Shown here: positions 1 to 64,000 of the stretch, in pieces | Layout of the letters: each line of letters opens with the position of its first letter | Position numbering within the stretch: position 1 is the stretch's first letter | Assembly (NCBI RefSeq): GCF_024718545.1 | Contig: NZ_JAMXDB010000002.1 | Coordinates: 1-64,000 of the forward strand | Reading direction: 5' to 3' | Origin: Weissella fangxianensis | GTDB lineage: Bacteria > Bacillota > Bacilli > Lactobacillales > Lactobacillaceae | DNA: 64,000 nucleotides | The notes under the pieces: generated by a model | Told to the model about the DNA's origin: nothing | The model's input: the letters and a program-made list of their open reading frames with translations, nothing else | The model's database searches: none | Translations under genes and position numbers: made by a program

Positions 1-184
1 ATATCTATTACTACAATAATAAACGGATTAAAACAAAACTGGCCGGAAAAACTCCGGTTCAATACCGAAATCTTTCCGACCAGCTAGTTGCTTAAACTTC
101 TCTCCAATTTTTGGGGTTCAGTTCAAGACACTTTTTGTCTCAACCTTTTATTCTTAAACTATATTAATTAGTCGTTATTTTTAA

Positions 185-1705
185 TCACAAAATTACGTGA
201 TTGGCGACGTGAAGCCCTGAATGACCACGTTGTGAGCGATCACCTGAACCATTGCGTGAGCCACGATCATACGAACGACGCTCGCGTTGACCACGGTTAC
301 CACGATAACCACCACCACGACGATGGTCACCACCGCCACGGTGTCCGCCACCACGACGGCCACCACGGAAATTACCATGTTTGTGTGGTAATGGACGTTC
401 ATGTGACAACTTAAAGTCAGCATCCATCTGCTCAACATTAGCAACAGCACCTAACAAAGCAGCTGCTAAGTCTTTAGCATCATATTGCTCAACTAATTTG
501 TCAACTTGTTCTGAATTAGCAACGCCAGAAGTTGACTTGACAATGTCAGCTACTGAATCGGCTGCTACGTTCATACGACCAGCCAAAGCCTCTTCACGAG
601 TATAAGGCTTTAATGGTTGCATACGCTTCTTGGTTAGCTTTTCGATATCCTTTAAGTAATCCATCTCTGAATTGCTTACAAAGGTTACAGAATTACCATG
701 AGCACCGGCACGACCAGTACGACCAATACGGTGGACATATGATTCTGAGTCCTGTGGAATATCAAAGTTGTAAACGTAATCAACACCCGAAACATCTAGA
801 CCACGAGCAGCAACATCAGTAGCGACCAAAATACGAATTTCACGATTCTTGAATTGCTTCAAAACTTGGGTACGCTTCTGTTGTGTTAAGTCACCATGAA
901 TACCAGCAACGTCAAAACCACGCAAAGTTAATCCGCGTGTTAATTCATCAACACGACGCTTAGTACGTCCGAACATAATCGCTAGTTTTGGTTGTTGTAC
1001 ATCCAAAATACGAGTTAGTACGTCAAACTTTTCAAAATCACGGACACGTACGTAATATTGATCAACTAAGTCAGTTGTCAATTCCTTAGCAGCAATTTGA
1101 ATGTGCTCAGGATCAGTCATAAATTGCACACCAATGCGCTTGATTGCTGCAGGCATTGTTGCTGAGAACAACAATGTTTGACGCTCATCAGGAACGGCCT
1201 TCAAAATTGATTCAATATCTTCTAAGAATCCCATGTTCAACATTTCATCAGCTTCATCCAAAACTAATGTCTTAACATGTGATAAATTAATCGTGCCACG
1301 ACGAATGTGGTCAATTAAACGGCCAGGTGTTCCAACAACAATTTGAGCCCCATGCTTCAGCCCATTAATTTGGCGACGAATATCTGAACCACCAAAGACG
1401 GCCTGTACACGGACGTGCTTATCACGTCCTAATTTAAATAATTCTTCTTGTGTCTGGATGGCTAATTCACGGGTTGGTGAGACAACCAATGCTTGCACAT
1501 CTTTATTTTCATTGTCAATCATCTCTAAGATTGGCAACCCAAACGCTGCTGTTTTTCCAGTTCCCGTTTGTGCTTGACCAATAACGTCTTTACCAGCCAT
1601 AGTCAAGGGAATTGTTTTTTCCTGGATTGGCGTTGCTTCTACATAGCCATGCTTTTCAATGGCCGTTAACAGGTCTTTCGTAAGACCTAACTCTGAAAAC
1701 TTCAA
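185..1705 (-). CDS. cshA: DEAD-box ATP-dependent RNA helicase CshA
   Basis: An RNA helicase that unwinds structured RNA during mRNA decay and ribosome assembly, especially in the cold; in Firmicutes CshA associates with the degradosome-like RNase network. All core motifs are visible in the 506 residues: Q motif near 25-30, Walker A AQTGTGKT (45-52), PTRELA (77-82), GTPGR (125-129), DEAD (150-153), SAT (181-183), ATDVAARGLD and HRIGRTGRAG. The last ~60 residues are rich in Arg-Gly-Gly, as in the RNA-binding tail of long CshA forms. The start is a TTG with GGAGG upstream at suitable spacing; there is no in-frame ATG nearby. It is transcribed alone, away from murA. Confidence 0.95.
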   Translation of the reverse strand: MKFSELGLTKDLLTAIEKHGYVEATPIQEKTIPLTMAGKDVIGQAQTGTGKTAAFGLPILEMIDNENKDVQALVVSPTRELAIQTQEELFKLGRDKHVRVQAVFGGSDIRRQINGLKHGAQIVVGTPGRLIDHIRRGTINLSHVKTLVLDEADEMLNMGFLEDIESILKAVPDERQTLLFSATMPAAIKRIGVQFMTDPEHIQIAAKELTTDLVDQYYVRVRDFEKFDVLTRILDVQQPKLAIMFGRTKRRVDELTRGLTLRGFDVAGIHGDLTQQKRTQVLKQFKNREIRILVATDVAARGLDVSGVDYVYNFDIPQDSESYVHRIGRTGRAGAHGNSVTFVSNSEMDYLKDIEKLTKKRMQPLKPYTREEALAGRMNVAADSVADIVKSTSGVANSEQVDKLVEQYDAKDLAAALLGAVANVEQMDADFKLSHERPLPHKHGNFRGGRRGGGHRGGGDHRRGGGYRGNRGQRERRSYDRGSRNGSGDRSQRGHSGLHVANHVIL

Positions 1706-1927
1706 AATTTTTCCTCCGGTAACGATTGCCGCAACAATCGTTCTTCAATATCGTGAACTTATCAACATAACAATAAACTAAACACAATCCGGCGTCCATA
1801 CTGCGTTTACTATTAGTAATCGTCCTCTATTTTTGTAACTTATCTAGTTTATCCTGATAATAGGTAATTAGCAACCATTAAGGCTATTTTTTTGAATTAT
1901 TTGTTAAAAAAAATGTAAAAAACAAAA

Positions 1928-1942
1928 TGTGTACGCTTTCAC
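1928..1942 (-). promoter_or_regulatory. cre-like catabolite-control site
   Basis: Read on the minus strand the 15 bases GTGAAAGCGTACACA differ from the cre consensus WTGNAANCGNWNNCW at only the first position. It lies between the end of murA and the start of cshA, about 220 bp upstream of cshA. CcpA control of cshA is only an inference; the site may be fortuitous. Confidence 0.35.
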
Positions 1943-1999
1943 TAGACCAATGTCTAACTTCTTGCACAACATCTCATTCTTTACATTTTTAAATATGCT

Positions 2000-3262
2000 T
2001 TATTCTTCTGCAATTTGAATGTCTGCATTCAACATTGTTAGCTTATGGATAATATGATCATAACCACGCAAAACGTGCTCTGCATTAACCACTTCAGTAA
2101 CCCCATCAGCCATTAATCCCGTTGAAACTAACGAAGCACCCGCGCGAATTTCGGCAGCAGATACCCGGGCACCATGAAAATTACTTGATTGTGTAACTTC
2201 AATTTTTCCATAGGTATTGTTAGAAATGTCAACACCTAACTTCTGTAGTTCTGGTATATGACGTGTGCGTTCTGGATAAATTGTTTCTTGAATCACACTT
2301 GTTCCACCAGCCAACGTCAATAGTGGCGTAACTGGTTGTTGTAAATCAGTCGCAAACCCTGGGAAAGGTGCAGTTTTAACATGGATCGGCTGTAAATCAA
2401 CTGACTTTGGAACATAAATACTATCTTCACGAACATCCAGTTTAACACCCATTTCCAACAATTTTGCTGTAAATGACTCTAAGTGTTCAGGAATAACATT
2501 TTTAACTAGCACACCATCTCCTTGAGCGGCTGCCAAAGCAAGATATGTACCAGCTTCAATACGATCTGGAATAATCGTATGTGTGTTCTTAGACTCTAAG
2601 TGTTCAACCCCTGTAATGCGAATAACGTCAGTTCCGGCACCACGAATTTGCGCACCCATATTATTCAAAAAAGTAGCCAGATCAATAATCTCTGGTTCGC
2701 GAGCAGCATTTTCTAATACTGTTGTTCCTTCAGCGTGTACAGCTGCCATAATAATATTCATTGTGGCACCTACTGAGACAACGTCCAAGAAAATACGAGC
2801 GGCCTTTAATCCGTTCTCTGCATTAATAAATACAGTATCGTTTTCTTCATGAACTGTTGCCCCTAAGGCTTCAAAGCCCTTGATATGCTGATCGATTGGA
2901 CGTGGCCCAATATTATCACCACCCGGGAATGTTACGGTTGCTCGTCCAAAACGACCCAATAAAGATCCCATAAAGTAATAAGATGCTCTTAATGATTTAA
3001 TTGCTGTTGATGGCAATTCAGACTCAACAATATCAGTTGGGTCAATCATTAATTCACCGCCTTCAAATGTAGACGTGACATTCATTGAATTCAAAATAGC
3101 TTGTAAATTATAAACGTCTAAAATATCAGGTACACTATCAAATTTCACAGGTGTTTCAGCTAAAATTGCTGCTGGGATTAGTGCAACAGTTGAGTTTTTT
3201 GCCCCACCAATGGTTACTTCACCACTGAGCCGTCGTCCACCATGGATTACCAACTTCTTCAT
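2000..3262 (-). CDS. murA: UDP-N-acetylglucosamine 1-carboxyvinyltransferase (MurZ type), Asp active site
   Basis: Transfers enolpyruvate from PEP to UDP-GlcNAc, the first committed step of peptidoglycan synthesis, in the cytoplasm. The 420 residues match the family length; GGAKNS lies near 19-24, the RPIDQH motif at 121-126 and the C-terminal RGYDHI motif near 400. In most MurA proteins the catalytic loop reads GGCxIGxRP; here it reads GGDNIGPRP, with Asp116 where the PEP/fosfomycin-reactive Cys should be (codon at 2915-2917). In other bacteria a Cys-to-Asp change keeps activity but prevents fosfomycin adduct formation. The neighbourhood rpoE-pyrG-murA matches the MurZ/MurAB locus of Firmicutes. 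Ribosome site AAAGGA precedes the ATG. Confidence 0.95.
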
Positions 3263-3583
3263 TTTATCAATCCTTTTAGAGTTTTTACTCTATCATCCTT
3301 TATTAAGGTCCATTCATTCAAAATTTTTCATTGTTATTAATCATTTGACTATCGCCAAACGATAATGGTCGGTCACCATTGCTAACAATACACTTAAACA
3401 AGTTTACAGTAGTTACAATTAAATTACAATAAGATGTCGCTTATTTATCTTTTTTACTCGAAAAAATCATAAATAGAGAAACAAACTTCTTCAAGAACAA
3501 CTACTTAAACTATTATAACAACTGAATACTATAATAACCTAAAAAAAACGACTGATAATTAAAATTATCAATCATTTTTAAAA
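3263..3583. other. murA leader / pyrG-murA intergenic region
   Basis: No gene is visible in this 321-bp gap. Besides the pyrG terminator, the part just upstream of murA carries three short inverted repeats on the minus strand: an AATGGT/ACCATT pair near 3364-3380, TATCG/CGATA near 3350-3364 and GAGT/ACTC near 3280-3292. They could fold in the murA 5' untranslated RNA, but they do not match a riboswitch class I know. Confidence 0.4.
3541..3573 (-). terminator. pyrG terminator
   Basis: An 11-bp stem (3550-3560 with 3563-3573, one G-U) is followed on the minus strand by eight T residues. It starts 10 bp after the pyrG stop codon. Confidence 0.85.
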
Positions 3584-5272
<1,689 letters not shown>

Positions 5273-5315
5273 CATTAATCAACTTTGATTACGCCTTGTA
5301 TTTAATACAAGAGCC

Positions 5316-5353
5316 CGGAATTTAACAATACATGAAAATCCCATTTTTGTCAA
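5316..5353 (-). promoter_or_regulatory. pyrG promoter with GGGC start
   Basis: TTGACA (5348-5353), a 17-bp spacer and TATTGT (5325-5330) are followed 8 bp later by GGGC (5316-5313). In Bacillus subtilis, low CTP makes polymerase stutter at such a pppGGGC start. The extra G residues pair with the CUCCC of the terminator stem and prevent termination. All parts of that switch are visible here. Confidence 0.85.
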
Positions 5354-5368
5354 TTAATTAATTGATGA

Positions 5369-5956
5369 TTAATGTTCAATATCACCTGAACCGTAGTCAT
5401 CATCTACGTTGGTCTTGATGCCACTAATTTCGTCACCAAGTCCACCAGAAACCTCATCATGATTAAAATCACCATCGGTATCTTTCTTGTCATCATCATC
5501 GTCATCGTCAGTACTGTCATCATCGTCAGTATCCGCAACATCGAAGTCGTCATCTTCAGGATCATCGTCATTGTAATCAATAACGTCATCATCGTCATCC
5601 GCATCAGCCAAGAATGCGTTAATCTTCTTACGCTTCTTCTTTTTCTTAGGCTTGCCTTCAACTTCTTCTTCTAGATCCAAATGAACAGCTTCATCAATTG
5701 AGTCAATTGGGTACCACGAACGCAGTCCCCACATTGTGTCACCCAATGAAATGAATGAACCATCAATATTCAAATCAGTATAAAATTGTGATAAGCGCGT
5801 CCGAATTTCTTCATCCGACTTACCTGTAAATGCCTGTACTTCATTCAACAAGTCATTAAATCCCATGGTTTCATGACGGTCAGACAAAATTGCACGAGCA
5901 ACTTCAATCATTGAAAGCTCATCCTTATTTTGGTCGTCAAATTGTGTTAATGCCAA
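5369..5956 (-). CDS. rpoE: RNA polymerase delta subunit
   Basis: The Gram-positive delta subunit, which speeds RNA polymerase recycling and sharpens promoter selectivity. The N-terminal half (about 14-90) is the HARE-HTH fold with the MIEVARAIL and [10 protein letters not shown] signatures; after a basic KKKKKRKK patch near 103-110 comes a disordered tail of almost only Asp and Glu (about 115-195), typical of the family. The start is TTG with AAAGGA upstream, rather far at about 11 bases. Its usual neighbour pyrG follows. The repetitive GAT/GAC codons of the tail could expand or contract by slippage. Confidence 0.94.
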
Positions 5957-6035
5957 ATCACTGCACGTCCTTTCGCGGTCTTACTCAATGTCTAATATTA
6001 CAATATTTCTGTCATTTCGGCAAATGCTTTTACTT

Positions 6036-6872
6036 TTAATTTTCTAATTCTGGGACAGATTGGTTCAAAGCCCATTTTTCTACAGCCAATCCGACCCCGT
6101 CCTCATTTTGCGAAGTTGTCATCACATCCGCGGTTGCCTTCACTTCTGGTACGGCGTTTGCCATTGCCACACCTGTACCAGCTGCTGCAATCATCGTTAA
6201 ATCATTATACTGATCTCCTACTGCCATCGTATCGCTTATATCAATACCTAATTTATTAGCTAACAATTGTAAGCCATTCCCTTTTGTTGATTCTTTATGC
6301 ATCACTTCTAAAAAATTAGGTGTTGATTTGACAATATAATATTCATTTTTTAAATCTTGCGGCATATTATCAGCAATTTCATCAATTTTTTCTGCCGTAT
6401 CAATGAACATAAATTTAACATAATGTTCATCTTTAGTCATTTCAGCCATCGGTTGAAATTTTAGGGGCATACGTACCATATTATTTTCACCATTAGCAAA
6501 CCGATTCACCATCGTGTTAGCCGTAATGGCATAAGATAAAGATTCCACTTGAATATAAGAGTGAAATTTATCAGCAATAGCTTTAAATTTCTTATAGTCA
6601 GCCAAAGATAGTTCATGACCGCCAATCTGTTCACCAGATGTTGTTTGAACAACACTACCATTATAGGTAATCGCAAATTGATCCGACTGATCAGCTAATG
6701 CCAGCTCTGTTAAATAATCTTGTACTCCCGCAAGTGGGCGACCCGTTGCTAATACGACTTTAATTCCTTGATTCGTGGCTTTTTGCAGTGCATGTTTGAC
6801 ACGTGCCGTAATCTGCTTATCAGAATTCACTAACGTATCATCAATATCGATCGTAATTAACTTAATCCCCAT
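6036..6872 (-). CDS. HAD-superfamily Cof-type sugar-phosphate phosphatase
   Basis: A haloacid-dehalogenase hydrolase of the Cof/YidA type, which dephosphorylates small phosphorylated metabolites. Motif I DIDDTLVNSD is at 9-18, motif II is the ATGRP near 62-66, and motifs III/IV are Lys near 199 and GDQYNDLTMI near 219-228. The 278 residues equal the family length, with a C2B-type cap in the middle. Ten bases separate it from the upstream HD-domain gene, so the two are probably one transcript. The natural substrate cannot be told from sequence. Confidence 0.88.
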   Translation of the reverse strand: MGIKLITIDIDDTLVNSDKQITARVKHALQKATNQGIKVVLATGRPLAGVQDYLTELALADQSDQFAITYNGSVVQTTSGEQIGGHELSLADYKKFKAIADKFHSYIQVESLSYAITANTMVNRFANGENNMVRMPLKFQPMAEMTKDEHYVKFMFIDTAEKIDEIADNMPQDLKNEYYIVKSTPNFLEVMHKESTKGNGLQLLANKLGIDISDTMAVGDQYNDLTMIAAAGTGVAMANAVPEVKATADVMTTSQNEDGVGLAVEKWALNQSVPELEN

Positions 6873-6881
6873 GATTCAAAA

Positions 6882-8264
6882 CTACTCCTCTTTTAATTCA
6901 TCGTTTGATGGATCAACTAACGTTTCATTATGTACATAACGTTGAAAATCCGCATATATTGGCGCCATAATATCATCTACAGCATGCTGCACGAGCATTT
7001 CTCGTGGGAAAAAGAAGCGTGCATTTCCAAAAATCCGACCGGTCATCGCTTCAACCAACGCACTTTGCGTTGACAACTCAGTTAAAGAACCATCTAATTG
7101 CATGAGCTCGATTTGTGTCCGCGGCTTTTTGTCCTTTGGATTATAAGCATCATACGGTAAATCGAAGCTATCATTCTCAGCTGTATAGTACCTGGTGTCA
7201 AACCCAGCCGAGTTAATCAACTGCTTAATTGTTGGTAATAACTTTTTAGATTCATCAGTAATAACAATGGATTTCAGTGGTTTACGATCAATAAAACGGA
7301 TAGCTAAGTCAGCCAAGATGGCATCTTCTGCATATCGCCAAGCACTGATATTTGCTAGCATCAAAGAATCATCTAGCATCACATACTGTTGCAAGGTTAA
7401 GTTACCAGCAAATAATGGTTGTAGGGTTGGTGAAATAAAATCCGTATTAACACGTGAATCTTTTTGGCCTTCATCAAAGACAAATTTCGCACGCTCTAAT
7501 AAGTGTTGTAACAGTACTTCAAAAGAACGCGATACTGGATGAAAATAAACTTGTACGTACATTTGATAACGCGAGACGACATAATCCTCAATGGCATAAG
7601 ACCCCTTTTCATCAAAGGCAATGCCCCCTGTATATGGTCGCATAACATGAATAATCCGCGACAAATCAAATTGGCCGTAAGTTGCACCAGAATAATAAGC
7701 ATCCCGCAATAAATAGTCCATTCGATCGGCATCAATTTGACTCGAAATCAATTGCACAACTTGCGGATTAGGATAAGTTTTTGCAATAACACTAGCAACT
7801 TTTTCAGGAAAGTCAGGTGCTACTCGGACTAACACCTGATGAATTTCGGTACTAGGTGATAGAATAATTGCTTGCGTATAAGCTTCATGATCGGTATTAA
7901 AAATATGCTCAAACGTATGTGAATATGGTCCATGACCAACATCATGTAATAGGGCAGCACACAACAAAACTAACCGTTCATTAACATCCCATAAGCCATC
8001 CCCTGGTTCTTGTGAAGGATAAAAACGTTCTAAATGTTCAGAAAACCTTCTTGCGATTTCATAAACACCAAGCGAGTGTGAAAAGCGTGAATGTTCGGCA
8101 CCATGAAAAACAGCGCCAGCGACCCCTAATTGTTTTATTCGGCGCAGACGTTGAAATTCAGACGTCCCAATTAACTCAAGAATGACTTGATCTTTTACCC
8201 GAATTGAATTCAGCACGGGATCCCTAAAAACCTTTTCTGAACCTGTTTTAATAAATTGCGTCAT
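6882..8264 (-). CDS. HD-domain phosphohydrolase (YwfO/dGTPase-like)
   Basis: A metal-dependent HD hydrolase related to dNTP triphosphohydrolases. HSRFSHSLGVYEIARR near 57-72 and the HD pair in CAALLHDVGHGPYSHTFEH near 107-125 are intact, and a third metal ligand is likely in the SSQIDADRMDYLLRD segment near 174-188. Members of the YwfO branch are reported to hydrolyse several dNTPs. The length of 460 residues fits. The start ATG has AAGGAAATC upstream. It is the first gene of a pair with the HAD phosphatase. Confidence 0.88.
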   Translation of the reverse strand: MTQFIKTGSEKVFRDPVLNSIRVKDQVILELIGTSEFQRLRRIKQLGVAGAVFHGAEHSRFSHSLGVYEIARRFSEHLERFYPSQEPGDGLWDVNERLVLLCAALLHDVGHGPYSHTFEHIFNTDHEAYTQAIILSPSTEIHQVLVRVAPDFPEKVASVIAKTYPNPQVVQLISSQIDADRMDYLLRDAYYSGATYGQFDLSRIIHVMRPYTGGIAFDEKGSYAIEDYVVSRYQMYVQVYFHPVSRSFEVLLQHLLERAKFVFDEGQKDSRVNTDFISPTLQPLFAGNLTLQQYVMLDDSLMLANISAWRYAEDAILADLAIRFIDRKPLKSIVITDESKKLLPTIKQLINSAGFDTRYYTAENDSFDLPYDAYNPKDKKPRTQIELMQLDGSLTELSTQSALVEAMTGRIFGNARFFFPREMLVQHAVDDIMAPIYADFQRYVHNETLVDPSNDELKEE

Positions 8265-8367
8265 GATTTCCTTTCTAATTCTGACGAATAATACATATTT
8301 TTATTATATTATACCCTATTAAAGCCTGTATAATGGACTGAAACAATCATATTCTAAGGAGTTTTAT

Positions 8368-8805
8368 ATGCAACCTATGAGAAAAACATGGTCAACACCC
8401 ATTTCCCTATCAACCAAAATCACACAAGATGACCAAGTGGAAACTTTTAACTTTGAGGAAACTGGTAAATTAACTCTCACGACGAATGCCCTGTACATAC
8501 GCTATACTGAGCATCAGCAAGGTGTCGCAACACCTGCCACTTTTAAAATATCACAAAGCGACGATATATTGCTACATCGGCATAATGATTTCACGGATGT
8601 GCAACTACACTTTGTTCCTGGCCAAGAATTCCAATCACATTACCTAACATCACAGGGAAATATCCCTATTTCAGTCAAAACTGACCAATTAAGCAATGAA
8701 ATCACATCCGATCACCCTTATGGCAAATTAATTGTTGCATACACTTTGTTAAATAACCAGGCAGTCATTGGCCAATACCAACTGACATTAAATATACAAT
8801 CATAA
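8368..8805 (+). CDS. DUF1934 / YwiB-like beta-barrel protein
   Basis: A 145-residue cytosolic protein of the DUF1934 (YwiB) family, a small calycin-like beta-barrel of unknown job. The alternating beta-strand pattern and the C-terminal GKLIVAYTLLNNQAVIGQYQLTL stretch (near 118-140) are the recognisable parts. Its start is secure: CTAAGGAG sits 7-8 bases before the ATG. It is the only plus-strand gene in the first 29 kb, divergent from the HD hydrolase, and ends at a very strong terminator. Confidence 0.75.
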   Translation: MQPMRKTWSTPISLSTKITQDDQVETFNFEETGKLTLTTNALYIRYTEHQQGVATPATFKISQSDDILLHRHNDFTDVQLHFVPGQEFQSHYLTSQGNIPISVKTDQLSNEITSDHPYGKLIVAYTLLNNQAVIGQYQLTLNIQS

Positions 8806-8809
8806 AAAG

Positions 8810-8867
8810 AAAAGTCGTTTACAAAAAAATTGACATCTAGTCAAATTATCTTTTGTAAACGACTTTT
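8810..8867 (+). terminator. Terminator of the YwiB-like gene
   Basis: A perfect 17-bp stem (8810-8826 with 8851-8867) holds a second small TTGAC/GTCAA hairpin inside its loop and ends in a T run. The stem is flanked by A and T runs, so it can work in both directions. Confidence 0.9.
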
Positions 8868-8873
8868 TTGGAT

Positions 8874-9021
8874 AAAAAAAAGACCATCGTGCAAGAGGGG
8901 GAACGCAGCGATGGTCCACCGCCGGCTACTATCGCAACCAGCGAAGGGGGGATACATAGTTTGGGGAACTATGTAATTTTTCATATACTTTGGGGAGTAA
9001 TGAATTCCACTAACAAAAGCG
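8874..9021 (-). ncRNA. Candidate C-rich trans-acting small RNA
   Basis: No ORF fits this stretch, yet on the minus strand it ends in a clean terminator: stem 8882-8889 with 8909-8916, then eight T residues (8881-8874). The transcript would carry four C runs, and three are in hairpin loops. CCCC at 8992-8995 sits in a 4-bp stem-loop. CCCC at 8963-8966 sits in the loop of a perfect 9-bp stem (8953-8961 with 8967-8975). CCCCC at 8897-8901 is in the terminator loop. The fourth, six C at 8946-8951, is single-stranded. C-rich loops that pair with Shine-Dalgarno sequences define RsaE/RoxS- and FsrA-type sRNAs. A TATTAT box (9029-9034) could be the -10; I find no convincing -35. Confidence 0.6.
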
Positions 9022-9085
9022 GATATTTATAATATAAACAATCACCATTTCATTTGTGTTACATAAAAATTTCGTTTTGTTTACA

Positions 9086-9117
9086 AAATAAAAAAGGTAT
9101 GAATTTGTTCATACCTT
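9086..9117 (-). terminator. htrA terminator
   Basis: A 10-bp stem (9094-9103 with 9108-9117), 20 bp after the htrA stop, is followed by a T run on the minus strand. Confidence 0.85.
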
Positions 9118-9136
9118 TCTCACATTTTATTGTTAT

Positions 9137-10354
9137 CTATTGGTTGTTACTTAGCGAACTCGTTGATTTATCCAATTTCACCGTCACCGTCTTTTCCTTA
9201 CCACCGTGGTAGTAAGTTAACTTAACGGAATCACCAATTTTGTGTTTATACAGCACATCACGGAGCTCACCTGAATTATCGACACTCTTACCATCAGCCT
9301 TGGTAATCACATCATATTGGGTCAAGCCACCATTCGCTGCTGGATAATTTTTCTCAGTGTCAACCACGACAACACCACCTGATACGCTAGCAGGCAAATG
9401 CAAAACATCACTTTGATCACTCGTAGAAACATTACTCAAATCAACCATTGAAACCCCTAAGGCCGGCCGCTCAATCTTACCATTCTTCTCTAGCTCATTA
9501 ATAATGTTCACGACCGTATTTGAAGGAATTGCAAAACCCATCCCTTCAACAGATGTCCCATCTTCTGAAGATGCTAATTTCATTGAATTAATCCCAACTA
9601 CTTGTCCAGCCAAGTTAACTAGCGGACCACCTGAATTTCCAGGGTTAATCGCCGCATCAGTTTGCAAAACGGTTGCTTTTCCTAATGAATTACCACTCTC
9701 ATCAGTGGCATCAACTTGTCGTTTTGTTGCTGAAACGATTCCCTCTGTTACTGACGTTGCATAGTCAGAACCAAGTGGTGAACCAATGGCCAGTACTGAT
9801 TGTCCAGCCTCTGCCTTAGACGAATCCGCAAAATCTGCAACTTCCTTGATTTTATTTGCTGACACTTTTAACACTGCCAAGTCAGTTTGTTCATCAGTAC
9901 CTACTAATTTAGCCGTTAACTTTGTACCATCACTCAATAAGACTTGGATAGCATTTGAGTCCGAAACAACATGGTTATTCGTCACAATGTAGGCCGTGTT
10001 ATTATTCTTTTTATAAATAACACCTGAACCTTCTGAAGCCGTCTCAAGATCAGACGAATCACTATCAGACGAGCCACCAGTTATATTACCATACGTACCT
10101 GACTGTAGCGACTGCTGTTTTTGTAGATTAATAACTGAAACGACCGCACCAGAGACATTTTTAAATGCCTTAGTCGCACTTGAAGTTCCTTTAACATTAT
10201 TGTCGTTCACTTTGACAGCAGTTGTCTTACTAGACGTTTCGGCTGCCTGGTTGTCCTGTGAAAAATATGTCACACCCCCGGCAGCAGCTCCCCCACCAAT
10301 CAATCCAGCGACGACACTCATTACCACAACTTTTGTTCCTGATGATAATTTCAT
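9137..10354 (-). CDS. htrA: HtrA/DegP-family serine protease, membrane-anchored
   Basis: A surface-facing serine protease that degrades misfolded exported proteins. Residues about 9-28 form one N-terminal membrane anchor, followed by a Ser/Thr-rich linker. The trypsin-like domain holds the catalytic triad: His in TNNHVV near 126-131, Asp in TDLAVLKV near 155-162, and Ser in NPGNSGGPLV near 238-247. A PDZ domain occupies about 305-395. At 405 residues it matches other Gram-positive HtrA. The ribosome site is an unusual CGGGGC, seven or so bases before ATG. It lies directly downstream of the wal operon, its usual position in Lactobacillales. Confidence 0.94.
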   Translation of the reverse strand: MKLSSGTKVVVMSVVAGLIGGGAAAGGVTYFSQDNQAAETSSKTTAVKVNDNNVKGTSSATKAFKNVSGAVVSVINLQKQQSLQSGTYGNITGGSSDSDSSDLETASEGSGVIYKKNNNTAYIVTNNHVVSDSNAIQVLLSDGTKLTAKLVGTDEQTDLAVLKVSANKIKEVADFADSSKAEAGQSVLAIGSPLGSDYATSVTEGIVSATKRQVDATDESGNSLGKATVLQTDAAINPGNSGGPLVNLAGQVVGINSMKLASSEDGTSVEGMGFAIPSNTVVNIINELEKNGKIERPALGVSMVDLSNVSTSDQSDVLHLPASVSGGVVVVDTEKNYPAANGGLTQYDVITKADGKSVDNSGELRDVLYKHKIGDSVKLTYYHGGKEKTVTVKLDKSTSSLSNNQ

Positions 10355-10459
10355 ATTTATGCCCCGTATCTTATGTTTCCTGTTTTAACTTTTGTTTGTC
10401 TATGTAACCACAATCTTAGGCCATTCCCCTTTAAATCGCCTTAACTCGTGGTGATCTAT

Positions 10460-11260
10460 CTATATTTGAATCAATTGCGTTGCAACGGACGGATCCGTAT
10501 CTAATAAACCGAAATCATGATCAACACCAAAATCGTGTTCCTCTAATACTGATTGTACGGTTAAGTGCGCCAGTGGTTTTTGGTTGTTTTCTTGACTTAA
10601 GTGTCCTAAATAGACATGTTTTGTACGATTACCAAGAATTTGGGTCAAAGCTAATGCACCATCCTCATTAGACAAATGACCTTGATCACTCAAAATACGT
10701 TGTTTCAATGGCCAAGCATAACTGCCCATGCGTAACATTTCATAATCATGGTTGGCTTCCATTAGAATAGCATCCGAATTTTTAATCACACCAATCGTCC
10801 GGTCATTCACGTACCCGGTATCCGTTAACATAGCAAACGTTTTATTATCATGGTGGAAGGCGTAAAATTGTGGGTCAGCCGCATCATGAGATACACTGAA
10901 ACTCTCAATATCCAAGTCCCCCATTAATTTCGTTCGTCCTGGCTCAAATAATTGCATCTGATCTGGATTGATTTTACCAATCTTATTCTGCATGGCCGCC
11001 CATGTCTTTTGATTAGCATAAATATCCATACCATATTTACGGGCCAAAACACCAACGCCTGCAATATGATCACTATGTTCATGGGTCACAAACAAAGCAT
11101 CCACATCTGTCAGGGACCGTCCTATCTGAGCCATCAAACCAGCTATTTTCTTACCAGATAATCCTGCGTCCACCAGTATATTATGCTGTGGCGTTTCAAT
11201 AAACGTCACATTACCTTTACTACCAGATGCTAACATTGATACTTTAAAATCGTTCGCCAT
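10460..11260 (-). CDS. walJ: Metallo-beta-lactamase-fold hydrolase WalJ (YycJ)
   Basis: A metallo-beta-lactamase-fold phosphodiesterase/exonuclease encoded with the WalRK system. The metal motif THEHSDHIAG follows the typical ASGSKGN N-terminus, and DTGYV plus EANHDYEML supply further ligands. I start it at 11260 (266 residues): that ATG has AAGGAG eight bases upstream and gives the family N-terminus MANDFKVSMLASGSKGN. A longer frame to 11356 adds 32 residues with no family likeness. In Streptococcus the homologue is needed for correct response to cell-wall stress and replication-linked repair; the exact role here is inferred. Confidence 0.92.
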   Translation of the reverse strand: MANDFKVSMLASGSKGNVTFIETPQHNILVDAGLSGKKIAGLMAQIGRSLTDVDALFVTHEHSDHIAGVGVLARKYGMDIYANQKTWAAMQNKIGKINPDQMQLFEPGRTKLMGDLDIESFSVSHDAADPQFYAFHHDNKTFAMLTDTGYVNDRTIGVIKNSDAILMEANHDYEMLRMGSYAWPLKQRILSDQGHLSNEDGALALTQILGNRTKHVYLGHLSQENNQKPLAHLTVQSVLEEHDFGVDHDFGLLDTDPSVATQLIQI

Positions 11261-11431
11261 TCCTAACTCCTTACTAAATGAAAATACGACGTCTCTTGTC
11301 AAAGTATACTTAGAAGCCCGCAATCCACTAATTTCTGTGAGATTACGGGCAACCAAGAAAAGACAACGATGTCAACGCGCTTTTCATCTATGATTCCACT
11401 ATAAGTTATATTCTAACACGTGATGGAATAT

Positions 11432-12250
11432 TTATTTCATAATCGACCCATTTATTGCATTAACAGTAATCAGGGTCGTTTCTTTATTACTGGTTTCTAC
11501 CAGAAATTGCCAGACAGGGATAAAAATAATATCATCTTTGACTGTTGTTAATGGCGCATAACCTAATTTTGACAATTTAACCGTACTATTATTAGGTAAT
11601 TCATTGTATTGATATAAATTAATCAGGGCCTGTTTCTCAGAAATTAATTGCATATCATCTCGTAAGAACTGCAATTGATTAACATATTGCTGCTCGTATT
11701 TTTGTAGACGATGCTTACTATCAACTTCAAAAACGATTTGCGCCTGATTAGTCACAAGATTGTGGTTATCTGACGGCACTTTTTCCACATAAGCATAAAG
11801 CTTTGAGGCCGTATTTTCTTTAGCCCGCACAAGTTCGGTCATCTTCTGACTATATTGATACTCATCACCTTTAATAACCCGATTATCTTTAGCAACTAAT
11901 TTATCTAAAGCCACACGATCGCTATCTTCATCCGTACCTAATTGCACATCTGTGGCTGGTATGACTACCAATTGGTCATCTGAAAATAATGATTGCCAAC
12001 CTGACTTCAACTCTTTTTGCTGATTAGCAAGTTCTTGTTTACCACTTTTACCTGCCAAATACGAACCCGTATGGCGATTCTGTGACAACTTGCCATAGGA
12101 AATCCCATCATCACTCATTTCATCTAGTATTTGCTGGTCAGTCGTACGATTATCACTAAATGGATATTCCTGCACCCACTGCACACCTAGAAAAATATCT
12201 ACCGCAACGAATACTAACAAGAAGGCCGCTAAGACTTTTTTAAAATCCAT
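11432..12250 (-). CDS. walI: WalI (YycI) regulator of WalK
   Basis: A bitopic membrane protein that, with WalH, contacts the sensor kinase WalK and tunes its activity. It has a single N-terminal membrane segment (about 6-25) and an extracellular domain with the YycI fold. The product of 272 residues is typical. It begins immediately after the WalH stop codon (adjacent bases), so translation is coupled. Identification rests mainly on position, length and topology; WalI sequences are weakly conserved. Confidence 0.88.
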   Translation of the reverse strand: MDFKKVLAAFLLVFVAVDIFLGVQWVQEYPFSDNRTTDQQILDEMSDDGISYGKLSQNRHTGSYLAGKSGKQELANQQKELKSGWQSLFSDDQLVVIPATDVQLGTDEDSDRVALDKLVAKDNRVIKGDEYQYSQKMTELVRAKENTASKLYAYVEKVPSDNHNLVTNQAQIVFEVDSKHRLQKYEQQYVNQLQFLRDDMQLISEKQALINLYQYNELPNNSTVKLSKLGYAPLTTVKDDIIFIPVWQFLVETSNKETTLITVNAINGSIMK

Positions 12251-13576
12251 TTAATGACCTCCCTGCTCACTTTTAACTTGATCATTGACTGACCGCCAAA
12301 CATGGCCTTGTTCAAAGCACCATTCTGGGTGCAATGTAACTATTTGATTATCCGTGTCTAATTGCCAACGATAGCCAATTGTCATTTGCTCAATATCATC
12401 CTTAGAGACACCAACGCTTTGTAATTTGGTCATTGCATCGGTCATCGGCTCAAGATTAACTTGGTTTTTTTGATCCGTCGGCAGTGGTACCCGCAATGAA
12501 TATTGCGACATACCAATTCGTTCATGGTTATTAGGTAATTGTTTGACGCGTACAGTCCCATACGTTGTCTGGCCAAAAATTGGCAAGCCATTAACAAACA
12601 AACGATAGGTTAAAGTTTGGCCTTTGTTGTGTTCTTCAAAATAATATAAATTATCGGCATTTTGATGCAACCGCAGCAACCAGCGATAGCCTTCATTTTG
12701 TCGCTGGCTGAGACTGTTTACATTACGATTAATATTATAAGCATCGTAATTAATAAGCCCCGTTGTTATGTTATGTTGCATCCGGCGGTTATCACCGTTC
12801 GAATACGTTAAAATTTCTTGACCATTGTTAACATCACGCGTACCACCATCTGAAAACAGTTTGGTCAATCTTGACACCGTACTGTCGACATCTAGTAAAT
12901 AACTGTAACTTTGCAAGTTAACCGACGTTGTTGTGGCCGCCATCACATGTTTACCAATCCACTGGTAACTGACGTCAGCCGTCTTTTTGCCTGGTTTTAG
13001 ATGTTGCAACTTTTTTGGCGCATTTGAAATTTGATAAGTATATCGTTTACGATGTCGATCATCGTAAAAATAGAATTTATTACTATCACCTTGCGGCACC
13101 TGCACATGATTAACCGTTGCATTATTAGCTAGCTTGATATGCTTACCAAAAATAGACTTGATCACATGTCCAGAAACCGCATCGGGAAAGGTCATCACAA
13201 TTGACTTTTCTTGAGAAAGCGAATCAAGATAATTTTGTTTTTTTAAGACCTCGCTCGATTTATAGCCAGCATCCCAATTTTTTACACGATCAACAATTTT
13301 GGCATATAACGTCCGATAATCAATCACACTGATTTTTTTGTCTGATTGATTGAAAACCATTTGCGAAATGCTATAAACACTTGTTAAGTTTTCACCAGTC
13401 GCATTTTCTTGGGCCGCTTCATTAGCTCTTTGTTGCTTCGTAGACTGACCAGGACTATACCATAATTGAATCGATAGGAATATGCTGATCAGTATCGCAA
13501 TAATCAAAGCAATAATCACACCATAGCGTTGCCTGAAATATCTAATATTAACTCGCCATTGCTTATTCTTCTTCAT
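12251..13576 (-). CDS. walH: WalH (YycH) regulator of WalK
   Basis: The partner of WalI in controlling WalK. One N-terminal membrane helix (about 15-35) precedes a large extracytoplasmic YycH domain. The gene overlaps the 3' end of walK, so several ATG starts are possible (13603, 13600, 13588, 13576). I prefer 13576 because the basic MKKNKQWR leader directly before the membrane helix looks natural, but no start has a strong ribosome site and re-initiation after walK is likely. With 13576 the overlap is 14 bases and the product 441 residues. Confidence 0.87.
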   Translation of the reverse strand: MKKNKQWRVNIRYFRQRYGVIIALIIAILISIFLSIQLWYSPGQSTKQQRANEAAQENATGENLTSVYSISQMVFNQSDKKISVIDYRTLYAKIVDRVKNWDAGYKSSEVLKKQNYLDSLSQEKSIVMTFPDAVSGHVIKSIFGKHIKLANNATVNHVQVPQGDSNKFYFYDDRHRKRYTYQISNAPKKLQHLKPGKKTADVSYQWIGKHVMAATTTSVNLQSYSYLLDVDSTVSRLTKLFSDGGTRDVNNGQEILTYSNGDNRRMQHNITTGLINYDAYNINRNVNSLSQRQNEGYRWLLRLHQNADNLYYFEEHNKGQTLTYRLFVNGLPIFGQTTYGTVRVKQLPNNHERIGMSQYSLRVPLPTDQKNQVNLEPMTDAMTKLQSVGVSKDDIEQMTIGYRWQLDTDNQIVTLHPEWCFEQGHVWRSVNDQVKSEQGGH

Positions 13577-15446
13577 CCCAAGCACCATCGTCCCATTCAT
13601 CATCTAATTCATCGTATGGCTCATATGGTAACGCAATTGAAAATGTTGAACCTTCACCTTCAGTTGATTCTACCCATACGCGACCACCAAAGCGCTCGAT
13701 AATTTCCTTTGAGATAGCCAATCCAAGTCCGGTACCGCCTTGTGCTCTAGAGCGTGCTTTATCAACACGGAAAAAGCGATCAAAAATTTGTTTCATGTTT
13801 GCCTTTGGAATACCTAAACCTTGATCAGTAATACTCAAAACAACTTCACTATCACGATCTTCCAAGCGAGCAGTAATAACACCACCATCAGGTGAATACT
13901 TAATCGCATTGTTCATAATATTATCAATAACCTGCGTGAATTTCGACGTATCAATTTCTACCCATATTTGCAGCTGAGGAATCATACGCTTAATCGTATA
14001 ATATTTTTCCGGCTTATCATCATTGGCAATAATCATATCAAAACGATCCAAAATGTAATTAAACAATTCGGCAATATTAATATACTCTTCCTCAATCTTC
14101 ATTGTCCCTGAATCCATACGCGACAATTCTAGTAAATCATTAATCATATGAATCATACGAGTTGTTTCATCCTGAGCAACATGAAGGAAACTATGAGCAA
14201 TTTCAGGATCATCCACTGCGCCATCTTGTAAGGCATCAACATATGACTTAACAGAAGTTAACGGTGTCCGTAATTCGTGTGAAACATTAGAAACGAACTG
14301 GCGGCGCTCACGTTCAGTACGTTGTTGTTCCGTGACATCATGCAGTACGATCACTAATCCTGAAATGAAGCCAGATGACCGTTCAATCAGACTGAAGTAT
14401 GCTCGAATCATCAATGGATGTTCATCAGTACTAAAATCTAATAACAACTCATGTCGATTATCTAACAAATCGCGTAAACTATATTTATCAGCAATACGTA
14501 AAACGTCCAAAATTGAGCGTCCATTAGCCGTTTTATTTTCTGATATACCTGTCATCCGTAAAGCAGCAATATTGATAATATTGATATTACCGCGTCGATC
14601 CGTGGCAATGACCCCATCAGTCATGTGTTCCAAAACAGAGTCTAGACGTCGACGTTCAAAATCCATCGAATTAGTCGTTTCTTCGATTCGTTCAGCTAAG
14701 ACATTCACATCTTGCGCTAACTTACCAATTTCATCATTTGTGCGAACCACAATACCACCAGAATAATCTCCTTGGGCAATTTTCGCCGTTCTGGCACTAA
14801 TTTCAGCAATTGGTCGTGTAATACTACGCGAAATAAAGATCGCCATAATAATCCCCAAAACAACTGCGAAAACTAACGAAGCAAAATAAATGTATGATAT
14901 CTTCGTCAAATTATCGTAAACCGACTCTAGGCTAGCACGCACAATAACGACACCAACCACGTTACTTTCTCCGTTGACTGTACTAACCAGCGGTTTAACA
15001 ACTAACTGATAACGTGTCCCATTATTAGTAACAATGGGATTTTTCTGATATTTATTACCGTTAATAGCTGCCTTAATATTTTTATCAGTTGTCTTTTGGC
15101 CAATTTCATCTTGATTATTGACATCATCGGTTCCGCGTAATACCCCCGCCGTGTCAAAAACTTGAACCTCTGAAATCGCAGCGTTGTTCGTCGAATTCAG
15201 AATTGTATGCACATTCTGGTTCACTTTCGATTGGCTATTACTAGCTAACTGTTGTGTCAAAGAGTCATCAACATACGCAGGCAAGGCAATTTGATCACGA
15301 AAAGATGCTAAACTTTGCTGTTCTAATTGGCGCACAAAAAAAGCACCCACTAATTCCAATGTAACAATTAATGTTAGCGTAAATACTAGTGCAATTTTAA
15401 AGTGAATGGATGAAAAAAAGCGACGCCATCTGCGACTACTTTGCAT
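13563..15446 (-). CDS. walK: Sensor histidine kinase WalK
   Basis: The essential sensor kinase that matches cell-wall hydrolase expression to growth. Domain order in 627 residues: membrane helix about 15-36, an extracytoplasmic PAS-like domain to about 180, membrane helix about 183-206, HAMP, a cytoplasmic PAS near 265-375, HisKA with the phospho-acceptor His in SNVSHELRTPLTSVKSY, then HATPase with N box and G boxes (GLGIPK, GTGLGLAIS). The very C-terminus is acidic (DELDDEWDDGAWDEEE). Upstream comes AAGAAAGG as ribosome site. A strong hairpin separates it from walR. Confidence 0.96.
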   Translation of the reverse strand: MQSSRRWRRFFSSIHFKIALVFTLTLIVTLELVGAFFVRQLEQQSLASFRDQIALPAYVDDSLTQQLASNSQSKVNQNVHTILNSTNNAAISEVQVFDTAGVLRGTDDVNNQDEIGQKTTDKNIKAAINGNKYQKNPIVTNNGTRYQLVVKPLVSTVNGESNVVGVVIVRASLESVYDNLTKISYIYFASLVFAVVLGIIMAIFISRSITRPIAEISARTAKIAQGDYSGGIVVRTNDEIGKLAQDVNVLAERIEETTNSMDFERRRLDSVLEHMTDGVIATDRRGNINIINIAALRMTGISENKTANGRSILDVLRIADKYSLRDLLDNRHELLLDFSTDEHPLMIRAYFSLIERSSGFISGLVIVLHDVTEQQRTERERRQFVSNVSHELRTPLTSVKSYVDALQDGAVDDPEIAHSFLHVAQDETTRMIHMINDLLELSRMDSGTMKIEEEYINIAELFNYILDRFDMIIANDDKPEKYYTIKRMIPQLQIWVEIDTSKFTQVIDNIMNNAIKYSPDGGVITARLEDRDSEVVLSITDQGLGIPKANMKQIFDRFFRVDKARSRAQGGTGLGLAISKEIIERFGGRVWVESTEGEGSTFSIALPYEPYDELDDEWDDGAWDEEE

Positions 15447-15470
15447 AAATATTGCCTTTCTTAATTACAA

Positions 15471-15511
15471 AAAAGGCTAGTCCATGCCATTCGGCAAGGC
15501 ACTAGCCTTTT
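15471..15511 (-). terminator. Terminator-like hairpin between walR and walK
   Basis: An 11-bp stem (15471-15481 with 15501-15511) is followed on the minus strand by six T residues. It stands between the walR stop and the walK start, so it should reduce read-through into walK and the genes after it. Confidence 0.8.
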
Positions 15512-15522
15512 AATTTAATGAT

Positions 15523-16227
15523 CTATTCTTCTGAAGCTTTCAGGTAATAACCAACACCTCGACGTGTCATCAAAATTTGTGGATGACTTGGGGTTTCTTC
15601 AATTTTTTCACGAATACGTCGTACGGTAACATCTACTGTACGTACATCACCAAAATAATCATAACCCCATACCGTTTGTAGTAAGTCATCACGTGTCATA
15701 ACTTGTCCAATATGTTTTGACAAATGATGCAATAATTCAAATTCACGGTGGGTCAATTCGATATCTTGTCCGTTTTTAGAAACCATATAGGCATCGGGGT
15801 GGATAGTTAATGCACCGATTTTAATATCACTACTATCGTCGATTTGACCTGATTGACCAGAAACTGGTGATTGGCGACGTAAATTAGCCTTTATTCGCGC
15901 CAATAATTCTCGATTTGAAAAAGGCTTTGTGACGTAATCATCTGCACCCATTTCTAATCCAAGCACTTTGTCAATTTCCGAATCCTTAGCAGTAACCATA
16001 ATCACCGGTGTCTGAGATTTTGTCCGAATTTGACGTAATACTTCAGTTCCTTCAACTTCAGGTAACATTTGATCAAGCAAAACCAAGTCTGGTTCCTCAC
16101 TCTCAAATAAATCTAAAGCTTCACGACCATCCATCGCCACAGCGACATCATAACCTTCTTTAGTTAAATTAAATTTTATAATATCTGAGATAGGCTTTTC
16201 GTCATCTACGACCAATATTTTACTCAT
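15523..16227 (-). CDS. walR: Response regulator WalR
   Basis: An OmpR/PhoB-family DNA-binding regulator phosphorylated by WalK; it controls murein hydrolases. The receiver domain (about 1-120) has the acidic pocket in VVDDE, the phospho-acceptor Asp in LVLLDQMLP near 53 and the conserved Lys in VTKPFSN. The winged-helix domain (about 135-232) ends with the [12 protein letters not shown] and RGVGYYL motifs. I choose the ATG at 16227; a GTG one codon earlier is too close to the GGGAGG ribosome site. Being first of the operon it is followed by a hairpin that can uncouple it from walK. Confidence 0.96.
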
Positions 16228-16415
16228 CACTATATCCTCCCAGGAGTGGGTCTCTGCTTGATATTATATCATGCAAGTAGGTTTTACCAAAATAATACTT
16301 TATCAAAAATTTAAAAAAACAATAAAAGCGGCCCAACAACCCTAACTTTTAACATATTTTCCATCGTCAAAGCTACTGACTGTGCCAAAAATAATAGCAT
16401 TTTCCCATTTATCAC

Positions 16416-16444
16416 TTGCTTTATTTTTTCACAGATGGTATATT
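16416..16444 (+). promoter_or_regulatory. Promoter of tRNA-Lys copy 1
   Basis: TTGCTT (16416-16421), a 17-bp spacer and TATATT (16439-16444). The same TTGCnT-17-TATATT layout precedes the other two copies of this tRNA gene. Confidence 0.75.
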
Positions 16445-16478
16445 GTTATTCGTTGTTGCGAAACAGCATTATTCACTT

Positions 16479-16551
16479 GGACAAGTAGCTCAGTTGGTAG
16501 AGCAACGGACTCTTAATCCGTGGGTCCAGGGTTCGAGCCCCTGCTTGTCCA
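16479..16551 (+). tRNA. tRNA-Lys (CTT), copy 1
   Basis: A 73-base cloverleaf: acceptor GGACAAG pairs with CTTGTCC, D stem GCTC/GAGC, anticodon loop CTCTTAA giving anticodon CTT, and T loop TTCGAGC. CCA is not encoded. The mature sequence is identical to two further copies 2.5 kb away. Confidence 0.97.
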
Positions 16552-16560
16552 CTAATATTG

Positions 16561-16592
16561 AAAACCGTCGGGATTTTTATTCCGACGGTTTT
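16561..16592 (+). terminator. Terminator between tRNA-Lys 1 and the guaB paralogue
   Basis: An 11-bp stem (16561-16571 with 16582-16592) is flanked by A and T runs, so it can serve the tRNA on the plus strand and the IMPDH-like gene on the minus strand. Confidence 0.9.
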
Positions 16593-16608
16593 TTACTAAT
16601 TATCGTTA

Positions 16609-17499
16609 TTAACCTTTACCACCATTCGTTCTAACTGAGCCATGATGGTAATTTGGCGCATCCTTAATTGATGCAATATCATGCGGGTGACTTTCAGCTA
16701 AACCAGCTGAAGTAATTTGTACAAACTGTGCTTTTTGACGTAACGTTTCAACATTCTCTGATCCAGTGTACCCCATGCCTGATCGCAAACCACCACTAAT
16801 TTGAAAAAGATTATCAGAAATACTATCGGTAATCAATTTTTCATCAATCATCGTCGCCACCGCACCAGCAGCTAATGTCTTAACCACATCACCAGTATAT
16901 TGAATATTCGAACCAAGAATAACACTTTTATCAAACTTGGCCGCTTGTTCTACAAAATTCATAACAGTGGTAAGCGTATGATGCAATGGCTGACTAGTTG
17001 TTGTTCCAATAATAACCGTGTCTGCACCTGCTAATAATGATTGCTTTGCAATTTCCAAATCATTTATTGGGCCAGCCCATATCGGCAATGCTGTATGCCT
17101 ATGTTTAATATCAATAATATTATTTCCTAAAAGTTTTTGATCGGCCGTAGGTAAAATTTGAATCACATCCGTCCCGGCTTGGACCAGTTCATTAACCGTT
17201 ATCATTAATTGATCATTAGCCATTACTGATGTACCAACTAAATAATGGTTATTTATCTGCTTAATGGTTGCCACGTTTTCGGGCGTTGATAAGTGTTCTG
17301 GTAATATCGCCAGAGTACCCGCTTCAGCAAACTTGATGGCTCTTGATAATGTTGCAAATTTTGTTGCCCCAATAACCGGAATTGATAATTTAATATTTTT
17401 AGCAACTTGGGCACTAATATCAATCTCATTGGGTAATACATCCGATGCACTCGGTACCAGTAAGACCCCATCAAGTCCTAGTCCATTATGGCTAAACAT
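16609..17499 (-). CDS. IMPDH/GMPR-family paralogue without catalytic residues
   Basis: A 296-residue protein with the IMP dehydrogenase TIM-barrel fold but no visible active site. The segment that should hold the Cys loop reads GADTVIIGTTTSQPLHH instead of the GPGSICTTR seen in the neighbouring GuaB, the DSAHGHS motif is replaced (QILPTADQK), and no Arg-Tyr flap is present. The C-terminus is very well conserved: GGLRSGMGYTGSENVETL, AQFVQITSAGLAESHPHD and DAPNYH, the segment that in full IMPDHs contributes to the monovalent-cation site of the adjacent subunit. Its ATG overlaps the guaB stop as TAATG, with GGAGG inside the end of guaB, so it is translationally coupled. I infer a structural or regulatory partner of GuaB. 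Confidence 0.8.
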   Translation of the reverse strand: MFSHNGLGLDGVLLVPSASDVLPNEIDISAQVAKNIKLSIPVIGATKFATLSRAIKFAEAGTLAILPEHLSTPENVATIKQINNHYLVGTSVMANDQLMITVNELVQAGTDVIQILPTADQKLLGNNIIDIKHRHTALPIWAGPINDLEIAKQSLLAGADTVIIGTTTSQPLHHTLTTVMNFVEQAAKFDKSVILGSNIQYTGDVVKTLAAGAVATMIDEKLITDSISDNLFQISGGLRSGMGYTGSENVETLRQKAQFVQITSAGLAESHPHDIASIKDAPNYHHGSVRTNGGKG

Positions 17500-18650
17500 T
17501 ATACAAGTTCCTCCTTATTTTGTATGATTCGAACATTCTGTGGCACGCTGGCATAATCTTGTGTATCTGTCATAGCTATCAGGCGACCATTCTTAGCAGC
17601 TTGTGAGATAGCGTGAAACCCACCATTAATCAAATTTTTGGCTACCACTGCTAATAATGGCTGCAACACATCAAGTAACGTGCCTTTGTACATCGTCTGC
17701 CCTTCAATGCCTTCTGGTACCATCTTATTGGCCTCGTTAACTTCGCCTTGAAAATAACGATCTTTTGATCCATTCTGCATGGCAGCAATTGATCCCATGC
17801 CTCGATAGGCTTTGAATCGGCGCCCACTCTTTTTATCCGTAAATACCTCACCAGGAGTTTCCAAAGTACCTGCAAGAACTGACCCTAACATAATCACGTG
17901 GCCACCAGCTAAAATAACTTTCGTCATATCTGTTGATGTTTTGACACCACCATCAGCAATAATGGCTTTCCCATATTCTTTGGCAGCTTCTGCTGCAGCG
18001 GCTATTGCTGAAATTTGGGGAACCCCCACCCCAGAAACCACCCGTGTTGTACAAATTGATCCAGGGCCAATGCCAACCTTAGCCACATCTGCACCAGCTT
18101 CATATAACGCAATTGCCCCAGCTTTTGTGGCAACATTACCGGCAATAATATTAATTTCAGGAAAAACATCACGAACTTCACGAATCTTACGTAAGACCCC
18201 TGCCGAATGTCCATGAGCTGAATCAAGTACAATTGCATCTGCACCAGCTGACACTAATTTTTCAACACGTTCAAGAGTATTTGATGTGACACCAACGGCA
18301 CCAGCAACTAATAAACGCCCCTGTTGGTCAACAGCTGCATTGACGTCACTATTTAAATCTACAGGCGCTTCTTTCACGAAACGAATCTCAGCTGCCTGAT
18401 CCGCAATCAACATATTTTTGTGAATCACACCGAGACCACCAAGCTTCGCTAAAGCAATTGCCATTGTCGATTCTGTGACCGTATCCATCGCAGCCGATAA
18501 GATTGGTTGATTTAACTTCAGCGTTGGCGTAAGAATTGTTTTCATAGATAGCCCATCTTCTTGATCATCCGCATAACTAATTGGTAACATAACGTCTTGA
18601 AAGGTTAACCCCATTGGTACAAATTTATTTGCAATACTATATTCAGCCAT
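17499..18650 (-). CDS. guaB: IMP dehydrogenase without CBS domains
   Basis: Oxidises IMP to XMP with NAD+, the rate-limiting step to GMP. At 383 residues it lacks the regulatory CBS pair: the chain runs from GGLGVIHKNM straight into the second part of the barrel. Catalytic parts are intact: AAMDTVTE near 54-61, DSAHGHS near 141-147, GPGSICTTR with the nucleophilic Cys near 202, YRGMGS, and the DRYFQ flap. Its C-terminal tail, however, departs from the family: where GGLRSGMGYTG and ESHPHD are expected it has NGGFHAISQAAKNGRL and an unrelated end. The coupled downstream gene carries exactly those missing elements. Expression is under a guanine-class riboswitch. Confidence 0.93.
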   Translation of the reverse strand: MAEYSIANKFVPMGLTFQDVMLPISYADDQEDGLSMKTILTPTLKLNQPILSAAMDTVTESTMAIALAKLGGLGVIHKNMLIADQAAEIRFVKEAPVDLNSDVNAAVDQQGRLLVAGAVGVTSNTLERVEKLVSAGADAIVLDSAHGHSAGVLRKIREVRDVFPEINIIAGNVATKAGAIALYEAGADVAKVGIGPGSICTTRVVSGVGVPQISAIAAAAEAAKEYGKAIIADGGVKTSTDMTKVILAGGHVIMLGSVLAGTLETPGEVFTDKKSGRRFKAYRGMGSIAAMQNGSKDRYFQGEVNEANKMVPEGIEGQTMYKGTLLDVLQPLLAVVAKNLINGGFHAISQAAKNGRLIAMTDTQDYASVPQNVRIIQNKEELV

Positions 18651-18670
18651 GTTTCCTCCATTTTTTTATA

Positions 18671-18713
18671 TAAAAAAAGCATTTGTAAGATTTTATAGAA
18701 TCCAACAAATGCT
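18671..18713 (-). terminator. Riboswitch-controlled terminator upstream of guaB
   Basis: A 9-bp stem (18679-18687 with 18705-18713), with an inner GATT/AATC pairing, is followed by a run of T on the minus strand just ahead of the guaB ribosome site. It is the expression platform of the purine aptamer. Confidence 0.88.
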
Positions 18714-18740
18714 AGTAAGATTGACAGTTTTACTAAACAG

Positions 18741-18814
18741 TTGTGGATTGTCGCCTATTATTGGGTAGGCGGTAGAAACTTGTTAGCCCATTTATCTAAC
18801 GATTAAATCTACAA
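18741..18814 (-). promoter_or_regulatory. Purine (guanine-type) riboswitch aptamer of guaB
   Basis: On the minus strand P1 is 18806-18814 with 18741-18749 (eight of nine paired), P2 is GTTAG/CTAAC, and P3 is GCCT/AGGC. The junction between P2 and P3 contains the hallmark AGTTTCTACC. The base at the specificity position of the last junction (GAC) is C, which indicates guanine or hypoxanthine rather than adenine. The following base is A rather than the usual U, and P3 is loosely formed, so the exact affinity is uncertain. Confidence 0.88.
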
Positions 18815-18893
18815 GGTAATTCATATTTATTTATCAAATGATTTTAATCATCTCCAGAAAAATGCAAGAACAAATTTTTTATAAAGAAAATTC

Positions 18894-18922
18894 TTGCATA
18901 CCTATGTTTCATATGGTATATT
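18894..18922 (+). promoter_or_regulatory. Promoter of tRNA-Lys copy 2
   Basis: TTGCAT (18894-18899), a 17-bp spacer and TATATT (18917-18922). The leader after it shares the TTGTTGTGAGACAATTAATT segment with copy 3. Confidence 0.78.
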
Positions 18923-18955
18923 AATATTTGTTGTTGTGAGACAATTAATTCATTT

Positions 18956-19028
18956 GGACAAGTAGCTCAGTTGGTAGAGCAACGGACTCTTAATCCGTGG
19001 GTCCAGGGTTCGAGCCCCTGCTTGTCCA
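18956..19028 (+). tRNA. tRNA-Lys (CTT), copy 2
   Basis: Identical in sequence to the copies at 16479 and 19139, with anticodon CTT and no encoded CCA. It is divergent from guaB. Confidence 0.97.
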
Positions 19029-19035
19029 CTAGTAA

Positions 19036-19064
19036 AGGCTGATATTAAATCAGTCTTTTTTTAT
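19036..19064 (+). terminator. Terminator of tRNA-Lys copy 2
   Basis: An 8-bp stem (19036-19043 with 19049-19056, one G-T) is followed by a T run. Confidence 0.75.
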
Positions 19065-19076
19065 TTTAAAAAACAC

Positions 19077-19105
19077 TTGCGTATATACTTATTATATGAT
19101 ATATT
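19077..19105 (+). promoter_or_regulatory. Promoter of tRNA-Lys copy 3
   Basis: TTGCGT (19077-19082), a 17-bp spacer and TATATT (19100-19105). Confidence 0.78.
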
Positions 19106-19138
19106 ATTATTTGTTGTTGCGAGACAATTAATTCACTT

Positions 19139-19211
19139 GGACAAGTAGCTCAGTTGGTAGAGCAACGGACTCTTAATCCGTGGGTCCAGGGTTCGAGCCC
19201 CTGCTTGTCCA
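19139..19211 (+). tRNA. tRNA-Lys (CTT), copy 3
   Basis: A 73-base gene identical to the other two, 110 bp after copy 2. It has its own promoter and terminator, so the copies are separate transcription units rather than one array. Confidence 0.97.
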
Positions 19212-19217
19212 CTACTT

Positions 19218-19252
19218 TAAAGGGAATGACTGTTAGGTCATTCCCCTTTTTT
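19218..19252 (+). terminator. Terminator of tRNA-Lys copy 3
   Basis: A stem of about 12 bp (19219-19230 with 19237-19248, one bulged C) is followed by T residues. Confidence 0.82.
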
Positions 19253-19325
19253 GTGCCTAAAAATCATTCATAATAACCTTTTTACTCTTCGCAAAACCTC
19301 TTGCCTATGTCACTACTTGCATACT

Positions 19326-19357
19326 AAAAAAACTGGTACACATTCCTTTGTACCAGT
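19326..19357 (-). terminator. Terminator of the Ser-rich membrane protein gene
   Basis: An 8-bp stem (19332-19339 with 19350-19357) is followed by seven T residues on the minus strand. Confidence 0.8.
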
Positions 19358-19377
19358 CTAAAATAAATTAGTTTTGA

Positions 19378-19851
19378 TTACTTATTATCTGAAATCTTTT
19401 GTTGCACATTAACCGTCGCTTCTGCTGTATCAATCAAATGTTCAATATTATCTTCATTAGTATCACCTGGATACTTGGCTTGCAACTCTTCTTCATACGT
19501 ATCAACATATGAATCCTCAAAGGCATCAACTGCATCTTCAACAGACGCTGTCTTAATCAAATCATCCTTCTGCTCTTTAATAAATTTATCAAGATCATCG
19601 CTTACACGCTTAGTGACTGCTTCTTGTGAAGGCAATGCGACAGAGCTACTATTTTGTGTGTCATTGCTTTGACTGCTTACAGAAGAACTACTTGAATTCT
19701 GCTTTAGTGATGAAGCACGTGATTCACTATAACTTGATTCATACTGATCCTCAGATTTATCAGCTTGGTAATCCGAAACGTAATGAACGCCTACCCCACC
19801 TAGGACGACACCTACAACAAATACTAAGATATACATTAATATTTTTTTCAT
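19378..19851 (-). CDS. Hypothetical membrane-anchored Ser-rich protein
   Basis: I do not recognise this 157-residue protein. The first about 25 residues (basic start, then ILMYILVFVVGVVLGGVGV) are one membrane segment or uncleaved signal. Next comes a low-complexity linker of Ser, Gln and Asn (about 35-72), and then a charged, probably helical domain rich in Asp, Glu and Lys (about 75-157). No lipobox Cys is present, so it is probably a bitopic protein with the C-terminus outside. It is a single gene with its own terminator. Confidence 0.7.
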   Translation of the reverse strand: MKKILMYILVFVVGVVLGGVGVHYVSDYQADKSEDQYESSYSESRASSLKQNSSSSSVSSQSNDTQNSSSVALPSQEAVTKRVSDDLDKFIKEQKDDLIKTASVEDAVDAFEDSYVDTYEEELQAKYPGDTNEDNIEHLIDTAEATVNVQQKISDNK

Positions 19852-19912
19852 AATCTCCCCCTTGTATTGGTATTATAACTGACAGTACTCGTAAAATCGA
19901 TTAAAACGGGGC

Positions 19913-19939
19913 AAAAAAACCGAGACATTTCTGTCTCGG
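19913..19939 (-). terminator. Terminator of the rpsF-ssb-rpsR operon
   Basis: An 8-bp GC-rich stem (19920-19927 with 19932-19939) extended by A/T pairs, followed by T residues on the minus strand. Confidence 0.88.
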
Positions 19940-19953
19940 TTTTTTATATGCAA

Positions 19954-20196
19954 TTAGTCTTCTGCAACGAATGGCAAAAGACCCATGATACGAGCACGCT
20001 TAATAGCAGTCGTAACCTTGCGTTGGTTCTTTGCTGAAGTTCCAGTTACACGACGAGGCAAAATCTTACCACGTTCTGAAATGAAACGTTCCAACAATTC
20101 AGTATCTTTATAATCCACGTATTCAATGTGGTTGGCTGCGATAAAGTCAACCTTACGACGGCGACGAGGTCCGCCACCACGACGTTGTTGTGCCAT
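19954..20196 (-). CDS. rpsR: 30S ribosomal protein S18
   Basis: A primary component of the 30S platform that binds together with S6. All of the family's 80 residues are present, basic at the N-terminus ([12 protein letters not shown]), with the conserved [18 protein letters not shown] and [15 protein letters not shown] segments. There are no Cys residues, so it is a zinc-free form. AGGAGGAAT precedes the ATG. It is last in the rpsF-ssb-rpsR operon. Confidence 0.97.
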
Positions 20197-20250
20197 GATT
20201 AAATTCCTCCTGATAGAATGATGTCGTTAGACAATCTTGTTGTTAATAAT

Positions 20251-20802
20251 TTAAAATGGTAGATCATCGTCAGAGATATCAATCTCTTGACCACCACTGA
20301 AAGGATCATTTGATGATTGTGAACTAGCTGAACTGCCATTGAACACATTACCACTTGATGCTGGTGCACCAAATGGATTTTGTGACGCTGAAGAATTAAA
20401 ATTCCCTTGACTGCGCTGTTGTCCACCACCAAAATTATTCGTATTATTTGAACCATTATGAGAACGGCGCGCTTCACTTTCAGCACGGCTTTCCAACAAT
20501 GAGAAATTATCAACAACTACTTCCGTGACATAAACACGTTGTCCCTGTTGATTTTCATAATTACGAGTTTGAATACGGCCTTCAATACCAACTAACGAAC
20601 CTTTTGATGTAAAATTAGCAAAATTCTCTGCTGACTTACGCCAAATGACAGCATTAACAAAATCGGTATCACGCTCACCGTTAGCATTTGTAAATTGTCG
20701 ATTGACGGCAATTGTAAATGAACCAACAGCAGCACCAGAAGTCGTATAGCGTAATTCAACATCACGTGTCAAACGACCAACCAGAACAACACGATTTATC
20801 AT
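20251..20802 (-). CDS. ssb: Single-stranded DNA-binding protein
   Basis: Coats single-stranded DNA during replication and recruits partner proteins. The OB fold occupies about 1-108, beginning [18 protein letters not shown]; then a Gly/Asn/Ser/Gln-rich linker leads to the acidic tip DISDDDLPF, the protein-interaction peptide. The 183-residue length is normal for Lactobacillales. GGAGG is eight bases before the ATG. Its position between the two ribosomal protein genes is the classical one. Confidence 0.97.
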
Positions 20803-20873
20803 ATGGAAAGCCTCCTTTCAAGGTCCTTAGACCTAGTCACTAAATTTTATTAAATTAATGTAATTTTTAAAAA

Positions 20874-21173
20874 TTACTCAGCTGATGCTAGTTCACGCTT
20901 TACAACCATGTGACGTAAGATATCTTCTGAGATCTTAGCCAAACGATCGAATTCGTTAACTGGTGCGTCATCTTCTGCAGTAAACGTAACCACGTGGTAA
21001 AGACCCTCACGGTAACCTGCAATTTCAAAAGTAAAACGACGTGATGACCAGTCCTTTGACTCAACCACCGTAGCACCATTATCTGACAACACTTTGTCAA
21101 AACGCTCAACCAATGCCTTCTTAGCGTCAGCATTCATGTCAGGGCGAATAATGTATGTTAATTCGTATGCCAT
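20874..21173 (-). CDS. rpsF: 30S ribosomal protein S6
   Basis: The S18 partner on the 30S platform, 99 residues. It starts with the typical [11 protein letters not shown] and has [12 protein letters not shown] and [11 protein letters not shown]. It is the first gene of the operon, with AGGAGG before the ATG. The leader between promoter and gene contains a short hairpin with CCG/CGG (about 21198-21216), which may be the S6:S18 autoregulatory site described for this operon in Firmicutes. Confidence 0.97.
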
Positions 21174-21253
21174 TATATATTCCTCCTTTTGGTCTATGGC
21201 CGACTACCTGCCGGCAAGGAAAGCTATCAATAAGTGATAACTCACAAACACTT

Positions 21254-21282
21254 ATAATACACGACAAAAAAGCTTTTTGCAA
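21254..21282 (-). promoter_or_regulatory. Promoter of the rpsF operon
   Basis: TTGCAA (21277-21282), a 17-bp spacer and TATTAT (21254-21259) on the minus strand, about 80 bp before rpsF. The GCCG/CGGC hairpin in the leader is a candidate S6:S18 binding site, not proved. Confidence 0.75.
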
Positions 21283-21300
21283 GCCTTAGCTATGCATTAA

Positions 21301-22245
21301 TTACGATAATACTGCTAATGTATAATTCATGAAGCGCTCCAAATAAAACGGTTCATCAACCTCGACGGCGACATAGTTATTCTTATGTGGGTCACGCAAG
21401 CGGCTAGGATCACCAATCGTTCGACCATCGTTAACATCTACCATCATGTTGAGTGGTAATAGCGTCACAAAATTTGGGTCGACTGCCACACCCACTGCTA
21501 GCGGATCATGTAAGGCTGCCCCAGCTTTATTAATATCTAAATTGTAGTAAGCATCAATATAATAATCAAAAATGTCTGCAAAAACACGTCCCTTTTCAGT
21601 CCCTAAATCACGCCATTGTTGCGTTTCCTGTTTTGTTAACAAGGTCTGTAAGGTAACGTCTAGTCCAACCATTACCAGATGTTTAGCATGCTTAAACACA
21701 TAGTCAGCCGCTTTAGGATCTTGGTTAATGTTTGCTTCAGTGTATGACGTCACATTTCCTGGCACAACAAGCGCGCCCCCCATTAACGTAATGTTACCAA
21801 TCAAATCAGCTATTTGCGGATCCTTCTTAAAAGCCGCAGCCAAATTAGTCAATGGACCAGTTGGTACCACAACCAAATCATCAGCATATTGATGAGCCGA
21901 TGCAATCAGGAAATCAACCGCTGATGTTGTTGCTGGGGTTGTCTTAGGATCTGGTAAATCAACGTCCCCAATTGCATTTTTACCATGAATATCCATTGAC
22001 ACCTGCATGGTCTCAAAATTATCAGTGGTTGAAGAGTGTGCCGCCCCAACAAAAACTGGTACATCCGATTTCCCTAGTAGCTCTAATAGCTTCAAGGTGT
22101 TTTGTGCAGCAGTTTCAACTTGGGTATTGCCAAATGAGGATACCACACCAATTAAATCAGCATCGGGTGTTGCTAATGCATAAGCTAATGCCAACGCATC
22201 ATCAACACCGGTATCTAGGTCTAAAATCATCTTCTTTTTTGCCAT
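21301..22245 (-). CDS. Inosine-uridine nucleoside hydrolase family protein
   Basis: Cleaves the N-glycosidic bond of ribonucleosides for base salvage. The calcium-binding signature is DLDTGVDDALAL at about 8-19, with PTGPLTNLA near 128-136 and LMGGA near 154-158, and HDPLAVGVA near 246-254 supplies the catalytic His and metal ligand. With 314 residues it is full length. The ribosome site is AAGAGGGG (22253-22260), richer in G than usual and complementary to the loop of the C-rich RNA at 8874-9021. It follows prs after a terminator; both belong to nucleotide metabolism. Confidence 0.92.
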   Translation of the reverse strand: MAKKKMILDLDTGVDDALALAYALATPDADLIGVVSSFGNTQVETAAQNTLKLLELLGKSDVPVFVGAAHSSTTDNFETMQVSMDIHGKNAIGDVDLPDPKTTPATTSAVDFLIASAHQYADDLVVVPTGPLTNLAAAFKKDPQIADLIGNITLMGGALVVPGNVTSYTEANINQDPKAADYVFKHAKHLVMVGLDVTLQTLLTKQETQQWRDLGTEKGRVFADIFDYYIDAYYNLDINKAGAALHDPLAVGVAVDPNFVTLLPLNMMVDVNDGRTIGDPSRLRDPHKNNYVAVEVDEPFYLERFMNYTLAVLS

Positions 22246-22261
22246 TACATTACCCCTCTTA

Positions 22262-22297
22262 TAAAAAAACGTTGCTCTAAACTTTGCTAGAACAACG
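22262..22297 (-). terminator. prs terminator
   Basis: A 10-bp stem with one mismatch (22270-22279 with 22288-22297) is followed by seven T residues on the minus strand. Confidence 0.85.
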
Positions 22298-22311
22298 AAT
22301 CATTTTCTTTC

Positions 22312-23298
22312 TTAGTCAGATGTCCGGTGAAAGCGTGTCTTAAACAAAGGTGAAACAGCCTTGTTCTCATTAATGCGCTTAATTGCTTCACCAATTAATT
22401 CTGCAGTAGAAACTTGAACCAACTTAGGGAACTTCTTTTCTTCTGGTAGATTAATTGAATCCGTCACAATTACCTTTTCAAATACTGAGTTTTGCAAATT
22501 CTCCACAGCTTTACCTGAGAAGACTGCGTGTGTTGCAACCACATATACTTCGGCAGCCCCTTCGTCTTTCAACTTTTGAGCACCTTGCGTAATGGTACCA
22601 CCAGTATCGATCATATCATCGATCATGATGGCACGCTTACCCTTAACATCACCAATAATATTCATAATTTGCGCAACATTAGCCTTTGGCCGACGCTTAT
22701 CAATAATTGCGATTGGTTCATGTGAACCTAATAATTCTGCCAAGGCACGTGCACGAGTAACACCACCATGATCAGGAGATACAATCACAGTATTATTATC
22801 AGCGATGCCCGTGGTAATTAAGTAATCAGCCAACAATGGCGCACCAGTCATGTGATCAACAGGGATATCAAAGAATCCTTGAATTTGTGATGCATGCAAG
22901 TCAAGTGCTAATACCCGTGTTGCACCAACCATCTCTAGCATGTTAGCAACCAATTTTGCTGAAATTGGTTCACGAGAACGAGCTTTACGATCCTGACGTG
23001 CATAACCGTAATAAGGCATCACAACATTAATTGAACGTGCGCTTGCTCGACGTAATGCATCAATCATAATCAACAGTTCCATCAAACTGTCATTAACTGG
23101 TGCTGATGTTGGTTGGATAATATAAACATTATCCCCACGGACAGATTCTTCAATATTTATTTGAATCTCCCCATCACTAAATCGGGCGATATTGATTTTC
23201 GATAGTTCCACACCAACAGCAGCAGCAATCTTTTCCGCTAATGGTTGATTGCTACTCAATGAAAATATTTTCAAATGTGGATCCGAATAAGTTGACAT
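22312..23298 (-). CDS. prs: Ribose-phosphate pyrophosphokinase
   Basis: Makes PRPP from ribose 5-phosphate and ATP for purine, pyrimidine, His and NAD synthesis. The ATP-binding motif is [11 protein letters not shown] near 133-143, with the flexible YARQDRK loop and the PRPP-binding loop [10 protein letters not shown] near 223-232. I start it at 23298 (328 residues), where ATG follows GGAGG by five bases; an upstream start at 23322 would put the ribosome site inside the gene. It lies directly after glmU-purR on the same strand. Confidence 0.95.
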
Positions 23299-23422
23299 GC
23301 TTTCCTCCATAGACACATTCACGTGCGTATTCCAGTCTTTAATAATCTTATTGTACCGTTTTTCAACGTATTCTTCAATCCATTATTAACCGACCAACAT
23401 GACAATCAACTTAATTCAATAA

Positions 23423-24805
23423 TTATTTATTAAATTTCTTGAACAATGGTGTCCGTTGCCAAAAATCTGCTTTGACCGTTTGACGAGCACGGGCAATCCC
23501 CATAGCATGCTCTGGCACATCATCTGTAATGATCGAACCAGCGGCAATAAACGCTTCATCAGCAATATCTACCGGGTTAATAATTTTTGATCCTGAACCA
23601 ATAAAGGCACGGTCACCAACATTTGAATGCCATTTATTCATACCATCATAGTTAACAAATACAGTCCCAGCACCAATATTCACATCAGCACCAATCGTTG
23701 CATCACCTAGATAAGACAAATGTCCCATTTTTGAGCGCACGCCTAATGTTGCCTTCTTCACCTCAACAAAATTACCAGCGTGGGCTTCACGATCCAAGAA
23801 AGCTGCTGGGCGTAGATGAGCAAACGGTCCGACCGTTGCTGCCTCGCGTACTTCAGCTTTTTCCAAATGACTGGCATCTATTTGAGCGCCATCAGCAACG
23901 ATTGAGTCAATGATTGTTGTTCCCGCTGTTAAAACAACATGGCTACCAATCTTAGTTTGCCCCTTTAGATAGACATTTGGCTCAATCACCGTATCGGCAC
24001 CAATCTGGACATCTACATCAATGTAAGTATTAGATGGATCAATCAAGGTTACACCAGCTCGCATGTGGGCTTCATTGGTACGTTGGCGCATGCTTTGATT
24101 TGCCTTAGCTAAAGCAACACGGTCATTGACCCCCATTGATTCACCAAAATCACTGATTTGGAAGGCGCCAACCGTTTGACCGGCTTCACGCAAAATTTCT
24201 AACGTGTCAGGTAAGTAGTATTCACCTTGTGCATTATCGTTCGTAACATGTTGCAAGCTTTCAAATAATAATTGATTATCAAAAACATAGACACCGGTAT
24301 TGATTTCATCAACCTTTTTCTCATCATCACTAGCATCTTTTTGCTCGACAATCCGTAAAACGTTACCCTGTTCATCACGAATAATACGACCATATCCAGT
24401 TGGATCTGGCGCTTTGGCTGTCAATACAGTAACAGCATTATTTGATTGCTCATGATAGCTAAATAGGTCTTCATAAGTGGTAGTAGTAAACATGGGTGCA
24501 TCCCCTGAAGCAATCAAAGTTACCCCTTGTTCGCTGGCCAACAAGGATTCAGCCATCCGAATGGCATGACCGGTACCTAATTGTTGCGTTTGCACTGCAA
24601 ATTCAGAAGAATCTCCTAGCGTCTCTTTTACCTGATCAGCACCGTTACCAACAACGGTAACCGTTTTATCAACACCGGCTTGTTTTACCGTATCGACTAC
24701 CAGTTGTACCATTGGCTTACCACCAACTTTATGCAATACCTTTGGTAAAGTAGACTTCATTCGAGTCCCTTTTCCTGCAGCTAAAACAATGACAAATCTT
24801 TGCAT
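23423..24805 (-). CDS. glmU: Bifunctional GlmU (uridyltransferase / acetyltransferase)
   Basis: Makes UDP-GlcNAc for wall synthesis: the N-terminal half (about 1-230) is a pyrophosphorylase with LAAGKGTRMKSTLPKVLH, and the C-terminal half (about 250-460) is a left-handed beta-helix acetyltransferase with hexapeptide repeats and the HLRPAAFL/NFVEVKK catalytic region. I start it at the ATG 24805 with AAGGTGG upstream; a GTG at 24814 overlaps that site. It begins about 20 bases after purR, so they are cotranscribed. Confidence 0.95.
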   Translation of the reverse strand: MQRFVIVLAAGKGTRMKSTLPKVLHKVGGKPMVQLVVDTVKQAGVDKTVTVVGNGADQVKETLGDSSEFAVQTQQLGTGHAIRMAESLLASEQGVTLIASGDAPMFTTTTYEDLFSYHEQSNNAVTVLTAKAPDPTGYGRIIRDEQGNVLRIVEQKDASDDEKKVDEINTGVYVFDNQLLFESLQHVTNDNAQGEYYLPDTLEILREAGQTVGAFQISDFGESMGVNDRVALAKANQSMRQRTNEAHMRAGVTLIDPSNTYIDVDVQIGADTVIEPNVYLKGQTKIGSHVVLTAGTTIIDSIVADGAQIDASHLEKAEVREAATVGPFAHLRPAAFLDREAHAGNFVEVKKATLGVRSKMGHLSYLGDATIGADVNIGAGTVFVNYDGMNKWHSNVGDRAFIGSGSKIINPVDIADEAFIAAGSIITDDVPEHAMGIARARQTVKADFWQRTPLFKKFNK

Positions 24806-24826
24806 GACTCCCACCTTAATCTAATA

Positions 24827-25675
24827 TTATTTATTTTCTAATTCTTCTTCAAACTTGGTATAAATTTCGTCGGCATAATTACCAGGTGTGACGTGAATAA
24901 TCCCATCATCCTTATTGGTATCCACATGAATCAATGATGTGTATTCATCAATCACACGATGCTCGACACGACCTTCAGCGACAACGGCAGAGCCAACCAC
25001 TTGTCCTTCGAATTCTTTAACTAGGGAAGCCATACCACGGATAGTACCCCCAGCCTTCATAAAATCATCGACAATCAATACGCGTGATCCCATTGGCAAA
25101 GAACGTCGTGATAATTCGAGTTTTTCTAGTCGTTGTGACTGACCAGTGACATAATTAACCGACATCGTTGGTCCTTCAGTAACCTTGGTATCATTACGGA
25201 CAATCACAAATGGGACATTTAATTCTTCAGCAACTGCTTGAGCAACTGGGACTCCTTTGGTCGCTGCCGTCATAACAGCATCAATTGGTTCGCGCAAATA
25301 TTGGGTTGCAATCAAGCGACCAATGCGTTGCAAAAACCAGGGTTGACCTAAAATATCTGATAAATAAACGTAGCCCCCTGGCAAGACACGGGTCTCATCA
25401 TCAATGGCATTGACTAATGAGTCCACAAATTCTTTGGCATCATTTTTTGTCATATAGGGTGTAAAGCGGGCACCACCAGCCGCCCCTGGAATTGTCTCCA
25501 AAAGACCAATGCCGCGCTCATGGAAAGTCCGCTTTAAAATGGTCAAATCCTCTGAAATAGATGATTTGGCACTTTCATATTCTTCAGCAAAATGTGTTAG
25601 TGAAACTAAAGTACGTGGTCGTTCTAGTAAATAACGTGTCATATCTACTAAGCGATCGCTTCGACGTGTTTTCAT
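24827..25675 (-). CDS. purR: Purine operon repressor PurR
   Basis: A Gram-positive PurR: a winged-helix DNA-binding domain (about 1-74) joined to a PRT-type domain that binds PRPP. The PRPP loop VLIVDDFMKAGGT is at about 202-214, unusually complete for a non-enzyme, as is normal in this family. PRPP relieves repression or, in lactococcal relatives, activates pur genes. A PurBox lies 15-27 bp before its own ATG, so autoregulation is likely. It is cotranscribed with glmU, and prs, the maker of its ligand, follows. Confidence 0.94.
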   Translation of the reverse strand: MKTRRSDRLVDMTRYLLERPRTLVSLTHFAEEYESAKSSISEDLTILKRTFHERGIGLLETIPGAAGGARFTPYMTKNDAKEFVDSLVNAIDDETRVLPGGYVYLSDILGQPWFLQRIGRLIATQYLREPIDAVMTAATKGVPVAQAVAEELNVPFVIVRNDTKVTEGPTMSVNYVTGQSQRLEKLELSRRSLPMGSRVLIVDDFMKAGGTIRGMASLVKEFEGQVVGSAVVAEGRVEHRVIDEYTSLIHVDTNKDDGIIHVTPGNYADEIYTKFEEELENK

Positions 25676-25689
25676 ATTCTATAACCTCG

Positions 25690-25702
25690 AACGTTCGGTA
25701 TT
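25690..25702 (-). promoter_or_regulatory. PurBox upstream of purR
   Basis: AATACCGAACGTT on the minus strand fits the PurBox AWWWCCGAACWWT at all but one position and is part of the palindrome CGAACGTTCG. A weaker copy of the palindrome core (CGGACGTTCG) is at 25810-25819. A TATACT box (about 25720-25725) stands between them, so a repressor could cover the start region. Confidence 0.7.
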
Positions 25703-25831
25703 TTTTGATTTAATACTGATAGTATAACATATCCGTTCATTTTTCGTTTTAAAAAACCGTTTAAAGCCGAAGTCAGCCAATATGTTTTTTATAATAATCA
25801 GCATTTTTTCGGACGTTCGTGTTTTAACATA

Positions 25832-26302
25832 TTATTGCCAACTAATATCTTGCCGCTGCTGATCAATCGTTGCATATAACGCTAATTCATTAATTTCAGG
25901 CTTATCAAAAACGGGCAACATCTCTGCAAACGTATGCGGTAATTTAAACTGGCCACTCAATAATGCCTCACGGGTCGTCCAGAATATTTCTCCTTCACGT
26001 CCAGTTTGAATCTCACCTTGATATTGATCAGTCTTATATAAAAAGACGATATAGCGTGCCCCATCTGCTAATGGCCATTCTTTGATACCAACCATTTTAG
26101 GTGATGCAATTGTTAAACCGGTCTCTTCGTAGGCTTCTCGATAAACTGACTGCGTGACCGTTTCACCCTCCTCTACATGTCCGCCCGGAAAAGTAACTCC
26201 TGGCCACGTCGGATTCCGTCGATTTTCGACTAAAATTTCGTGCGTTTGCGAATTTTCAATCATAATCATATTAGTTAATTCAATTGCTGTATATCTAGCC
26301 AT
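25832..26302 (-). CDS. Nudix hydrolase (MutT-like)
   Basis: A 156-residue pyrophosphohydrolase with a perfect Nudix box, starting GGHVEEGETVTQSVYREA and ending YEETGL (about 40-62). Similar proteins of Lactobacillales are annotated as 8-oxo-dGTP diphosphatases; the real substrate is unknown. AAGGAG precedes the ATG. It lies between zwf and purR. Confidence 0.87.
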   Translation of the reverse strand: MARYTAIELTNMIMIENSQTHEILVENRRNPTWPGVTFPGGHVEEGETVTQSVYREAYEETGLTIASPKMVGIKEWPLADGARYIVFLYKTDQYQGEIQTGREGEIFWTTREALLSGQFKLPHTFAEMLPVFDKPEINELALYATIDQQRQDISWQ

Positions 26303-26331
26303 AATGACTCCTTATTATTCTTGAAACAAAT

Positions 26332-26376
26332 AATCCTCCGTCACTTATTATCAAATAACAAGCGCTACGGAGGATT
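26332..26376 (-). terminator. Large inverted repeat after zwf
   Basis: A perfect 10-bp repeat, AATCCTCCGT/ACGGAGGATT (26332-26341 with 26367-26376), encloses a second imperfect stem. The sequence after it on the minus strand is only moderately T-rich (ATTTGTTTC), so termination is likely but may be leaky into the Nudix gene. Confidence 0.55.
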
Positions 26377-26405
26377 GACAATCTATTTAATTTTTAAAAA
26401 TCAGT

Positions 26406-27872
26406 TTAACCCTTGAAGACCCACTCGTTGCCGTCTTTTGCTAACAACTCATCAGCCGCAACTGGTCCCATTGAACCTGAAACATAGTTAGGGAATGATT
26501 CTTTCTTAGCATCCCAAGCAGCTTGAATGGCATCAACGAACTTCCAAGCAGTTCCCACACCGTTCCAGTCAGCGAAGTTTGATCCATCACCATTCATGGC
26601 ATCGTGAATCATGCGCTCGTATGGCTCAGGTGTCACGGCCTTATCTTCATCAGAAACTTGCCAATCTAGGTCAATCATACGCGTTGCAAACGCTGAAGTA
26701 ATATCCTTAGCATTAATCTTAAATTCAATACCACCCTTAGGATCAATCAAAATTGATAATACTGGGTTATCTAATGAAACACCTTCACCAAAGATATTCA
26801 AACCTTTCTTAAAGACAATATCGACACGTGTTGCCTTCGCAGCTAAACGCTTACCTGAACGAATATAGAATGGTACACCTTCCCAACGGGGCATATCAAA
26901 TTGTAGTTTACCAGCAACATACGTATTATTTTGTGAATCTGCTGGTACATCCATCTCATCCAAGTATTTCTTTTGTGAACCATCTGCCGATTCACCATAC
27001 TGGCCACGCACAAAGTTAGCCGCAACTTCCTCAGGTGTGTTATAAATCTTCAAAGAATCAAAGGCTGCATTCTTAGCTGCCCGAATTTCTTTATCATTGA
27101 ATGATGCTGGCTTTTCCATAGCTAACCAGCCAATCACTTGCATCGTGTGATTTTGAATCATATCACGCAAAGCACCAGCTGTATCATAGTATCCAGCTCG
27201 TTCTTCAACACCCAAAACTTCTGACAAAGTCACTTGAATGTTTTCGATGTAGTCCTTGTTCCAAGCCGCATCAAATAGTGGGTTACCAAAACGAACTGCT
27301 GCAATATTTTGCACCATTTCTTTACCAAGATAGTGATCGATACGGTAAATTTGGTTTTCATCAAAAGCTTCTGACAATTCGTTTTGCAATTCTTCAGCTG
27401 TCTCATATGAAGAACCAAATGGCTTTTCAATCATCAAACGGTTAAATTCACCATTTTCAGTTAGCAAATTCTCTGACTTCAAATACTTAGCAACTGTACC
27501 AAAGAACCGAGGTGCAACTGACATGTAGAAAATACGGTTGCCCTTCAAATCATACTTAGCATCCAATTCATTATTCAATGCAAGTATATCAGCGTAGCCA
27601 GCTTTATCCGTAATATCTAAACGAATGTAATAAAAGTGTGAAACAAACTCTTCAGCATTCGCCTGATCTTCAGTAAAATCAGCGATTGATGTGCGAACTA
27701 GCTCACGGAATTCATCTGTCGTTAAATCCTGACGAGCAGTTCCAATAATCGCAAAATGTTCTTGTAAGAAACCTTTCTTAAAAAGGTTATAGGTAGATGG
27801 ATATAACTTACGCTTAGCTAAGTCTCCAGTCCCACCAAAAAACGTCAACAATGTTGTAATTTCTTTAGGCAC
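26406..27872 (-). CDS. zwf: Glucose-6-phosphate 1-dehydrogenase
   Basis: The first enzyme of the oxidative pentose-phosphate route, which feeds the phosphoketolase pathway in heterofermenters. The nucleotide-binding FFGGTGDLAKRKLYP is at about 12-26, the catalytic RIDHYLGKE near 179-187. The chain is 488 residues, like the well-studied Leuconostoc enzyme. The start is a GTG, eight bases after AAAGGAG. The next enzyme, gnd, lies 14 kb away and is broken in this sequence. Confidence 0.96.
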   Translation of the reverse strand: MPKEITTLLTFFGGTGDLAKRKLYPSTYNLFKKGFLQEHFAIIGTARQDLTTDEFRELVRTSIADFTEDQANAEEFVSHFYYIRLDITDKAGYADILALNNELDAKYDLKGNRIFYMSVAPRFFGTVAKYLKSENLLTENGEFNRLMIEKPFGSSYETAEELQNELSEAFDENQIYRIDHYLGKEMVQNIAAVRFGNPLFDAAWNKDYIENIQVTLSEVLGVEERAGYYDTAGALRDMIQNHTMQVIGWLAMEKPASFNDKEIRAAKNAAFDSLKIYNTPEEVAANFVRGQYGESADGSQKKYLDEMDVPADSQNNTYVAGKLQFDMPRWEGVPFYIRSGKRLAAKATRVDIVFKKGLNIFGEGVSLDNPVLSILIDPKGGIEFKINAKDITSAFATRMIDLDWQVSDEDKAVTPEPYERMIHDAMNGDGSNFADWNGVGTAWKFVDAIQAAWDAKKESFPNYVSGSMGPVAADELLAKDGNEWVFKG

Positions 27873-27977
27873 GATGAATGCTCCTTTACTAGTGAGTTCT
27901 TAAAACAATTATTAAATAAGTACATCATTACTTTCATCAACAATTATAAACTTTTTTTCACAAGTTTTCTATAACAA

Positions 27978-27992
27978 TGTAAATCGCTTACA
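27978..27992 (-). promoter_or_regulatory. Palindrome upstream of zwf
   Basis: TGTAAGCGATTTACA on the minus strand is a 5-5-5 palindrome resembling a cre site with one extra central base. It lies just after glpK and upstream of a possible zwf promoter whose -10 is TATAAT near 27942-27947. It is an operator candidate of unknown owner. Confidence 0.35.
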
Positions 27993-27995
27993 ATT

Positions 27996-29507
27996 TTAGA
28001 CTTCCCCAAAAAATCGAGTCGCCTTGATGGCATTACGCCAACCTTGACGTAAGTGCTGGCGCTGTTTTTCAGGCAAGTTTGGTTTAAATTGACGACCAGC
28101 TTGGACATAATGTTGTAAGTCCGATAGATCCTGCCAATATCCAACTGCTATCCCAGCCAAAAAGGCTGCCCCAAGTGGCGTAGCGTCCTCATCTAAGGAA
28201 CGTTCAATATCAACATGCGCAATATCCGACTGAAATTGCATTAAGTATGGATTACGTGAAACTGAACCATCCGCTTTCATTGTTGCTAATTCATAGCCTG
28301 AATCTTTCTTCATGGTTGATAAAATATCCGCTGTTTGATAAGCAATCGATTGCAAAGTTGCCTTCACAAAATCAGCTTTGTTTGTTCCCCGTGTCATACC
28401 AAAGACAGTCCCACGTGCATTTGGATCCCAATAAGGTGCTCCCAAACCATTAAATGCGGGAATCACATAAATTTCATTATGATTATCTGATTCTTCAGCC
28501 AACGACCAGGCATCTAGTTGCGTTTCAATCATTCCTAAACGATCATGTAGCCATTGAATAGCTGTTCCAGCTGAAAAAATAGATCCTTCTAAGGCGTAGA
28601 CGGGTTGATCATCGATTTTATAAGCAATGGTCGTAACCAGACGATTATTAGACATCACAGGTTCATTACCGGTGTTCATAATCATAAATGCTCCAGCACC
28701 ATAGGTATTTTTGACCATACCCTTTTCAAGTGCCAGTTGACCAACCATCGAAGCATTTTGATCACCAATAACACTAGCAATTGGGACTTGACCACCGAAA
28801 AATGACATTGGACTCGTGTGACCAATCACTTCACTGCTGTTATGGACCTCAGGCAGCATACTTAATGGAATGTTGAACATCTTTAATAATTCGTCATCCC
28901 ATTCTTGAGTATGGATATTGTACAACATTGTTCGGGCAGCATTCGTCGCATCAGTCGCATGAACTGCACCATCGGTCAGCTGCCACGTTAACCATGTATC
29001 AACAGTTCCAAAAACTAAGTCCCCATTTTCGGCTGCTGCCTGAGCGCCAGGAACATTGTCCAAAATCCAACGAATTTTTGTTGCTGAAAAGTACGCACTA
29101 ACTGGCAGACCGGTTTTTTGACGAATCAATTCTGTCTTTTCAGCATCATCAGCAATACTTTGAGCAATATCCTGCGATTGTGTCGATGACCAACTAATGG
29201 CATTATAAATTGGCTGTCCCGTTTGACGATGCCATATAATCGTCGTTTCACGTTGGTTTGCAATTCCCAACGCCTTAATCTCATCCCCTCGAATACCAGC
29301 ATTGATTAACGCATCCGCAACTGCTGTCTGAGTGGCATGCCAAATATCTAACGGCCGTTGTTCTAGCCAACCGGTCCTTGGAATCACCGGCGTCATTGGA
29401 ATAGCAACTGATGTCACACGCCGAGCATTATGATTGAAAACAATCGCTCGCGTACCGGTTGTTCCTTGATCAATTGCTAAAATATATTCTGGTTTCTTAA
29501 TCGCCAT
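27996..29507 (-). CDS. glpK: Glycerol kinase
   Basis: Phosphorylates glycerol to glycerol 3-phosphate with ATP. The FGGY-family features are all present in 503 residues: AIDQGTTGTRAIVF (10-23), the substrate-binding WSSTQSQD region near 85-92, DTWLTWQLT near 169-177 and GAGAFMIMNTG near 267-277. The His that is phosphorylated by HPr in many Firmicutes (near 230) is not clear to me here. It is not next to glpF or glpD, so glycerol use would need genes elsewhere. Confidence 0.95.
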   Translation of the reverse strand: MAIKKPEYILAIDQGTTGTRAIVFNHNARRVTSVAIPMTPVIPRTGWLEQRPLDIWHATQTAVADALINAGIRGDEIKALGIANQRETTIIWHRQTGQPIYNAISWSSTQSQDIAQSIADDAEKTELIRQKTGLPVSAYFSATKIRWILDNVPGAQAAAENGDLVFGTVDTWLTWQLTDGAVHATDATNAARTMLYNIHTQEWDDELLKMFNIPLSMLPEVHNSSEVIGHTSPMSFFGGQVPIASVIGDQNASMVGQLALEKGMVKNTYGAGAFMIMNTGNEPVMSNNRLVTTIAYKIDDQPVYALEGSIFSAGTAIQWLHDRLGMIETQLDAWSLAEESDNHNEIYVIPAFNGLGAPYWDPNARGTVFGMTRGTNKADFVKATLQSIAYQTADILSTMKKDSGYELATMKADGSVSRNPYLMQFQSDIAHVDIERSLDEDATPLGAAFLAGIAVGYWQDLSDLQHYVQAGRQFKPNLPEKQRQHLRQGWRNAIKATRFFGEV

Positions 29508-29622
29508 TTTTATTCCCCAATAATTCTATCTAGATTTGAAACTCATCTTCATTAAGTATACCAATTCCCATAGATTATGCTAAACTTTTCTAGGAGTCAA
29601 AACAAATAGACACACTTTTTAG

Positions 29623-30909
29623 GTGCATGATACCACATATAAGAGTCACCTTAAAATGATATCGTGTCACAATTTCCATTTATATCAGTTCACACATTCA
29701 CGGAGGATTTATGATAAGTCGTCGTCACCAGACGGCGATGTGCTCAAACCACAGCACGTCGAAATTAAAGCCATCATTTTATACATTACAACGTTTTTCC
29801 AATCCACAGGTGCTTCATTGATTTGGCCAATCACGACGCTCTATATGCATAATGTCTTACATCAAAGTATGACTATATCAGGCGTAGTTGTGATGGGGCT
29901 TTCAGTAACCATGATGCTCGGTAATTGGTTAGGTGGGCGTCTCTTTGATCGCTGGAGTCCCTATAAAGCCATGACCCTCTCGGTCGGCGTCGCCTTAGCG
30001 ATTCTAATCATGCTAACTTTTTGGCACAGTTGGCCAGTTTTTGCATTATTTATGTTATTAATTGGTTTCGCAGATGGTCTTATTTACACTTTAGTAAATG
30101 CCTACGCAACAACCATCCAATCCATAGATACGAGAAAGGTGTTTAATTTCCAATACCTATTTATGAATGTCGGTGTCGTTGCCGGTACCGCAATCGTCGG
30201 TTTTCTATTCGATTACGGAGTTAAATACGTGTTTGGTAGCGCCGCTATCATGTACACCGTATTTTTTATACTCGTCATTAAGTACTTTAATATTAAAGGG
30301 TTAGCCAAGCAAAGCGCCCAAGCAGCTGCTCGGGCTGCAAAAAGCACCTTCAAAACGCCCACTATCATCTATGCCATTTTAGGATTAGCTTTCGCCTTCT
30401 ATATGTCATATATGTTATGGGAAACTGTCATCGCAATGCATATGACCGACCTTGGTATGACAACCAAAGATTATTCATTCTTGTGGACCTTAAATGGTAT
30501 CATCATTATTTTTGGCCAAGGATTACTGAACCGAATTATTGACCGTTTACCACTACGCCTAACTGTTTTAGGTGGCTCAACTTTATTTGCGTTATCATTC
30601 CTAGTATTGATTCAGGCAAAAACATATCCCATGTTTATTGTTAGTTTTATCATTTTGACTATTGGAGAAATTTTTGCCAGTCCACAGATTCCTGCCTGGG
30701 TCGACAAATTAAGTGATCCAACTGCTAAAGGCCACGCTCAAGGGTTGTTAACTATGTTTGTTTCATTAGGACGTGCAATCGGTCCGCTTTATGGTGGTTT
30801 ATTGATCGATGGTGGGTCATACAAGTTACTCTTTGCATCCGTATTTATTCTAATGATGTTCTTCGTCGCTTTAACTTTAATATTAAATATGCGTCATCTA
30901 AAAAAGTAA
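29623..30909 (+). CDS. MFS multidrug-type transporter, start region disrupted
   Basis: A 12-helix major-facilitator carrier, probably a drug or metabolite exporter. From about residue 50 on it has regular membrane helices and the loop motif GNWLGGRLFDRWSPYKAM that replaces motif A. The open frame can be extended to 29623, giving an unusual 48-residue soluble leader. The only strong ribosome site (GGAGG at 29702-29706) serves an ATG at 29711 in another frame that stops at 29821. If one G were restored after that ATG, the frame would read M-DKSSSPDGD and run into the transporter. A one-base deletion at the start is therefore likely, and the true N-terminus is uncertain. Confidence 0.8.
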   Translation: MHDTTYKSHLKMISCHNFHLYQFTHSRRIYDKSSSPDGDVLKPQHVEIKAIILYITTFFQSTGASLIWPITTLYMHNVLHQSMTISGVVVMGLSVTMMLGNWLGGRLFDRWSPYKAMTLSVGVALAILIMLTFWHSWPVFALFMLLIGFADGLIYTLVNAYATTIQSIDTRKVFNFQYLFMNVGVVAGTAIVGFLFDYGVKYVFGSAAIMYTVFFILVIKYFNIKGLAKQSAQAAARAAKSTFKTPTIIYAILGLAFAFYMSYMLWETVIAMHMTDLGMTTKDYSFLWTLNGIIIIFGQGLLNRIIDRLPLRLTVLGGSTLFALSFLVLIQAKTYPMFIVSFIILTIGEIFASPQIPAWVDKLSDPTAKGHAQGLLTMFVSLGRAIGPLYGGLLIDGGSYKLLFASVFILMMFFVALTLILNMRHLKK

Positions 30910-30921
30910 TCTAAATTAAAT

Positions 30922-30952
30922 AAAGGGTTGGGACATGTTGTCCCAACCCTTT
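30922..30952 (+). terminator. Bidirectional terminator between MFS gene and addA
   Basis: A perfect 14-bp stem (30922-30935 with 30939-30952) with a 3-base loop, A run before and T run after. It can end both converging transcripts. Confidence 0.92.
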
Positions 30953-31002
30953 TATGTTTAATTTTTACAGCATAAACATGTTAAAAAGTCTGCTTAAACG
31001 CC

Positions 31003-34000
31003 TTATAACCGAATTAATTTTTCGGCATTAATAGCATAAATAAATCGTTTAGGCATTGGTAAGCCCATCGCAACTAGCGCTTGTGCATAGATATTTAATT
31101 GTCCAGCATATCGCTTAGTCAAAACATCTGTTGCCGACCTCTGTGAAACATGATCTGTTTTATAATCAAACAACCAAATCTCGTCGTCAACTTGGAAATA
31201 CCCATCAATAATTCCGTGTACTAACACTTTGTCGTCACCATCAAATGCGCGGTATAGCCGCTTTGCATCTAACAACAGTGAAAACGGTACTTCTCGTTGT
31301 AACGTATCAGCATGTCGAACCATTTGCTTACCAAGTGGTGAATCAGTAAAGAACCGTGCGATTTTATCAATCGAAATTAACGGTGCAATTTTATCGTCAA
31401 TTAATTGTTCAATAACTAGTTCTTGGATAAGTGCCTTGATTGTTGCCGATGTTGGCAAACCGGCCATTAAATCTAGCCGTTGCATAACCAAATGAGTCGC
31501 CGTTCCAATTGCAGCTGAAGACAATCGTGTCGCTGATTCTTGCATAAAGTCCGGCGCTGGTAACTCTTCATCAGTCAGCCGTAGTCCCGCCAAATCATCC
31601 GTTACCAACCGGCGATCGATCAACTGACGTCCCTCAGTTAAATCAGGGTCTTCAAATAGTCGTTTAATTTCTGATACCGACTGATAAGCGGTGGCACGCG
31701 TCGCTGTTTCATAAGGATATTGAAACTGGAGGACTGGTTGCCAATCAGTATTTTCAGTTACCGTTTGCGCGATATCTACCGTATCTTGTTCTTCATCAAC
31801 CATTGGTTGGTAGTTTGCTACTCGTGTCACCAAATCTTGTGTATTCACAACTTCCACGTCATATTCAAAGGCATTTTTAGGCGCTTTGGCTCGGATATCA
31901 TCAAACTGCATCACGTCATGCTCATCATAAGCGCGCAATGGCGCCAAACGTTCTGGTGCTTGGGGATGGCGAATCAACGTCATCCCCATCAAATCCATGA
32001 ATGATTTTCCAGCGAGGCGAATCGTATCTGGTAACATCCACTCCGTTACCCCAGCACTCTGCTGCCAAGTTTGCCATAACTTATCAACACTATCATAGGC
32101 ACCAACTATAAATAATTGCTGCTCAGCACGTGTCAGCGCCACATACAAAACTCGTAATTGTTCAGCATAAGCATTTTGGCGCTTTACTTGCGCAATATAC
32201 TCGTGCTGTGGCGTGCTTAATTTCAAATGATGCGGTAAATCAATATAATTCATCCCACCACCAGCCTGGGCATCGAGAATAATACTGCCTTGCGTTTCTC
32301 GTTGACTAATCATGGTACGGGTTGCATTTAATAGAAAGACAACTGGGAATTCTAATCCCTTGGAATGATGAATCGTCATCAATGACACACTATTTTGTGC
32401 CACATTCGCATCGGCTTCACCTAAGTCCTTATCTTGATTCTGTAATTGAGTCACATAGTTAATAAACTGATATAACCCCACAAAACTACTCTTTTGATAA
32501 GCAGCTGCACGCTCATACAGTGCATGCAGATTTGCTTGTCGCTGAGCGCCTGAAGGTAACCCACCAACATAATCTAGCCACCCAGTTCGATTATAAATTG
32601 CCCATAACAGCGTCACAATTTGGTTTTGCACGGCCAAATCACGAAATACATCTAAATCAGCTAAAAAGCGTTGCACCTGCGCCTGTGTTTTTGTAACTAA
32701 TTCAGCAGAAATATCAGGAATATCAACACGCGCTTCAGGACTTGCTAATTGTTGAACGGCCGTATAAAAATCTTCATCTGGCGTTTGTGCGCGAATCAAT
32801 GCCAGACCATTCTCAGCAATGCTATACAGTGGTGAACGTAACACAGCCGCTAACGGAATATCTTGATGTGGATTATCAATCACTTGTAAGAAACTCATGA
32901 TCACTGATATTTCAGTTGTCTGAAAATAATTTTCCGTGCCATCGATCATGATTGGTATGCCCATTTCACGAAAGATATCCAAGACATCCAAATTTTGGCT
33001 CTTCGTTGGCACCAAGATCGTAATATCACCATAGTTGATTGGTCGCTTCGTTGCGGCATGTCGATCAAAAATTTCAAACTTTGATTGCACCAATTCTTGA
33101 ATTTTTAATGCTGTCAAACGAATCTGACCTGTCGCTTTTGTGTAAGGTGCTTCAGTAGTTGTTGCCTCAACTCCTGTGTTGCTTTCTGTATCTGCACCCA
33201 CATCTTCTGGACTTGCATCATCTAAATAGAGTAACAATTCAGCTTTTTTAGGTAATTCCTCAGGATAATAATCTGCGCCAGCAACCAATTCAGCTTCACC
33301 AGTATATTCAATATCACCCAATGAACGGCTCATCGCTTGCGCAAAGATATAGTTAATAAAATTCGTCACGTTAGGTTGTGAACGGAAATTTTCCTGTAAT
33401 GTAATGACGGTACTTGCTGTATCAGCTGGATAAGTTGCTAATTTACCCGCAAATAATGTCGGATCCGCTTGACGGAACTTATAAATAGATTGCTTAATAT
33501 CCCCGACTTGGAATAAATTATCTCCTGCAGTAATCTCATGCAAGATTGCCTCCTGCAATTGGTTCGTATCTTGGTACTCATCGACCATAATTTCAGTATA
33601 GTGTGCACGTAATTCGGTTTTCACTTTTTCTTGGCTAACGATTTGCAAAGCAAAATGCTCTAAATCATTAAAATCCAGCACTTTGCGACGTAATTTTTCG
33701 GTCAAAAAGTCATTACTAAAATCTTTGGTTAACTGTACCAAACGTGAAATCACAGACCCAGCTCCTTTAATGGCTAATGACAACCCCACTTGGTCAAGAA
33801 CAAAATACTTTTCCAATAAGTCCGTAAAGCGCTTCTTTAATGCTTCACGATCATCTTTGACTTTATCCCAAGCCGCTTTCAGCGCCGGATCATGTTTCTT
33901 TGTGAAATTTTTACGTTTACCTTGTTCATCAAGGCCCCATCCCATTAGTTCCGACTGTCGTAATATTTGGCGCATGGCATCCCAATGACTAGTTTCACTT

Positions 34001-34803
34001 TGGACAACTTGCAAAGCCCGTTGATAGGTTGTTTCATCCGTCTGCAAATTCAATAAACGATTCACCGCCGGGGCTTCATCCATTGTATCGGGAGCTTGTG
34101 CAACCAACCCGGATGCCTTAGCAACAATGCCTTGTAACTCCTTTAAAATTTGTGGTTTTAACTGCTCCTGATAAAACTGGCTCGTTGTGAAATCAGCTGA
34201 CCCAATCTGATATAAATCCGATAGATGATCCAACCAATCAACCGTGTCGGGACGGGCAGTCGCAAAATCATATAAAGAAAAAGTTGCTTCCTGCAAAGAT
34301 TTATCATCTGTACTACTCGTCGTAAATTGCGCAGCAAAAGTTGCAAAAGACTGTTGTTCATCATCGGCATATTGTTCTTCTAACAGCGTATTGTAGACTT
34401 CGAGCATCACTAAGGTACGTTCTGCATCATCCATCAGCCGAAACTGTGGATCCAAATCAATCGTGTAGTGGTATTGTTCAATCAAACGCAGCGCAAAAGC
34501 ATGTAATGTTGAAATATTAGCAATATTCAACAGCCGCAATTGCTTCAAAAGATGTTGTCGTTGGTCACCAATGCTCTCAATAAGCTTGGCACGGATTTCT
34601 CCTTCTAAGCGTTCTTTCATCTCGCTTGCCGCTGCTTCGGTAAACGTCACAATCAAAAACTCATTAACATTTTCACCAGCCAATAAGCGACGCATCACAC
34701 GCTCAACCAAAACACGCGTTTTTCCTGAGCCGGCTGAGGCTGATACCAGGACATTACGACCTTTCGTCTCAATGGCTGCTGATTGAGAATCAGTAAATTT
34801 CAT
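31003..34803 (-). CDS. addA: ATP-dependent helicase/nuclease subunit A
   Basis: The UvrD-like helicase and nuclease subunit of the AddAB (RexAB) recombination machine, which resects double-strand ends to Chi sites. Walker A SASAGSGKTRV is at about 21-31, the UvrD-type VDEYQDTNQLQ near 400-410, and GRRLF/VALTRAEQQL near the helicase end. The C-terminal RecB-type nuclease motif is GIIDGYFQ with LFDYKTDHV. At 1266 residues it is full length. Its ATG overlaps the addB stop as TAATG, so both subunits are made in step. Confidence 0.95.
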   Translation of the reverse strand: MKFTDSQSAAIETKGRNVLVSASAGSGKTRVLVERVMRRLLAGENVNEFLIVTFTEAAASEMKERLEGEIRAKLIESIGDQRQHLLKQLRLLNIANISTLHAFALRLIEQYHYTIDLDPQFRLMDDAERTLVMLEVYNTLLEEQYADDEQQSFATFAAQFTTSSTDDKSLQEATFSLYDFATARPDTVDWLDHLSDLYQIGSADFTTSQFYQEQLKPQILKELQGIVAKASGLVAQAPDTMDEAPAVNRLLNLQTDETTYQRALQVVQSETSHWDAMRQILRQSELMGWGLDEQGKRKNFTKKHDPALKAAWDKVKDDREALKKRFTDLLEKYFVLDQVGLSLAIKGAGSVISRLVQLTKDFSNDFLTEKLRRKVLDFNDLEHFALQIVSQEKVKTELRAHYTEIMVDEYQDTNQLQEAILHEITAGDNLFQVGDIKQSIYKFRQADPTLFAGKLATYPADTASTVITLQENFRSQPNVTNFINYIFAQAMSRSLGDIEYTGEAELVAGADYYPEELPKKAELLLYLDDASPEDVGADTESNTGVEATTTEAPYTKATGQIRLTALKIQELVQSKFEIFDRHAATKRPINYGDITILVPTKSQNLDVLDIFREMGIPIMIDGTENYFQTTEISVIMSFLQVIDNPHQDIPLAAVLRSPLYSIAENGLALIRAQTPDEDFYTAVQQLASPEARVDIPDISAELVTKTQAQVQRFLADLDVFRDLAVQNQIVTLLWAIYNRTGWLDYVGGLPSGAQRQANLHALYERAAAYQKSSFVGLYQFINYVTQLQNQDKDLGEADANVAQNSVSLMTIHHSKGLEFPVVFLLNATRTMISQRETQGSIILDAQAGGGMNYIDLPHHLKLSTPQHEYIAQVKRQNAYAEQLRVLYVALTRAEQQLFIVGAYDSVDKLWQTWQQSAGVTEWMLPDTIRLAGKSFMDLMGMTLIRHPQAPERLAPLRAYDEHDVMQFDDIRAKAPKNAFEYDVEVVNTQDLVTRVANYQPMVDEEQDTVDIAQTVTENTDWQPVLQFQYPYETATRATAYQSVSEIKRLFEDPDLTEGRQLIDRRLVTDDLAGLRLTDEELPAPDFMQESATRLSSAAIGTATHLVMQRLDLMAGLPTSATIKALIQELVIEQLIDDKIAPLISIDKIARFFTDSPLGKQMVRHADTLQREVPFSLLLDAKRLYRAFDGDDKVLVHGIIDGYFQVDDEIWLFDYKTDHVSQRSATDVLTKRYAGQLNIYAQALVAMGLPMPKRFIYAINAEKLIRL

Positions 34804-37800
34804 TATTTTTGACCCTCCTCTGGTTCCTGATGATAATTCTGAATAAAACGCGTCATGGCTTCTAACGTCGCACTAACTGATAATTTTTGCAGATCGTTAT
34901 ACCGATTTCCCATCATGGCATCAAACATCATAATTGGTTTATATGGTGAATACATTAACCCTGTATTGGCAGCACCATCTCGGAATGGATATAACGGAAA
35001 GGCTCCGTCCAAAATTTGCTCAGCGATATCTTTAATTTTATATTCATTAAACTGCAACAAGGTTTCTAAGGTCTCATCTGAAACAACATCTGCACTTTTC
35101 TTAAACGATGAATCTTTTTTCCGATCAATTGCATAAGGTGCTACAATATCAGGCGTGCTTTCGAGCCGTGTAATATAATCCTCGTTTGTGCGTAAGACTC
35201 CCCGATAACGACCTTGATCAATCGCTTGTTTATCAGCAGCTGACTGCAGTTGTTGTAAGGAATCTCCTGTCAGATCACTCATGCTGATCCATGGATTTTG
35301 GAGTGTCCAAAATAGCGCTCCCCCCATCTCACTAGCTGGTAAAACATCTTTATTCATTAGCATAGCTGTCCAATAAGTCATTAATTGTAACTCTAATCCA
35401 GCATAAGCTTTACTATAATCAAACACACGCTTGCTTGATTTATAATCGACAATAGTTAAAAAATTACCGGCAGTAGTTTCAACCAAATCATAGCGATCAA
35501 CTTTACCACGAACTTTAACGTGTCCAAACGGTATCTCATACGCAACTGGTTTTAGGTCACTTTGTGGCAGACCAAAACCGGCTTCAACACCAAGTGTATG
35601 AATACCACCATCAAGCAGTTGACCACGTTTCATGCTCGTCATGGTTTCATGAACCTGCATCGCCAGCCGTTGGGTCAAAAATTGCATCCGTGATGAACTA
35701 TTGAAAATATCATATGTTGGATCATCACTGGTCAAAAGCCCTTGTAAAATATCCTGTTCTAATTTACGCAGTTGGTCATCAGTCAATGCACCGAGTACTT
35801 GTTCGTTAGTAATTAACACTTGGAAAATTTGTTCCAACATAGCATGCATCAAAGTTCCCTTTTCAGCTGGTGTTAACTGCAAAACTTGTCGTTCTTGTAG
35901 CCTCAAACCATATTGTAAGAAGAATTCATACGGATTACGTGAATAACTTTCCAAACGCGAAATCGAAGCTTTCAAATCGTGGCCAAAGAGTTTATTGACC
36001 AATGCTGGTTGTAATTTTTCTGGTTCATTTTGATAATGCAAGCTACCTAATAAACGTTGTAATTGACGTGGTGCCAATTGTTGTACTTGCTTTATCAAGT
36101 TACGCCAGGCACTACTTAAATCATTATCCGCTGTCCCAGATTGCTTAGCCTGCCGATTAGCGATTACAATTTGCGCAATCGTACTGGTAGGCGTACCAAC
36201 ATAATTAGCGACATGATTACTCATTGGATCAGGCAAGGCATCAAATTGGACCGGATCCAGGTTAAATTGCTTTTGCATACGTGTGACATAGGTAGATGGT
36301 TGTTGCGCACCATCCCCATCACTTGTTGCATATGTCCATATCAACCGTCGATCAGCAACCATCATTGCGCGATACATCAACAATGATTCTTGGGCCATTT
36401 GCTGTTCCGAAGTCTCTTTCAAAAAAACATTATCGGGCAGTGCTGACTGCAAAACTGCCCGATCACCATCATGTAGGATTGCCTTAATTCGCGTAACAGC
36501 TGGTAAATTATGATTCGTCGCACCGAATACAATGACCGTTTCATAGCCTGTTCGTTGCACGATTCCGCTTTCAGAAATGTGCACTTGGTCCATCGTGGAT
36601 GGTACACCAGCATAATTTGCACTATCAAAGGCCGCTTTAAAAACATCTTGCAATGTTTCTAATGTCATTGCTGCCGTATCAAATACTTGGACGAAATCAT
36701 CCAAAATACCAATAAACACTCGCCAAACTTGTTCAGGCTGTTGTGCAGCCCACAAATCACCTTGGGCAATCGCCTGATCACGCCAATCAAGCAACCGCTT
36801 TTGGACACCGATTTGGGTTATAAATTGATATAATTCACGGGCCATTTCACGGGCAGTTTGTGCTTGTTGTAACTGATGCAAAAACGGTGCAACCACTTCA
36901 CTAATTTGATCATGAATCATCGCCAACTGCGCATCCTTACCAGCAACACGTTCCCGAGTTACTTCATCATCACTGGTCAATGCTTGACGATCATATTGCC
37001 AAGGTGTCTTATCCGTCCATTGCCAGCCAGCAACGTTTTTGGCCAACACATAATTCTCGGTTTCCGCAAGGGCTTCACGATAATCCGCTAACGAAACGTC
37101 TGCTGGTATCAGCAACTCCGTTTTTAAAAAACTCATGACATCTGTAATTGTGTATGTTGGTGCCAAATGTAGTAATTTATCCAAGAAAGCGACTAACGGA
37201 TGGGCTGACATAGGACGGTCTAAGTCCATAAACATCGGAATGTCATAACGAGCAAAAACTGCTGGCACGATATTTTCATACTGACCCAAATCACGTGTCA
37301 TTAATAAATAATCACGATATCGATGCTTACCAGTAGCGACTTCTTGACGAATCAAACGTGTCATCTGTTCCACTTCTTGATAACGCGTATGAGTCTGCCA
37401 AATTTCAAGTTCCCCATGGGCATCATATTGTTCGCGCACAATTCCCTGCTGCTCATACTTTATCCAAAAATCTTCAACAGCCAACATCCCCGTACTCATC
37501 TGACGCTGGGTTGCAATCGTATTTGCGACAACTGGCACTTGATGTGTAACAGCCGCATCCCGTAATTGTCGACCAAGTTGCTTAGGTCGATAAAACAAAT
37601 CATTTTCAGAAATGGCTGATTCGGTCAAACTAGCCGATCCATCATCAGCAGGTAATGCAATCGTTACCCCACCAGAATACGTAATCAATGCTTCGACTAG
37701 TCCACGTTCAGGCGACGTCATTTGCGAATAACCATTGATAAAGAAGTAATGATGTGAAACATCTGTTTTTTCCGTTGCTAAATAGACTTTCAAGGCCAAT

Positions 37801-38369
37801 AATAAATCACTACTTAAATACTGACCACGTTGGGTCAATTCAGTTTCTAACGAACGGCCAATGGTCGCTAAGTCATGCAATTTCATCTGCAACGTCTCTT
37901 GATTTGTCAGTCCATCAGCCATGGCTGTTACGTCATCCCAGGATAAACCGGACTGTTTTAACTCTAGTAATTGCGTTGTAAATTGGCCAATGAATCCCTG
38001 CTTGGTCAATAAATTACCGTATAATTGTAATTCATCTTGATGTTGTTGCAGTAGTGTCTGGACTAACATCGTCAGCCCATTTTGGGACAAATTTGCCTGC
38101 TGATAAATTGGATCATTTTGCATGTAGTACCATGCTAAACGACTTAATGAAAAGACTGAAACATTAGGCACTGAAATAGCAGCACCATGGTGACCTTCCA
38201 ATGTTGCCAGCCTGGTTAAAACATTTATTTCTGTTTCAAATTTGATATGATTTGGGACAATATAAAATACTTGTGCTTGTTTATCTGTCGCTAAAACCTG
38301 TTGTATGCGCTGTAATAATGCCAATTCATGGTCAGCGCTCGAGCGACCAAATAATAATTCTAACGCCAT
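34803..38369 (-). CDS. addB: ATP-dependent nuclease subunit B without iron-sulfur cysteines
   Basis: The second subunit of AddAB/RexAB, 1188 residues. The nuclease domain is intact: GKVDRYDLVE and IVDYKSSKRVF near 990-1015. The four cysteines that hold a [4Fe-4S] cluster in Bacillus AddB are absent: the family SRxExxxxCP segment reads SRLESYSRNP, and the C-terminal CxxCxxxxxC segment reads LMYSPYKPIMM. The N-terminal nucleotide site is also degenerate (LLFGRSSADHE). This pattern resembles RexB of lactic acid bacteria. It is the first gene of the addB-addA pair. Confidence 0.93.
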   Translation of the reverse strand: MALELLFGRSSADHELALLQRIQQVLATDKQAQVFYIVPNHIKFETEINVLTRLATLEGHHGAAISVPNVSVFSLSRLAWYYMQNDPIYQQANLSQNGLTMLVQTLLQQHQDELQLYGNLLTKQGFIGQFTTQLLELKQSGLSWDDVTAMADGLTNQETLQMKLHDLATIGRSLETELTQRGQYLSSDLLLALKVYLATEKTDVSHHYFFINGYSQMTSPERGLVEALITYSGGVTIALPADDGSASLTESAISENDLFYRPKQLGRQLRDAAVTHQVPVVANTIATQRQMSTGMLAVEDFWIKYEQQGIVREQYDAHGELEIWQTHTRYQEVEQMTRLIRQEVATGKHRYRDYLLMTRDLGQYENIVPAVFARYDIPMFMDLDRPMSAHPLVAFLDKLLHLAPTYTITDVMSFLKTELLIPADVSLADYREALAETENYVLAKNVAGWQWTDKTPWQYDRQALTSDDEVTRERVAGKDAQLAMIHDQISEVVAPFLHQLQQAQTAREMARELYQFITQIGVQKRLLDWRDQAIAQGDLWAAQQPEQVWRVFIGILDDFVQVFDTAAMTLETLQDVFKAAFDSANYAGVPSTMDQVHISESGIVQRTGYETVIVFGATNHNLPAVTRIKAILHDGDRAVLQSALPDNVFLKETSEQQMAQESLLMYRAMMVADRRLIWTYATSDGDGAQQPSTYVTRMQKQFNLDPVQFDALPDPMSNHVANYVGTPTSTIAQIVIANRQAKQSGTADNDLSSAWRNLIKQVQQLAPRQLQRLLGSLHYQNEPEKLQPALVNKLFGHDLKASISRLESYSRNPYEFFLQYGLRLQERQVLQLTPAEKGTLMHAMLEQIFQVLITNEQVLGALTDDQLRKLEQDILQGLLTSDDPTYDIFNSSSRMQFLTQRLAMQVHETMTSMKRGQLLDGGIHTLGVEAGFGLPQSDLKPVAYEIPFGHVKVRGKVDRYDLVETTAGNFLTIVDYKSSKRVFDYSKAYAGLELQLMTYWTAMLMNKDVLPASEMGGALFWTLQNPWISMSDLTGDSLQQLQSAADKQAIDQGRYRGVLRTNEDYITRLESTPDIVAPYAIDRKKDSSFKKSADVVSDETLETLLQFNEYKIKDIAEQILDGAFPLYPFRDGAANTGLMYSPYKPIMMFDAMMGNRYNDLQKLSVSATLEAMTRFIQNYHQEPEEGQK

Positions 38370-38470
38370 GTGTTGCCTCCAATATCACTAGTTATTACTA
38401 TATATTTTACCAGTTATCAGCTAACTTTTTTACATAGTCGTTAATATGTAAAAAACGTGCAAGAAAAAGA

Positions 38471-38521
38471 CGTTTTGCATCCAGTATGTCACGTAAATTA
38501 CGTGACAACTGGCCCAAAACG
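38471..38521 (-). terminator. Long palindromic hairpin after the peptidase gene
   Basis: Nested pairing: CGTTTTG/CAAAACG (38471-38477 with 38515-38521), CCAGT/ACTGG (38481-38485 with 38508-38512) and a 10-bp TGTCACGTAA/TTACGTGACA core (38487-38496 with 38498-38507). Only one base remains in the loop. TCTTTTTCTT follows on the minus strand, so it probably terminates the peptidase transcript ahead of addB. Confidence 0.7.
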
Positions 38522-38539
38522 CCACTTATCAAATTATTT

Positions 38540-39943
38540 TTACTGACACAAACGCCAAATCGATTCTGCAAAAATTGCCATCGATCGCGTTAAATTAGCC
38601 ACTGGTGTAAATTCATTGGCTTGATGGCTAGTTACCTTCACATCAGGGAATTGACCGCCAAAGGCAACACCTCTTTTCAATAACCGCGCATATGAACCAC
38701 CATTAGATGTCCGTGGCGGTAAATATTGTCCAGTTTGTGCTGCATAAACCTCAGACAAGGTGCTTACTAATTCATCATCAGTTGCGACTAAGTGTGGTGG
38801 CATACCAGCTTGAACATTAGTGACCTCAGCCGCTAATTCACCCATATGTCGCTGGACCTGGGTAATGATTGCTTGCAGGTTAACCCCTTTTGGATAACGG
38901 AAATTAAGTAATATGTTTCCCTGACCGCGGTGGCTATAACGCATCACACCAATATTCAATGTTAACGCGCCCATCTTTTGATCACGGTAAGCTAATCCTA
39001 AATTCTTAGCATAAATATCTTGATGAACGGTTGTCCCCAAGAAATTCAAAAAAGCTTGTGCATCGCCACCAAATGGATATTGTTCCAAAAAATAAGCCAA
39101 ATATGTGCCGGCATTTTTACCATCAGCTGGATATGCCCCGTGAGCTTGCACACCATATAATGTTAATCGAACCGTTTCATTAATTTGTTGTACATTTCCT
39201 TCTAAGAAAGGATATTGTTCCAAAAAATCAGCGAAGTCCGCCGCAATCAACATCCCCTGTGGCACATTAATTCTAGCTTTTGCTTCCCCAGGAACAACAT
39301 TCGCCCGGTTACCTGATATAAATCGTTCTAAAATATAGGGACCTTCTGAAACACTTGGAAAACGTAGTTGTACGGTTTGAAAAGCTTTCTCACCATTCAC
39401 GACTGCAAAGGCGCCATCCGGTGAAAAGCCCATTGTCGGTTCACCCTCTTGTGCTAGATAATGCGGCATATCACACCAACCATTTTCTTCATCCGTACCA
39501 ATAATTAAACGTACCTTACGCTTCAAGACACGTCCCTGATCAGCAAGCATCTTCAATGCATAATATGCTTACGTCAAGTCGGCCTTCATATCTGCAGCAC
39601 CACGCCCAAAATATAGACCATCTAAAACTTCTGGGTTAAATGGCTGACGGAGCCAACCATCGCCTGCTGGAACCACATCGATATGCGTTAAAATCCCCAA
39701 CGACTCTGGCGCATCGGCTGGCCCAAATTCAATCCATGTCACCATGTTATCAACTCGTCCATAACGAAAACCATCTCGATTAGCTAATTCCTCCATTTTG
39801 GATAACGCACGAATCATATCAATCCCAAAAGGTGTTTGTGTTGTTTGCGTTTTTGAATCCAATACAGACGGAATTCGAACAATTTGATTTAAATCATTAA
39901 TCAAAGCTGCCTCGTACTGCTTTGCTTGTCTTACCCACGTCAT
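38540..39943 (-). pseudogene. pepV: M20-family dipeptidase (PepV-like) with in-frame stop
   Basis: A cytosolic zinc dipeptidase gene interrupted by one nonsense codon. The frame is continuous for 467 codons apart from TAA at 39569-39571. The first part (124 residues) has the metal His in ILTHIDVVPAGDGW and GRGAADMKADL. The second part continues with AYYALKMLADQG and the TDEENGW motif with the catalytic Glu, and it ends with the last metal His in TSHQANEF. Nothing else is damaged, so the stop is recent or an error. A split peptide pair from re-initiation at the TTG near 39556 is unlikely to be active, because the metal ligands are on both halves. Confidence 0.85.
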
Positions 39944-40016
39944 ATCGTACTACCTCTAATCAAAATCTAATAGAGCCAGTTTACCGCGTTTTATAACGAG
40001 TGACAATATACCGACA

Positions 40017-41351
40017 TTACAACTGTTCGCGTTTATGCTGATAGTAGTAGAAGACAGGTAATCCAACAAGTACCAAGGCAATTGAAATGACCGCTCCTGA
40101 AAAATCATTCATAATAGTTGAGCCAATCACAAACAACGCACCGATGATTGCCACCAATGGGGTCACTGGAAACAATGGTGTTTTAAATAAGGTTGTTGGA
40201 TCAACATCTTTATCAAGTTTTTTGTGACGTAAAATAAAGACACCAAAAAAGGCTGCCGTGTAAAAAATCCAAATAGTAAAAATTGCAATATCTGATAAAC
40301 GATCCACACCATTGGTATACAAGACGGCTAAAGTAATCGTCATTAACGAAACTGTTACAATCGCATTGGTTGGCTCTTGCGTTTTAGGTGTTAATCTTGA
40401 TAAATATTTGGGAAATAGCCCATCAAGTGACATCGCATACGCCATTCTTGGGAAAGAAATCATTTTACCATTTAACGTACCCAGCATAGAAATAATAATC
40501 GTGACACTCAATGCACGACCCCCAAACTCACCAAAAGCTGTTCGGACCACGGCAAATGTCGCATTATTTTGTAAGGCCACAATTTGATCAGATGGCAAAG
40601 CATGATACACCCCAAACGAAACGCCAACGTAAGCAACCACAATTAAACTCACACCGCCAACAATCGACCGAGGTAAATCACGGCGCGGATTCTTCAATTC
40701 ACCAGCGATATTGGCTAATAAAATCCACCCATCATAGGCAAACAAGGTTGCTAAAATCGCCATACCAAATCCGCCACCATGAGAAACAGTGTCTGAAACA
40801 GTTTGTCCTAATGCGTTGACCTTCCCAAAGAAAAGCCCATAGATAATTAAAATCGCAATTGGAATTAATTTGATTGACGTGGTAATCACTTGAAAACTAG
40901 CGGCAACGCGATTTTCGAAAAGATTGATTCCGGCAATAAAAACAATATAGCACACGGCAATCCAAGTTGCCGAACTTGTGGGTAACCCAAGAAAATTAGC
41001 CGTCAAAAAGGCTGCATATCCGGCAATTGATGCAATCACGGCTGGTGCATAAATAACTACCTGCATCCAACCAGTCAAAAATCCAGCAACTGGGCCATAT
41101 AATGACTCGATATAACTATACAAGCCGCCAGTCTTGGGTAAGCGAGCACCAATTTCTGCAATCGTTAAGCCCGCTGCCAAAGTAATAATACCGCCAGTTA
41201 ACCAAGCCAATAATCCTAAAGTTGACGAACCAGCCGTTTGTAAGACACCAGCTTGTTTAAAGAAGATCCCTGAACCAATAACTGTTCCAACAACTAACGA
41301 TAAGCCTGACCAAATGCCCATTGATCGTTTTAATTCAACTTGCTGTGGCAT
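40017..41351 (-). CDS. APC-family amino acid permease (LAT/SteT-like)
   Basis: A 12-helix amino acid transporter or exchanger of 444 residues. The first helix has the substrate-binding signature VVGTVIGSGIFFKQAG (about 20-35), and GGLYSYIESLYGP near 75-87 is also typical of the SteT/LAT branch. The start has AGGAGAA seven bases upstream. It lies behind a leader peptide gene rich in Asn codons and an alternative terminator, which implies that asparagine (or charging of its tRNA) sets expression. Asn, Asp, Ser or Thr exchange is therefore a reasonable guess, but the substrate is not shown by sequence. Confidence 0.92.
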   Translation of the reverse strand: MPQQVELKRSMGIWSGLSLVVGTVIGSGIFFKQAGVLQTAGSSTLGLLAWLTGGIITLAAGLTIAEIGARLPKTGGLYSYIESLYGPVAGFLTGWMQVVIYAPAVIASIAGYAAFLTANFLGLPTSSATWIAVCYIVFIAGINLFENRVAASFQVITTSIKLIPIAILIIYGLFFGKVNALGQTVSDTVSHGGGFGMAILATLFAYDGWILLANIAGELKNPRRDLPRSIVGGVSLIVVAYVGVSFGVYHALPSDQIVALQNNATFAVVRTAFGEFGGRALSVTIIISMLGTLNGKMISFPRMAYAMSLDGLFPKYLSRLTPKTQEPTNAIVTVSLMTITLAVLYTNGVDRLSDIAIFTIWIFYTAAFFGVFILRHKKLDKDVDPTTLFKTPLFPVTPLVAIIGALFVIGSTIMNDFSGAVISIALVLVGLPVFYYYQHKREQL

Positions 41352-41372
41352 AACTATTCTCCTAAGTAAAAA

Positions 41373-41469
41373 AAATAAACAAAAAAGCAGTCAGCCAATT
41401 TAGTAATTGGTTGACTGCTTCGTAAGTTCTCACAGTTTAAGCGTTACAAAAACGCCCAATCACTAATTG
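41373..41469 (-). promoter_or_regulatory. Asn-responsive transcription attenuator of the permease
   Basis: Two exclusive structures are visible. Terminator: a 16-bp stem (41385-41400 with 41405-41420, one G-T), loop TAGT and a long T run on the minus strand. Antiterminator: 41456-41469 (CAATTAGTGATTGG on the minus strand) pairs with 41396-41410 (CCAATTACTAAATTG) over 14 bp with one G-U and one bulge, which takes away the upper half of the terminator. The upstream arm lies within the leader ORF and begins 15 bases after its sixth Asn codon. A ribosome stalled there would leave the arm free, whereas one moving on would cover it. Confidence 0.85.
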
Positions 41470-41517
41470 TGTTGAGTTCAAACGATTATTATTATTGTTA
41501 TTAATAAAATCAAACAT
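41437..41517 (-). CDS. Asn-rich leader peptide
   Basis: A 26-residue ORF beginning MFDFINNNNNNRLN and ending GRFCNA. Six consecutive Asn codons (AAT AAC AAT AAT AAT AAT, 41502-41485) are followed by a seventh three codons later. The ribosome site GGGGAGAG is well placed, about 9 bases before the ATG. The ORF stops 17 bases before the terminator stem. Composition, length and geometry match the leader peptides of amino-acid attenuators (compare trpL, hisL), with Asn as the sensed residue. The homologous use of T-boxes for this purpose in Firmicutes is absent here: I see no T-box bulge. Confidence 0.85.
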   Translation of the reverse strand: MFDFINNNNNNRLNSTQLVIGRFCNA

Positions 41518-41619
41518 TTGATGGTCTCTCCCCAATTAATGTACGTTTTTCTTTTTCGCTAGACAAATATTGACATGTTTTAAACAGCAAAACAATATCA
41601 ATTATCATTGATTATTATT

Positions 41620-43046
41620 TTAAGCTTCGTCATACCATGAATAATGGTACATTTCACCGGCTGGCTTATCAACACGTTCATAAGTATGTGCACCGAAGTA
41701 ATCACGCTGTGCTTGAATCAAGTTAGCTGGCAAAACTGCTGAACGATATGAATCATAATAAGCCACTGCCGCTGATAACGATGGCACTGGTACACCGGCT
41801 GCGGTTGCCAAAGCAATCACACGACGAGCAGATGCTTGATATGATTCCGCAATCTGCTTAAAGTAAGGTGCTAGCAACAAGTTATGTAATTCAGGCTTTT
41901 CATCATAAGCATCGGTAATGCGTTGCAAGAATTGGGCACGGATAATGGCACCAGCACGCCACAATTGTGCTAATTCACCAAATGGCAATGACCAATCATA
42001 ATGGTCTGATGCCATGCGTAATTGGTCAAATCCCTGAGCATATGACATCACCTTACCAAAGTAAAGTGCCTTACGGATATCTTCAGTAGTAGCGGCAATG
42101 TCACCGTCAAACTCATAATCTGGACCAGCTAGCACATCAGCGGCAGCAACACGATCCGTCTTTAATGCTGAAATATAACGGGCATAAACTGATTCAGTTA
42201 TCAATGATTGTGGTGCACCAACTTCCAAAGCTGATTGTGATGACCACTTACCAGTTCCTTTGTTACCAGCACGATCTAAAATCATATCAACCATTGGCTT
42301 ACCAGATTCCAAATCATCATCACGTGTCAAAATATCAGCAGTAATGTCAATCAAATATGAATCTAGTTCACCCTTATTCCAGTCAGCAAATGTCTGAGCC
42401 AAATCATCTTTATTCAGCTTTAAGACACGCTTTAAGATATCATAAGATTCAGCGATAAGTTGCATGTCACCGTATTCAATACCATTGTGGACCATTTTGA
42501 CATAATGACCGGCACCATTTGGGCCAATATACGTCACGGTTGGCTTACCATCTTCCGGCGCCTTAGCAGCAATTTCTTGCAAAACTGGCTCGACCAGATC
42601 GTACGCTTCACGTTGACCACCGGGCATCATTGATGGTCCCTGCAATGCACCTAGCTCACCACCAGAAACACCCATACCAATGAAGTTGATACCTGACTTC
42701 TCTAATTTATTAGAACGACGAATCGTATCCTCAAAGAAAGTATTACCACCATCGATCAGAATATCCCCCTTATCTAAGTATGTAACAACTCCTCAATGAC
42801 CGCATCCGTTCCAGCACCGGCCTTTACCATCAATAAAATTCGGCGTGGCTTTTCTATCGATGCCACAAATTCTTTAATTGAATAACTAGGTACAAATCCT
42901 GAATCAGGATGCTTCTCAACCAAGTCATCCGTACGTCCAGATGTACGATTGTATAACGCCACTTTGTAACCGCGCGAAGCAACATTTAATGCTAAGTTGC
43001 GACCCATAACGGCAAGTCCAACGACTCCAAACTCTGCTGTTGTCAT
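41620..43046 (-). pseudogene. gnd: 6-phosphogluconate dehydrogenase with one-base frameshift
   Basis: Oxidative decarboxylation of 6-phosphogluconate to ribulose 5-phosphate. The N-terminal part has [13 protein letters not shown] and the NADP-binding NRTS, then the frame breaks after IEELL. Near 42782 one base is missing: restoring a second C on the coding strand (CATAC to CCATAC) rejoins L-L-P-Y-L-D-K-G and [10 protein letters not shown] to the rest ([25 protein letters not shown]-like region, FNRTD-less C-terminus ending near YHYSWYDEA). The chosen start is ATG 43046 with an AGGGGGAA site 12 bases away. Loss would cripple heterofermentation unless another copy exists, so a sequence error must be considered. 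Confidence 0.85.
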
Positions 43047-43144
43047 ATTTATTATTTTCCCCCTATAATTGACAAAAAACATTCTATAGCTAATAGTATA
43101 ACGCGAGAATCTTAAAAAAGCATTACTTTAATCCAGCGAACAAT

Positions 43145-43459
43145 TTAGTCATGATAGATTGTTAATAATTGCGTTTTTACTTCCTCAGGCCCTGAAGTTG
43201 TTAAAAAACGGGCCATCGGTGTCATATCATGTCGATTTTTGAACGCCAACGGCTTGATTGCAACTAACATCACAACCAAATTATTCTCTGTCAAAAATAA
43301 TTGTCCAGGTTCTTGCAACTTTCCTTTGGTATGTTTACCGATGCGCCAACTATGAAATGCATTCATATCTAGTTGCGTTTCTTTTGGTTTATATTGACCA
43401 CTATTAGTTTGTGTCATTACCACGCCAACTAATTCCGCCGTTGGATATTTACTTGCCAT
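43145..43459 (-). CDS. Conserved hypothetical protein, 104 residues
   Basis: I do not recognise a family. The start at 43459 has GGAGG five bases upstream, better than the longer ORF start. The protein is soluble, with mixed alpha/beta character, a positively charged middle (HSWRIGKHTKGKLQ) and no membrane segment or Cys. It stands alone between gnd and a small basic protein gene. Confidence 0.65.
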   Translation of the reverse strand: MASKYPTAELVGVVMTQTNSGQYKPKETQLDMNAFHSWRIGKHTKGKLQEPGQLFLTENNLVVMLVAIKPLAFKNRHDMTPMARFLTTSGPEEVKTQLLTIYHD

Positions 43460-43519
43460 GCCAACCTCCATCTATGTATTGCGTAGTACTTTCATTATAA
43501 CAATTTGGCTTATTGCTAT

Positions 43520-43551
43520 AAAAAAAGACTAACGTATATCTACGTTAGTCT
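43520..43551 (-). terminator. Terminator of the 45-residue protein gene
   Basis: A perfect 11-bp stem (43527-43537 with 43541-43551), 28 bases after the stop codon, followed by seven T on the minus strand. Confidence 0.9.
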
Positions 43552-43578
43552 TATGGTTCTATCGCTAAATAGATCAAA

Positions 43579-43716
43579 TTACTTTGATTCTAATTCAGCT
43601 TTACCCTTAGCCCATTGTTGAATGTTAACAACTTCAGCTTCGCGAACTTTCTTTGAATAGTCATGTGAAACTGGACGACGACGGGCCCATGTGTTATATG
43701 GTGATCTAGTTGCCAT
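43579..43716 (-). CDS. Small basic protein, 45 residues
   Basis: A short ORF that begins MATRSPYNTWARRRPVSHDY, continues with a helical SKKVREAEVVNIQQWAKGKA and ends ELESK. GGAGG stands eight bases before the ATG and a dedicated terminator follows, so it is a complete transcription unit. The N-terminal half is Arg-rich, and the C-terminal half is predicted as an amphipathic helix with Trp. I know no named family; RNA or ribosome binding is conceivable from charge only. Confidence 0.75.
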   Translation of the reverse strand: MATRSPYNTWARRRPVSHDYSKKVREAEVVNIQQWAKGKAELESK

Positions 43717-43881
43717 AATTATTTCCTCCAATTTTGTTATCGATAACTGTTAAAGTATACCGATTTTTATACCGTTAGTCAACTATCAGTATTTACATGC
43801 CACCAATTTAAGCCAATAAATTTGATTTTTTAAGTATATCCTCTTATAATTAGTAAGCAATAATTGAAAAGAGGACTTAAC

Positions 43882-44277
43882 ATGGCTGAATTAACCGAAG
43901 AAATGAAACAAATGCTTAACGAACAGTTACCCTTTTTAGCTACTGCCGATGAAAACGGTATGCCTAAGGTCGGTCCTAAGGGATCACTCCATGTTCTGGA
44001 CGATACTCACTTAGCCTACTTCGAGCATACCTTCCATCACGCATTCCATAACTTAACTGATAATGGTCGTGCCGCTGTTGCCGTTGCCGATCGTTCTGCA
44101 CAAAAAGGCTTTCGTTTTGAAGGCCAAGTGCATATCCATGAAGACGATGACCTGGCTAAGGAAAAATTGCCAGATAGTCTATTTGAACGGTTTCCACGTG
44201 CTGCTTATGTCATCATTGATATTGAAAGTATTTTCAAATTAGATAACTCATTAGAAGCCGGTACCCAAATCTCTTAA
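43882..44277 (+). CDS. Pyridoxamine 5'-phosphate oxidase-like flavin protein
   Basis: A 131-residue split-barrel protein that probably binds FMN, of the kind annotated as general stress or NimA-like oxidoreductase. PFLATADENGMPKVGPKGS near 17-35 is the usual start of the barrel, and RAAVAVADR and GFRFEGQVHI continue it. I start at 43882, where GAGG is seven bases before the ATG, not at the upstream in-frame ATG. It is monocistronic with a terminator after it. Confidence 0.82.
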   Translation: MAELTEEMKQMLNEQLPFLATADENGMPKVGPKGSLHVLDDTHLAYFEHTFHHAFHNLTDNGRAAVAVADRSAQKGFRFEGQVHIHEDDDLAKEKLPDSLFERFPRAAYVIIDIESIFKLDNSLEAGTQIS

Positions 44278-44307
44278 AATCCGAAAAATTTTAACGATAA
44301 ATATGCA

Positions 44308-44353
44308 AGTCGTCAATCTACCAACCAATTGGTAAGATTAGCGGCTTTTTTAT
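44308..44353 (+). terminator. Terminator of the flavin-binding protein gene
   Basis: AGTCG/CGGCT (44308-44312 with 44342-44346) encloses a second stem AATCT-ACCAA/TTGGT-AGATT, then a T run. Confidence 0.75.
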
Positions 44354-44449
44354 AATCCTTCAAAAAAAGCCATCACCAATTAATTATTTCGTTATACTGA
44401 TAATAACAGAACATACATATACCTATAAAGAAAGTAGAGTCGAAGATAG

Positions 44450-45358
44450 ATGATAAAAGAACAGCAATTATTTTCTCAATGCAAGGTATACCATGTTGAT
44501 GAAATGACCCCTGACGACCGTGTCAACCTAGTTAACCAACACGGTATTCCTAATGAATTGATCGACTATGCGATTGACCCTTATGAAAGTGCTCGTATGG
44601 AGTTCGATGCCATTAATCACTATCATTTAATGATATTTGATATTGTGACACCCACTTCAAACCGAGCGACTACTGAGCCTGTGGGATTGCTATACAAGAC
44701 CGACCAGTCTATCCTGTACATATTCACCCGTAAAGAAACTGACTACGCCATTAATCAGCTGTCCAAATTATCCCAAAAAGCATACACCCAACCGATTGAT
44801 ATCATCCTAAATCTGACAGAATCATTATCTAGCGAATTTATGAAAGCAATCTTAACCATTAATCGTAAACGCTTATCTATCCAAAGCACGATTAAGTCAA
44901 CAAAACCAACCCAACCCGCCATTAATCAGCTAATGTCACTACAAACCGACTTGATTTATTTGATTAATTCGTTACAGACAGATAATGTGCTTCTAAAAAC
45001 ATTACAAACACACGATCGTCAGCAATTAAATACCAGACAATTGGAACGTATTGATGACGTTCAAGTTGAGCTGCAGCAAGCATTAGATACAGGAAAACTA
45101 TCACAGGAAGTAACCAAAAGTGTTGCTAACGCCTTTGACAATGTTGCGAATGCAAACTTGAATTGGACAATGAAACTACTGACTGTGTCATCAATCGTCC
45201 TCACCGTACCCACGATTGTTTCAGGTTTTTTTGGACAAAACGTGGCGCTGCCTTTTACCCATGAATCAAGTGGTTGGTTATATACCGTGGTTATTACAAT
45301 CATTTTAATGATTATTATTACATTAATTCTATGGCGGTTCGGATTTTTTAAAAAATGA
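44450..45358 (+). CDS. CorA-family divalent cation transporter
   Basis: A pentameric Mg2+/Co2+ channel family member of 302 residues: a large cytosolic funnel domain, a long stalk helix near 180-235 and two C-terminal membrane helices (about 240-262 and 275-298). The loop after the first helix normally has GMN; here it reads GFFGQN, a known variation in part of the family that may change ion choice. The C-terminus ends with basic residues (FGFFKK). It stands alone with a terminator shared with hom. Confidence 0.88.
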   Translation: MIKEQQLFSQCKVYHVDEMTPDDRVNLVNQHGIPNELIDYAIDPYESARMEFDAINHYHLMIFDIVTPTSNRATTEPVGLLYKTDQSILYIFTRKETDYAINQLSKLSQKAYTQPIDIILNLTESLSSEFMKAILTINRKRLSIQSTIKSTKPTQPAINQLMSLQTDLIYLINSLQTDNVLLKTLQTHDRQQLNTRQLERIDDVQVELQQALDTGKLSQEVTKSVANAFDNVANANLNWTMKLLTVSSIVLTVPTIVSGFFGQNVALPFTHESSGWLYTVVITIILMIIITLILWRFGFFKK

Positions 45359-45381
45359 ACAGACAATATACTGATGTATGG

Positions 45382-45421
45382 AAAATGGTTTGGGGCAAAT
45401 CAATTGTTCCAAACCATTTTT
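45382..45421 (+). terminator. Terminator between corA and hom
   Basis: A 12-bp stem (45382-45393 with 45409-45420) flanked by A and T runs, so it can end both converging transcripts. Confidence 0.88.
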
Positions 45422-45435
45422 GTGCTAAAAATAGA

Positions 45436-46635
45436 TTAATTATAGGCAACTTTCTGTACAATACCTTCATGAGATTCAGCAGGTAGATTAACCATCCAAG
45501 CACGCGGATCTTTTTCTTGAATGTTTTTCATTAAACTATGCATCAAGCCAACCGGAATTTGATGAACTAGCACATAATCACCCACTTGATGCGCATCATA
45601 GTTACTAAATAATTGGTGATAGTTAATGGTTGATCGCAATAAATAATCACTTTTCGTTAAGTTAGCTTGAAAAGTTAATTGTCGTTTAAAGCCACGTTTT
45701 AAACGGACTCGATGTTGCACAATATCTAAAATATCTTGAATAATAGCATTGGCAGTTGGTAACTGCCCTGCTCCCTGTCCGATAAAATTCAAATCACCGA
45801 TTGTTTAGCCATGCAGGGTAATCAAATTATAGTTTTCATGCGTATTTGCTTCAAACGTATGGCTAGGATACAGGGTGGGCTCAACCACATAGTCAAAAGC
45901 ATCCCCTATTTAACGACTCTTACCCATTAATTTCACTGTATATCCCTGACGAGCAAAGGCACTAATATCTGCTGCTGTAATATTTCGAATACCAAAGACG
46001 GGCAAATCCTGGCTCGGTGACACAAAACAATCATAAGCAATGTCGCAACTTATGCATAGTTTATTGGCAATGTCCCAACCATCAACATCCGCACTGGGAT
46101 CAGCTTCAGCATAACCAAGTTCTTGCGCTTGACCAAGTACATCTGCAAATGCAGCCCCACTTTGCGCCATACGGTCCAGAATAAAATTACTTGTGCCATT
46201 GAAAATGCCCTGGATGTGGTCAATATCATCAACACGTGCAGCACGTTCTATTTCTGAAATCCAAGGTGTACCGCCACCCACACTTGATTCAAAATAAAAA
46301 TTAACCTGATTTTCAGCAGCAACTTTAGTAAATTCTTCTAAATAACAAGCAATCACCGCCTTATTCGCCGTAATAACATGTTTATGATGTCGTAACGCCG
46401 CTAAAATATACTGATGCGCCGGCTCTAAACCGCCTAAAACCTCAACAACCACCTCAACCTCTGGATCATTAATAATTTCATCAAAACTGGCAGTTGCTTC
46501 TGCCAATTGATCTTTTTTATTTTCTCTCACAAAAACATACTTTACATGGAGATTTTCGGTTAGGCGATGCACCTGATTAATCATGTTAAATACGCCCGTC
46601 CCAACTGTACCAAATCCTAAAATTGCAATATTCAA
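45436..46635 (-). pseudogene. hom: Homoserine dehydrogenase with two in-frame stops
   Basis: Converts aspartate semialdehyde to homoserine for Thr and Met synthesis. The reading frame stays open for 399 codons apart from two TAA codons at 45910-45912 and 45793-45795. The NAD(P) site is LGFGTVGTGV (6-15); the catalytic region has GIFNGTSNFIL and AEADPSADVDGWD with the proton-transfer Lys in ANKLCI. After the first stop the family continues (VVEPTLYPSHTF, then NFIGQGAGQLPTANAI). The C-terminal part is a reduced ACT-like tail. The start is TTG with GGAGGTGG upstream. Its divergent neighbours thrC and thrB are intact. Confidence 0.85.
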
Positions 46636-46736
46636 ACTAACCCACCTCCAAAATATGTTTATTTTATATAAACACTTGTCTTTTTATGATGAACAGATTA
46701 TCATGATAAATACTAAAAGGCAAGGAGTGATATCAA

Positions 46737-48245
46737 ATGAAAAGAAGATTTGTTAGTACTAGAGGTCGCCAACAACCAGTCTCAGCTAAAACGGCTGTGA
46801 AGCAAGGGCTGGCTATTGATCATGGTTTATTCGTTGACCCCAACCTCGGTCAGAAAAAAATCGATTTAACTGAACTATTACCATTAGATTATCAAACCCT
46901 TGCACAAAACATTTTGCATCTTTTATTGCCAGATTTTACGCAAGCCGAGCTTACGCAAGCTGTTCACAACGCCTACTATCAAAATTTTAATGCCACTAAA
47001 ATCACACCTTTACATACAATCAACGACTGCCATATTTTAGAACTTTGGCATGGTCCAACCAGTGCCTTCAAGGATATTGGATTACAACTACTACCTCATC
47101 TCATGCAGCTGGCCTTAGAGAACAATGAACATAGTCTCATATTGACCGCCACAAGCGGCGATACTGGCAAGGCAGCCTTAGAAGGTTTTAAAAACATCAA
47201 TAACATTGGCATTGCTGTTTTTTATCCAGAAGGTGGCGTGAGTGATATTCAAGAAAAACAAATGCTGACGACTGCTGGCGGAAATACTAGCATTGCTGCT
47301 ATCACTGGTAATTTTGATGACGCTCAAAGTCACGTCAAAGAAATTTTTAACAATGAAGCATTTAAAGAAACACTAGCAAGTGACCTGCATCTTTCTAGTG
47401 CAAATTCCATCAATATCGGTCGCTTAGCACCACAAGTCGTCTACTATTTTTCTGCCTATCAACAATTAGTCAAACAAGGAAAAATAGCACTGGGCGATTT
47501 CGTCAACTTCACGGTTCCTACTGGCAATTTTGGTGATGTTTTGGCTGGTTATTACGCAAAATTACTAGGCTTGCCAATTAAAAAACTCATTGTAGCGGCC
47601 AATGCTAATAATGTATTAACAGATTTCTTCAAAACTGGTATTTATGATCGGCAACGGCCTTTCTTACATACAGTTGCACCAAGTATGGACATCCAAGTAT
47701 CTAGCAATTTAGAACGTTTGCTATATTACGAGTCAGGATTAGATAGTGCTTATATTGATCAACTAATGAGTCAACTAGAAACAAATGGCCATTATCAAGT
47801 TTCAGATGAACTTTTGCAAAATTTGCAACGAGACTTCGCCTGCGGATTCAGTAGTGACCACGATATCCAAACAGCAATCAAAGAGGTTTATGAAGAGCAA
47901 GGCTATTTAATGGATCCGCACACAGCTGCTGGCTATCATGTGATGCGTGATTACCAACAACATGACCAAACGCCAATGGTTTTACTATCAACAGCCAGTC
48001 CCTATAAGTTTGTCGAAACAACCGCACCAGCTGTTTTGCCAAATGTTGATGGTGCCGATAGTAGTTTCGCTTTAATACAACGACTAGCAGACTATACAAA
48101 TACACCAGTTCCAGACAATCTTGCCCACCTGCATGATTTACCAATACGTCATAAAAATATTTTGTCTCCTGAAAAAATGCAAGCATACGTTAAAACACAA
48201 GCGGAGGTAATTTTTAATGTTCAAAATCAAAGTACCCGCTACTAG
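46737..48245 (+). CDS. thrC: Threonine synthase
   Basis: A PLP enzyme converting O-phosphohomoserine to threonine. The 502 residues belong to the long form. The PLP Lys is in GPTSAFKDIGLQLLP near 100-114, and the phosphate-binding loop is TATSGDTGKAAL near 138-149. GGAG lies ten bases before the ATG. It is first in a plus-strand thrC-thrB-regulator operon, divergent from the broken hom. Thus the pathway is open only from homoserine on, if hom is truly inactive. Confidence 0.95.
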   Translation: MKRRFVSTRGRQQPVSAKTAVKQGLAIDHGLFVDPNLGQKKIDLTELLPLDYQTLAQNILHLLLPDFTQAELTQAVHNAYYQNFNATKITPLHTINDCHILELWHGPTSAFKDIGLQLLPHLMQLALENNEHSLILTATSGDTGKAALEGFKNINNIGIAVFYPEGGVSDIQEKQMLTTAGGNTSIAAITGNFDDAQSHVKEIFNNEAFKETLASDLHLSSANSINIGRLAPQVVYYFSAYQQLVKQGKIALGDFVNFTVPTGNFGDVLAGYYAKLLGLPIKKLIVAANANNVLTDFFKTGIYDRQRPFLHTVAPSMDIQVSSNLERLLYYESGLDSAYIDQLMSQLETNGHYQVSDELLQNLQRDFACGFSSDHDIQTAIKEVYEEQGYLMDPHTAAGYHVMRDYQQHDQTPMVLLSTASPYKFVETTAPAVLPNVDGADSSFALIQRLADYTNTPVPDNLAHLHDLPIRHKNILSPEKMQAYVKTQAEVIFNVQNQSTRY

Positions 48246-49122
48246 CGCAAATATTGGCGTTGGTTTTGACTGCATGGGGCTAGCAGTTTCCATGTATTCA
48301 GAATTCTATTTTGAAGCCAGTAATCAACCACTAGAAATCAGCGGTTGCGATGTTGCCTATCAAAATAGTCATAATTTAGTCTATCGAGCATTTCTAAAAG
48401 GCTGTGAATTTCTCCAAAAACCAACGCCCAATCTCAAAATAACCATTGCTAGTCAAGTCCCGGTCGCTCGCGGATTAGGCAGTTCTGCCGTTTGTATTGT
48501 CGCCGGTCTCAAAGCTGCCAGTATCTGGTTTGATAATGCTATTTCAACAACTAATCTACTAAAACTAGCTGTTGAAATGGAAGGTCACCCCGACAATGTG
48601 ACCCCGTCGATTTATGGTGGCCTATGTGTATCGTTTGTAGATGAGCAGAAGCAACCTGTAGTCGCACAATACACGATTTCTGATGAACTAAAATTTGTCG
48701 CCCTCGTACCAAATTATCCCATCAGTACGCATGATGCACGCGTTGTTCTACCAACAACCATGAATTACGCAACCGCTATTCATCAGGTCAGCCGTTGCAC
48801 CATGATGACCCACGCATTAGAAACTGGGGATGCTGACTTGTTACAGCGCACATGTCAGGATCTCATTCATGAACCTTATCGTGCAAAATTAATTCCAGAA
48901 TATCAACAGGCCAAACAACTTGCTGAAAGCGACTATGGTACGATGTATATTAGTGGTAGTGGCTCAACTTTGATGGCAATTATGCCTAACCTGCAAGCCG
49001 CTCATGACCTAGTGGTTCACGCCCAAGAGATGTTTCCACAGTGGGAAATTTCACCAGTTCAAATTGATAAAAACGGTGTACAAAGTGAGGTAATAAATCG
49101 TGGAGAAGTATTATATCGTTGA
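48217..49122 (+). CDS. thrB: Homoserine kinase
   Basis: A GHMP kinase that phosphorylates homoserine. The signature PVARGLGSSAVCIVAGL is at about 84-100, with VPATSANIGVGFDCMG at the N-terminus and SGSGSTLMA near 247-255. Its ATG is 29 bases inside the end of thrC, in another frame, with GCGGAGG upstream. It overlaps the next gene by 23 bases at its own end, so the three genes are tightly coupled. Confidence 0.95.
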   Translation: MFKIKVPATSANIGVGFDCMGLAVSMYSEFYFEASNQPLEISGCDVAYQNSHNLVYRAFLKGCEFLQKPTPNLKITIASQVPVARGLGSSAVCIVAGLKAASIWFDNAISTTNLLKLAVEMEGHPDNVTPSIYGGLCVSFVDEQKQPVVAQYTISDELKFVALVPNYPISTHDARVVLPTTMNYATAIHQVSRCTMMTHALETGDADLLQRTCQDLIHEPYRAKLIPEYQQAKQLAESDYGTMYISGSGSTLMAIMPNLQAAHDLVVHAQEMFPQWEISPVQIDKNGVQSEVINRGEVLYR

Positions 49123-49534
49123 CAGTTCAATCTTGCCGGACTCTTTTGGCAAAGTTATTGAAGCACGCCAACTACTAGAAAAAGGCGTTGTGACACAAGT
49201 CAGTGAAGCAGTCAAAAGAGTTGGTATCAGTCGAGGAACATTTTATAAATACAAAGATTTAGTCTTTTTACCTGACGAAAACATCGGTCACCGTAAAGCG
49301 ATTATCTCGTTCCTACTAGAAGATAAGAGTGGCTTATTAGCTCAGGTGTTGCAAATAACTTCAGCGTCTGGCGCAAGTGTGCTAACGATTAACCAAAACG
49401 TCCCTATTCACGATGTCGCCAGTATTGTTATTTCACTAGATATCAACCAAATGACCCAAACTTTAACGGCATTAATGCAAGAAATTCAAACAATTTCTGG
49501 CGCCAGTAATGTTCATTTAGTCGCTATGGAATAA
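49100..49534 (+). CDS. PheB-like HTH-ACT domain protein, probable threonine regulator
   Basis: A 144-residue protein of the PheB/UPF0735 family. The first half has a helix-turn-helix (VSEAVKRVGISRGTFYKYKD, about 33-52) and the second an ACT domain (about 70-144, KAIISFLLEDKSGLLAQVL). This layout suggests an amino-acid-sensing transcription factor. A protein of this kind is, as I recall, a regulator of threonine genes in Bacillus subtilis. The overlap with thrB and the divergent hom point to control of this locus; this is inference. Confidence 0.82.
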   Translation: MEKYYIVDSSILPDSFGKVIEARQLLEKGVVTQVSEAVKRVGISRGTFYKYKDLVFLPDENIGHRKAIISFLLEDKSGLLAQVLQITSASGASVLTINQNVPIHDVASIVISLDINQMTQTLTALMQEIQTISGASNVHLVAME

Positions 49535-49575
49535 CTAATAAAAAGCTACAAGCGTAACAAAGTTCATGACAGTTA

Positions 49576-49611
49576 AAAAGAGGTTGAGACTTTTTTGTCC
49601 CAACCTCTTTT
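49576..49611 (+). terminator. Terminator after the thr operon
   Basis: An 11-bp stem (49576-49586 with 49601-49611), flanked by A and T runs, that can also end the Fem gene transcript from the other side. Confidence 0.88.
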
Positions 49612-49681
49612 GTACTTAGCGTGTATTAATTATCACCATGTAATTTTTACAGGATAAACGTATGAAAAATGCCTGTTTTCA

Positions 49682-50947
49682 CTAGCCACGTGCTAGGATT
49701 TTCTTTAAGAAGTGATAGATGGCATATTTTGGTCCGTTAATTGGACGAACAAAAGACCCAACCTTTTCTTCGGCATGACCAGAAAATCCTTGTTTAAATC
49801 CTAGGACACCATCAGAACCATCAAACACACCCGAAATACCATAGAAATTATAATGTGGAATTTGGCGCTTTAATGCTTGTTCAAAGGCATATTCTTGGAC
49901 AGCATATGGTCCGTAGAATTTTTTATACTCATCATAAGTGCCTGAGTACAAATAAATCATTTCATTAGCCGTAGCTAAGAACAATGCACCAGCAATGGTG
50001 ACAACATCTTTACCAGCTCGCTCATGCGCCATCTTTGCTTGTGTAATCCGCTTTTCATGTTGCTTATGTTGATCAGCATACTCTGCACGTTGCCGCTTTA
50101 ACTTTTTATAGTTAGGTTTTTCAGCAATTCTTGCATCGAGATTAGCGACAGCTTCAGCTAAATGATCACGTGCTTGTTGCTGACCCTTAATGTATGCTGG
50201 AAAATTCATTTCTGCAAAAACAAAATAGGCATCATCACCATACTCATCAAAAACTGTTTGATAAAAATCTAAGTCCTTATCATGATAGTTTAAGCGATTT
50301 GCTGTGTCTTGTGTTAATGCTTTGAAATCAGGTAAGTCAGCCTTACTTAACCGTCGCACCTGAATACCAAATTGATCTGTCTTCTTCAGATAGTACTTAC
50401 CATCTTTCGCTAATGATGACCGCAAAGCCTTTTTGGTATCTTGTGCTTCCAAAATTGGTTGCAGTGACTTTACATATTGCCATGAAGGTGAAGAATTGGT
50501 TGTCCACCCCTTCGTAGCTGGCGTATGATCAAAACCAATTCGTGTCAAAGCATCAATAACTGTGCTCTCCGTATCACCAATTTGCTGGCCGTCATCATCA
50601 AATCGACGATAAATTGCATTCGGCATGATTCGCAAAAACAAGCCGTGACGTTCTTTTGCAAATGCCATCACACCTTCAACAAAATCTTTTACCAAGTCTT
50701 GGTTACTAAAGTCAATTAGCATCCCGCCATCAATTTGGAACAGATTACCCATTCGTACAGGAATCCATCCCAACACGGCGGCTGCGACTACTTGGTTATC
50801 TTCAACCAAACCAACCAGGCTTGTTTGCCAGCCACGACGAGCCAATAAGCGCGCTTGTGCTGCTGTTTGTAAATAGCTACCAGCAGGGTGTGCTTGTGCA
50901 AATGACTCAAATTGTTCTTCTGTTAATTCTTTAAATGAACGTGTCAT
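49682..50947 (-). CDS. Fem-family peptidoglycan interpeptide bridge transferase
   Basis: A FemABX/MurMN-type enzyme that attaches amino acids from aminoacyl-tRNA to the peptidoglycan stem, on the inner membrane face. Two GNAT-like domains (about 1-160 and 165-420) are separated by a charged coiled-coil insert (about 240-320), the tRNA-binding arm of this family. The motifs YLQTAAQARLLARRGWQ (about 25-41) and YNFYGISGVFDGSDGVLGFK near 367-386 are characteristic. Which residue it adds (Ala, Ser or Gly) is not clear. A homologue next to it would be expected in many relatives but is not present. Confidence 0.9.
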   Translation of the reverse strand: MTRSFKELTEEQFESFAQAHPAGSYLQTAAQARLLARRGWQTSLVGLVEDNQVVAAAVLGWIPVRMGNLFQIDGGMLIDFSNQDLVKDFVEGVMAFAKERHGLFLRIMPNAIYRRFDDDGQQIGDTESTVIDALTRIGFDHTPATKGWTTNSSPSWQYVKSLQPILEAQDTKKALRSSLAKDGKYYLKKTDQFGIQVRRLSKADLPDFKALTQDTANRLNYHDKDLDFYQTVFDEYGDDAYFVFAEMNFPAYIKGQQQARDHLAEAVANLDARIAEKPNYKKLKRQRAEYADQHKQHEKRITQAKMAHERAGKDVVTIAGALFLATANEMIYLYSGTYDEYKKFYGPYAVQEYAFEQALKRQIPHYNFYGISGVFDGSDGVLGFKQGFSGHAEEKVGSFVRPINGPKYAIYHFLKKILARG

Positions 50948-51284
50948 AGTTAACCCATTTCCTTATCTTATTTTCTATTACTTTGAATTATACGCTATCC
51001 ATCTTAAATTTTGGAAAATAACTGAACAATATCGTTTTCCACACCCAAGTGAACTTAACTGTCATTAAGTGACCGTCGCCATCATGCAGTTTTCGATATG
51101 TTTAGCGAAAAATTTGTTCTATTTTATATTAAATTAGACCGTACCAGTGGAAAAAGACAGAATAATCCCACCCTTTTCCACCTTTTATCCACAGAAAATG
51201 CAAGTTTTGCACAGATTTTTCCACAGAGTTAATCAAAAAAAGTTGACCTCAATTACTGAGATCAACTTTATCCTAATAGCACGA
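50948..51284. other. Non-coding region with DnaA-box cluster
   Basis: A 337-bp gap. Four matches to the DnaA-box pattern TTWTNCACA point in the same direction: TTTTCCACA at 51035-51043, TTATCCACA (the consensus) at 51185-51193, TTTTGCACA at 51205-51213 and TTTTCCACA at 51217-51225. A near match TTTTCCACC is at 51174-51182. AT-rich DNA lies between 51090 and 51140. Neither dnaA nor dnaN is nearby. Confidence 0.6.
51235..51269 (-). terminator. Terminator of the flippase gene
   Basis: A 13-bp stem with one mismatch (51239-51251 with 51257-51269), directly after the stop codon, followed by seven T on the minus strand. Confidence 0.88.
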
Positions 51285-53294
51285 TTACTTTAAATGCAAT
51301 TTCTTTGCTATCCAAACGGCACGTGGACCTAAGATAGCTTCGCCGACGTGTGTCTTCAGTACGGCAATACCATAAATGGTGGCACCAATAATACCAGCGA
51401 TTGTTAAATTCAATAGCTGGAATAACTTAGTGTCTGGTATAAATAGTCCCAATGTATAAGAGACCGGTGCAACGACAGCGTACATCACCAAACTCCAGAA
51501 TAAGATAATCATAAACGTATTATTAAACGATGCCCAATCAATATGATATAGACTTGATAGGTGATGAATAGCCACAACCATACCGACCAAGAAGGCAATC
51601 GTTGTTGATACAAGTGGTCCCATACCTTGCAACCAAATCGTTAATGGTATTTGCAAAATAATTTTAATGATAAATATAAGGACAAGTAATTTAACTGTAT
51701 AACGCAATCTACCCAATCCTTGATAAATGGCTAATATCACCATATACAAGCTTAAGAAAATAGCAGAATAACTAGCGAATTGCAAAATCAAGGTACCATT
51801 CGTCAAATCCGACGTCCGGTAGAACAGAATATAAAGTGGACGTGCAATTGCAACCATCCCCAAAACTGCTGGTACCATAACAAACGCTAGCAACTTTAAA
51901 GCAAATTGGATTTGACGGCCAATATTTTCTAAATTACCAAGCTCTCTTGCACGTGCCAACATTGGTAAGGCAGTTTCTGCCATCCCAACGGCTAGCGACA
52001 CAACCAACATGACTAACTTATTAGAATTAAAAGCAAACTGAGCATACATCGCCTGCATTGCGTCATTCGAAATATTCGTAAACGCCCTGATAATTCTAAA
52101 GAACGTATATTGATCAAACACTTGAACTAGCGAAATCGCCGAACCAGCAAAAATAACAGGTACCGATTGCCGAGCCATTTTTATCAAGACAGCACGAGCA
52201 TCAAAATTTTGCGTTTTAACAGAATGTCGACGTTGTTCTGCAAAGAACCCACGGCGCATAACGATACCTAGTAACAATACTAGAATACCAGCCAAAGCTC
52301 CCCAAAAGGCAGCAAATGTTGACTGAACCGTTGCATCGACCCAATCACCATGATGACCAACCATAATCCAATAGGTTAGGGCCAGCATATAGATAACACG
52401 CACTAATTGTTCAATAAATTGCGACCACGCTGACAGCCCCATAAATTCAAATCCCTGCACGTATCCTCGTAACATCGACAGGATTGGGATAATAACTACC
52501 GCAGCTGACAAAGCGTGAATGACTCGTACGACATTTGGATCACCTTGAGATAACACGCCGGCCAACAAGTAAAGGACGGCCCCGACAACAACCCCTAAAA
52601 CGGCTCCTAAATTGATAGCCTGTCGAAAGACATGCCGAACAGCATCATACTGCTTGGAGGCACTGTACTCTGCGACTAATCGAGCTAACACATTCGGTAA
52701 TCCGGCTGTCGATATTAATAAGGCGACACTGTATATTTGGTATCCTTGTGAGAACAACGAATTGGCAAGGTTATAATAAACATTCCCGATCATCGCAATC
52801 CACGGAATAATATATAAGGCCCCTAATAATCGAGATGTTAGGTTACCAATAGTCATCCAAGCTGAACCACGTAACATACGCGATTTAGCAGCCGTCTCCG
52901 TTTCTTCAGGTTGACCATCTGACGTATCCACTTCACTCGTAGTTACTTCTTGCTTAGGTTTAGGGTCCGCAAGCGGCTTTTTTTCGGTATCCGCGACCGT
53001 ATCAGTCGTCGCTGCTGGTATATTTGTTTTTGGAGCAACCGTATCTGGGACTTCATGCACCTTAAATGTTGACACACCATTCGGCCGTACTTTGACTTCT
53101 GTCACTTGCTGATCAGAAATAATGTCATCTTCTGCCACCGTATCTTCAGCAGATGTTTCGTCTTCGCGCTCTTCAAAGATTTCATCAATCTTTTTACCGT
53201 TAAGTAATTGATTTAATTCTTCAAAACTAATGTCACGCCGAAACGGCGACGTTGACGAGCCTTTTTTTGATTGGGGTGATTTATCGTCAGCCAT
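51285..53294 (-). CDS. MurJ/YtgP-like lipid II flippase (MOP superfamily)
   Basis: A polytopic membrane protein with about 14 helices, of the YtgP/SpoVB branch that can serve as lipid II flippase in Gram-positive bacteria. The first about 140 residues are a charged, disordered cytoplasmic extension rich in Thr, Asp and Glu, not found in short homologues. The membrane part begins MLRGSAWMTIGNLTSRLLGA. The chain is 669 residues, of which ~525 form the transporter. A wall-linked neighbourhood (Fem transferase next) supports the role. The ATG has AAGGGGAAG upstream. Confidence 0.88.
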   Translation of the reverse strand: MADDKSPQSKKGSSTSPFRRDISFEELNQLLNGKKIDEIFEEREDETSAEDTVAEDDIISDQQVTEVKVRPNGVSTFKVHEVPDTVAPKTNIPAATTDTVADTEKKPLADPKPKQEVTTSEVDTSDGQPEETETAAKSRMLRGSAWMTIGNLTSRLLGALYIIPWIAMIGNVYYNLANSLFSQGYQIYSVALLISTAGLPNVLARLVAEYSASKQYDAVRHVFRQAINLGAVLGVVVGAVLYLLAGVLSQGDPNVVRVIHALSAAVVIIPILSMLRGYVQGFEFMGLSAWSQFIEQLVRVIYMLALTYWIMVGHHGDWVDATVQSTFAAFWGALAGILVLLLGIVMRRGFFAEQRRHSVKTQNFDARAVLIKMARQSVPVIFAGSAISLVQVFDQYTFFRIIRAFTNISNDAMQAMYAQFAFNSNKLVMLVVSLAVGMAETALPMLARARELGNLENIGRQIQFALKLLAFVMVPAVLGMVAIARPLYILFYRTSDLTNGTLILQFASYSAIFLSLYMVILAIYQGLGRLRYTVKLLVLIFIIKIILQIPLTIWLQGMGPLVSTTIAFLVGMVVAIHHLSSLYHIDWASFNNTFMIILFWSLVMYAVVAPVSYTLGLFIPDTKLFQLLNLTIAGIIGATIYGIAVLKTHVGEAILGPRAVWIAKKLHLK

Positions 53295-53320
53295 GTTACT
53301 TCCCCTTCCTAATATTTCGA

Positions 53321-53393
53321 TGACGCTACACAGACTCGAACTGTGATCTAAGACTTAGGAGGTCCTTGTTCTATCCTGTTGAACTATAGCGCC
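53321..53393 (-). tRNA. tRNA-Arg (CCT)
   Basis: A 73-base cloverleaf on the minus strand: acceptor GGCGCTA/TAGCGTC with one G-T, D stem GTTC/GAAC, anticodon loop CTCCTAA giving CCT, and T stem CACAG/CTGTG. CCA is not encoded. It reads AGG codons, which are rare in such genomes. A TATAAT box lies 20 bases upstream at 53413-53418. Confidence 0.95.
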
Positions 53394-53426
53394 AATGACA
53401 ACCTAGTAATCTATTATACACAAGAA

Positions 53427-53466
53427 AACCCATTGTTTGTAGATGTTTTTCTACAAATAATGGGTT
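53427..53466 (-). other. 17-bp hairpin upstream of tRNA-Arg
   Basis: 53427-53443 pairs with 53450-53466 over 17 bp with one G-U, and TTTTCTTG follows on the minus strand. It lies between the leuS terminator and the tRNA-Arg promoter, in a 315-bp stretch (53394-53708) without any gene I can support. It may be a second terminator or the 3' end of a small RNA. Confidence 0.6.
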
Positions 53467-53609
53467 GACGACCAATCAATTAGTGTTGACCATTGTTTTA
53501 AAAACGGCACCGTCGCAAATATTTCCGCCCACTCTAACGACTTTTTGCTAACGTTTTAGGCAGTTCAACATACTAAACGGCCGTCTCTACAAAAATGTTA
53601 TAAAAAGTA

Positions 53610-53637
53610 GAGGCTGAAACAAAAATGTTCCAGCCTC
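53610..53637 (-). terminator. leuS terminator
   Basis: A 12-bp stem with one mismatch (53610-53621 with 53626-53637), followed on the minus strand by TACTTTTTA. Confidence 0.75.
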
Positions 53638-53708
53638 CGCGTACTCAGAATAAAAAGCATCTAAGCATTACTTATTTTAATTGTATTAATTCGTACACTT
53701 CGCTACTG

Positions 53709-56123
53709 TTATATTACAAAATTAATCAACTTACCAGGCACAACGATAACCTTCTTAGGCTCTGCACCATCTAGTTGCTTTTGGACATTTTCATTTTGCT
53801 TGGCAGCATCAGTAATGGCATCACGATCAGCATCCGCAGCAACGGTAACATGACCACGTAGCTTACCATTTACTTGAAGAATCAGTTCAACTTCATCAGC
53901 AACTAATGCTGACTCATCATAAGTTGGCCATTCTGCGTATGCAATTGATTCATCCGCATGTAAATAGCTCCACAACTCTTCAGTCATATGAGGTGCAATT
54001 GGGTTAAGCAATTTGATAAAGCCTTCAACATATGCCACTGGCAAACTATCTTGCTTATATGCCTCATTAACAAAGATCATCATTTGAGAAACTGCTGTAT
54101 TAAAGTGCAAGCCCTCATAATCTTCAGTGACCTTCTTAACGGTCTCATTATAGACTTTATCTAACTTATGTTCGTTAATTGTCGTAATGTGATCCCGTAG
54201 CTTATCATTATCATCAATGAACAAACGCCATACACGATCAAGCCAACGCCGTGATCCAGCTAGGCCATCTTCGGACCAAGCAATTGATTGATCCAAAGGT
54301 CCCATAAACATTTCGTACAAACGCAATGTATCGGCACCATATTCTTCGACCACATCATCAGGGTTAACAACATTACCCTTTGACTTTGACATCTTCTCAT
54401 GGTTTTCACCAAGAATCATACCTTGGTTAGCCAACTTTTGGAAAGGTTCCTTAGTGTGCACAACACCTAGATCGTACAATACCTTATGCCAGAAGCGTGC
54501 ATACAACAAATGTAGCACAGCGTGTTCGGCACCACCAATATACAAGTCGACGTTCTGCCAGTATGCTTCTGCTTCTGGTGAAACAATTTGTTGTTCATTG
54601 TTTGGATCCATGTAACGTAGGTAATACCATGATGAACCGGCCCATTGTGGCATCGTGTTTGTCTCACGCTTACCCTTACGACCATTTTCATCAACAACAT
54701 TGACCCAGTCTTCTACGTTAACCAATGGTGATTCACCAGTACCAGAAGGCATAATATTATCGACATCTGGCAAAAGCAATGGTAGTTCTGACTCGGGAAC
54801 TAATGTTTGCTCACCATCTTCCCAATGAATAACTGGAATTGGCTCACCCCAGTAACGTTGGCGAGAAAAGATCCAGTCACGTAGACGATAATTGACCTTC
54901 TTTTGACCAGCATCATGCTCTTCCAGCCAATCAATCATCTTCGTGATAGCTTCTTCCTTACCCATGCCATCTAGGAAACCTGAATTAATGTGCTTACCAT
55001 CCCCTGTGTAAGCTTCTTTAGTAACATCGCCACCTTCGATAACTGGACGAATAGGCAAATCATATTTCTTAGCAAAATCATAGTCACGTGCATCATGAGC
55101 AGCAACTGCCATAATTGCACCAGTTCCATATGAAGATAAGACATAGTCACCAATCCAGATAGGTAATGCTTCACCATTAACAGGGTTGATTGCATACGCA
55201 CCAGTGAAGACACCGGCTTTATCTTTATTCAAATCTGTACGTTCCAAATCTGACTTAGAAGCAATTTCCTTCTTAAAGGCGTCAACAGCAACCTGCTGGT
55301 CTGCACTAACAATCGAATCAACTAATTTGTGCTCAGGTGCCAATACAAGATACGTTGCACCAAACAAAGTGTCAGCACGTGTGGTAAAGACTTCGATTTC
55401 ATCATCAAAGTCCTGCACTTTAAATGTAACTGATGCCCCAACAGAACGTCCAATCCAGTAACGTTGTTGTTCTTTAATTGCATCTGGCCAATCTACATCG
55501 TCCAAGTCATCAAGCAAACGATCCGCATATGCAGTAATCTTTAATGCCCATTGACGCATTGGCACACGATAAACTGGATAACCACCACGTTCAGTCTTAC
55601 CATCAATGATTTCCTCATTTGAAACAACTGTTCCACCATTATAATCCGGTGCCCAGTTGACCATGATTTCATCTTCATAAGCAAGTCCTTTTTTGTACAA
55701 TTGCTCAAAAATCCATTGCGTCCACTTATAATATTTTGGATCGGTCGTGTTCACTTCACGTGACCAATCATATGACAAGCCAAGTGATTTCATTTGGTGA
55801 CGGAATGTTTTAACATTCTTAGCTGTCACTGCCCTTGGATCTTCACCAGTTTTAATGGCGTACTCCTCAGTTGGCAAACCAAAAGCATCAAATCCCATCG
55901 GATGTAAGACATTATAGCCTTGCATACGCTTCATACGTGACACAATGTCTGTTGCAGTATAACCTTCTGGGTGTCCAACGTGTAACCCTTGGCCAGAAGG
56001 AAATGGAAACATGTCCATTGCAAAATACTTTTCCTTATCAGAAACATTTGATGTTTTAAATGTCTGATGTTCATCCCAAAAATGTTGCCATTTTTTCTCT
56101 ACTAATTTGTGTTGATATGCCAT
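53709..56123 (-). CDS. leuS: Leucyl-tRNA synthetase
   Basis: A class I synthetase that charges tRNA-Leu. The HIGH-type motif is [10 protein letters not shown] near 46-55, the editing domain (CP1) fills about 220-420 with [16 protein letters not shown], and the KMSKS motif is [11 protein letters not shown] near 570-580. Length is 804 residues from my start at 56123; the ATG there has GAGG nine bases upstream, whereas the GTG at 56138 overlaps that site. No T-box is visible in the upstream 150 bp, in contrast to leuS of many Firmicutes. Confidence 0.96.
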
Positions 56124-56278
56124 GATTGATAACCTCACTTTAATAATCTTACTTTATCAAAAAAAGACCGAGCTTTCAATATTCATCAAGGATTAAACCA
56201 ATCAATTATTATTCATATTTTCGGAACATTTTGTGCTAAACTAATTAAATGAGAAATGATTGAGAAGGAGGGATTCAA

Positions 56279-56971
56279 ATGAGGCGTCTAAGAAAATTTG
56301 ATTATCTACAAATAGTTGCTGCTTTCACTGGATTAGTCATTTTTATCGTCATGGCAATTGGCTATGTATACCACCTTGGTTATATTGACTGGTTAGATCA
56401 ATTTGGGTTCCACTACCTTCGTGAACCACTGACCCCAGAAAGATCTTGGTTTTTTCGCAATATTACACGTGCCGGAAACACCAAATGGACAGCGCTCGTC
56501 ATGGTAGTCACTGCAATTATTGCCTTGTTGATTCGTAAGTTAGACGTGGCTATATTTATGATTGTTAATGTTGGTGTCTTTGGTTTAGGCGTCATGTCAT
56601 TATTTAAGCATCTATTTCACCGACCACGACCAGCGATTTACCACGTTATTGAACAATCAGGTTATTCATTCCCATCAGGACATGCCTTGAATGCTATCTT
56701 GCTATATGGTTCATTGATTGTTTTAGTACACTATTACCTAAAATCTGAAGATAATATCCGTTACGCCTTTATGACCTTATTTGCTGGGTTAGTTATCGCT
56801 ATCCCTGTTAGCCGTGTTTATTTGGGTGTACACTATTTTTCAGATGTTCTAGCCGGTTTTGGTTTAGGAACTTTCTTATTAATCATGTCTAAAGAAATAA
56901 TTTTTAAATATCGCACACGAGAGGTTTTCGAAAATGCGCTCAATTCAAAATCTAGTACAAATATCCCTTAA
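56279..56971 (+). CDS. PAP2-family membrane phosphatase
   Basis: A membrane phosphatase of 230 residues with six helices, likely acting on undecaprenyl pyrophosphate or phosphatidylglycerol phosphate at the outer face. The three PAP2 motifs are complete: KHLFHRPRPA near 109-118, YSFPSGHAL near 128-136 and SRVYLGVHYFSDVLAG near 177-192. AGGAGGG precedes the ATG. Its last 38 bases overlap the following methyltransferase-like gene. Confidence 0.92.
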   Translation: MRRLRKFDYLQIVAAFTGLVIFIVMAIGYVYHLGYIDWLDQFGFHYLREPLTPERSWFFRNITRAGNTKWTALVMVVTAIIALLIRKLDVAIFMIVNVGVFGLGVMSLFKHLFHRPRPAIYHVIEQSGYSFPSGHALNAILLYGSLIVLVHYYLKSEDNIRYAFMTLFAGLVIAIPVSRVYLGVHYFSDVLAGFGLGTFLLIMSKEIIFKYRTREVFENALNSKSSTNIP

Positions 56972-57446
56972 TGAATATCTAACACCCGGGGATGTAGCAA
57001 TTGATGCAACCATTCGTCACGGTGATATCACCCGCTTCTTAGCTAGTCGAGTTGGTGATACTGGTAAAGTGCTAGCTTTTTCAGACTTAAAGTCTGAAAT
57101 CGATGATGTCGCAGCTTCCTTATTTTTAAGTGGCTTAAATGAACGTGTCGACCTAATTAGCAAGGGATTTACTGATATTCCTGCTTATTTGGACCCAACT
57201 GAGCCCATTGGCGCAGCTATCTTTCAATTAGATGAACAAAGTATCGCGGCCAATGTTCAAACCATTATTAAGTCACTACTAATGGTTCTAAAAACAGATG
57301 GTTTGCTATGCTTACTTAGTGAGGATAACGATTCATTATTAGCTATTAAAAGTTATCTAGCAAAATTACCTGACACTTCATATAGCGTTTCTTATTATCA
57401 AGACGTCTTAACGCAAAGTAGTGCCTTGGTCGTGCAACGCCATTAA
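56934..57446 (+). CDS. Degenerate MnmM/YtqB-like methyltransferase
   Basis: A 170-residue Rossmann-fold protein of the YtqB family, whose intact members (MnmM) add a methyl group at the wobble uridine of some tRNAs. Overall length and order fit, but the key motifs are changed. The SAM loop, usually DATAGNGHDTLFLA, reads DATIRHGDITRFLA. The NLGYLPGG segment is replaced by FQLDEQSIAAN. I infer weak or lost catalysis. It is coupled by overlap to the PAP2 gene. An intact copy would have to be elsewhere. Confidence 0.72.
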   Translation: MRSIQNLVQISLNEYLTPGDVAIDATIRHGDITRFLASRVGDTGKVLAFSDLKSEIDDVAASLFLSGLNERVDLISKGFTDIPAYLDPTEPIGAAIFQLDEQSIAANVQTIIKSLLMVLKTDGLLCLLSEDNDSLLAIKSYLAKLPDTSYSVSYYQDVLTQSSALVVQRH

Positions 57447-57480
57447 TTGTTGGAGAAGCCGAGACAAAATCAACAAGAAA

Positions 57481-57514
57481 AGCGGTTGGAACATCAAAAA
57501 ATGTTCCAACCGCT
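57481..57514 (+). terminator. Bidirectional terminator after the MnmM-like gene
   Basis: A perfect 14-bp stem (57481-57494 with 57501-57514) flanked by A and T runs; it also ends the converging rlmCD transcript. Confidence 0.92.
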
Positions 57515-57518
57515 TTTT

Positions 57519-58895
57519 CTAATTATTTGGTTCAAAAACGGTGACTACTTCAACATGGGCTGTTTGTGGGAATTGATCCAGTGGCTGAACATCCCCTTTT
57601 ATGTGGAAGCCTTGGTCAATCAAGTACCTAGCATCTCGGGCCATTGTGGCTGGATTGCACGATACGTAAACAAAACGGTCAGGGCGCATTTCAGTCACTG
57701 CATCAAGCAATTCATTGGTCAAACCACGGCGAGGTGGATCAACAAAAATAACATTAGCATGCAAGCCTTCTTGTTGCCACCTATGCATCTGCTCAGGCGC
57801 GTCTGCCGTAATAAAGGTGGCATTTTCCACCTGATTATTTGCCACATTCTTCTGCGCATCAATGACTGCCCGTTCAATAACTTCAACACCGAGTACTTGC
57901 TTTACCTGGCTAGCAACTGTTAACCCAATCGTCCCAATGCCGGAATAGGCATCAATAACCGTATCGGTTGGTTTTAATTCGGCCTTTTTAGCCGCTAAAG
58001 CATATAACACTTCCGTTGTTTGTGGATTTACTTGATAAAACGAATTTGGTCCAATTTCAAATTCAATGCCAAGCAACGTATCATGAATGGCGTCTGCACC
58101 CCATAGCGTCCGATTATCACCCGACATCAACAAATGTAACGCTCTGGGATTGTGATTCAAAACAACACTACGAATACCTGGCACAACAGCCGCAATTTCA
58201 GTGGCGATTGCAGCTTCATCCTTAATAGTTGCTGTTTGTGAAACCAAAACAACCATTAATTCATGACTATAGTAGCCGCGACGAACCATAATATAGCGCA
58301 TCTCACCTTGTTGGGTTTCATCACTGAATACAGATACATGGTGTGCAGTTAAAATATCACGGACTGTCCCAATTGTTTGATCGATCACCGGATCATTAAC
58401 ATAATAGTCACTCAAAGGCAAAATTTCCCCAGGTGTCCGTCGTTTAATGAAACCCGTAACCAACTTATCCCCGTCACGTTTAATAGGTACAACCGTTTTA
58501 TTACGATAGTGAGTTGGGTTCTCCATGCCAATTGTTGGCGCAATGTTCGCCTCAATGCCTGCTGATCGATAGAATTTTTCTACCTGAAACTGCTTTAACT
58601 TTAATTGTGCCTCATAGCGCAAATTAATATAGGGTGCAATCCCGACATCTAGTAGATAATCTTTACCCGTCTCCACACGATCTGGTGATGGATTTACGAC
58701 CGCAATCACTTCTGCGCGGGCAAACTTTCGGTTAACTTGTGTGATTTCAAAAGTGACCGTTTCATCAAGAAATGCATTGGCCATGTGAATAGGATAATCA
58801 TCCAACATCACAACGCCAAACCCATTGTAGCGAACATCGATCACCTGCCCCGTCAGTTTTTGTCCCAAACGTACAGGCATGATTATATGGCTCAT
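57519..58895 (-). CDS. rlmCD: 23S rRNA (uracil-C5)-methyltransferase RlmCD-like, no Fe-S cysteines
   Basis: A TrmA/RumA-family enzyme of 458 residues. The TRAM domain is at about 5-65; the SAM domain has IDAYSGIGTIGL near 316-327, FVDPPRRGL near 376-384 and the catalytic Cys in VYVSCNPATMARD near 402-414. The CxxxxxCGGC segment that binds a [4Fe-4S] cluster in the family is lost (LLDVGIAPYINLRYEAQ), as is the fourth Cys (LSDYYVND). Which uridine it modifies (747 or 1939, or both as in B. subtilis) cannot be told. Confidence 0.9.
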   Translation of the reverse strand: MSHIIMPVRLGQKLTGQVIDVRYNGFGVVMLDDYPIHMANAFLDETVTFEITQVNRKFARAEVIAVVNPSPDRVETGKDYLLDVGIAPYINLRYEAQLKLKQFQVEKFYRSAGIEANIAPTIGMENPTHYRNKTVVPIKRDGDKLVTGFIKRRTPGEILPLSDYYVNDPVIDQTIGTVRDILTAHHVSVFSDETQQGEMRYIMVRRGYYSHELMVVLVSQTATIKDEAAIATEIAAVVPGIRSVVLNHNPRALHLLMSGDNRTLWGADAIHDTLLGIEFEIGPNSFYQVNPQTTEVLYALAAKKAELKPTDTVIDAYSGIGTIGLTVASQVKQVLGVEVIERAVIDAQKNVANNQVENATFITADAPEQMHRWQQEGLHANVIFVDPPRRGLTNELLDAVTEMRPDRFVYVSCNPATMARDARYLIDQGFHIKGDVQPLDQFPQTAHVEVVTVFEPNN

Positions 58896-58959
58896 TTTAT
58901 TTCTCTCATTATCTTTAGCATTCTTTTTCCTATTATACTAGTTTATTGGTTGTAGGCAA

Positions 58960-59364
58960 TTAATCAATTGGACAACCAATTAGGCGGCAAAGTTGTTGCA
59001 CCATCCAAATCATACTTGGCAATGCCACACTAACACCAATCAACCATTTAAAAAAACGCATATCCGCCACGATTGTTTTTAGCCCCACCTTAACTTCAGC
59101 CATATCCAATTTTAATTCTTGAACATCCTGTTTTAAGTCACTAACATCTCGTTTTAGATAACGTACATCCACCTGTAACTCGGTCACACTAACTTTTAAA
59201 ACCTGGACATCGTTTTTTAAATCAGAAATTTCATGATTGTAATGTACACTATCATGCTTTAAAGATGCCACATCTTGTTGTAAATGTTTAAAATCATCAT
59301 CTTTGAATGACATAAAATCATCTACGGTCATTAAATTATGAACTTCCAAATCCGCTGTAGCCAT
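58960..59364 (-). CDS. Coiled-coil protein with C-terminal membrane segment
   Basis: A 134-residue protein of no family I can name. Residues about 28-100 are a long coiled coil made of seven-residue repeats of the type DLKxDVQxLK, the 'leucine/lysine/aspartate' pattern repeated at least six times. The C-terminus (about 106-125, WLIGVSVALPSMIWMV) is one hydrophobic segment. It may be an oligomeric tail-anchored protein. The ribosome site GAGGGAAAA is close to the ATG. The repeats are visible at the DNA level also and could recombine. Confidence 0.7.
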   Translation of the reverse strand: MATADLEVHNLMTVDDFMSFKDDDFKHLQQDVASLKHDSVHYNHEISDLKNDVQVLKVSVTELQVDVRYLKRDVSDLKQDVQELKLDMAEVKVGLKTIVADMRFFKWLIGVSVALPSMIWMVQQLCRLIGCPID

Positions 59365-59442
59365 GTTTTTCCCTCGTTTCGTGACTAGTAAAATTTATTG
59401 TACCAAAATATTTGCACGACCATAGACGCACTTTTATATGTA

Positions 59443-59478
59443 GAAAAAAAGTTGCGTTAGTCAACAGACCCACGCAAC
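59443..59478 (-). terminator. Terminator of the MFS carrier gene
   Basis: A 7-bp GC-rich stem (59451-59457 with 59472-59478), followed by eight T residues on the minus strand. Confidence 0.8.
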
Positions 59479-59488
59479 AAATAATTAA

Positions 59489-60673
59489 TTATTCAAAAAT
59501 AGTTTCATCACGCTCAACAAACCACATTAAGCAGATAAAAATGACAATGGCAATAGCCATGACTGTCGTCTGCAAAAACCAACTATCTAACTGGGCGAAC
59601 AACACACCATAAGCCCAAGGTGCTCCAGCAGCAATTAAGTAGCCACCCGTTTGTGCCATACCAGATAGTGCGGAACTTTCCAGAGGATTACGTGTTCTAA
59701 TAGCATATGAAGTTACCATATAAACAAACACAGCTGTTCCTCCCAAGCCAATAAAGCTCGTCACGATCAGCCACCAAATCAAGCCAGCTTGCGTATTATA
59801 CATCATGATGATAGCAATCAACCATAGACTGGTTGCCCCAGTCATAAAGTGAACACGTTGCTTATAATTAGCTCGCTCTAAAAAGCTAGGTACCCACATT
59901 GACGCTGGAATACCAATCAATGACATCACACCGATTACCCAACCGGCTTGTGTCGCTGTCAATCCGGTGTGTTGCGCAACTGTTGGTACCCAAGCGATAC
60001 TTGTATAGAAAACTGCCGATTGAATACCAGCCATAACTAACATTGCCCAAGCATACTTATTGCGCCATGGGTGAACTTGATTAGCCTTATTCTCAGATTG
60101 TTGCGTACGTTTCTTAGCGGATGAATCAACATTCACATACATGTGCAATATCCAAGTGATAACAACTAACAAAACAATCACAGAAAGGAACACAACTAAC
60201 ATCTGCCAGCTAAACGTTTTAGTAACTGGTACTGCGATAATTTGGAAAATCGCCGTCATTAAAGTCATGGTTGTACTATACAATGACGTATAAGTCCCAA
60301 TTTTATTAGGCGTAAATTTAACCAATGTTGCTGGTAGCAGCACATTAATATAAGCAATACCAATCCCTACCAAAATCGTTCCAATAAATAACATTGAGGC
60401 GCTGGCAACACGTAAAAGTGAACCCAAAAGCACTAGCAATAGTGCTCCTAAGAAGGTCTTTTCTATCCCAAAACGACGAGTCATATAGCTCGTGGTTGGT
60501 GAAAAAATTGCAAACGTTAATAACGGCAAAGTTGTTAGAATACCGAGTTGACTGACTGGTAGTCCAAATGAATGTGCAACATTGTCAATCACGACCGGTA
60601 TTGTGGTAAATGTTGCTCGCATCACAACACCTAATAACACAATACTCAGTGTAAATACCCACTTTTTTCTCAT
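59489..60673 (-). CDS. MFS transporter, CynX/NimT type
   Basis: A 12-helix carrier of 394 residues resembling the cyanate/nitroimidazole transporter branch; its substrate is unknown. The RATFTTIPVVIDNVA segment of helix 1 (about 18-32 from the start I use) is characteristic of this group. I start at ATG 60673, where AAGGAG stands six bases upstream, rather than at 60709. A soluble loop near 190-205 separates the two six-helix halves. Confidence 0.87.
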   Translation of the reverse strand: MRKKWVFTLSIVLLGVVMRATFTTIPVVIDNVAHSFGLPVSQLGILTTLPLLTFAIFSPTTSYMTRRFGIEKTFLGALLLVLLGSLLRVASASMLFIGTILVGIGIAYINVLLPATLVKFTPNKIGTYTSLYSTTMTLMTAIFQIIAVPVTKTFSWQMLVVFLSVIVLLVVITWILHMYVNVDSSAKKRTQQSENKANQVHPWRNKYAWAMLVMAGIQSAVFYTSIAWVPTVAQHTGLTATQAGWVIGVMSLIGIPASMWVPSFLERANYKQRVHFMTGATSLWLIAIIMMYNTQAGLIWWLIVTSFIGLGGTAVFVYMVTSYAIRTRNPLESSALSGMAQTGGYLIAAGAPWAYGVLFAQLDSWFLQTTVMAIAIVIFICLMWFVERDETIFE

Positions 60674-60830
60674 CTCATTCTCCTTCAAATAAATTCCACT
60701 CCCAACCATATAACAAAATAAGAAAAATAAAAAGAGAGCGCGTAAAAAAAGTCGTTTTGAGGCCTCGGACTTTTGGAACGCGTTTATGCTATAAAATTTA
60801 CAGGCTGATAATCAACACATTTTTCATACA

Positions 60831-60864
60831 AAAAAGAGGCAGACAATTGTTTTGTCCACCCCTT
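60831..60864 (-). terminator. Weak terminator of the flavin reductase gene
   Basis: An imperfect stem (about 60836-60846 with 60852-60862), then A residues on the plus strand that read as T on the minus strand. Confidence 0.45.
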
Positions 60865-60912
60865 CGACAGTTATCATAACTGACTTAATGATTTATATTT
60901 GGAAATAGTTGC

Positions 60913-61452
60913 TTACTTTGTTGCAAATTCAGCAAATTGTGCACCAACGCCAGCCAAGAATTTTTTCGTATCTTCGTTAGTAATCTTACCATCTTCATTA
61001 GCAAGCGACATCGTGTTACCAATGAACAATTCAGGTTGGTGCATGATCTTCATGTCCAAGAAGTCCAATGAGTTACGCAATACATGGTGAGCAGCGACAC
61101 CAGCGATACCAGAAATTGATTGTGAAGCTGGCAATACTGGCTTACCTGCCCAAACACTTTGTCCCCATGGACGAGAAGCAACGTCCAATGCATTCTTCAA
61201 TGCTGCTGGAACACTACGGTTGTGTTCTGGCGTTACCATAATAAATGCATCTTGTGCCTTTACGGCTTCACGGAATTCAGTATACTCAGCAGGAGAAGCT
61301 TCATCGTAATCTTGGTTATACAAAGGCAACTTGGCAATATCCAAGTATGTCACTTCAGCGTCTGCAGGCAAGCCGGCAACCAAAGCTTCGGCAACACCTA
61401 ATGAGTATGAGTTCTTACGAATTGATCCAACAATTACACCATATTTTGTCAT
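60913..61452 (-). CDS. NADPH-dependent FMN reductase family protein
   Basis: A flavodoxin-like oxidoreductase of 179 residues. The FMN phosphate-binding loop is GSIRKNSYS at about 9-17, and the TPEHNRSVPAALKNALD motif near 74-90 covers the flavin. Such proteins (azoreductase/quinone reductase type) reduce quinones or chromate. It is a single gene whose ATG has AAGGAG about 8 bases upstream. Confidence 0.92.
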   Translation of the reverse strand: MTKYGVIVGSIRKNSYSLGVAEALVAGLPADAEVTYLDIAKLPLYNQDYDEASPAEYTEFREAVKAQDAFIMVTPEHNRSVPAALKNALDVASRPWGQSVWAGKPVLPASQSISGIAGVAAHHVLRNSLDFLDMKIMHQPELFIGNTMSLANEDGKITNEDTKKFLAGVGAQFAEFATK

Positions 61453-61564
61453 GTTATTAACACTCCTTAAATTTATTCATTATGTACAACTTATAACTCG
61501 TTACCACTATCTTAACTTACTTTTTAAAAGTTGTGAATACTTATTTTTTATAAGTGATACAAAA

Positions 61565-61593
61565 AAGCCAGAACATTTTATCTGTTCCAGCTT
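61565..61593 (-). terminator. Terminator of the butanediol dehydrogenase gene
   Basis: An 11-bp stem with two mismatches (61565-61575 with 61583-61593), followed by six T residues on the minus strand. Confidence 0.7.
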
Positions 61594-61606
61594 CATTATT
61601 TGAAAA

Positions 61607-62659
61607 TTAATTTTCTTTAGTTAAGTCAATCAAAATCTTGGCTTGTGACTTGTCTGTTGACAAACGATCAAATCCTTTTTCAACAACATCATCCAAACCA
61701 ATGATATCTGTAATAACTGGCTCAACATTAATCTGGCCTGAACTAACTAGGTCAACAGTTTGTTGGAAGGTCTCACGTGAGTATGCAATGGTTGAAGTCA
61801 ACTTAACACCAGCGTTCATTAATTGCATTGGATCAAATGAGATTGGGTGAGCAAAGATTGAAACAATCACTGCTGTTCCACGGGCCTTTGTCACATCGAT
61901 TGCTTGCTCAAAGGTAGGTTGTACACCGGCAACTTCAAATGAAACGTCTGCGCCTCCACCCAAAATTTCACGAACAGTTGCAACCGCATCGTCAACTTCA
62001 CTAGGGTTCACAACATCAGTTGCTCCCATGGCCAATGCCTTTTCCAAACGAACAGCTGATAAATCAACCGCAACAATCTTAGTTGCACCAGCAGCCTTAG
62101 CAGCAGCAGCAACTAACACACCAATTGGTCCAGCACCAAAGATGGCAACCTTCTCACCGAACTTCAAGCCACCCTCTTTAACAGCTTGTACAGCAACAGC
62201 AGTTGGCTCAATAGTCGCAGCCAACTTTAGTGGGAACTCTTCTGGTAATGCATATAAGTTTCCTTCTGGCACATTAACATGCGCAGCGAAACCACCATTA
62301 CAGCTCAAACCAATAAAGCTATAACCATCATAAACATCAACGTCGTCTGGTGATTCCCCATGTGTAACCGTTGGATTAACTGAAACATGATCACCGACTT
62401 TATAGTTTTTAACATCCTTACCAACTGACTCAATGACGCCTGAGAATTCATGTCCCATGGTAATTGGTGCTTCACCACCAGTTAATTCGTCAACCTTATC
62501 AACCGGAATAAATACAGGACCCTCTAAGTATTCATGCAAATCACTACCACAGATTCCTGCATATGCCACACGAATAACGACTTCATCATCTTTTGCTGGT
62601 TTCAAGTCTACATCTTCAACACGAATATCCTTTACACCATGCCATACTGCTGCCTTCAT
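61607..62659 (-). CDS. 2,3-butanediol dehydrogenase (zinc MDR family)
   Basis: A zinc alcohol dehydrogenase of 350 residues, probably R-specific 2,3-butanediol/acetoin dehydrogenase. The catalytic zinc ligands are in CGSDLHEY (about 37-44) and GHEFSG (about 70-75); the NAD motif is GAGPIGVLVA near 180-189. The structural-zinc cysteine cluster is replaced by NPTVTHGESPDD, usual for this subfamily. I start at 62659, which has GGGGGT seven bases upstream and gives the family N-terminus MKAAVWHG. A longer ORF to 62737 is not supported. The G-rich ribosome site could pair with the C-rich RNA at 8874-9021. Confidence 0.92.
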   Translation of the reverse strand: MKAAVWHGVKDIRVEDVDLKPAKDDEVVIRVAYAGICGSDLHEYLEGPVFIPVDKVDELTGGEAPITMGHEFSGVIESVGKDVKNYKVGDHVSVNPTVTHGESPDDVDVYDGYSFIGLSCNGGFAAHVNVPEGNLYALPEEFPLKLAATIEPTAVAVQAVKEGGLKFGEKVAIFGAGPIGVLVAAAAKAAGATKIVAVDLSAVRLEKALAMGATDVVNPSEVDDAVATVREILGGGADVSFEVAGVQPTFEQAIDVTKARGTAVIVSIFAHPISFDPMQLMNAGVKLTSTIAYSRETFQQTVDLVSSGQINVEPVITDIIGLDDVVEKGFDRLSTDKSQAKILIDLTKEN

Positions 62660-62930
62660 GTTAATACCCCCAAAAACATAAATTATAAAAATAAATACTA
62701 AAATCATCATTTCATGAAATCCGTATCTCATGAACAACTACATTTTATTCTCTAATTTCAAATGGTGCAATAGGGTCAGTTGCCAAAAAGTGGGACAATT
62801 AAAGTCCTGTTTTCAGGAAACGCTGATATGACAACAATAATAGTGAAATTTGTAACATGAAAACCCTTACATCATAAAATCATAATTTTTGCAAGTATTT
62901 ACTATTGTTTACAAAATCACAATAAAGACA

Positions 62931-63407
62931 TTATGCCTTGACTTTTAATGCTGTAATAATCTCTTTTTCCATCTTCTCAGGTTTAGTAATTGGTGCATAG
63001 CGATGAATGAGTTGCCCATCGCGACCAACCAAAAACTTAGTGTAGTTCCACTTTACAGGACCATTCCCTGACATATCTTTTAAATACGTAAACAATCCAT
63101 CTTCATCGTCACCATTAACCAGCACACGCTTGGTCATGGGGAATGTCACACCATAATGTACTTGGCAATAATCACTCGTTTCTTCATCCGTATCTAGTTC
63201 TTGCTTAAATTGATTTGATGGTAAGCCTAACACAACCAAGCCATCATCCTGATATTTTTTATAAAGAGATTCTAACCCTTCGAGTTGTGGGGCTAATCCA
63301 CATTTGCTGGCTGTATTAACAATGATCACCACTTTACCAGCGTAATCTTTTAAGTTAATTTCTTTACCGTTCATTTCCGTTTCCGCAAAATCATAAATTG
63401 ATGCCAT
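62931..63407 (-). CDS. Glutathione peroxidase family protein
   Basis: A thiol peroxidase of 158 residues. The peroxidatic Cys is in VNTASKCGLAPQ near 31-42, Gln in LPSNQFKQEL near 66-75 and Trp in VKWNYTKFLV near 122-131, so the catalytic tetrad with Asn is complete. The second Cys in SDYCQVHYGVTFP near 82-94 indicates that thioredoxin is the likely reductant. I start at 63407, where AAGG precedes the ATG. It is a single gene. Confidence 0.93.
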   Translation of the reverse strand: MASIYDFAETEMNGKEINLKDYAGKVVIIVNTASKCGLAPQLEGLESLYKKYQDDGLVVLGLPSNQFKQELDTDEETSDYCQVHYGVTFPMTKRVLVNGDDEDGLFTYLKDMSGNGPVKWNYTKFLVGRDGQLIHRYAPITKPEKMEKEIITALKVKA

Positions 63408-63585
63408 CGTACCCTTCTTTCTAAAAATAAAAGCATTAAACATATCACTCACACAATGCCATGTACAAGTACATTTACTATTTAGGTAATCTTTTTATAA
63501 CAAAACTTTCTTATAAGTATTATTATAAACCTATAAGGTTAACATTGACTAAAAGTAAGCACTAAGAAATACAAAACCATGTCAA

Positions 63586-64000
63586 TTAGTCATGAATAAT
63601 CGTTAATAGCGAACCCATTGGATCAATAATATTAATTTGGTCATTAGTATTTTCCCTTAATCCTGGCATGTTATTAGAACGTGTTGCTAATAATGAAAAA
63701 TACTTTTTGTCAACAATAACCTGCCAACTAAAAATGCCCGCCTCGTTAAGATGACGAAGCTCACTATGCTGACTTTGCCACAAGTTAACGGCATGATGGT
63801 GATGATAATGATTATTTGAATAAAAGCTAGCACTAGGTCGCATATCAGTAACTAAATCCATTTGTAGAAAATCTAAAAAGAAATGATCAGCTACGTCTAA
63901 GTTATTGCCCATAAAATGAAGATGACCAATCTTCATGCCTACAGGAAATCCTGTCCATTCGTGCTCTTTCTTGCTCAGCAATGCATCTGCATCTACCTCA
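63586..64000 (-). CDS. CatE-like VOC-family protein, 3' part (runs off the window)
   Basis: The C-terminal half of a glyoxalase/dioxygenase-fold protein similar to B. subtilis CatE. The frame is open to base 64000 and upstream codons (VDADALLSKKEHEWTG) continue the family pattern, so the gene starts outside. The metal ligands are His in GHLHF, the HHHHAVN segment and Glu/Asp near the end (NIIDPMGSLL, where many members have Glu). The annotated ATG-less start is therefore the window edge. Confidence 0.8.
   Translation of the reverse strand, partial: EVDADALLSKKEHEWTGFPVGMKIGHLHFMGNNLDVADHFFLDFLQMDLVTDMRPSASFYSNNHYHHHHAVNLWQSQHSELRHLNEAGIFSWQVIVDKKYFSLLATRSNNMPGLRENTNDQINIIDPMGSLLTIIHD

Follow-up and report, generated by a model that had tools for sequence, protein, structure and literature searches.

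In the trp/his-type leader-peptide attenuators of enteric bacteria, a leader with control codons is followed by segments that can pair as 1:2, 2:3 or 3:4, with a terminator before the gene. The locus analysed here, found in a stretch of 64,000 nucleotides (the window), resembles them in its control codons, its three alternative pairings and a terminator 5' of the gene, but it differs in having Asn as the control amino acid, a permease as the target, a host in the Lactobacillaceae, a segment 2 that lies inside the leader ORF, and a weak 1:2 pairing.

The initial annotation of this stretch called ribosome-mediated attenuation uncommon in Firmicutes; it is indeed rarer than T-boxes, but the sections consulted of three papers (PMC5794164, PMC2965389, PMC9413887) hold precedents for Leu/Ile and His. 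In the ilv-leu operon of Staphylococcus aureus, a Leu/Ile leader-peptide attenuator is found in place of a T-box, and predicted attenuators in Lactococcus lactis and Streptococcus are cited in the same sections (PMC5794164). The likeness to our locus lies in ribosome-mediated attenuation in Firmicutes with no T-box, whereas the S. aureus leader has BCAA codons, belongs to biosynthesis, and has an antiterminator that pairs with the poly-U of the terminator (PMC5794164). His leader peptides are described for hisS/hisZ of bacilli (PMC2965389) and for his genes of the B. cereus group, Peptostreptococcaceae and Erysipelotrichales (PMC9413887); as seen in these excerpts, they also combine one-codon runs with a terminator and an antiterminator, but the codon is His, not Asn or Ser. 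For the his genes of Lactobacillales, the same excerpts name T-boxes and no leader attenuator (PMC2965389, PMC9413887). The portion consulted of PMC2494555 has a table with an Asn T-box ahead of an ABC transporter; Asn-specific T-boxes likewise sense uncharged tRNA, but they bind the tRNA directly. No T-box (RF00230) reaches the gathering score in the window, and none of the genome's 24 matches (13 above the cut-off) is on the window's contig (C22), so a T-box at the locus was rejected. Among the open-access matches listed (subscription papers and preprints were outside this scope), we recognised no description of an Asn leader, or of Ser/Thr leaders in lactobacilli.

Leader ORF, alternative hairpins and permease gene

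All features of the element are on the minus strand. The leader ORF (MFDFINNNNNNRLNSTQLVIGRFCNA, 26 aa) occupies 41437..41517 including the stop, with its ATG at 41517 and its TAA at 41439-41437, and is preceded by a Shine-Dalgarno (SD) site (GGGGAGAG, 41526..41533); start, SD-like site and Asn run are also seen in the listed Weissella loci. The control codons are six Asn codons (AAT AAC AAT AAT AAT AAT) at 41485..41502. The initial reading of a 26-residue peptide with a good ribosome site and six consecutive Asn codons was confirmed from the sequence, as was its spacing of exactly 15 nt (41484-41470) between the sixth Asn codon and the arm at 41469-41456. A short ORF with its own ribosome site is thus present 5' of the gene. 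Among 263 SD-led starts of ORFs of 10-45 aa in the whole window, only one, the Asn leader, contains a run of at least five identical residues. A promoter scan at the locus found no usable promoter.

Segment 1 (CTCAACAC, 41469..41476) lies 8 nt past the last Asn codon and pairs with segment 2 (GTGATTGGG, 41455..41463), which is both the 3' arm of the 1:2 hairpin and the core of the 5' arm of the antiterminator (the arm first noted as 41456-41469). The 1:2 hairpin (41476-41469 with 41463-41455) is weak and was absent from the initial annotation; because it is also present, the layout is the classical one of four segments. Segment 3 (CCAATTACTAAATTG, 41396..41410) serves as the 3' arm of the antiterminator and as the 5' part of the terminator. 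The pairing proposed between 41469-41456 and 41410-41396 was recovered with 14 pairs and one bulged base at -15.3 kcal/mol, an energy that 3 of 1000 shuffles of the downstream stretch reached (mean -8.4, sd 1.8). The intrinsic terminator hairpin (41385..41420, followed by a T-rich tract at 41384-41373) was scored at -20.1 kcal/mol; hairpin and T-rich tail stand as annotated, but instead of 16 full pairs there are 15 Watson-Crick pairs and one A.C mismatch. This terminator, which lies 5' of the structural gene, was missed by a simple terminator scan, which returned none. Segment 3 is common to 2:3 and 3:4, and sequence and folding agree with the earlier claim that the antiterminator arm excludes the upper terminator pairing. 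The 1:2, 2:3 and 3:4 pairings are mutually exclusive, with a weak 1:2 and sparse covariation in the Asn branch.

Folding also yields a nested hairpin of nine pairs (TTGGGCGTT / AACGCTTAA, 41437..41459) that shares bases with segment 2 and with the leader's stop codon, and is a partial competitor of the antiterminator. The region 41470-41373 folds at -32.9 kcal/mol (z -6.8), and for the leader part (41517-41411) the folding energy does not stand out from that of its shuffles (z -0.61).

The controlled gene (40017..41351, 444 aa) encodes a LAT-type (APC) amino-acid permease according to NCBIfam, Pfam and the nearest solved chains; it begins at 41351, 3' of the terminator, in agreement with what had been annotated. 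Its best NCBIfam match is TIGR00911 (L-type amino acid transporter; 207 bits, under the cut-off of 702), its Pfam family is AA_permease_2, and the nearest solved chains are 9h76 and 6f2g. The permease reaches no NCBIfam cut-off, and the family models leave its substrate unsettled. It is 97% identical to the W. thailandensis permease and 93% to that of W. paramesenteroides; judged from sequence, the source genome is a Weissella near W. thailandensis. A scan with the permease found no relatives in viral contigs.

The permease is downstream of gnd (named by eye), with the leader between the two genes. The gnd, permease and dipeptidase ORFs are unbroken in W. thailandensis (L032; gnd and dipeptidase named by eye). 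In the window, gnd is split in frame (41620-43082; 102 + 351 aa, versus 475 aa in L032), and so is the dipeptidase-like gene past the permease (38540-39943; 124 + 338 aa, versus 467 aa in L032); either assembly indels or recent decay may explain these broken genes. We note that the window also contains a purine riboswitch (RF00167, 18728-18830, minus strand, 49.1 bits) and three plus-strand tRNA genes (16479-16551, 18956-19028 and 19139-19211), which score 74.3 bits each and are possibly copies of one tRNA.

Conservation in Weissella and folding with a simulated ribosome

We compared 27 best-match loci in the genus (L001-L027): an Asn run (N5-N7) is present in 15, two mix Asp and Asn, and 10 have neither. 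L027 belongs to a paralogue, many of the 27 duplicate records that also appear among the named loci, and the four confusa-type loci are near-copies. In the loci with an Asn run, the leader ORF starts about 154-182 nt 5' of the permease. No Asn leader was detected at the orthologue loci L017, L018 and L020-L026. We aligned 16 Weissella leaders, of which 14 have tandem Asn control codons (N5-N7) and two, from W. muntiaci and W. oryzae (L039 and L040), mix Asp and Asn (DDNNDD and DTNDDN); such a mixed leader is perhaps a sensor of both amino acids. AAT and AAC interchange inside the Asn run, ACTCA and TGATTGGG are invariant in all 16 aligned leaders, and the last control codon is 5-8 nt from segment 1 and 19-23 nt from segment 2. 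Each of the 17 Weissella loci whose leader is of the Asn or Asp/Asn type has a terminator-like hairpin, with a T-run that begins 28-45 nt before the permease start. Past the Asn run, the frame differs between clades (RLNSTQLVIGRF versus LHSNANCDWVV), and in two strains of W. viridescens (L041, L042) a 1-nt indel past the run leads to another peptide end and stop, with N5 and the arms unchanged. Judging from the alignment, it is the RNA that is conserved, not the second half of the peptide.

The seven pairs of the 1:2 hairpin (CTCA-nn-CAC / GTG-AT-TGGG) are kept in all 15 distinct rows, and in W. viridescens CAC/GTG becomes CAT/ATG, so that one of the seven pairs has changes on both sides. When the 3' partners were slid by 1-3 columns, 10-43% of the cells were paired; with columns shuffled, three of five measures were reached by 3 of 500 shuffles, and the other two by 125 and by all 500. 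For the 2:3 helix, 90.8% of the cells are paired (28-54% in slid controls), and, depending on which of the five measures is taken, 27-172 of 500 column shuffles do as well. RNAalifold brought no gain on the Weissella set, the terminator columns being out of register between clades. The comparison with relatives bears out conserved Asn codons and conserved pairing, and so passes the conservation test by which the initial annotation could have been refuted, with sparse compensatory change in the Asn branch.

We also built a covariance model of the leader (R1) from the 16 leaders, which match it by construction. R1 matches 18 of 28 Weissella genomes (and has no match in the other 10): in 17 the match is directly upstream of the orthologue, and in one (G004) there are two matches beside orthologue fragments. 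With stricter filters, eight of a sample of 301 Lactobacillaceae genomes match, all of them Weissella. AsnRS was found in all 28 Weissella genomes, which makes the direct charging of tRNA-Asn a usable signal.

We folded the transcript up to segment 3 with a simulated ribosome, whose footprint was assumed to mask the RNA as far as 14 nt from the A-site codon's first base, and scored pairing free of register (with fixed columns, 5 of 17 Ser rows gave 0.00 when stalled). A ribosome stalled on the final Asn or Asp codon of the run gives a mean P(2:3) of 0.88, above 0.5 in all 16 Weissella leaders, and one at the stop codon gives 0.00 in all 16. The earlier claim that a stalled ribosome leaves the arm free is thereby supported in folding, and, for the assumed 14 nt, the computed spacing is such that a stall frees segment 2 and a ribosome at the stop covers it. 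P(2:3) averages 0.79 with no ribosome, and 0.31 when segment 3 is shuffled under a stalled ribosome; the five core 2:3 pairs give 0.94 (stalled), 0.00 (stop) and 0.85 (no ribosome). The 1:2 pairing in the nascent Weissella RNA has a probability of 0.00-0.62, which a stall lowers little (from 0.44 to 0.36 in the window) and raises in 4 of 16 rows. As the antiterminator is favoured even with no ribosome, repression in the Asn branch would rest on translation reaching the stop codon. The model suggests that the Asn-branch switch depends mainly on segment 2 being masked by a ribosome that reaches the stop, and that an untranslated leader of this branch would mostly read through, contrary to the textbook scheme.

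Ser and Ser/Thr leaders in the wider family

Ser or Ser/Thr leaders were found at the same position, 5' of related permeases, in 9 of 64 non-Weissella loci among L047-L111 (L049, L061, L063, L066, L070, L071, L078, L082 and L098); the leader of Lactobacillus johnsonii, MKYLHRTNLNTSSSSSSTSSGT, is an example. Ser-type leaders are also present in 13 of 80 stretches (75 genomes), chosen among the matches listed. Fifteen stretches are common to both sets, including one Ser leader (L070 = L210), and the 129 stretches together contain 21 distinct Ser-type leaders. ORFs flagged by the leader filter in eight other loci of the 80 were judged by eye not to be such leaders, and the filters detected no leader in the remaining loci of the 129 stretches. 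The Ser and Ser/Thr leaders (of some Lactobacillus and Limosilactobacillus orthologues and of the Weissella paralogue described below) resemble the Asn leader in position, CTCA motif, 1:2 pairing, a TGAG/TGGG segment 2 and a downstream terminator; they differ in their Ser/Thr codons and in a stronger 1:2. In genus g43 (L239, L248, L249 and L250), the related permease has a T-box candidate instead (44-61 bits, under the gathering score of 93).

We aligned 17 of the 21 Ser-type leaders, leaving out three near-copies (L061, L181, L188) and L049; some near-copies are still in this set. RNAalifold predicts 18 pairs for it, 13 of them with changes on both sides. For the Ser-type 1:2 hairpin, 91.8% of the cells are paired, with 16 double changes (slid controls 29-48%), and its covariation score of 0.358, versus 0.140, was reached by none of 500 shuffles. 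For 2:3, 90.5% of the cells are paired (slid controls 25-52%), and shuffles reach the measures in 11-200 of 500. When the simulated ribosome was placed on codon four of the run, or on the final codon where the run was shorter, the Ser/Thr leaders (n=17) have a mean P(2:3) of 0.85, above 0.5 in all 17; the value is 0.01 at the stop (below 0.05 in 16 of 17), 0.42 when segment 3 is shuffled, and 0.23 with no ribosome. Because of the stronger 1:2, the state with no ribosome is mostly off, and the model predicts that an untranslated Ser-branch leader mostly terminates.

A model of the Ser leaders (R2) matches 19 of the 301 family genomes in 28 places: 14 before a LAT gene (13 of them in or near the building set of the model), one before the Weissella paralogue, and the other 13 before a different permease (L299 and L301-L312, in the three genera g5, g6 and g31, with kinship judged by eye). 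The leaders before these 13 permeases are rich in Thr/Ser control codons, e.g. MQIYNDSIIHHLTSTSTTTTITVVE and LTSTSTTTT. Two of the 13 permeases were tested, and for both the best NCBIfam match is the Thr/Ser transporter ThrP (557 and 564 bits, under the cut-off of 850); at these ThrP-like permeases, the control codons agree with the likely substrate.

Weissella has a second permease, 53-60% identical to the first, that often has a Thr/Ser leader; in the source genome this leader is MTNLKNMQINNSTSSDSTVLPSS, with hairpins CTCAACTG...CAGTTGAG. Twenty stretches were obtained, of which we analysed the 12 from paralogues (the other eight belong to permeases of 48% identity or less): nine have such a hairpin inside a short ORF, one has only a terminator-like hairpin, and two have none. 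On a tree of 59 permeases (leader labels set by eye; L098 dropped as too short), Asn versus Ser/Thr leaders require one change, or five changes when leaderless is a third state. The Weissella paralogues (nine with Ser/Thr leaders, one leaderless and one left unassigned) are the sister group of the orthologue clade with Asn leaders, with a support of 99 (SH-aLRT, a quick method, and the tool warns of long branches). The Asn and Ser/Thr leaders share the CTCA motif, segment 2, position and permease kinship, and for this reason homology is favoured over convergence. As Ser/Thr leaders are also found in Lactobacillus, the simplest reading is that the Asn version was derived after a duplication, probably from the wider Ser or Ser/Thr class of the Lactobacillaceae.

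Proposed mechanism, rival readings and meaning

The locus has every anatomical feature of an attenuator that sequence analysis can test, and the element is real and conserved. From its sequence and the folding models, we consider it highly probable that it is a classical (trp/his) ribosome-mediated transcription attenuator with Asn as the control amino acid; the Asn run is kept despite synonymous variation and the arms are kept despite the change of frame, and both argue for this reading, as do the ribosome-coupled folding and the similar Ser/Thr leaders. The weak 1:2 hairpin, an antiterminator favoured even with no ribosome, the negative promoter scan and the 10 Weissella genomes with no R1 match weigh against it. 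The leader most likely lets the bacterium switch on an amino-acid importer when Asn-charged tRNA is short. In the proposed scheme, translation of the leader ORF would keep pace with RNA polymerase as it moves through the region. If Asn-tRNA is plentiful, the ribosome would reach the stop codon and cover segment 2, so that the 3:4 terminator forms and the permease is off. When Asn-tRNA is short, the ribosome would stall on the Asn run, extending no further than the first bases of segment 1 and leaving segment 2, 19-23 nt away, free to form the 2:3 antiterminator, which would permit read-through into the permease. Sequence, comparison and folding show the parts, their conservation, their mutual exclusivity and the dependence on a ribosome at the stop codon; from these we infer the translation of the leader, the stalling by uncharged tRNA-Asn, the transcriptional response and the import of Asn (or Asp/Asn) by the permease.

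The rival that survives best, though we regard it as improbable, is that the leader senses a general slowing of translation (by antibiotics or broad amino-acid starvation) and that the Asn run is just a convenient slow stretch. By the logic of the folding, segment 2 would stay free wherever in the first half of the ORF the ribosome stalled, as this rival needs; against it, the runs are made of one or two amino acids per lineage, the Asn and Ser/Thr leaders differ wholesale, and the two tested permeases behind Thr/Ser leaders best match a Thr/Ser transporter family. There is a very small chance that the same RNA switch acts mainly on translation or RNA stability. Termination in vivo is a prediction from the sequence, which leaves room for such an action, but the hairpin runs into a T-tract and, at 34-69 nt from the permease start, does not cover that gene's ribosome site.

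Equally slight is the chance of a neutral AAT repeat downstream of gnd, with the upstream gene's ordinary terminator behind it. The stretch is repetitive and rich in A and T, it sits between gnd and the permease, and AAY x5 is not enriched as such: it has five matches in four places of the 1.97 Mb genome, versus six for the reversed control pattern (of the other three places, L168 and L172 are inside longer same-strand ORFs and L171 is antisense to an ORF). Against this, the run is kept across Weissella clades with AAC/AAT interchange, an SD site, near-fixed spacing and the alternative pairing, and an SD-led ORF with N6 did not arise in any of 2000 dinucleotide-shuffled leaders; we rejected this rival, which the leader alignment had already largely refuted. 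That the peptide itself is a functional small protein is just as implausible and was also rejected: its start and Asn run are conserved, but its C-terminal half is in different frames between species, and even between the two W. viridescens strains, with shifting stops.

Returning to the attenuator, we lean, with some reserve, towards an undescribed class in the Lactobacillaceae in which the RNA switch has been inherited along with its permease while Ser or Ser/Thr control codons were replaced by Asn (and, in W. oryzae and W. muntiaci, further by Asp/Asn), so that the leader reflects what the transporter carries. If this holds, the class would be a natural record of attenuator re-programming after gene duplication; because sister genes have different control codons in a like RNA frame, it offers ready-made swaps for testing the evolution of attenuators. 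If the attenuator reading is true, Asn, and in the wider class Ser and Thr, would join the amino acids sensed by leader-peptide attenuators in Firmicutes, and classical attenuation would control transport genes alongside the many T-boxes of the same genome (24 matches). The control codons would then also give a sequence-only hint at the substrates of LAT-type permeases.
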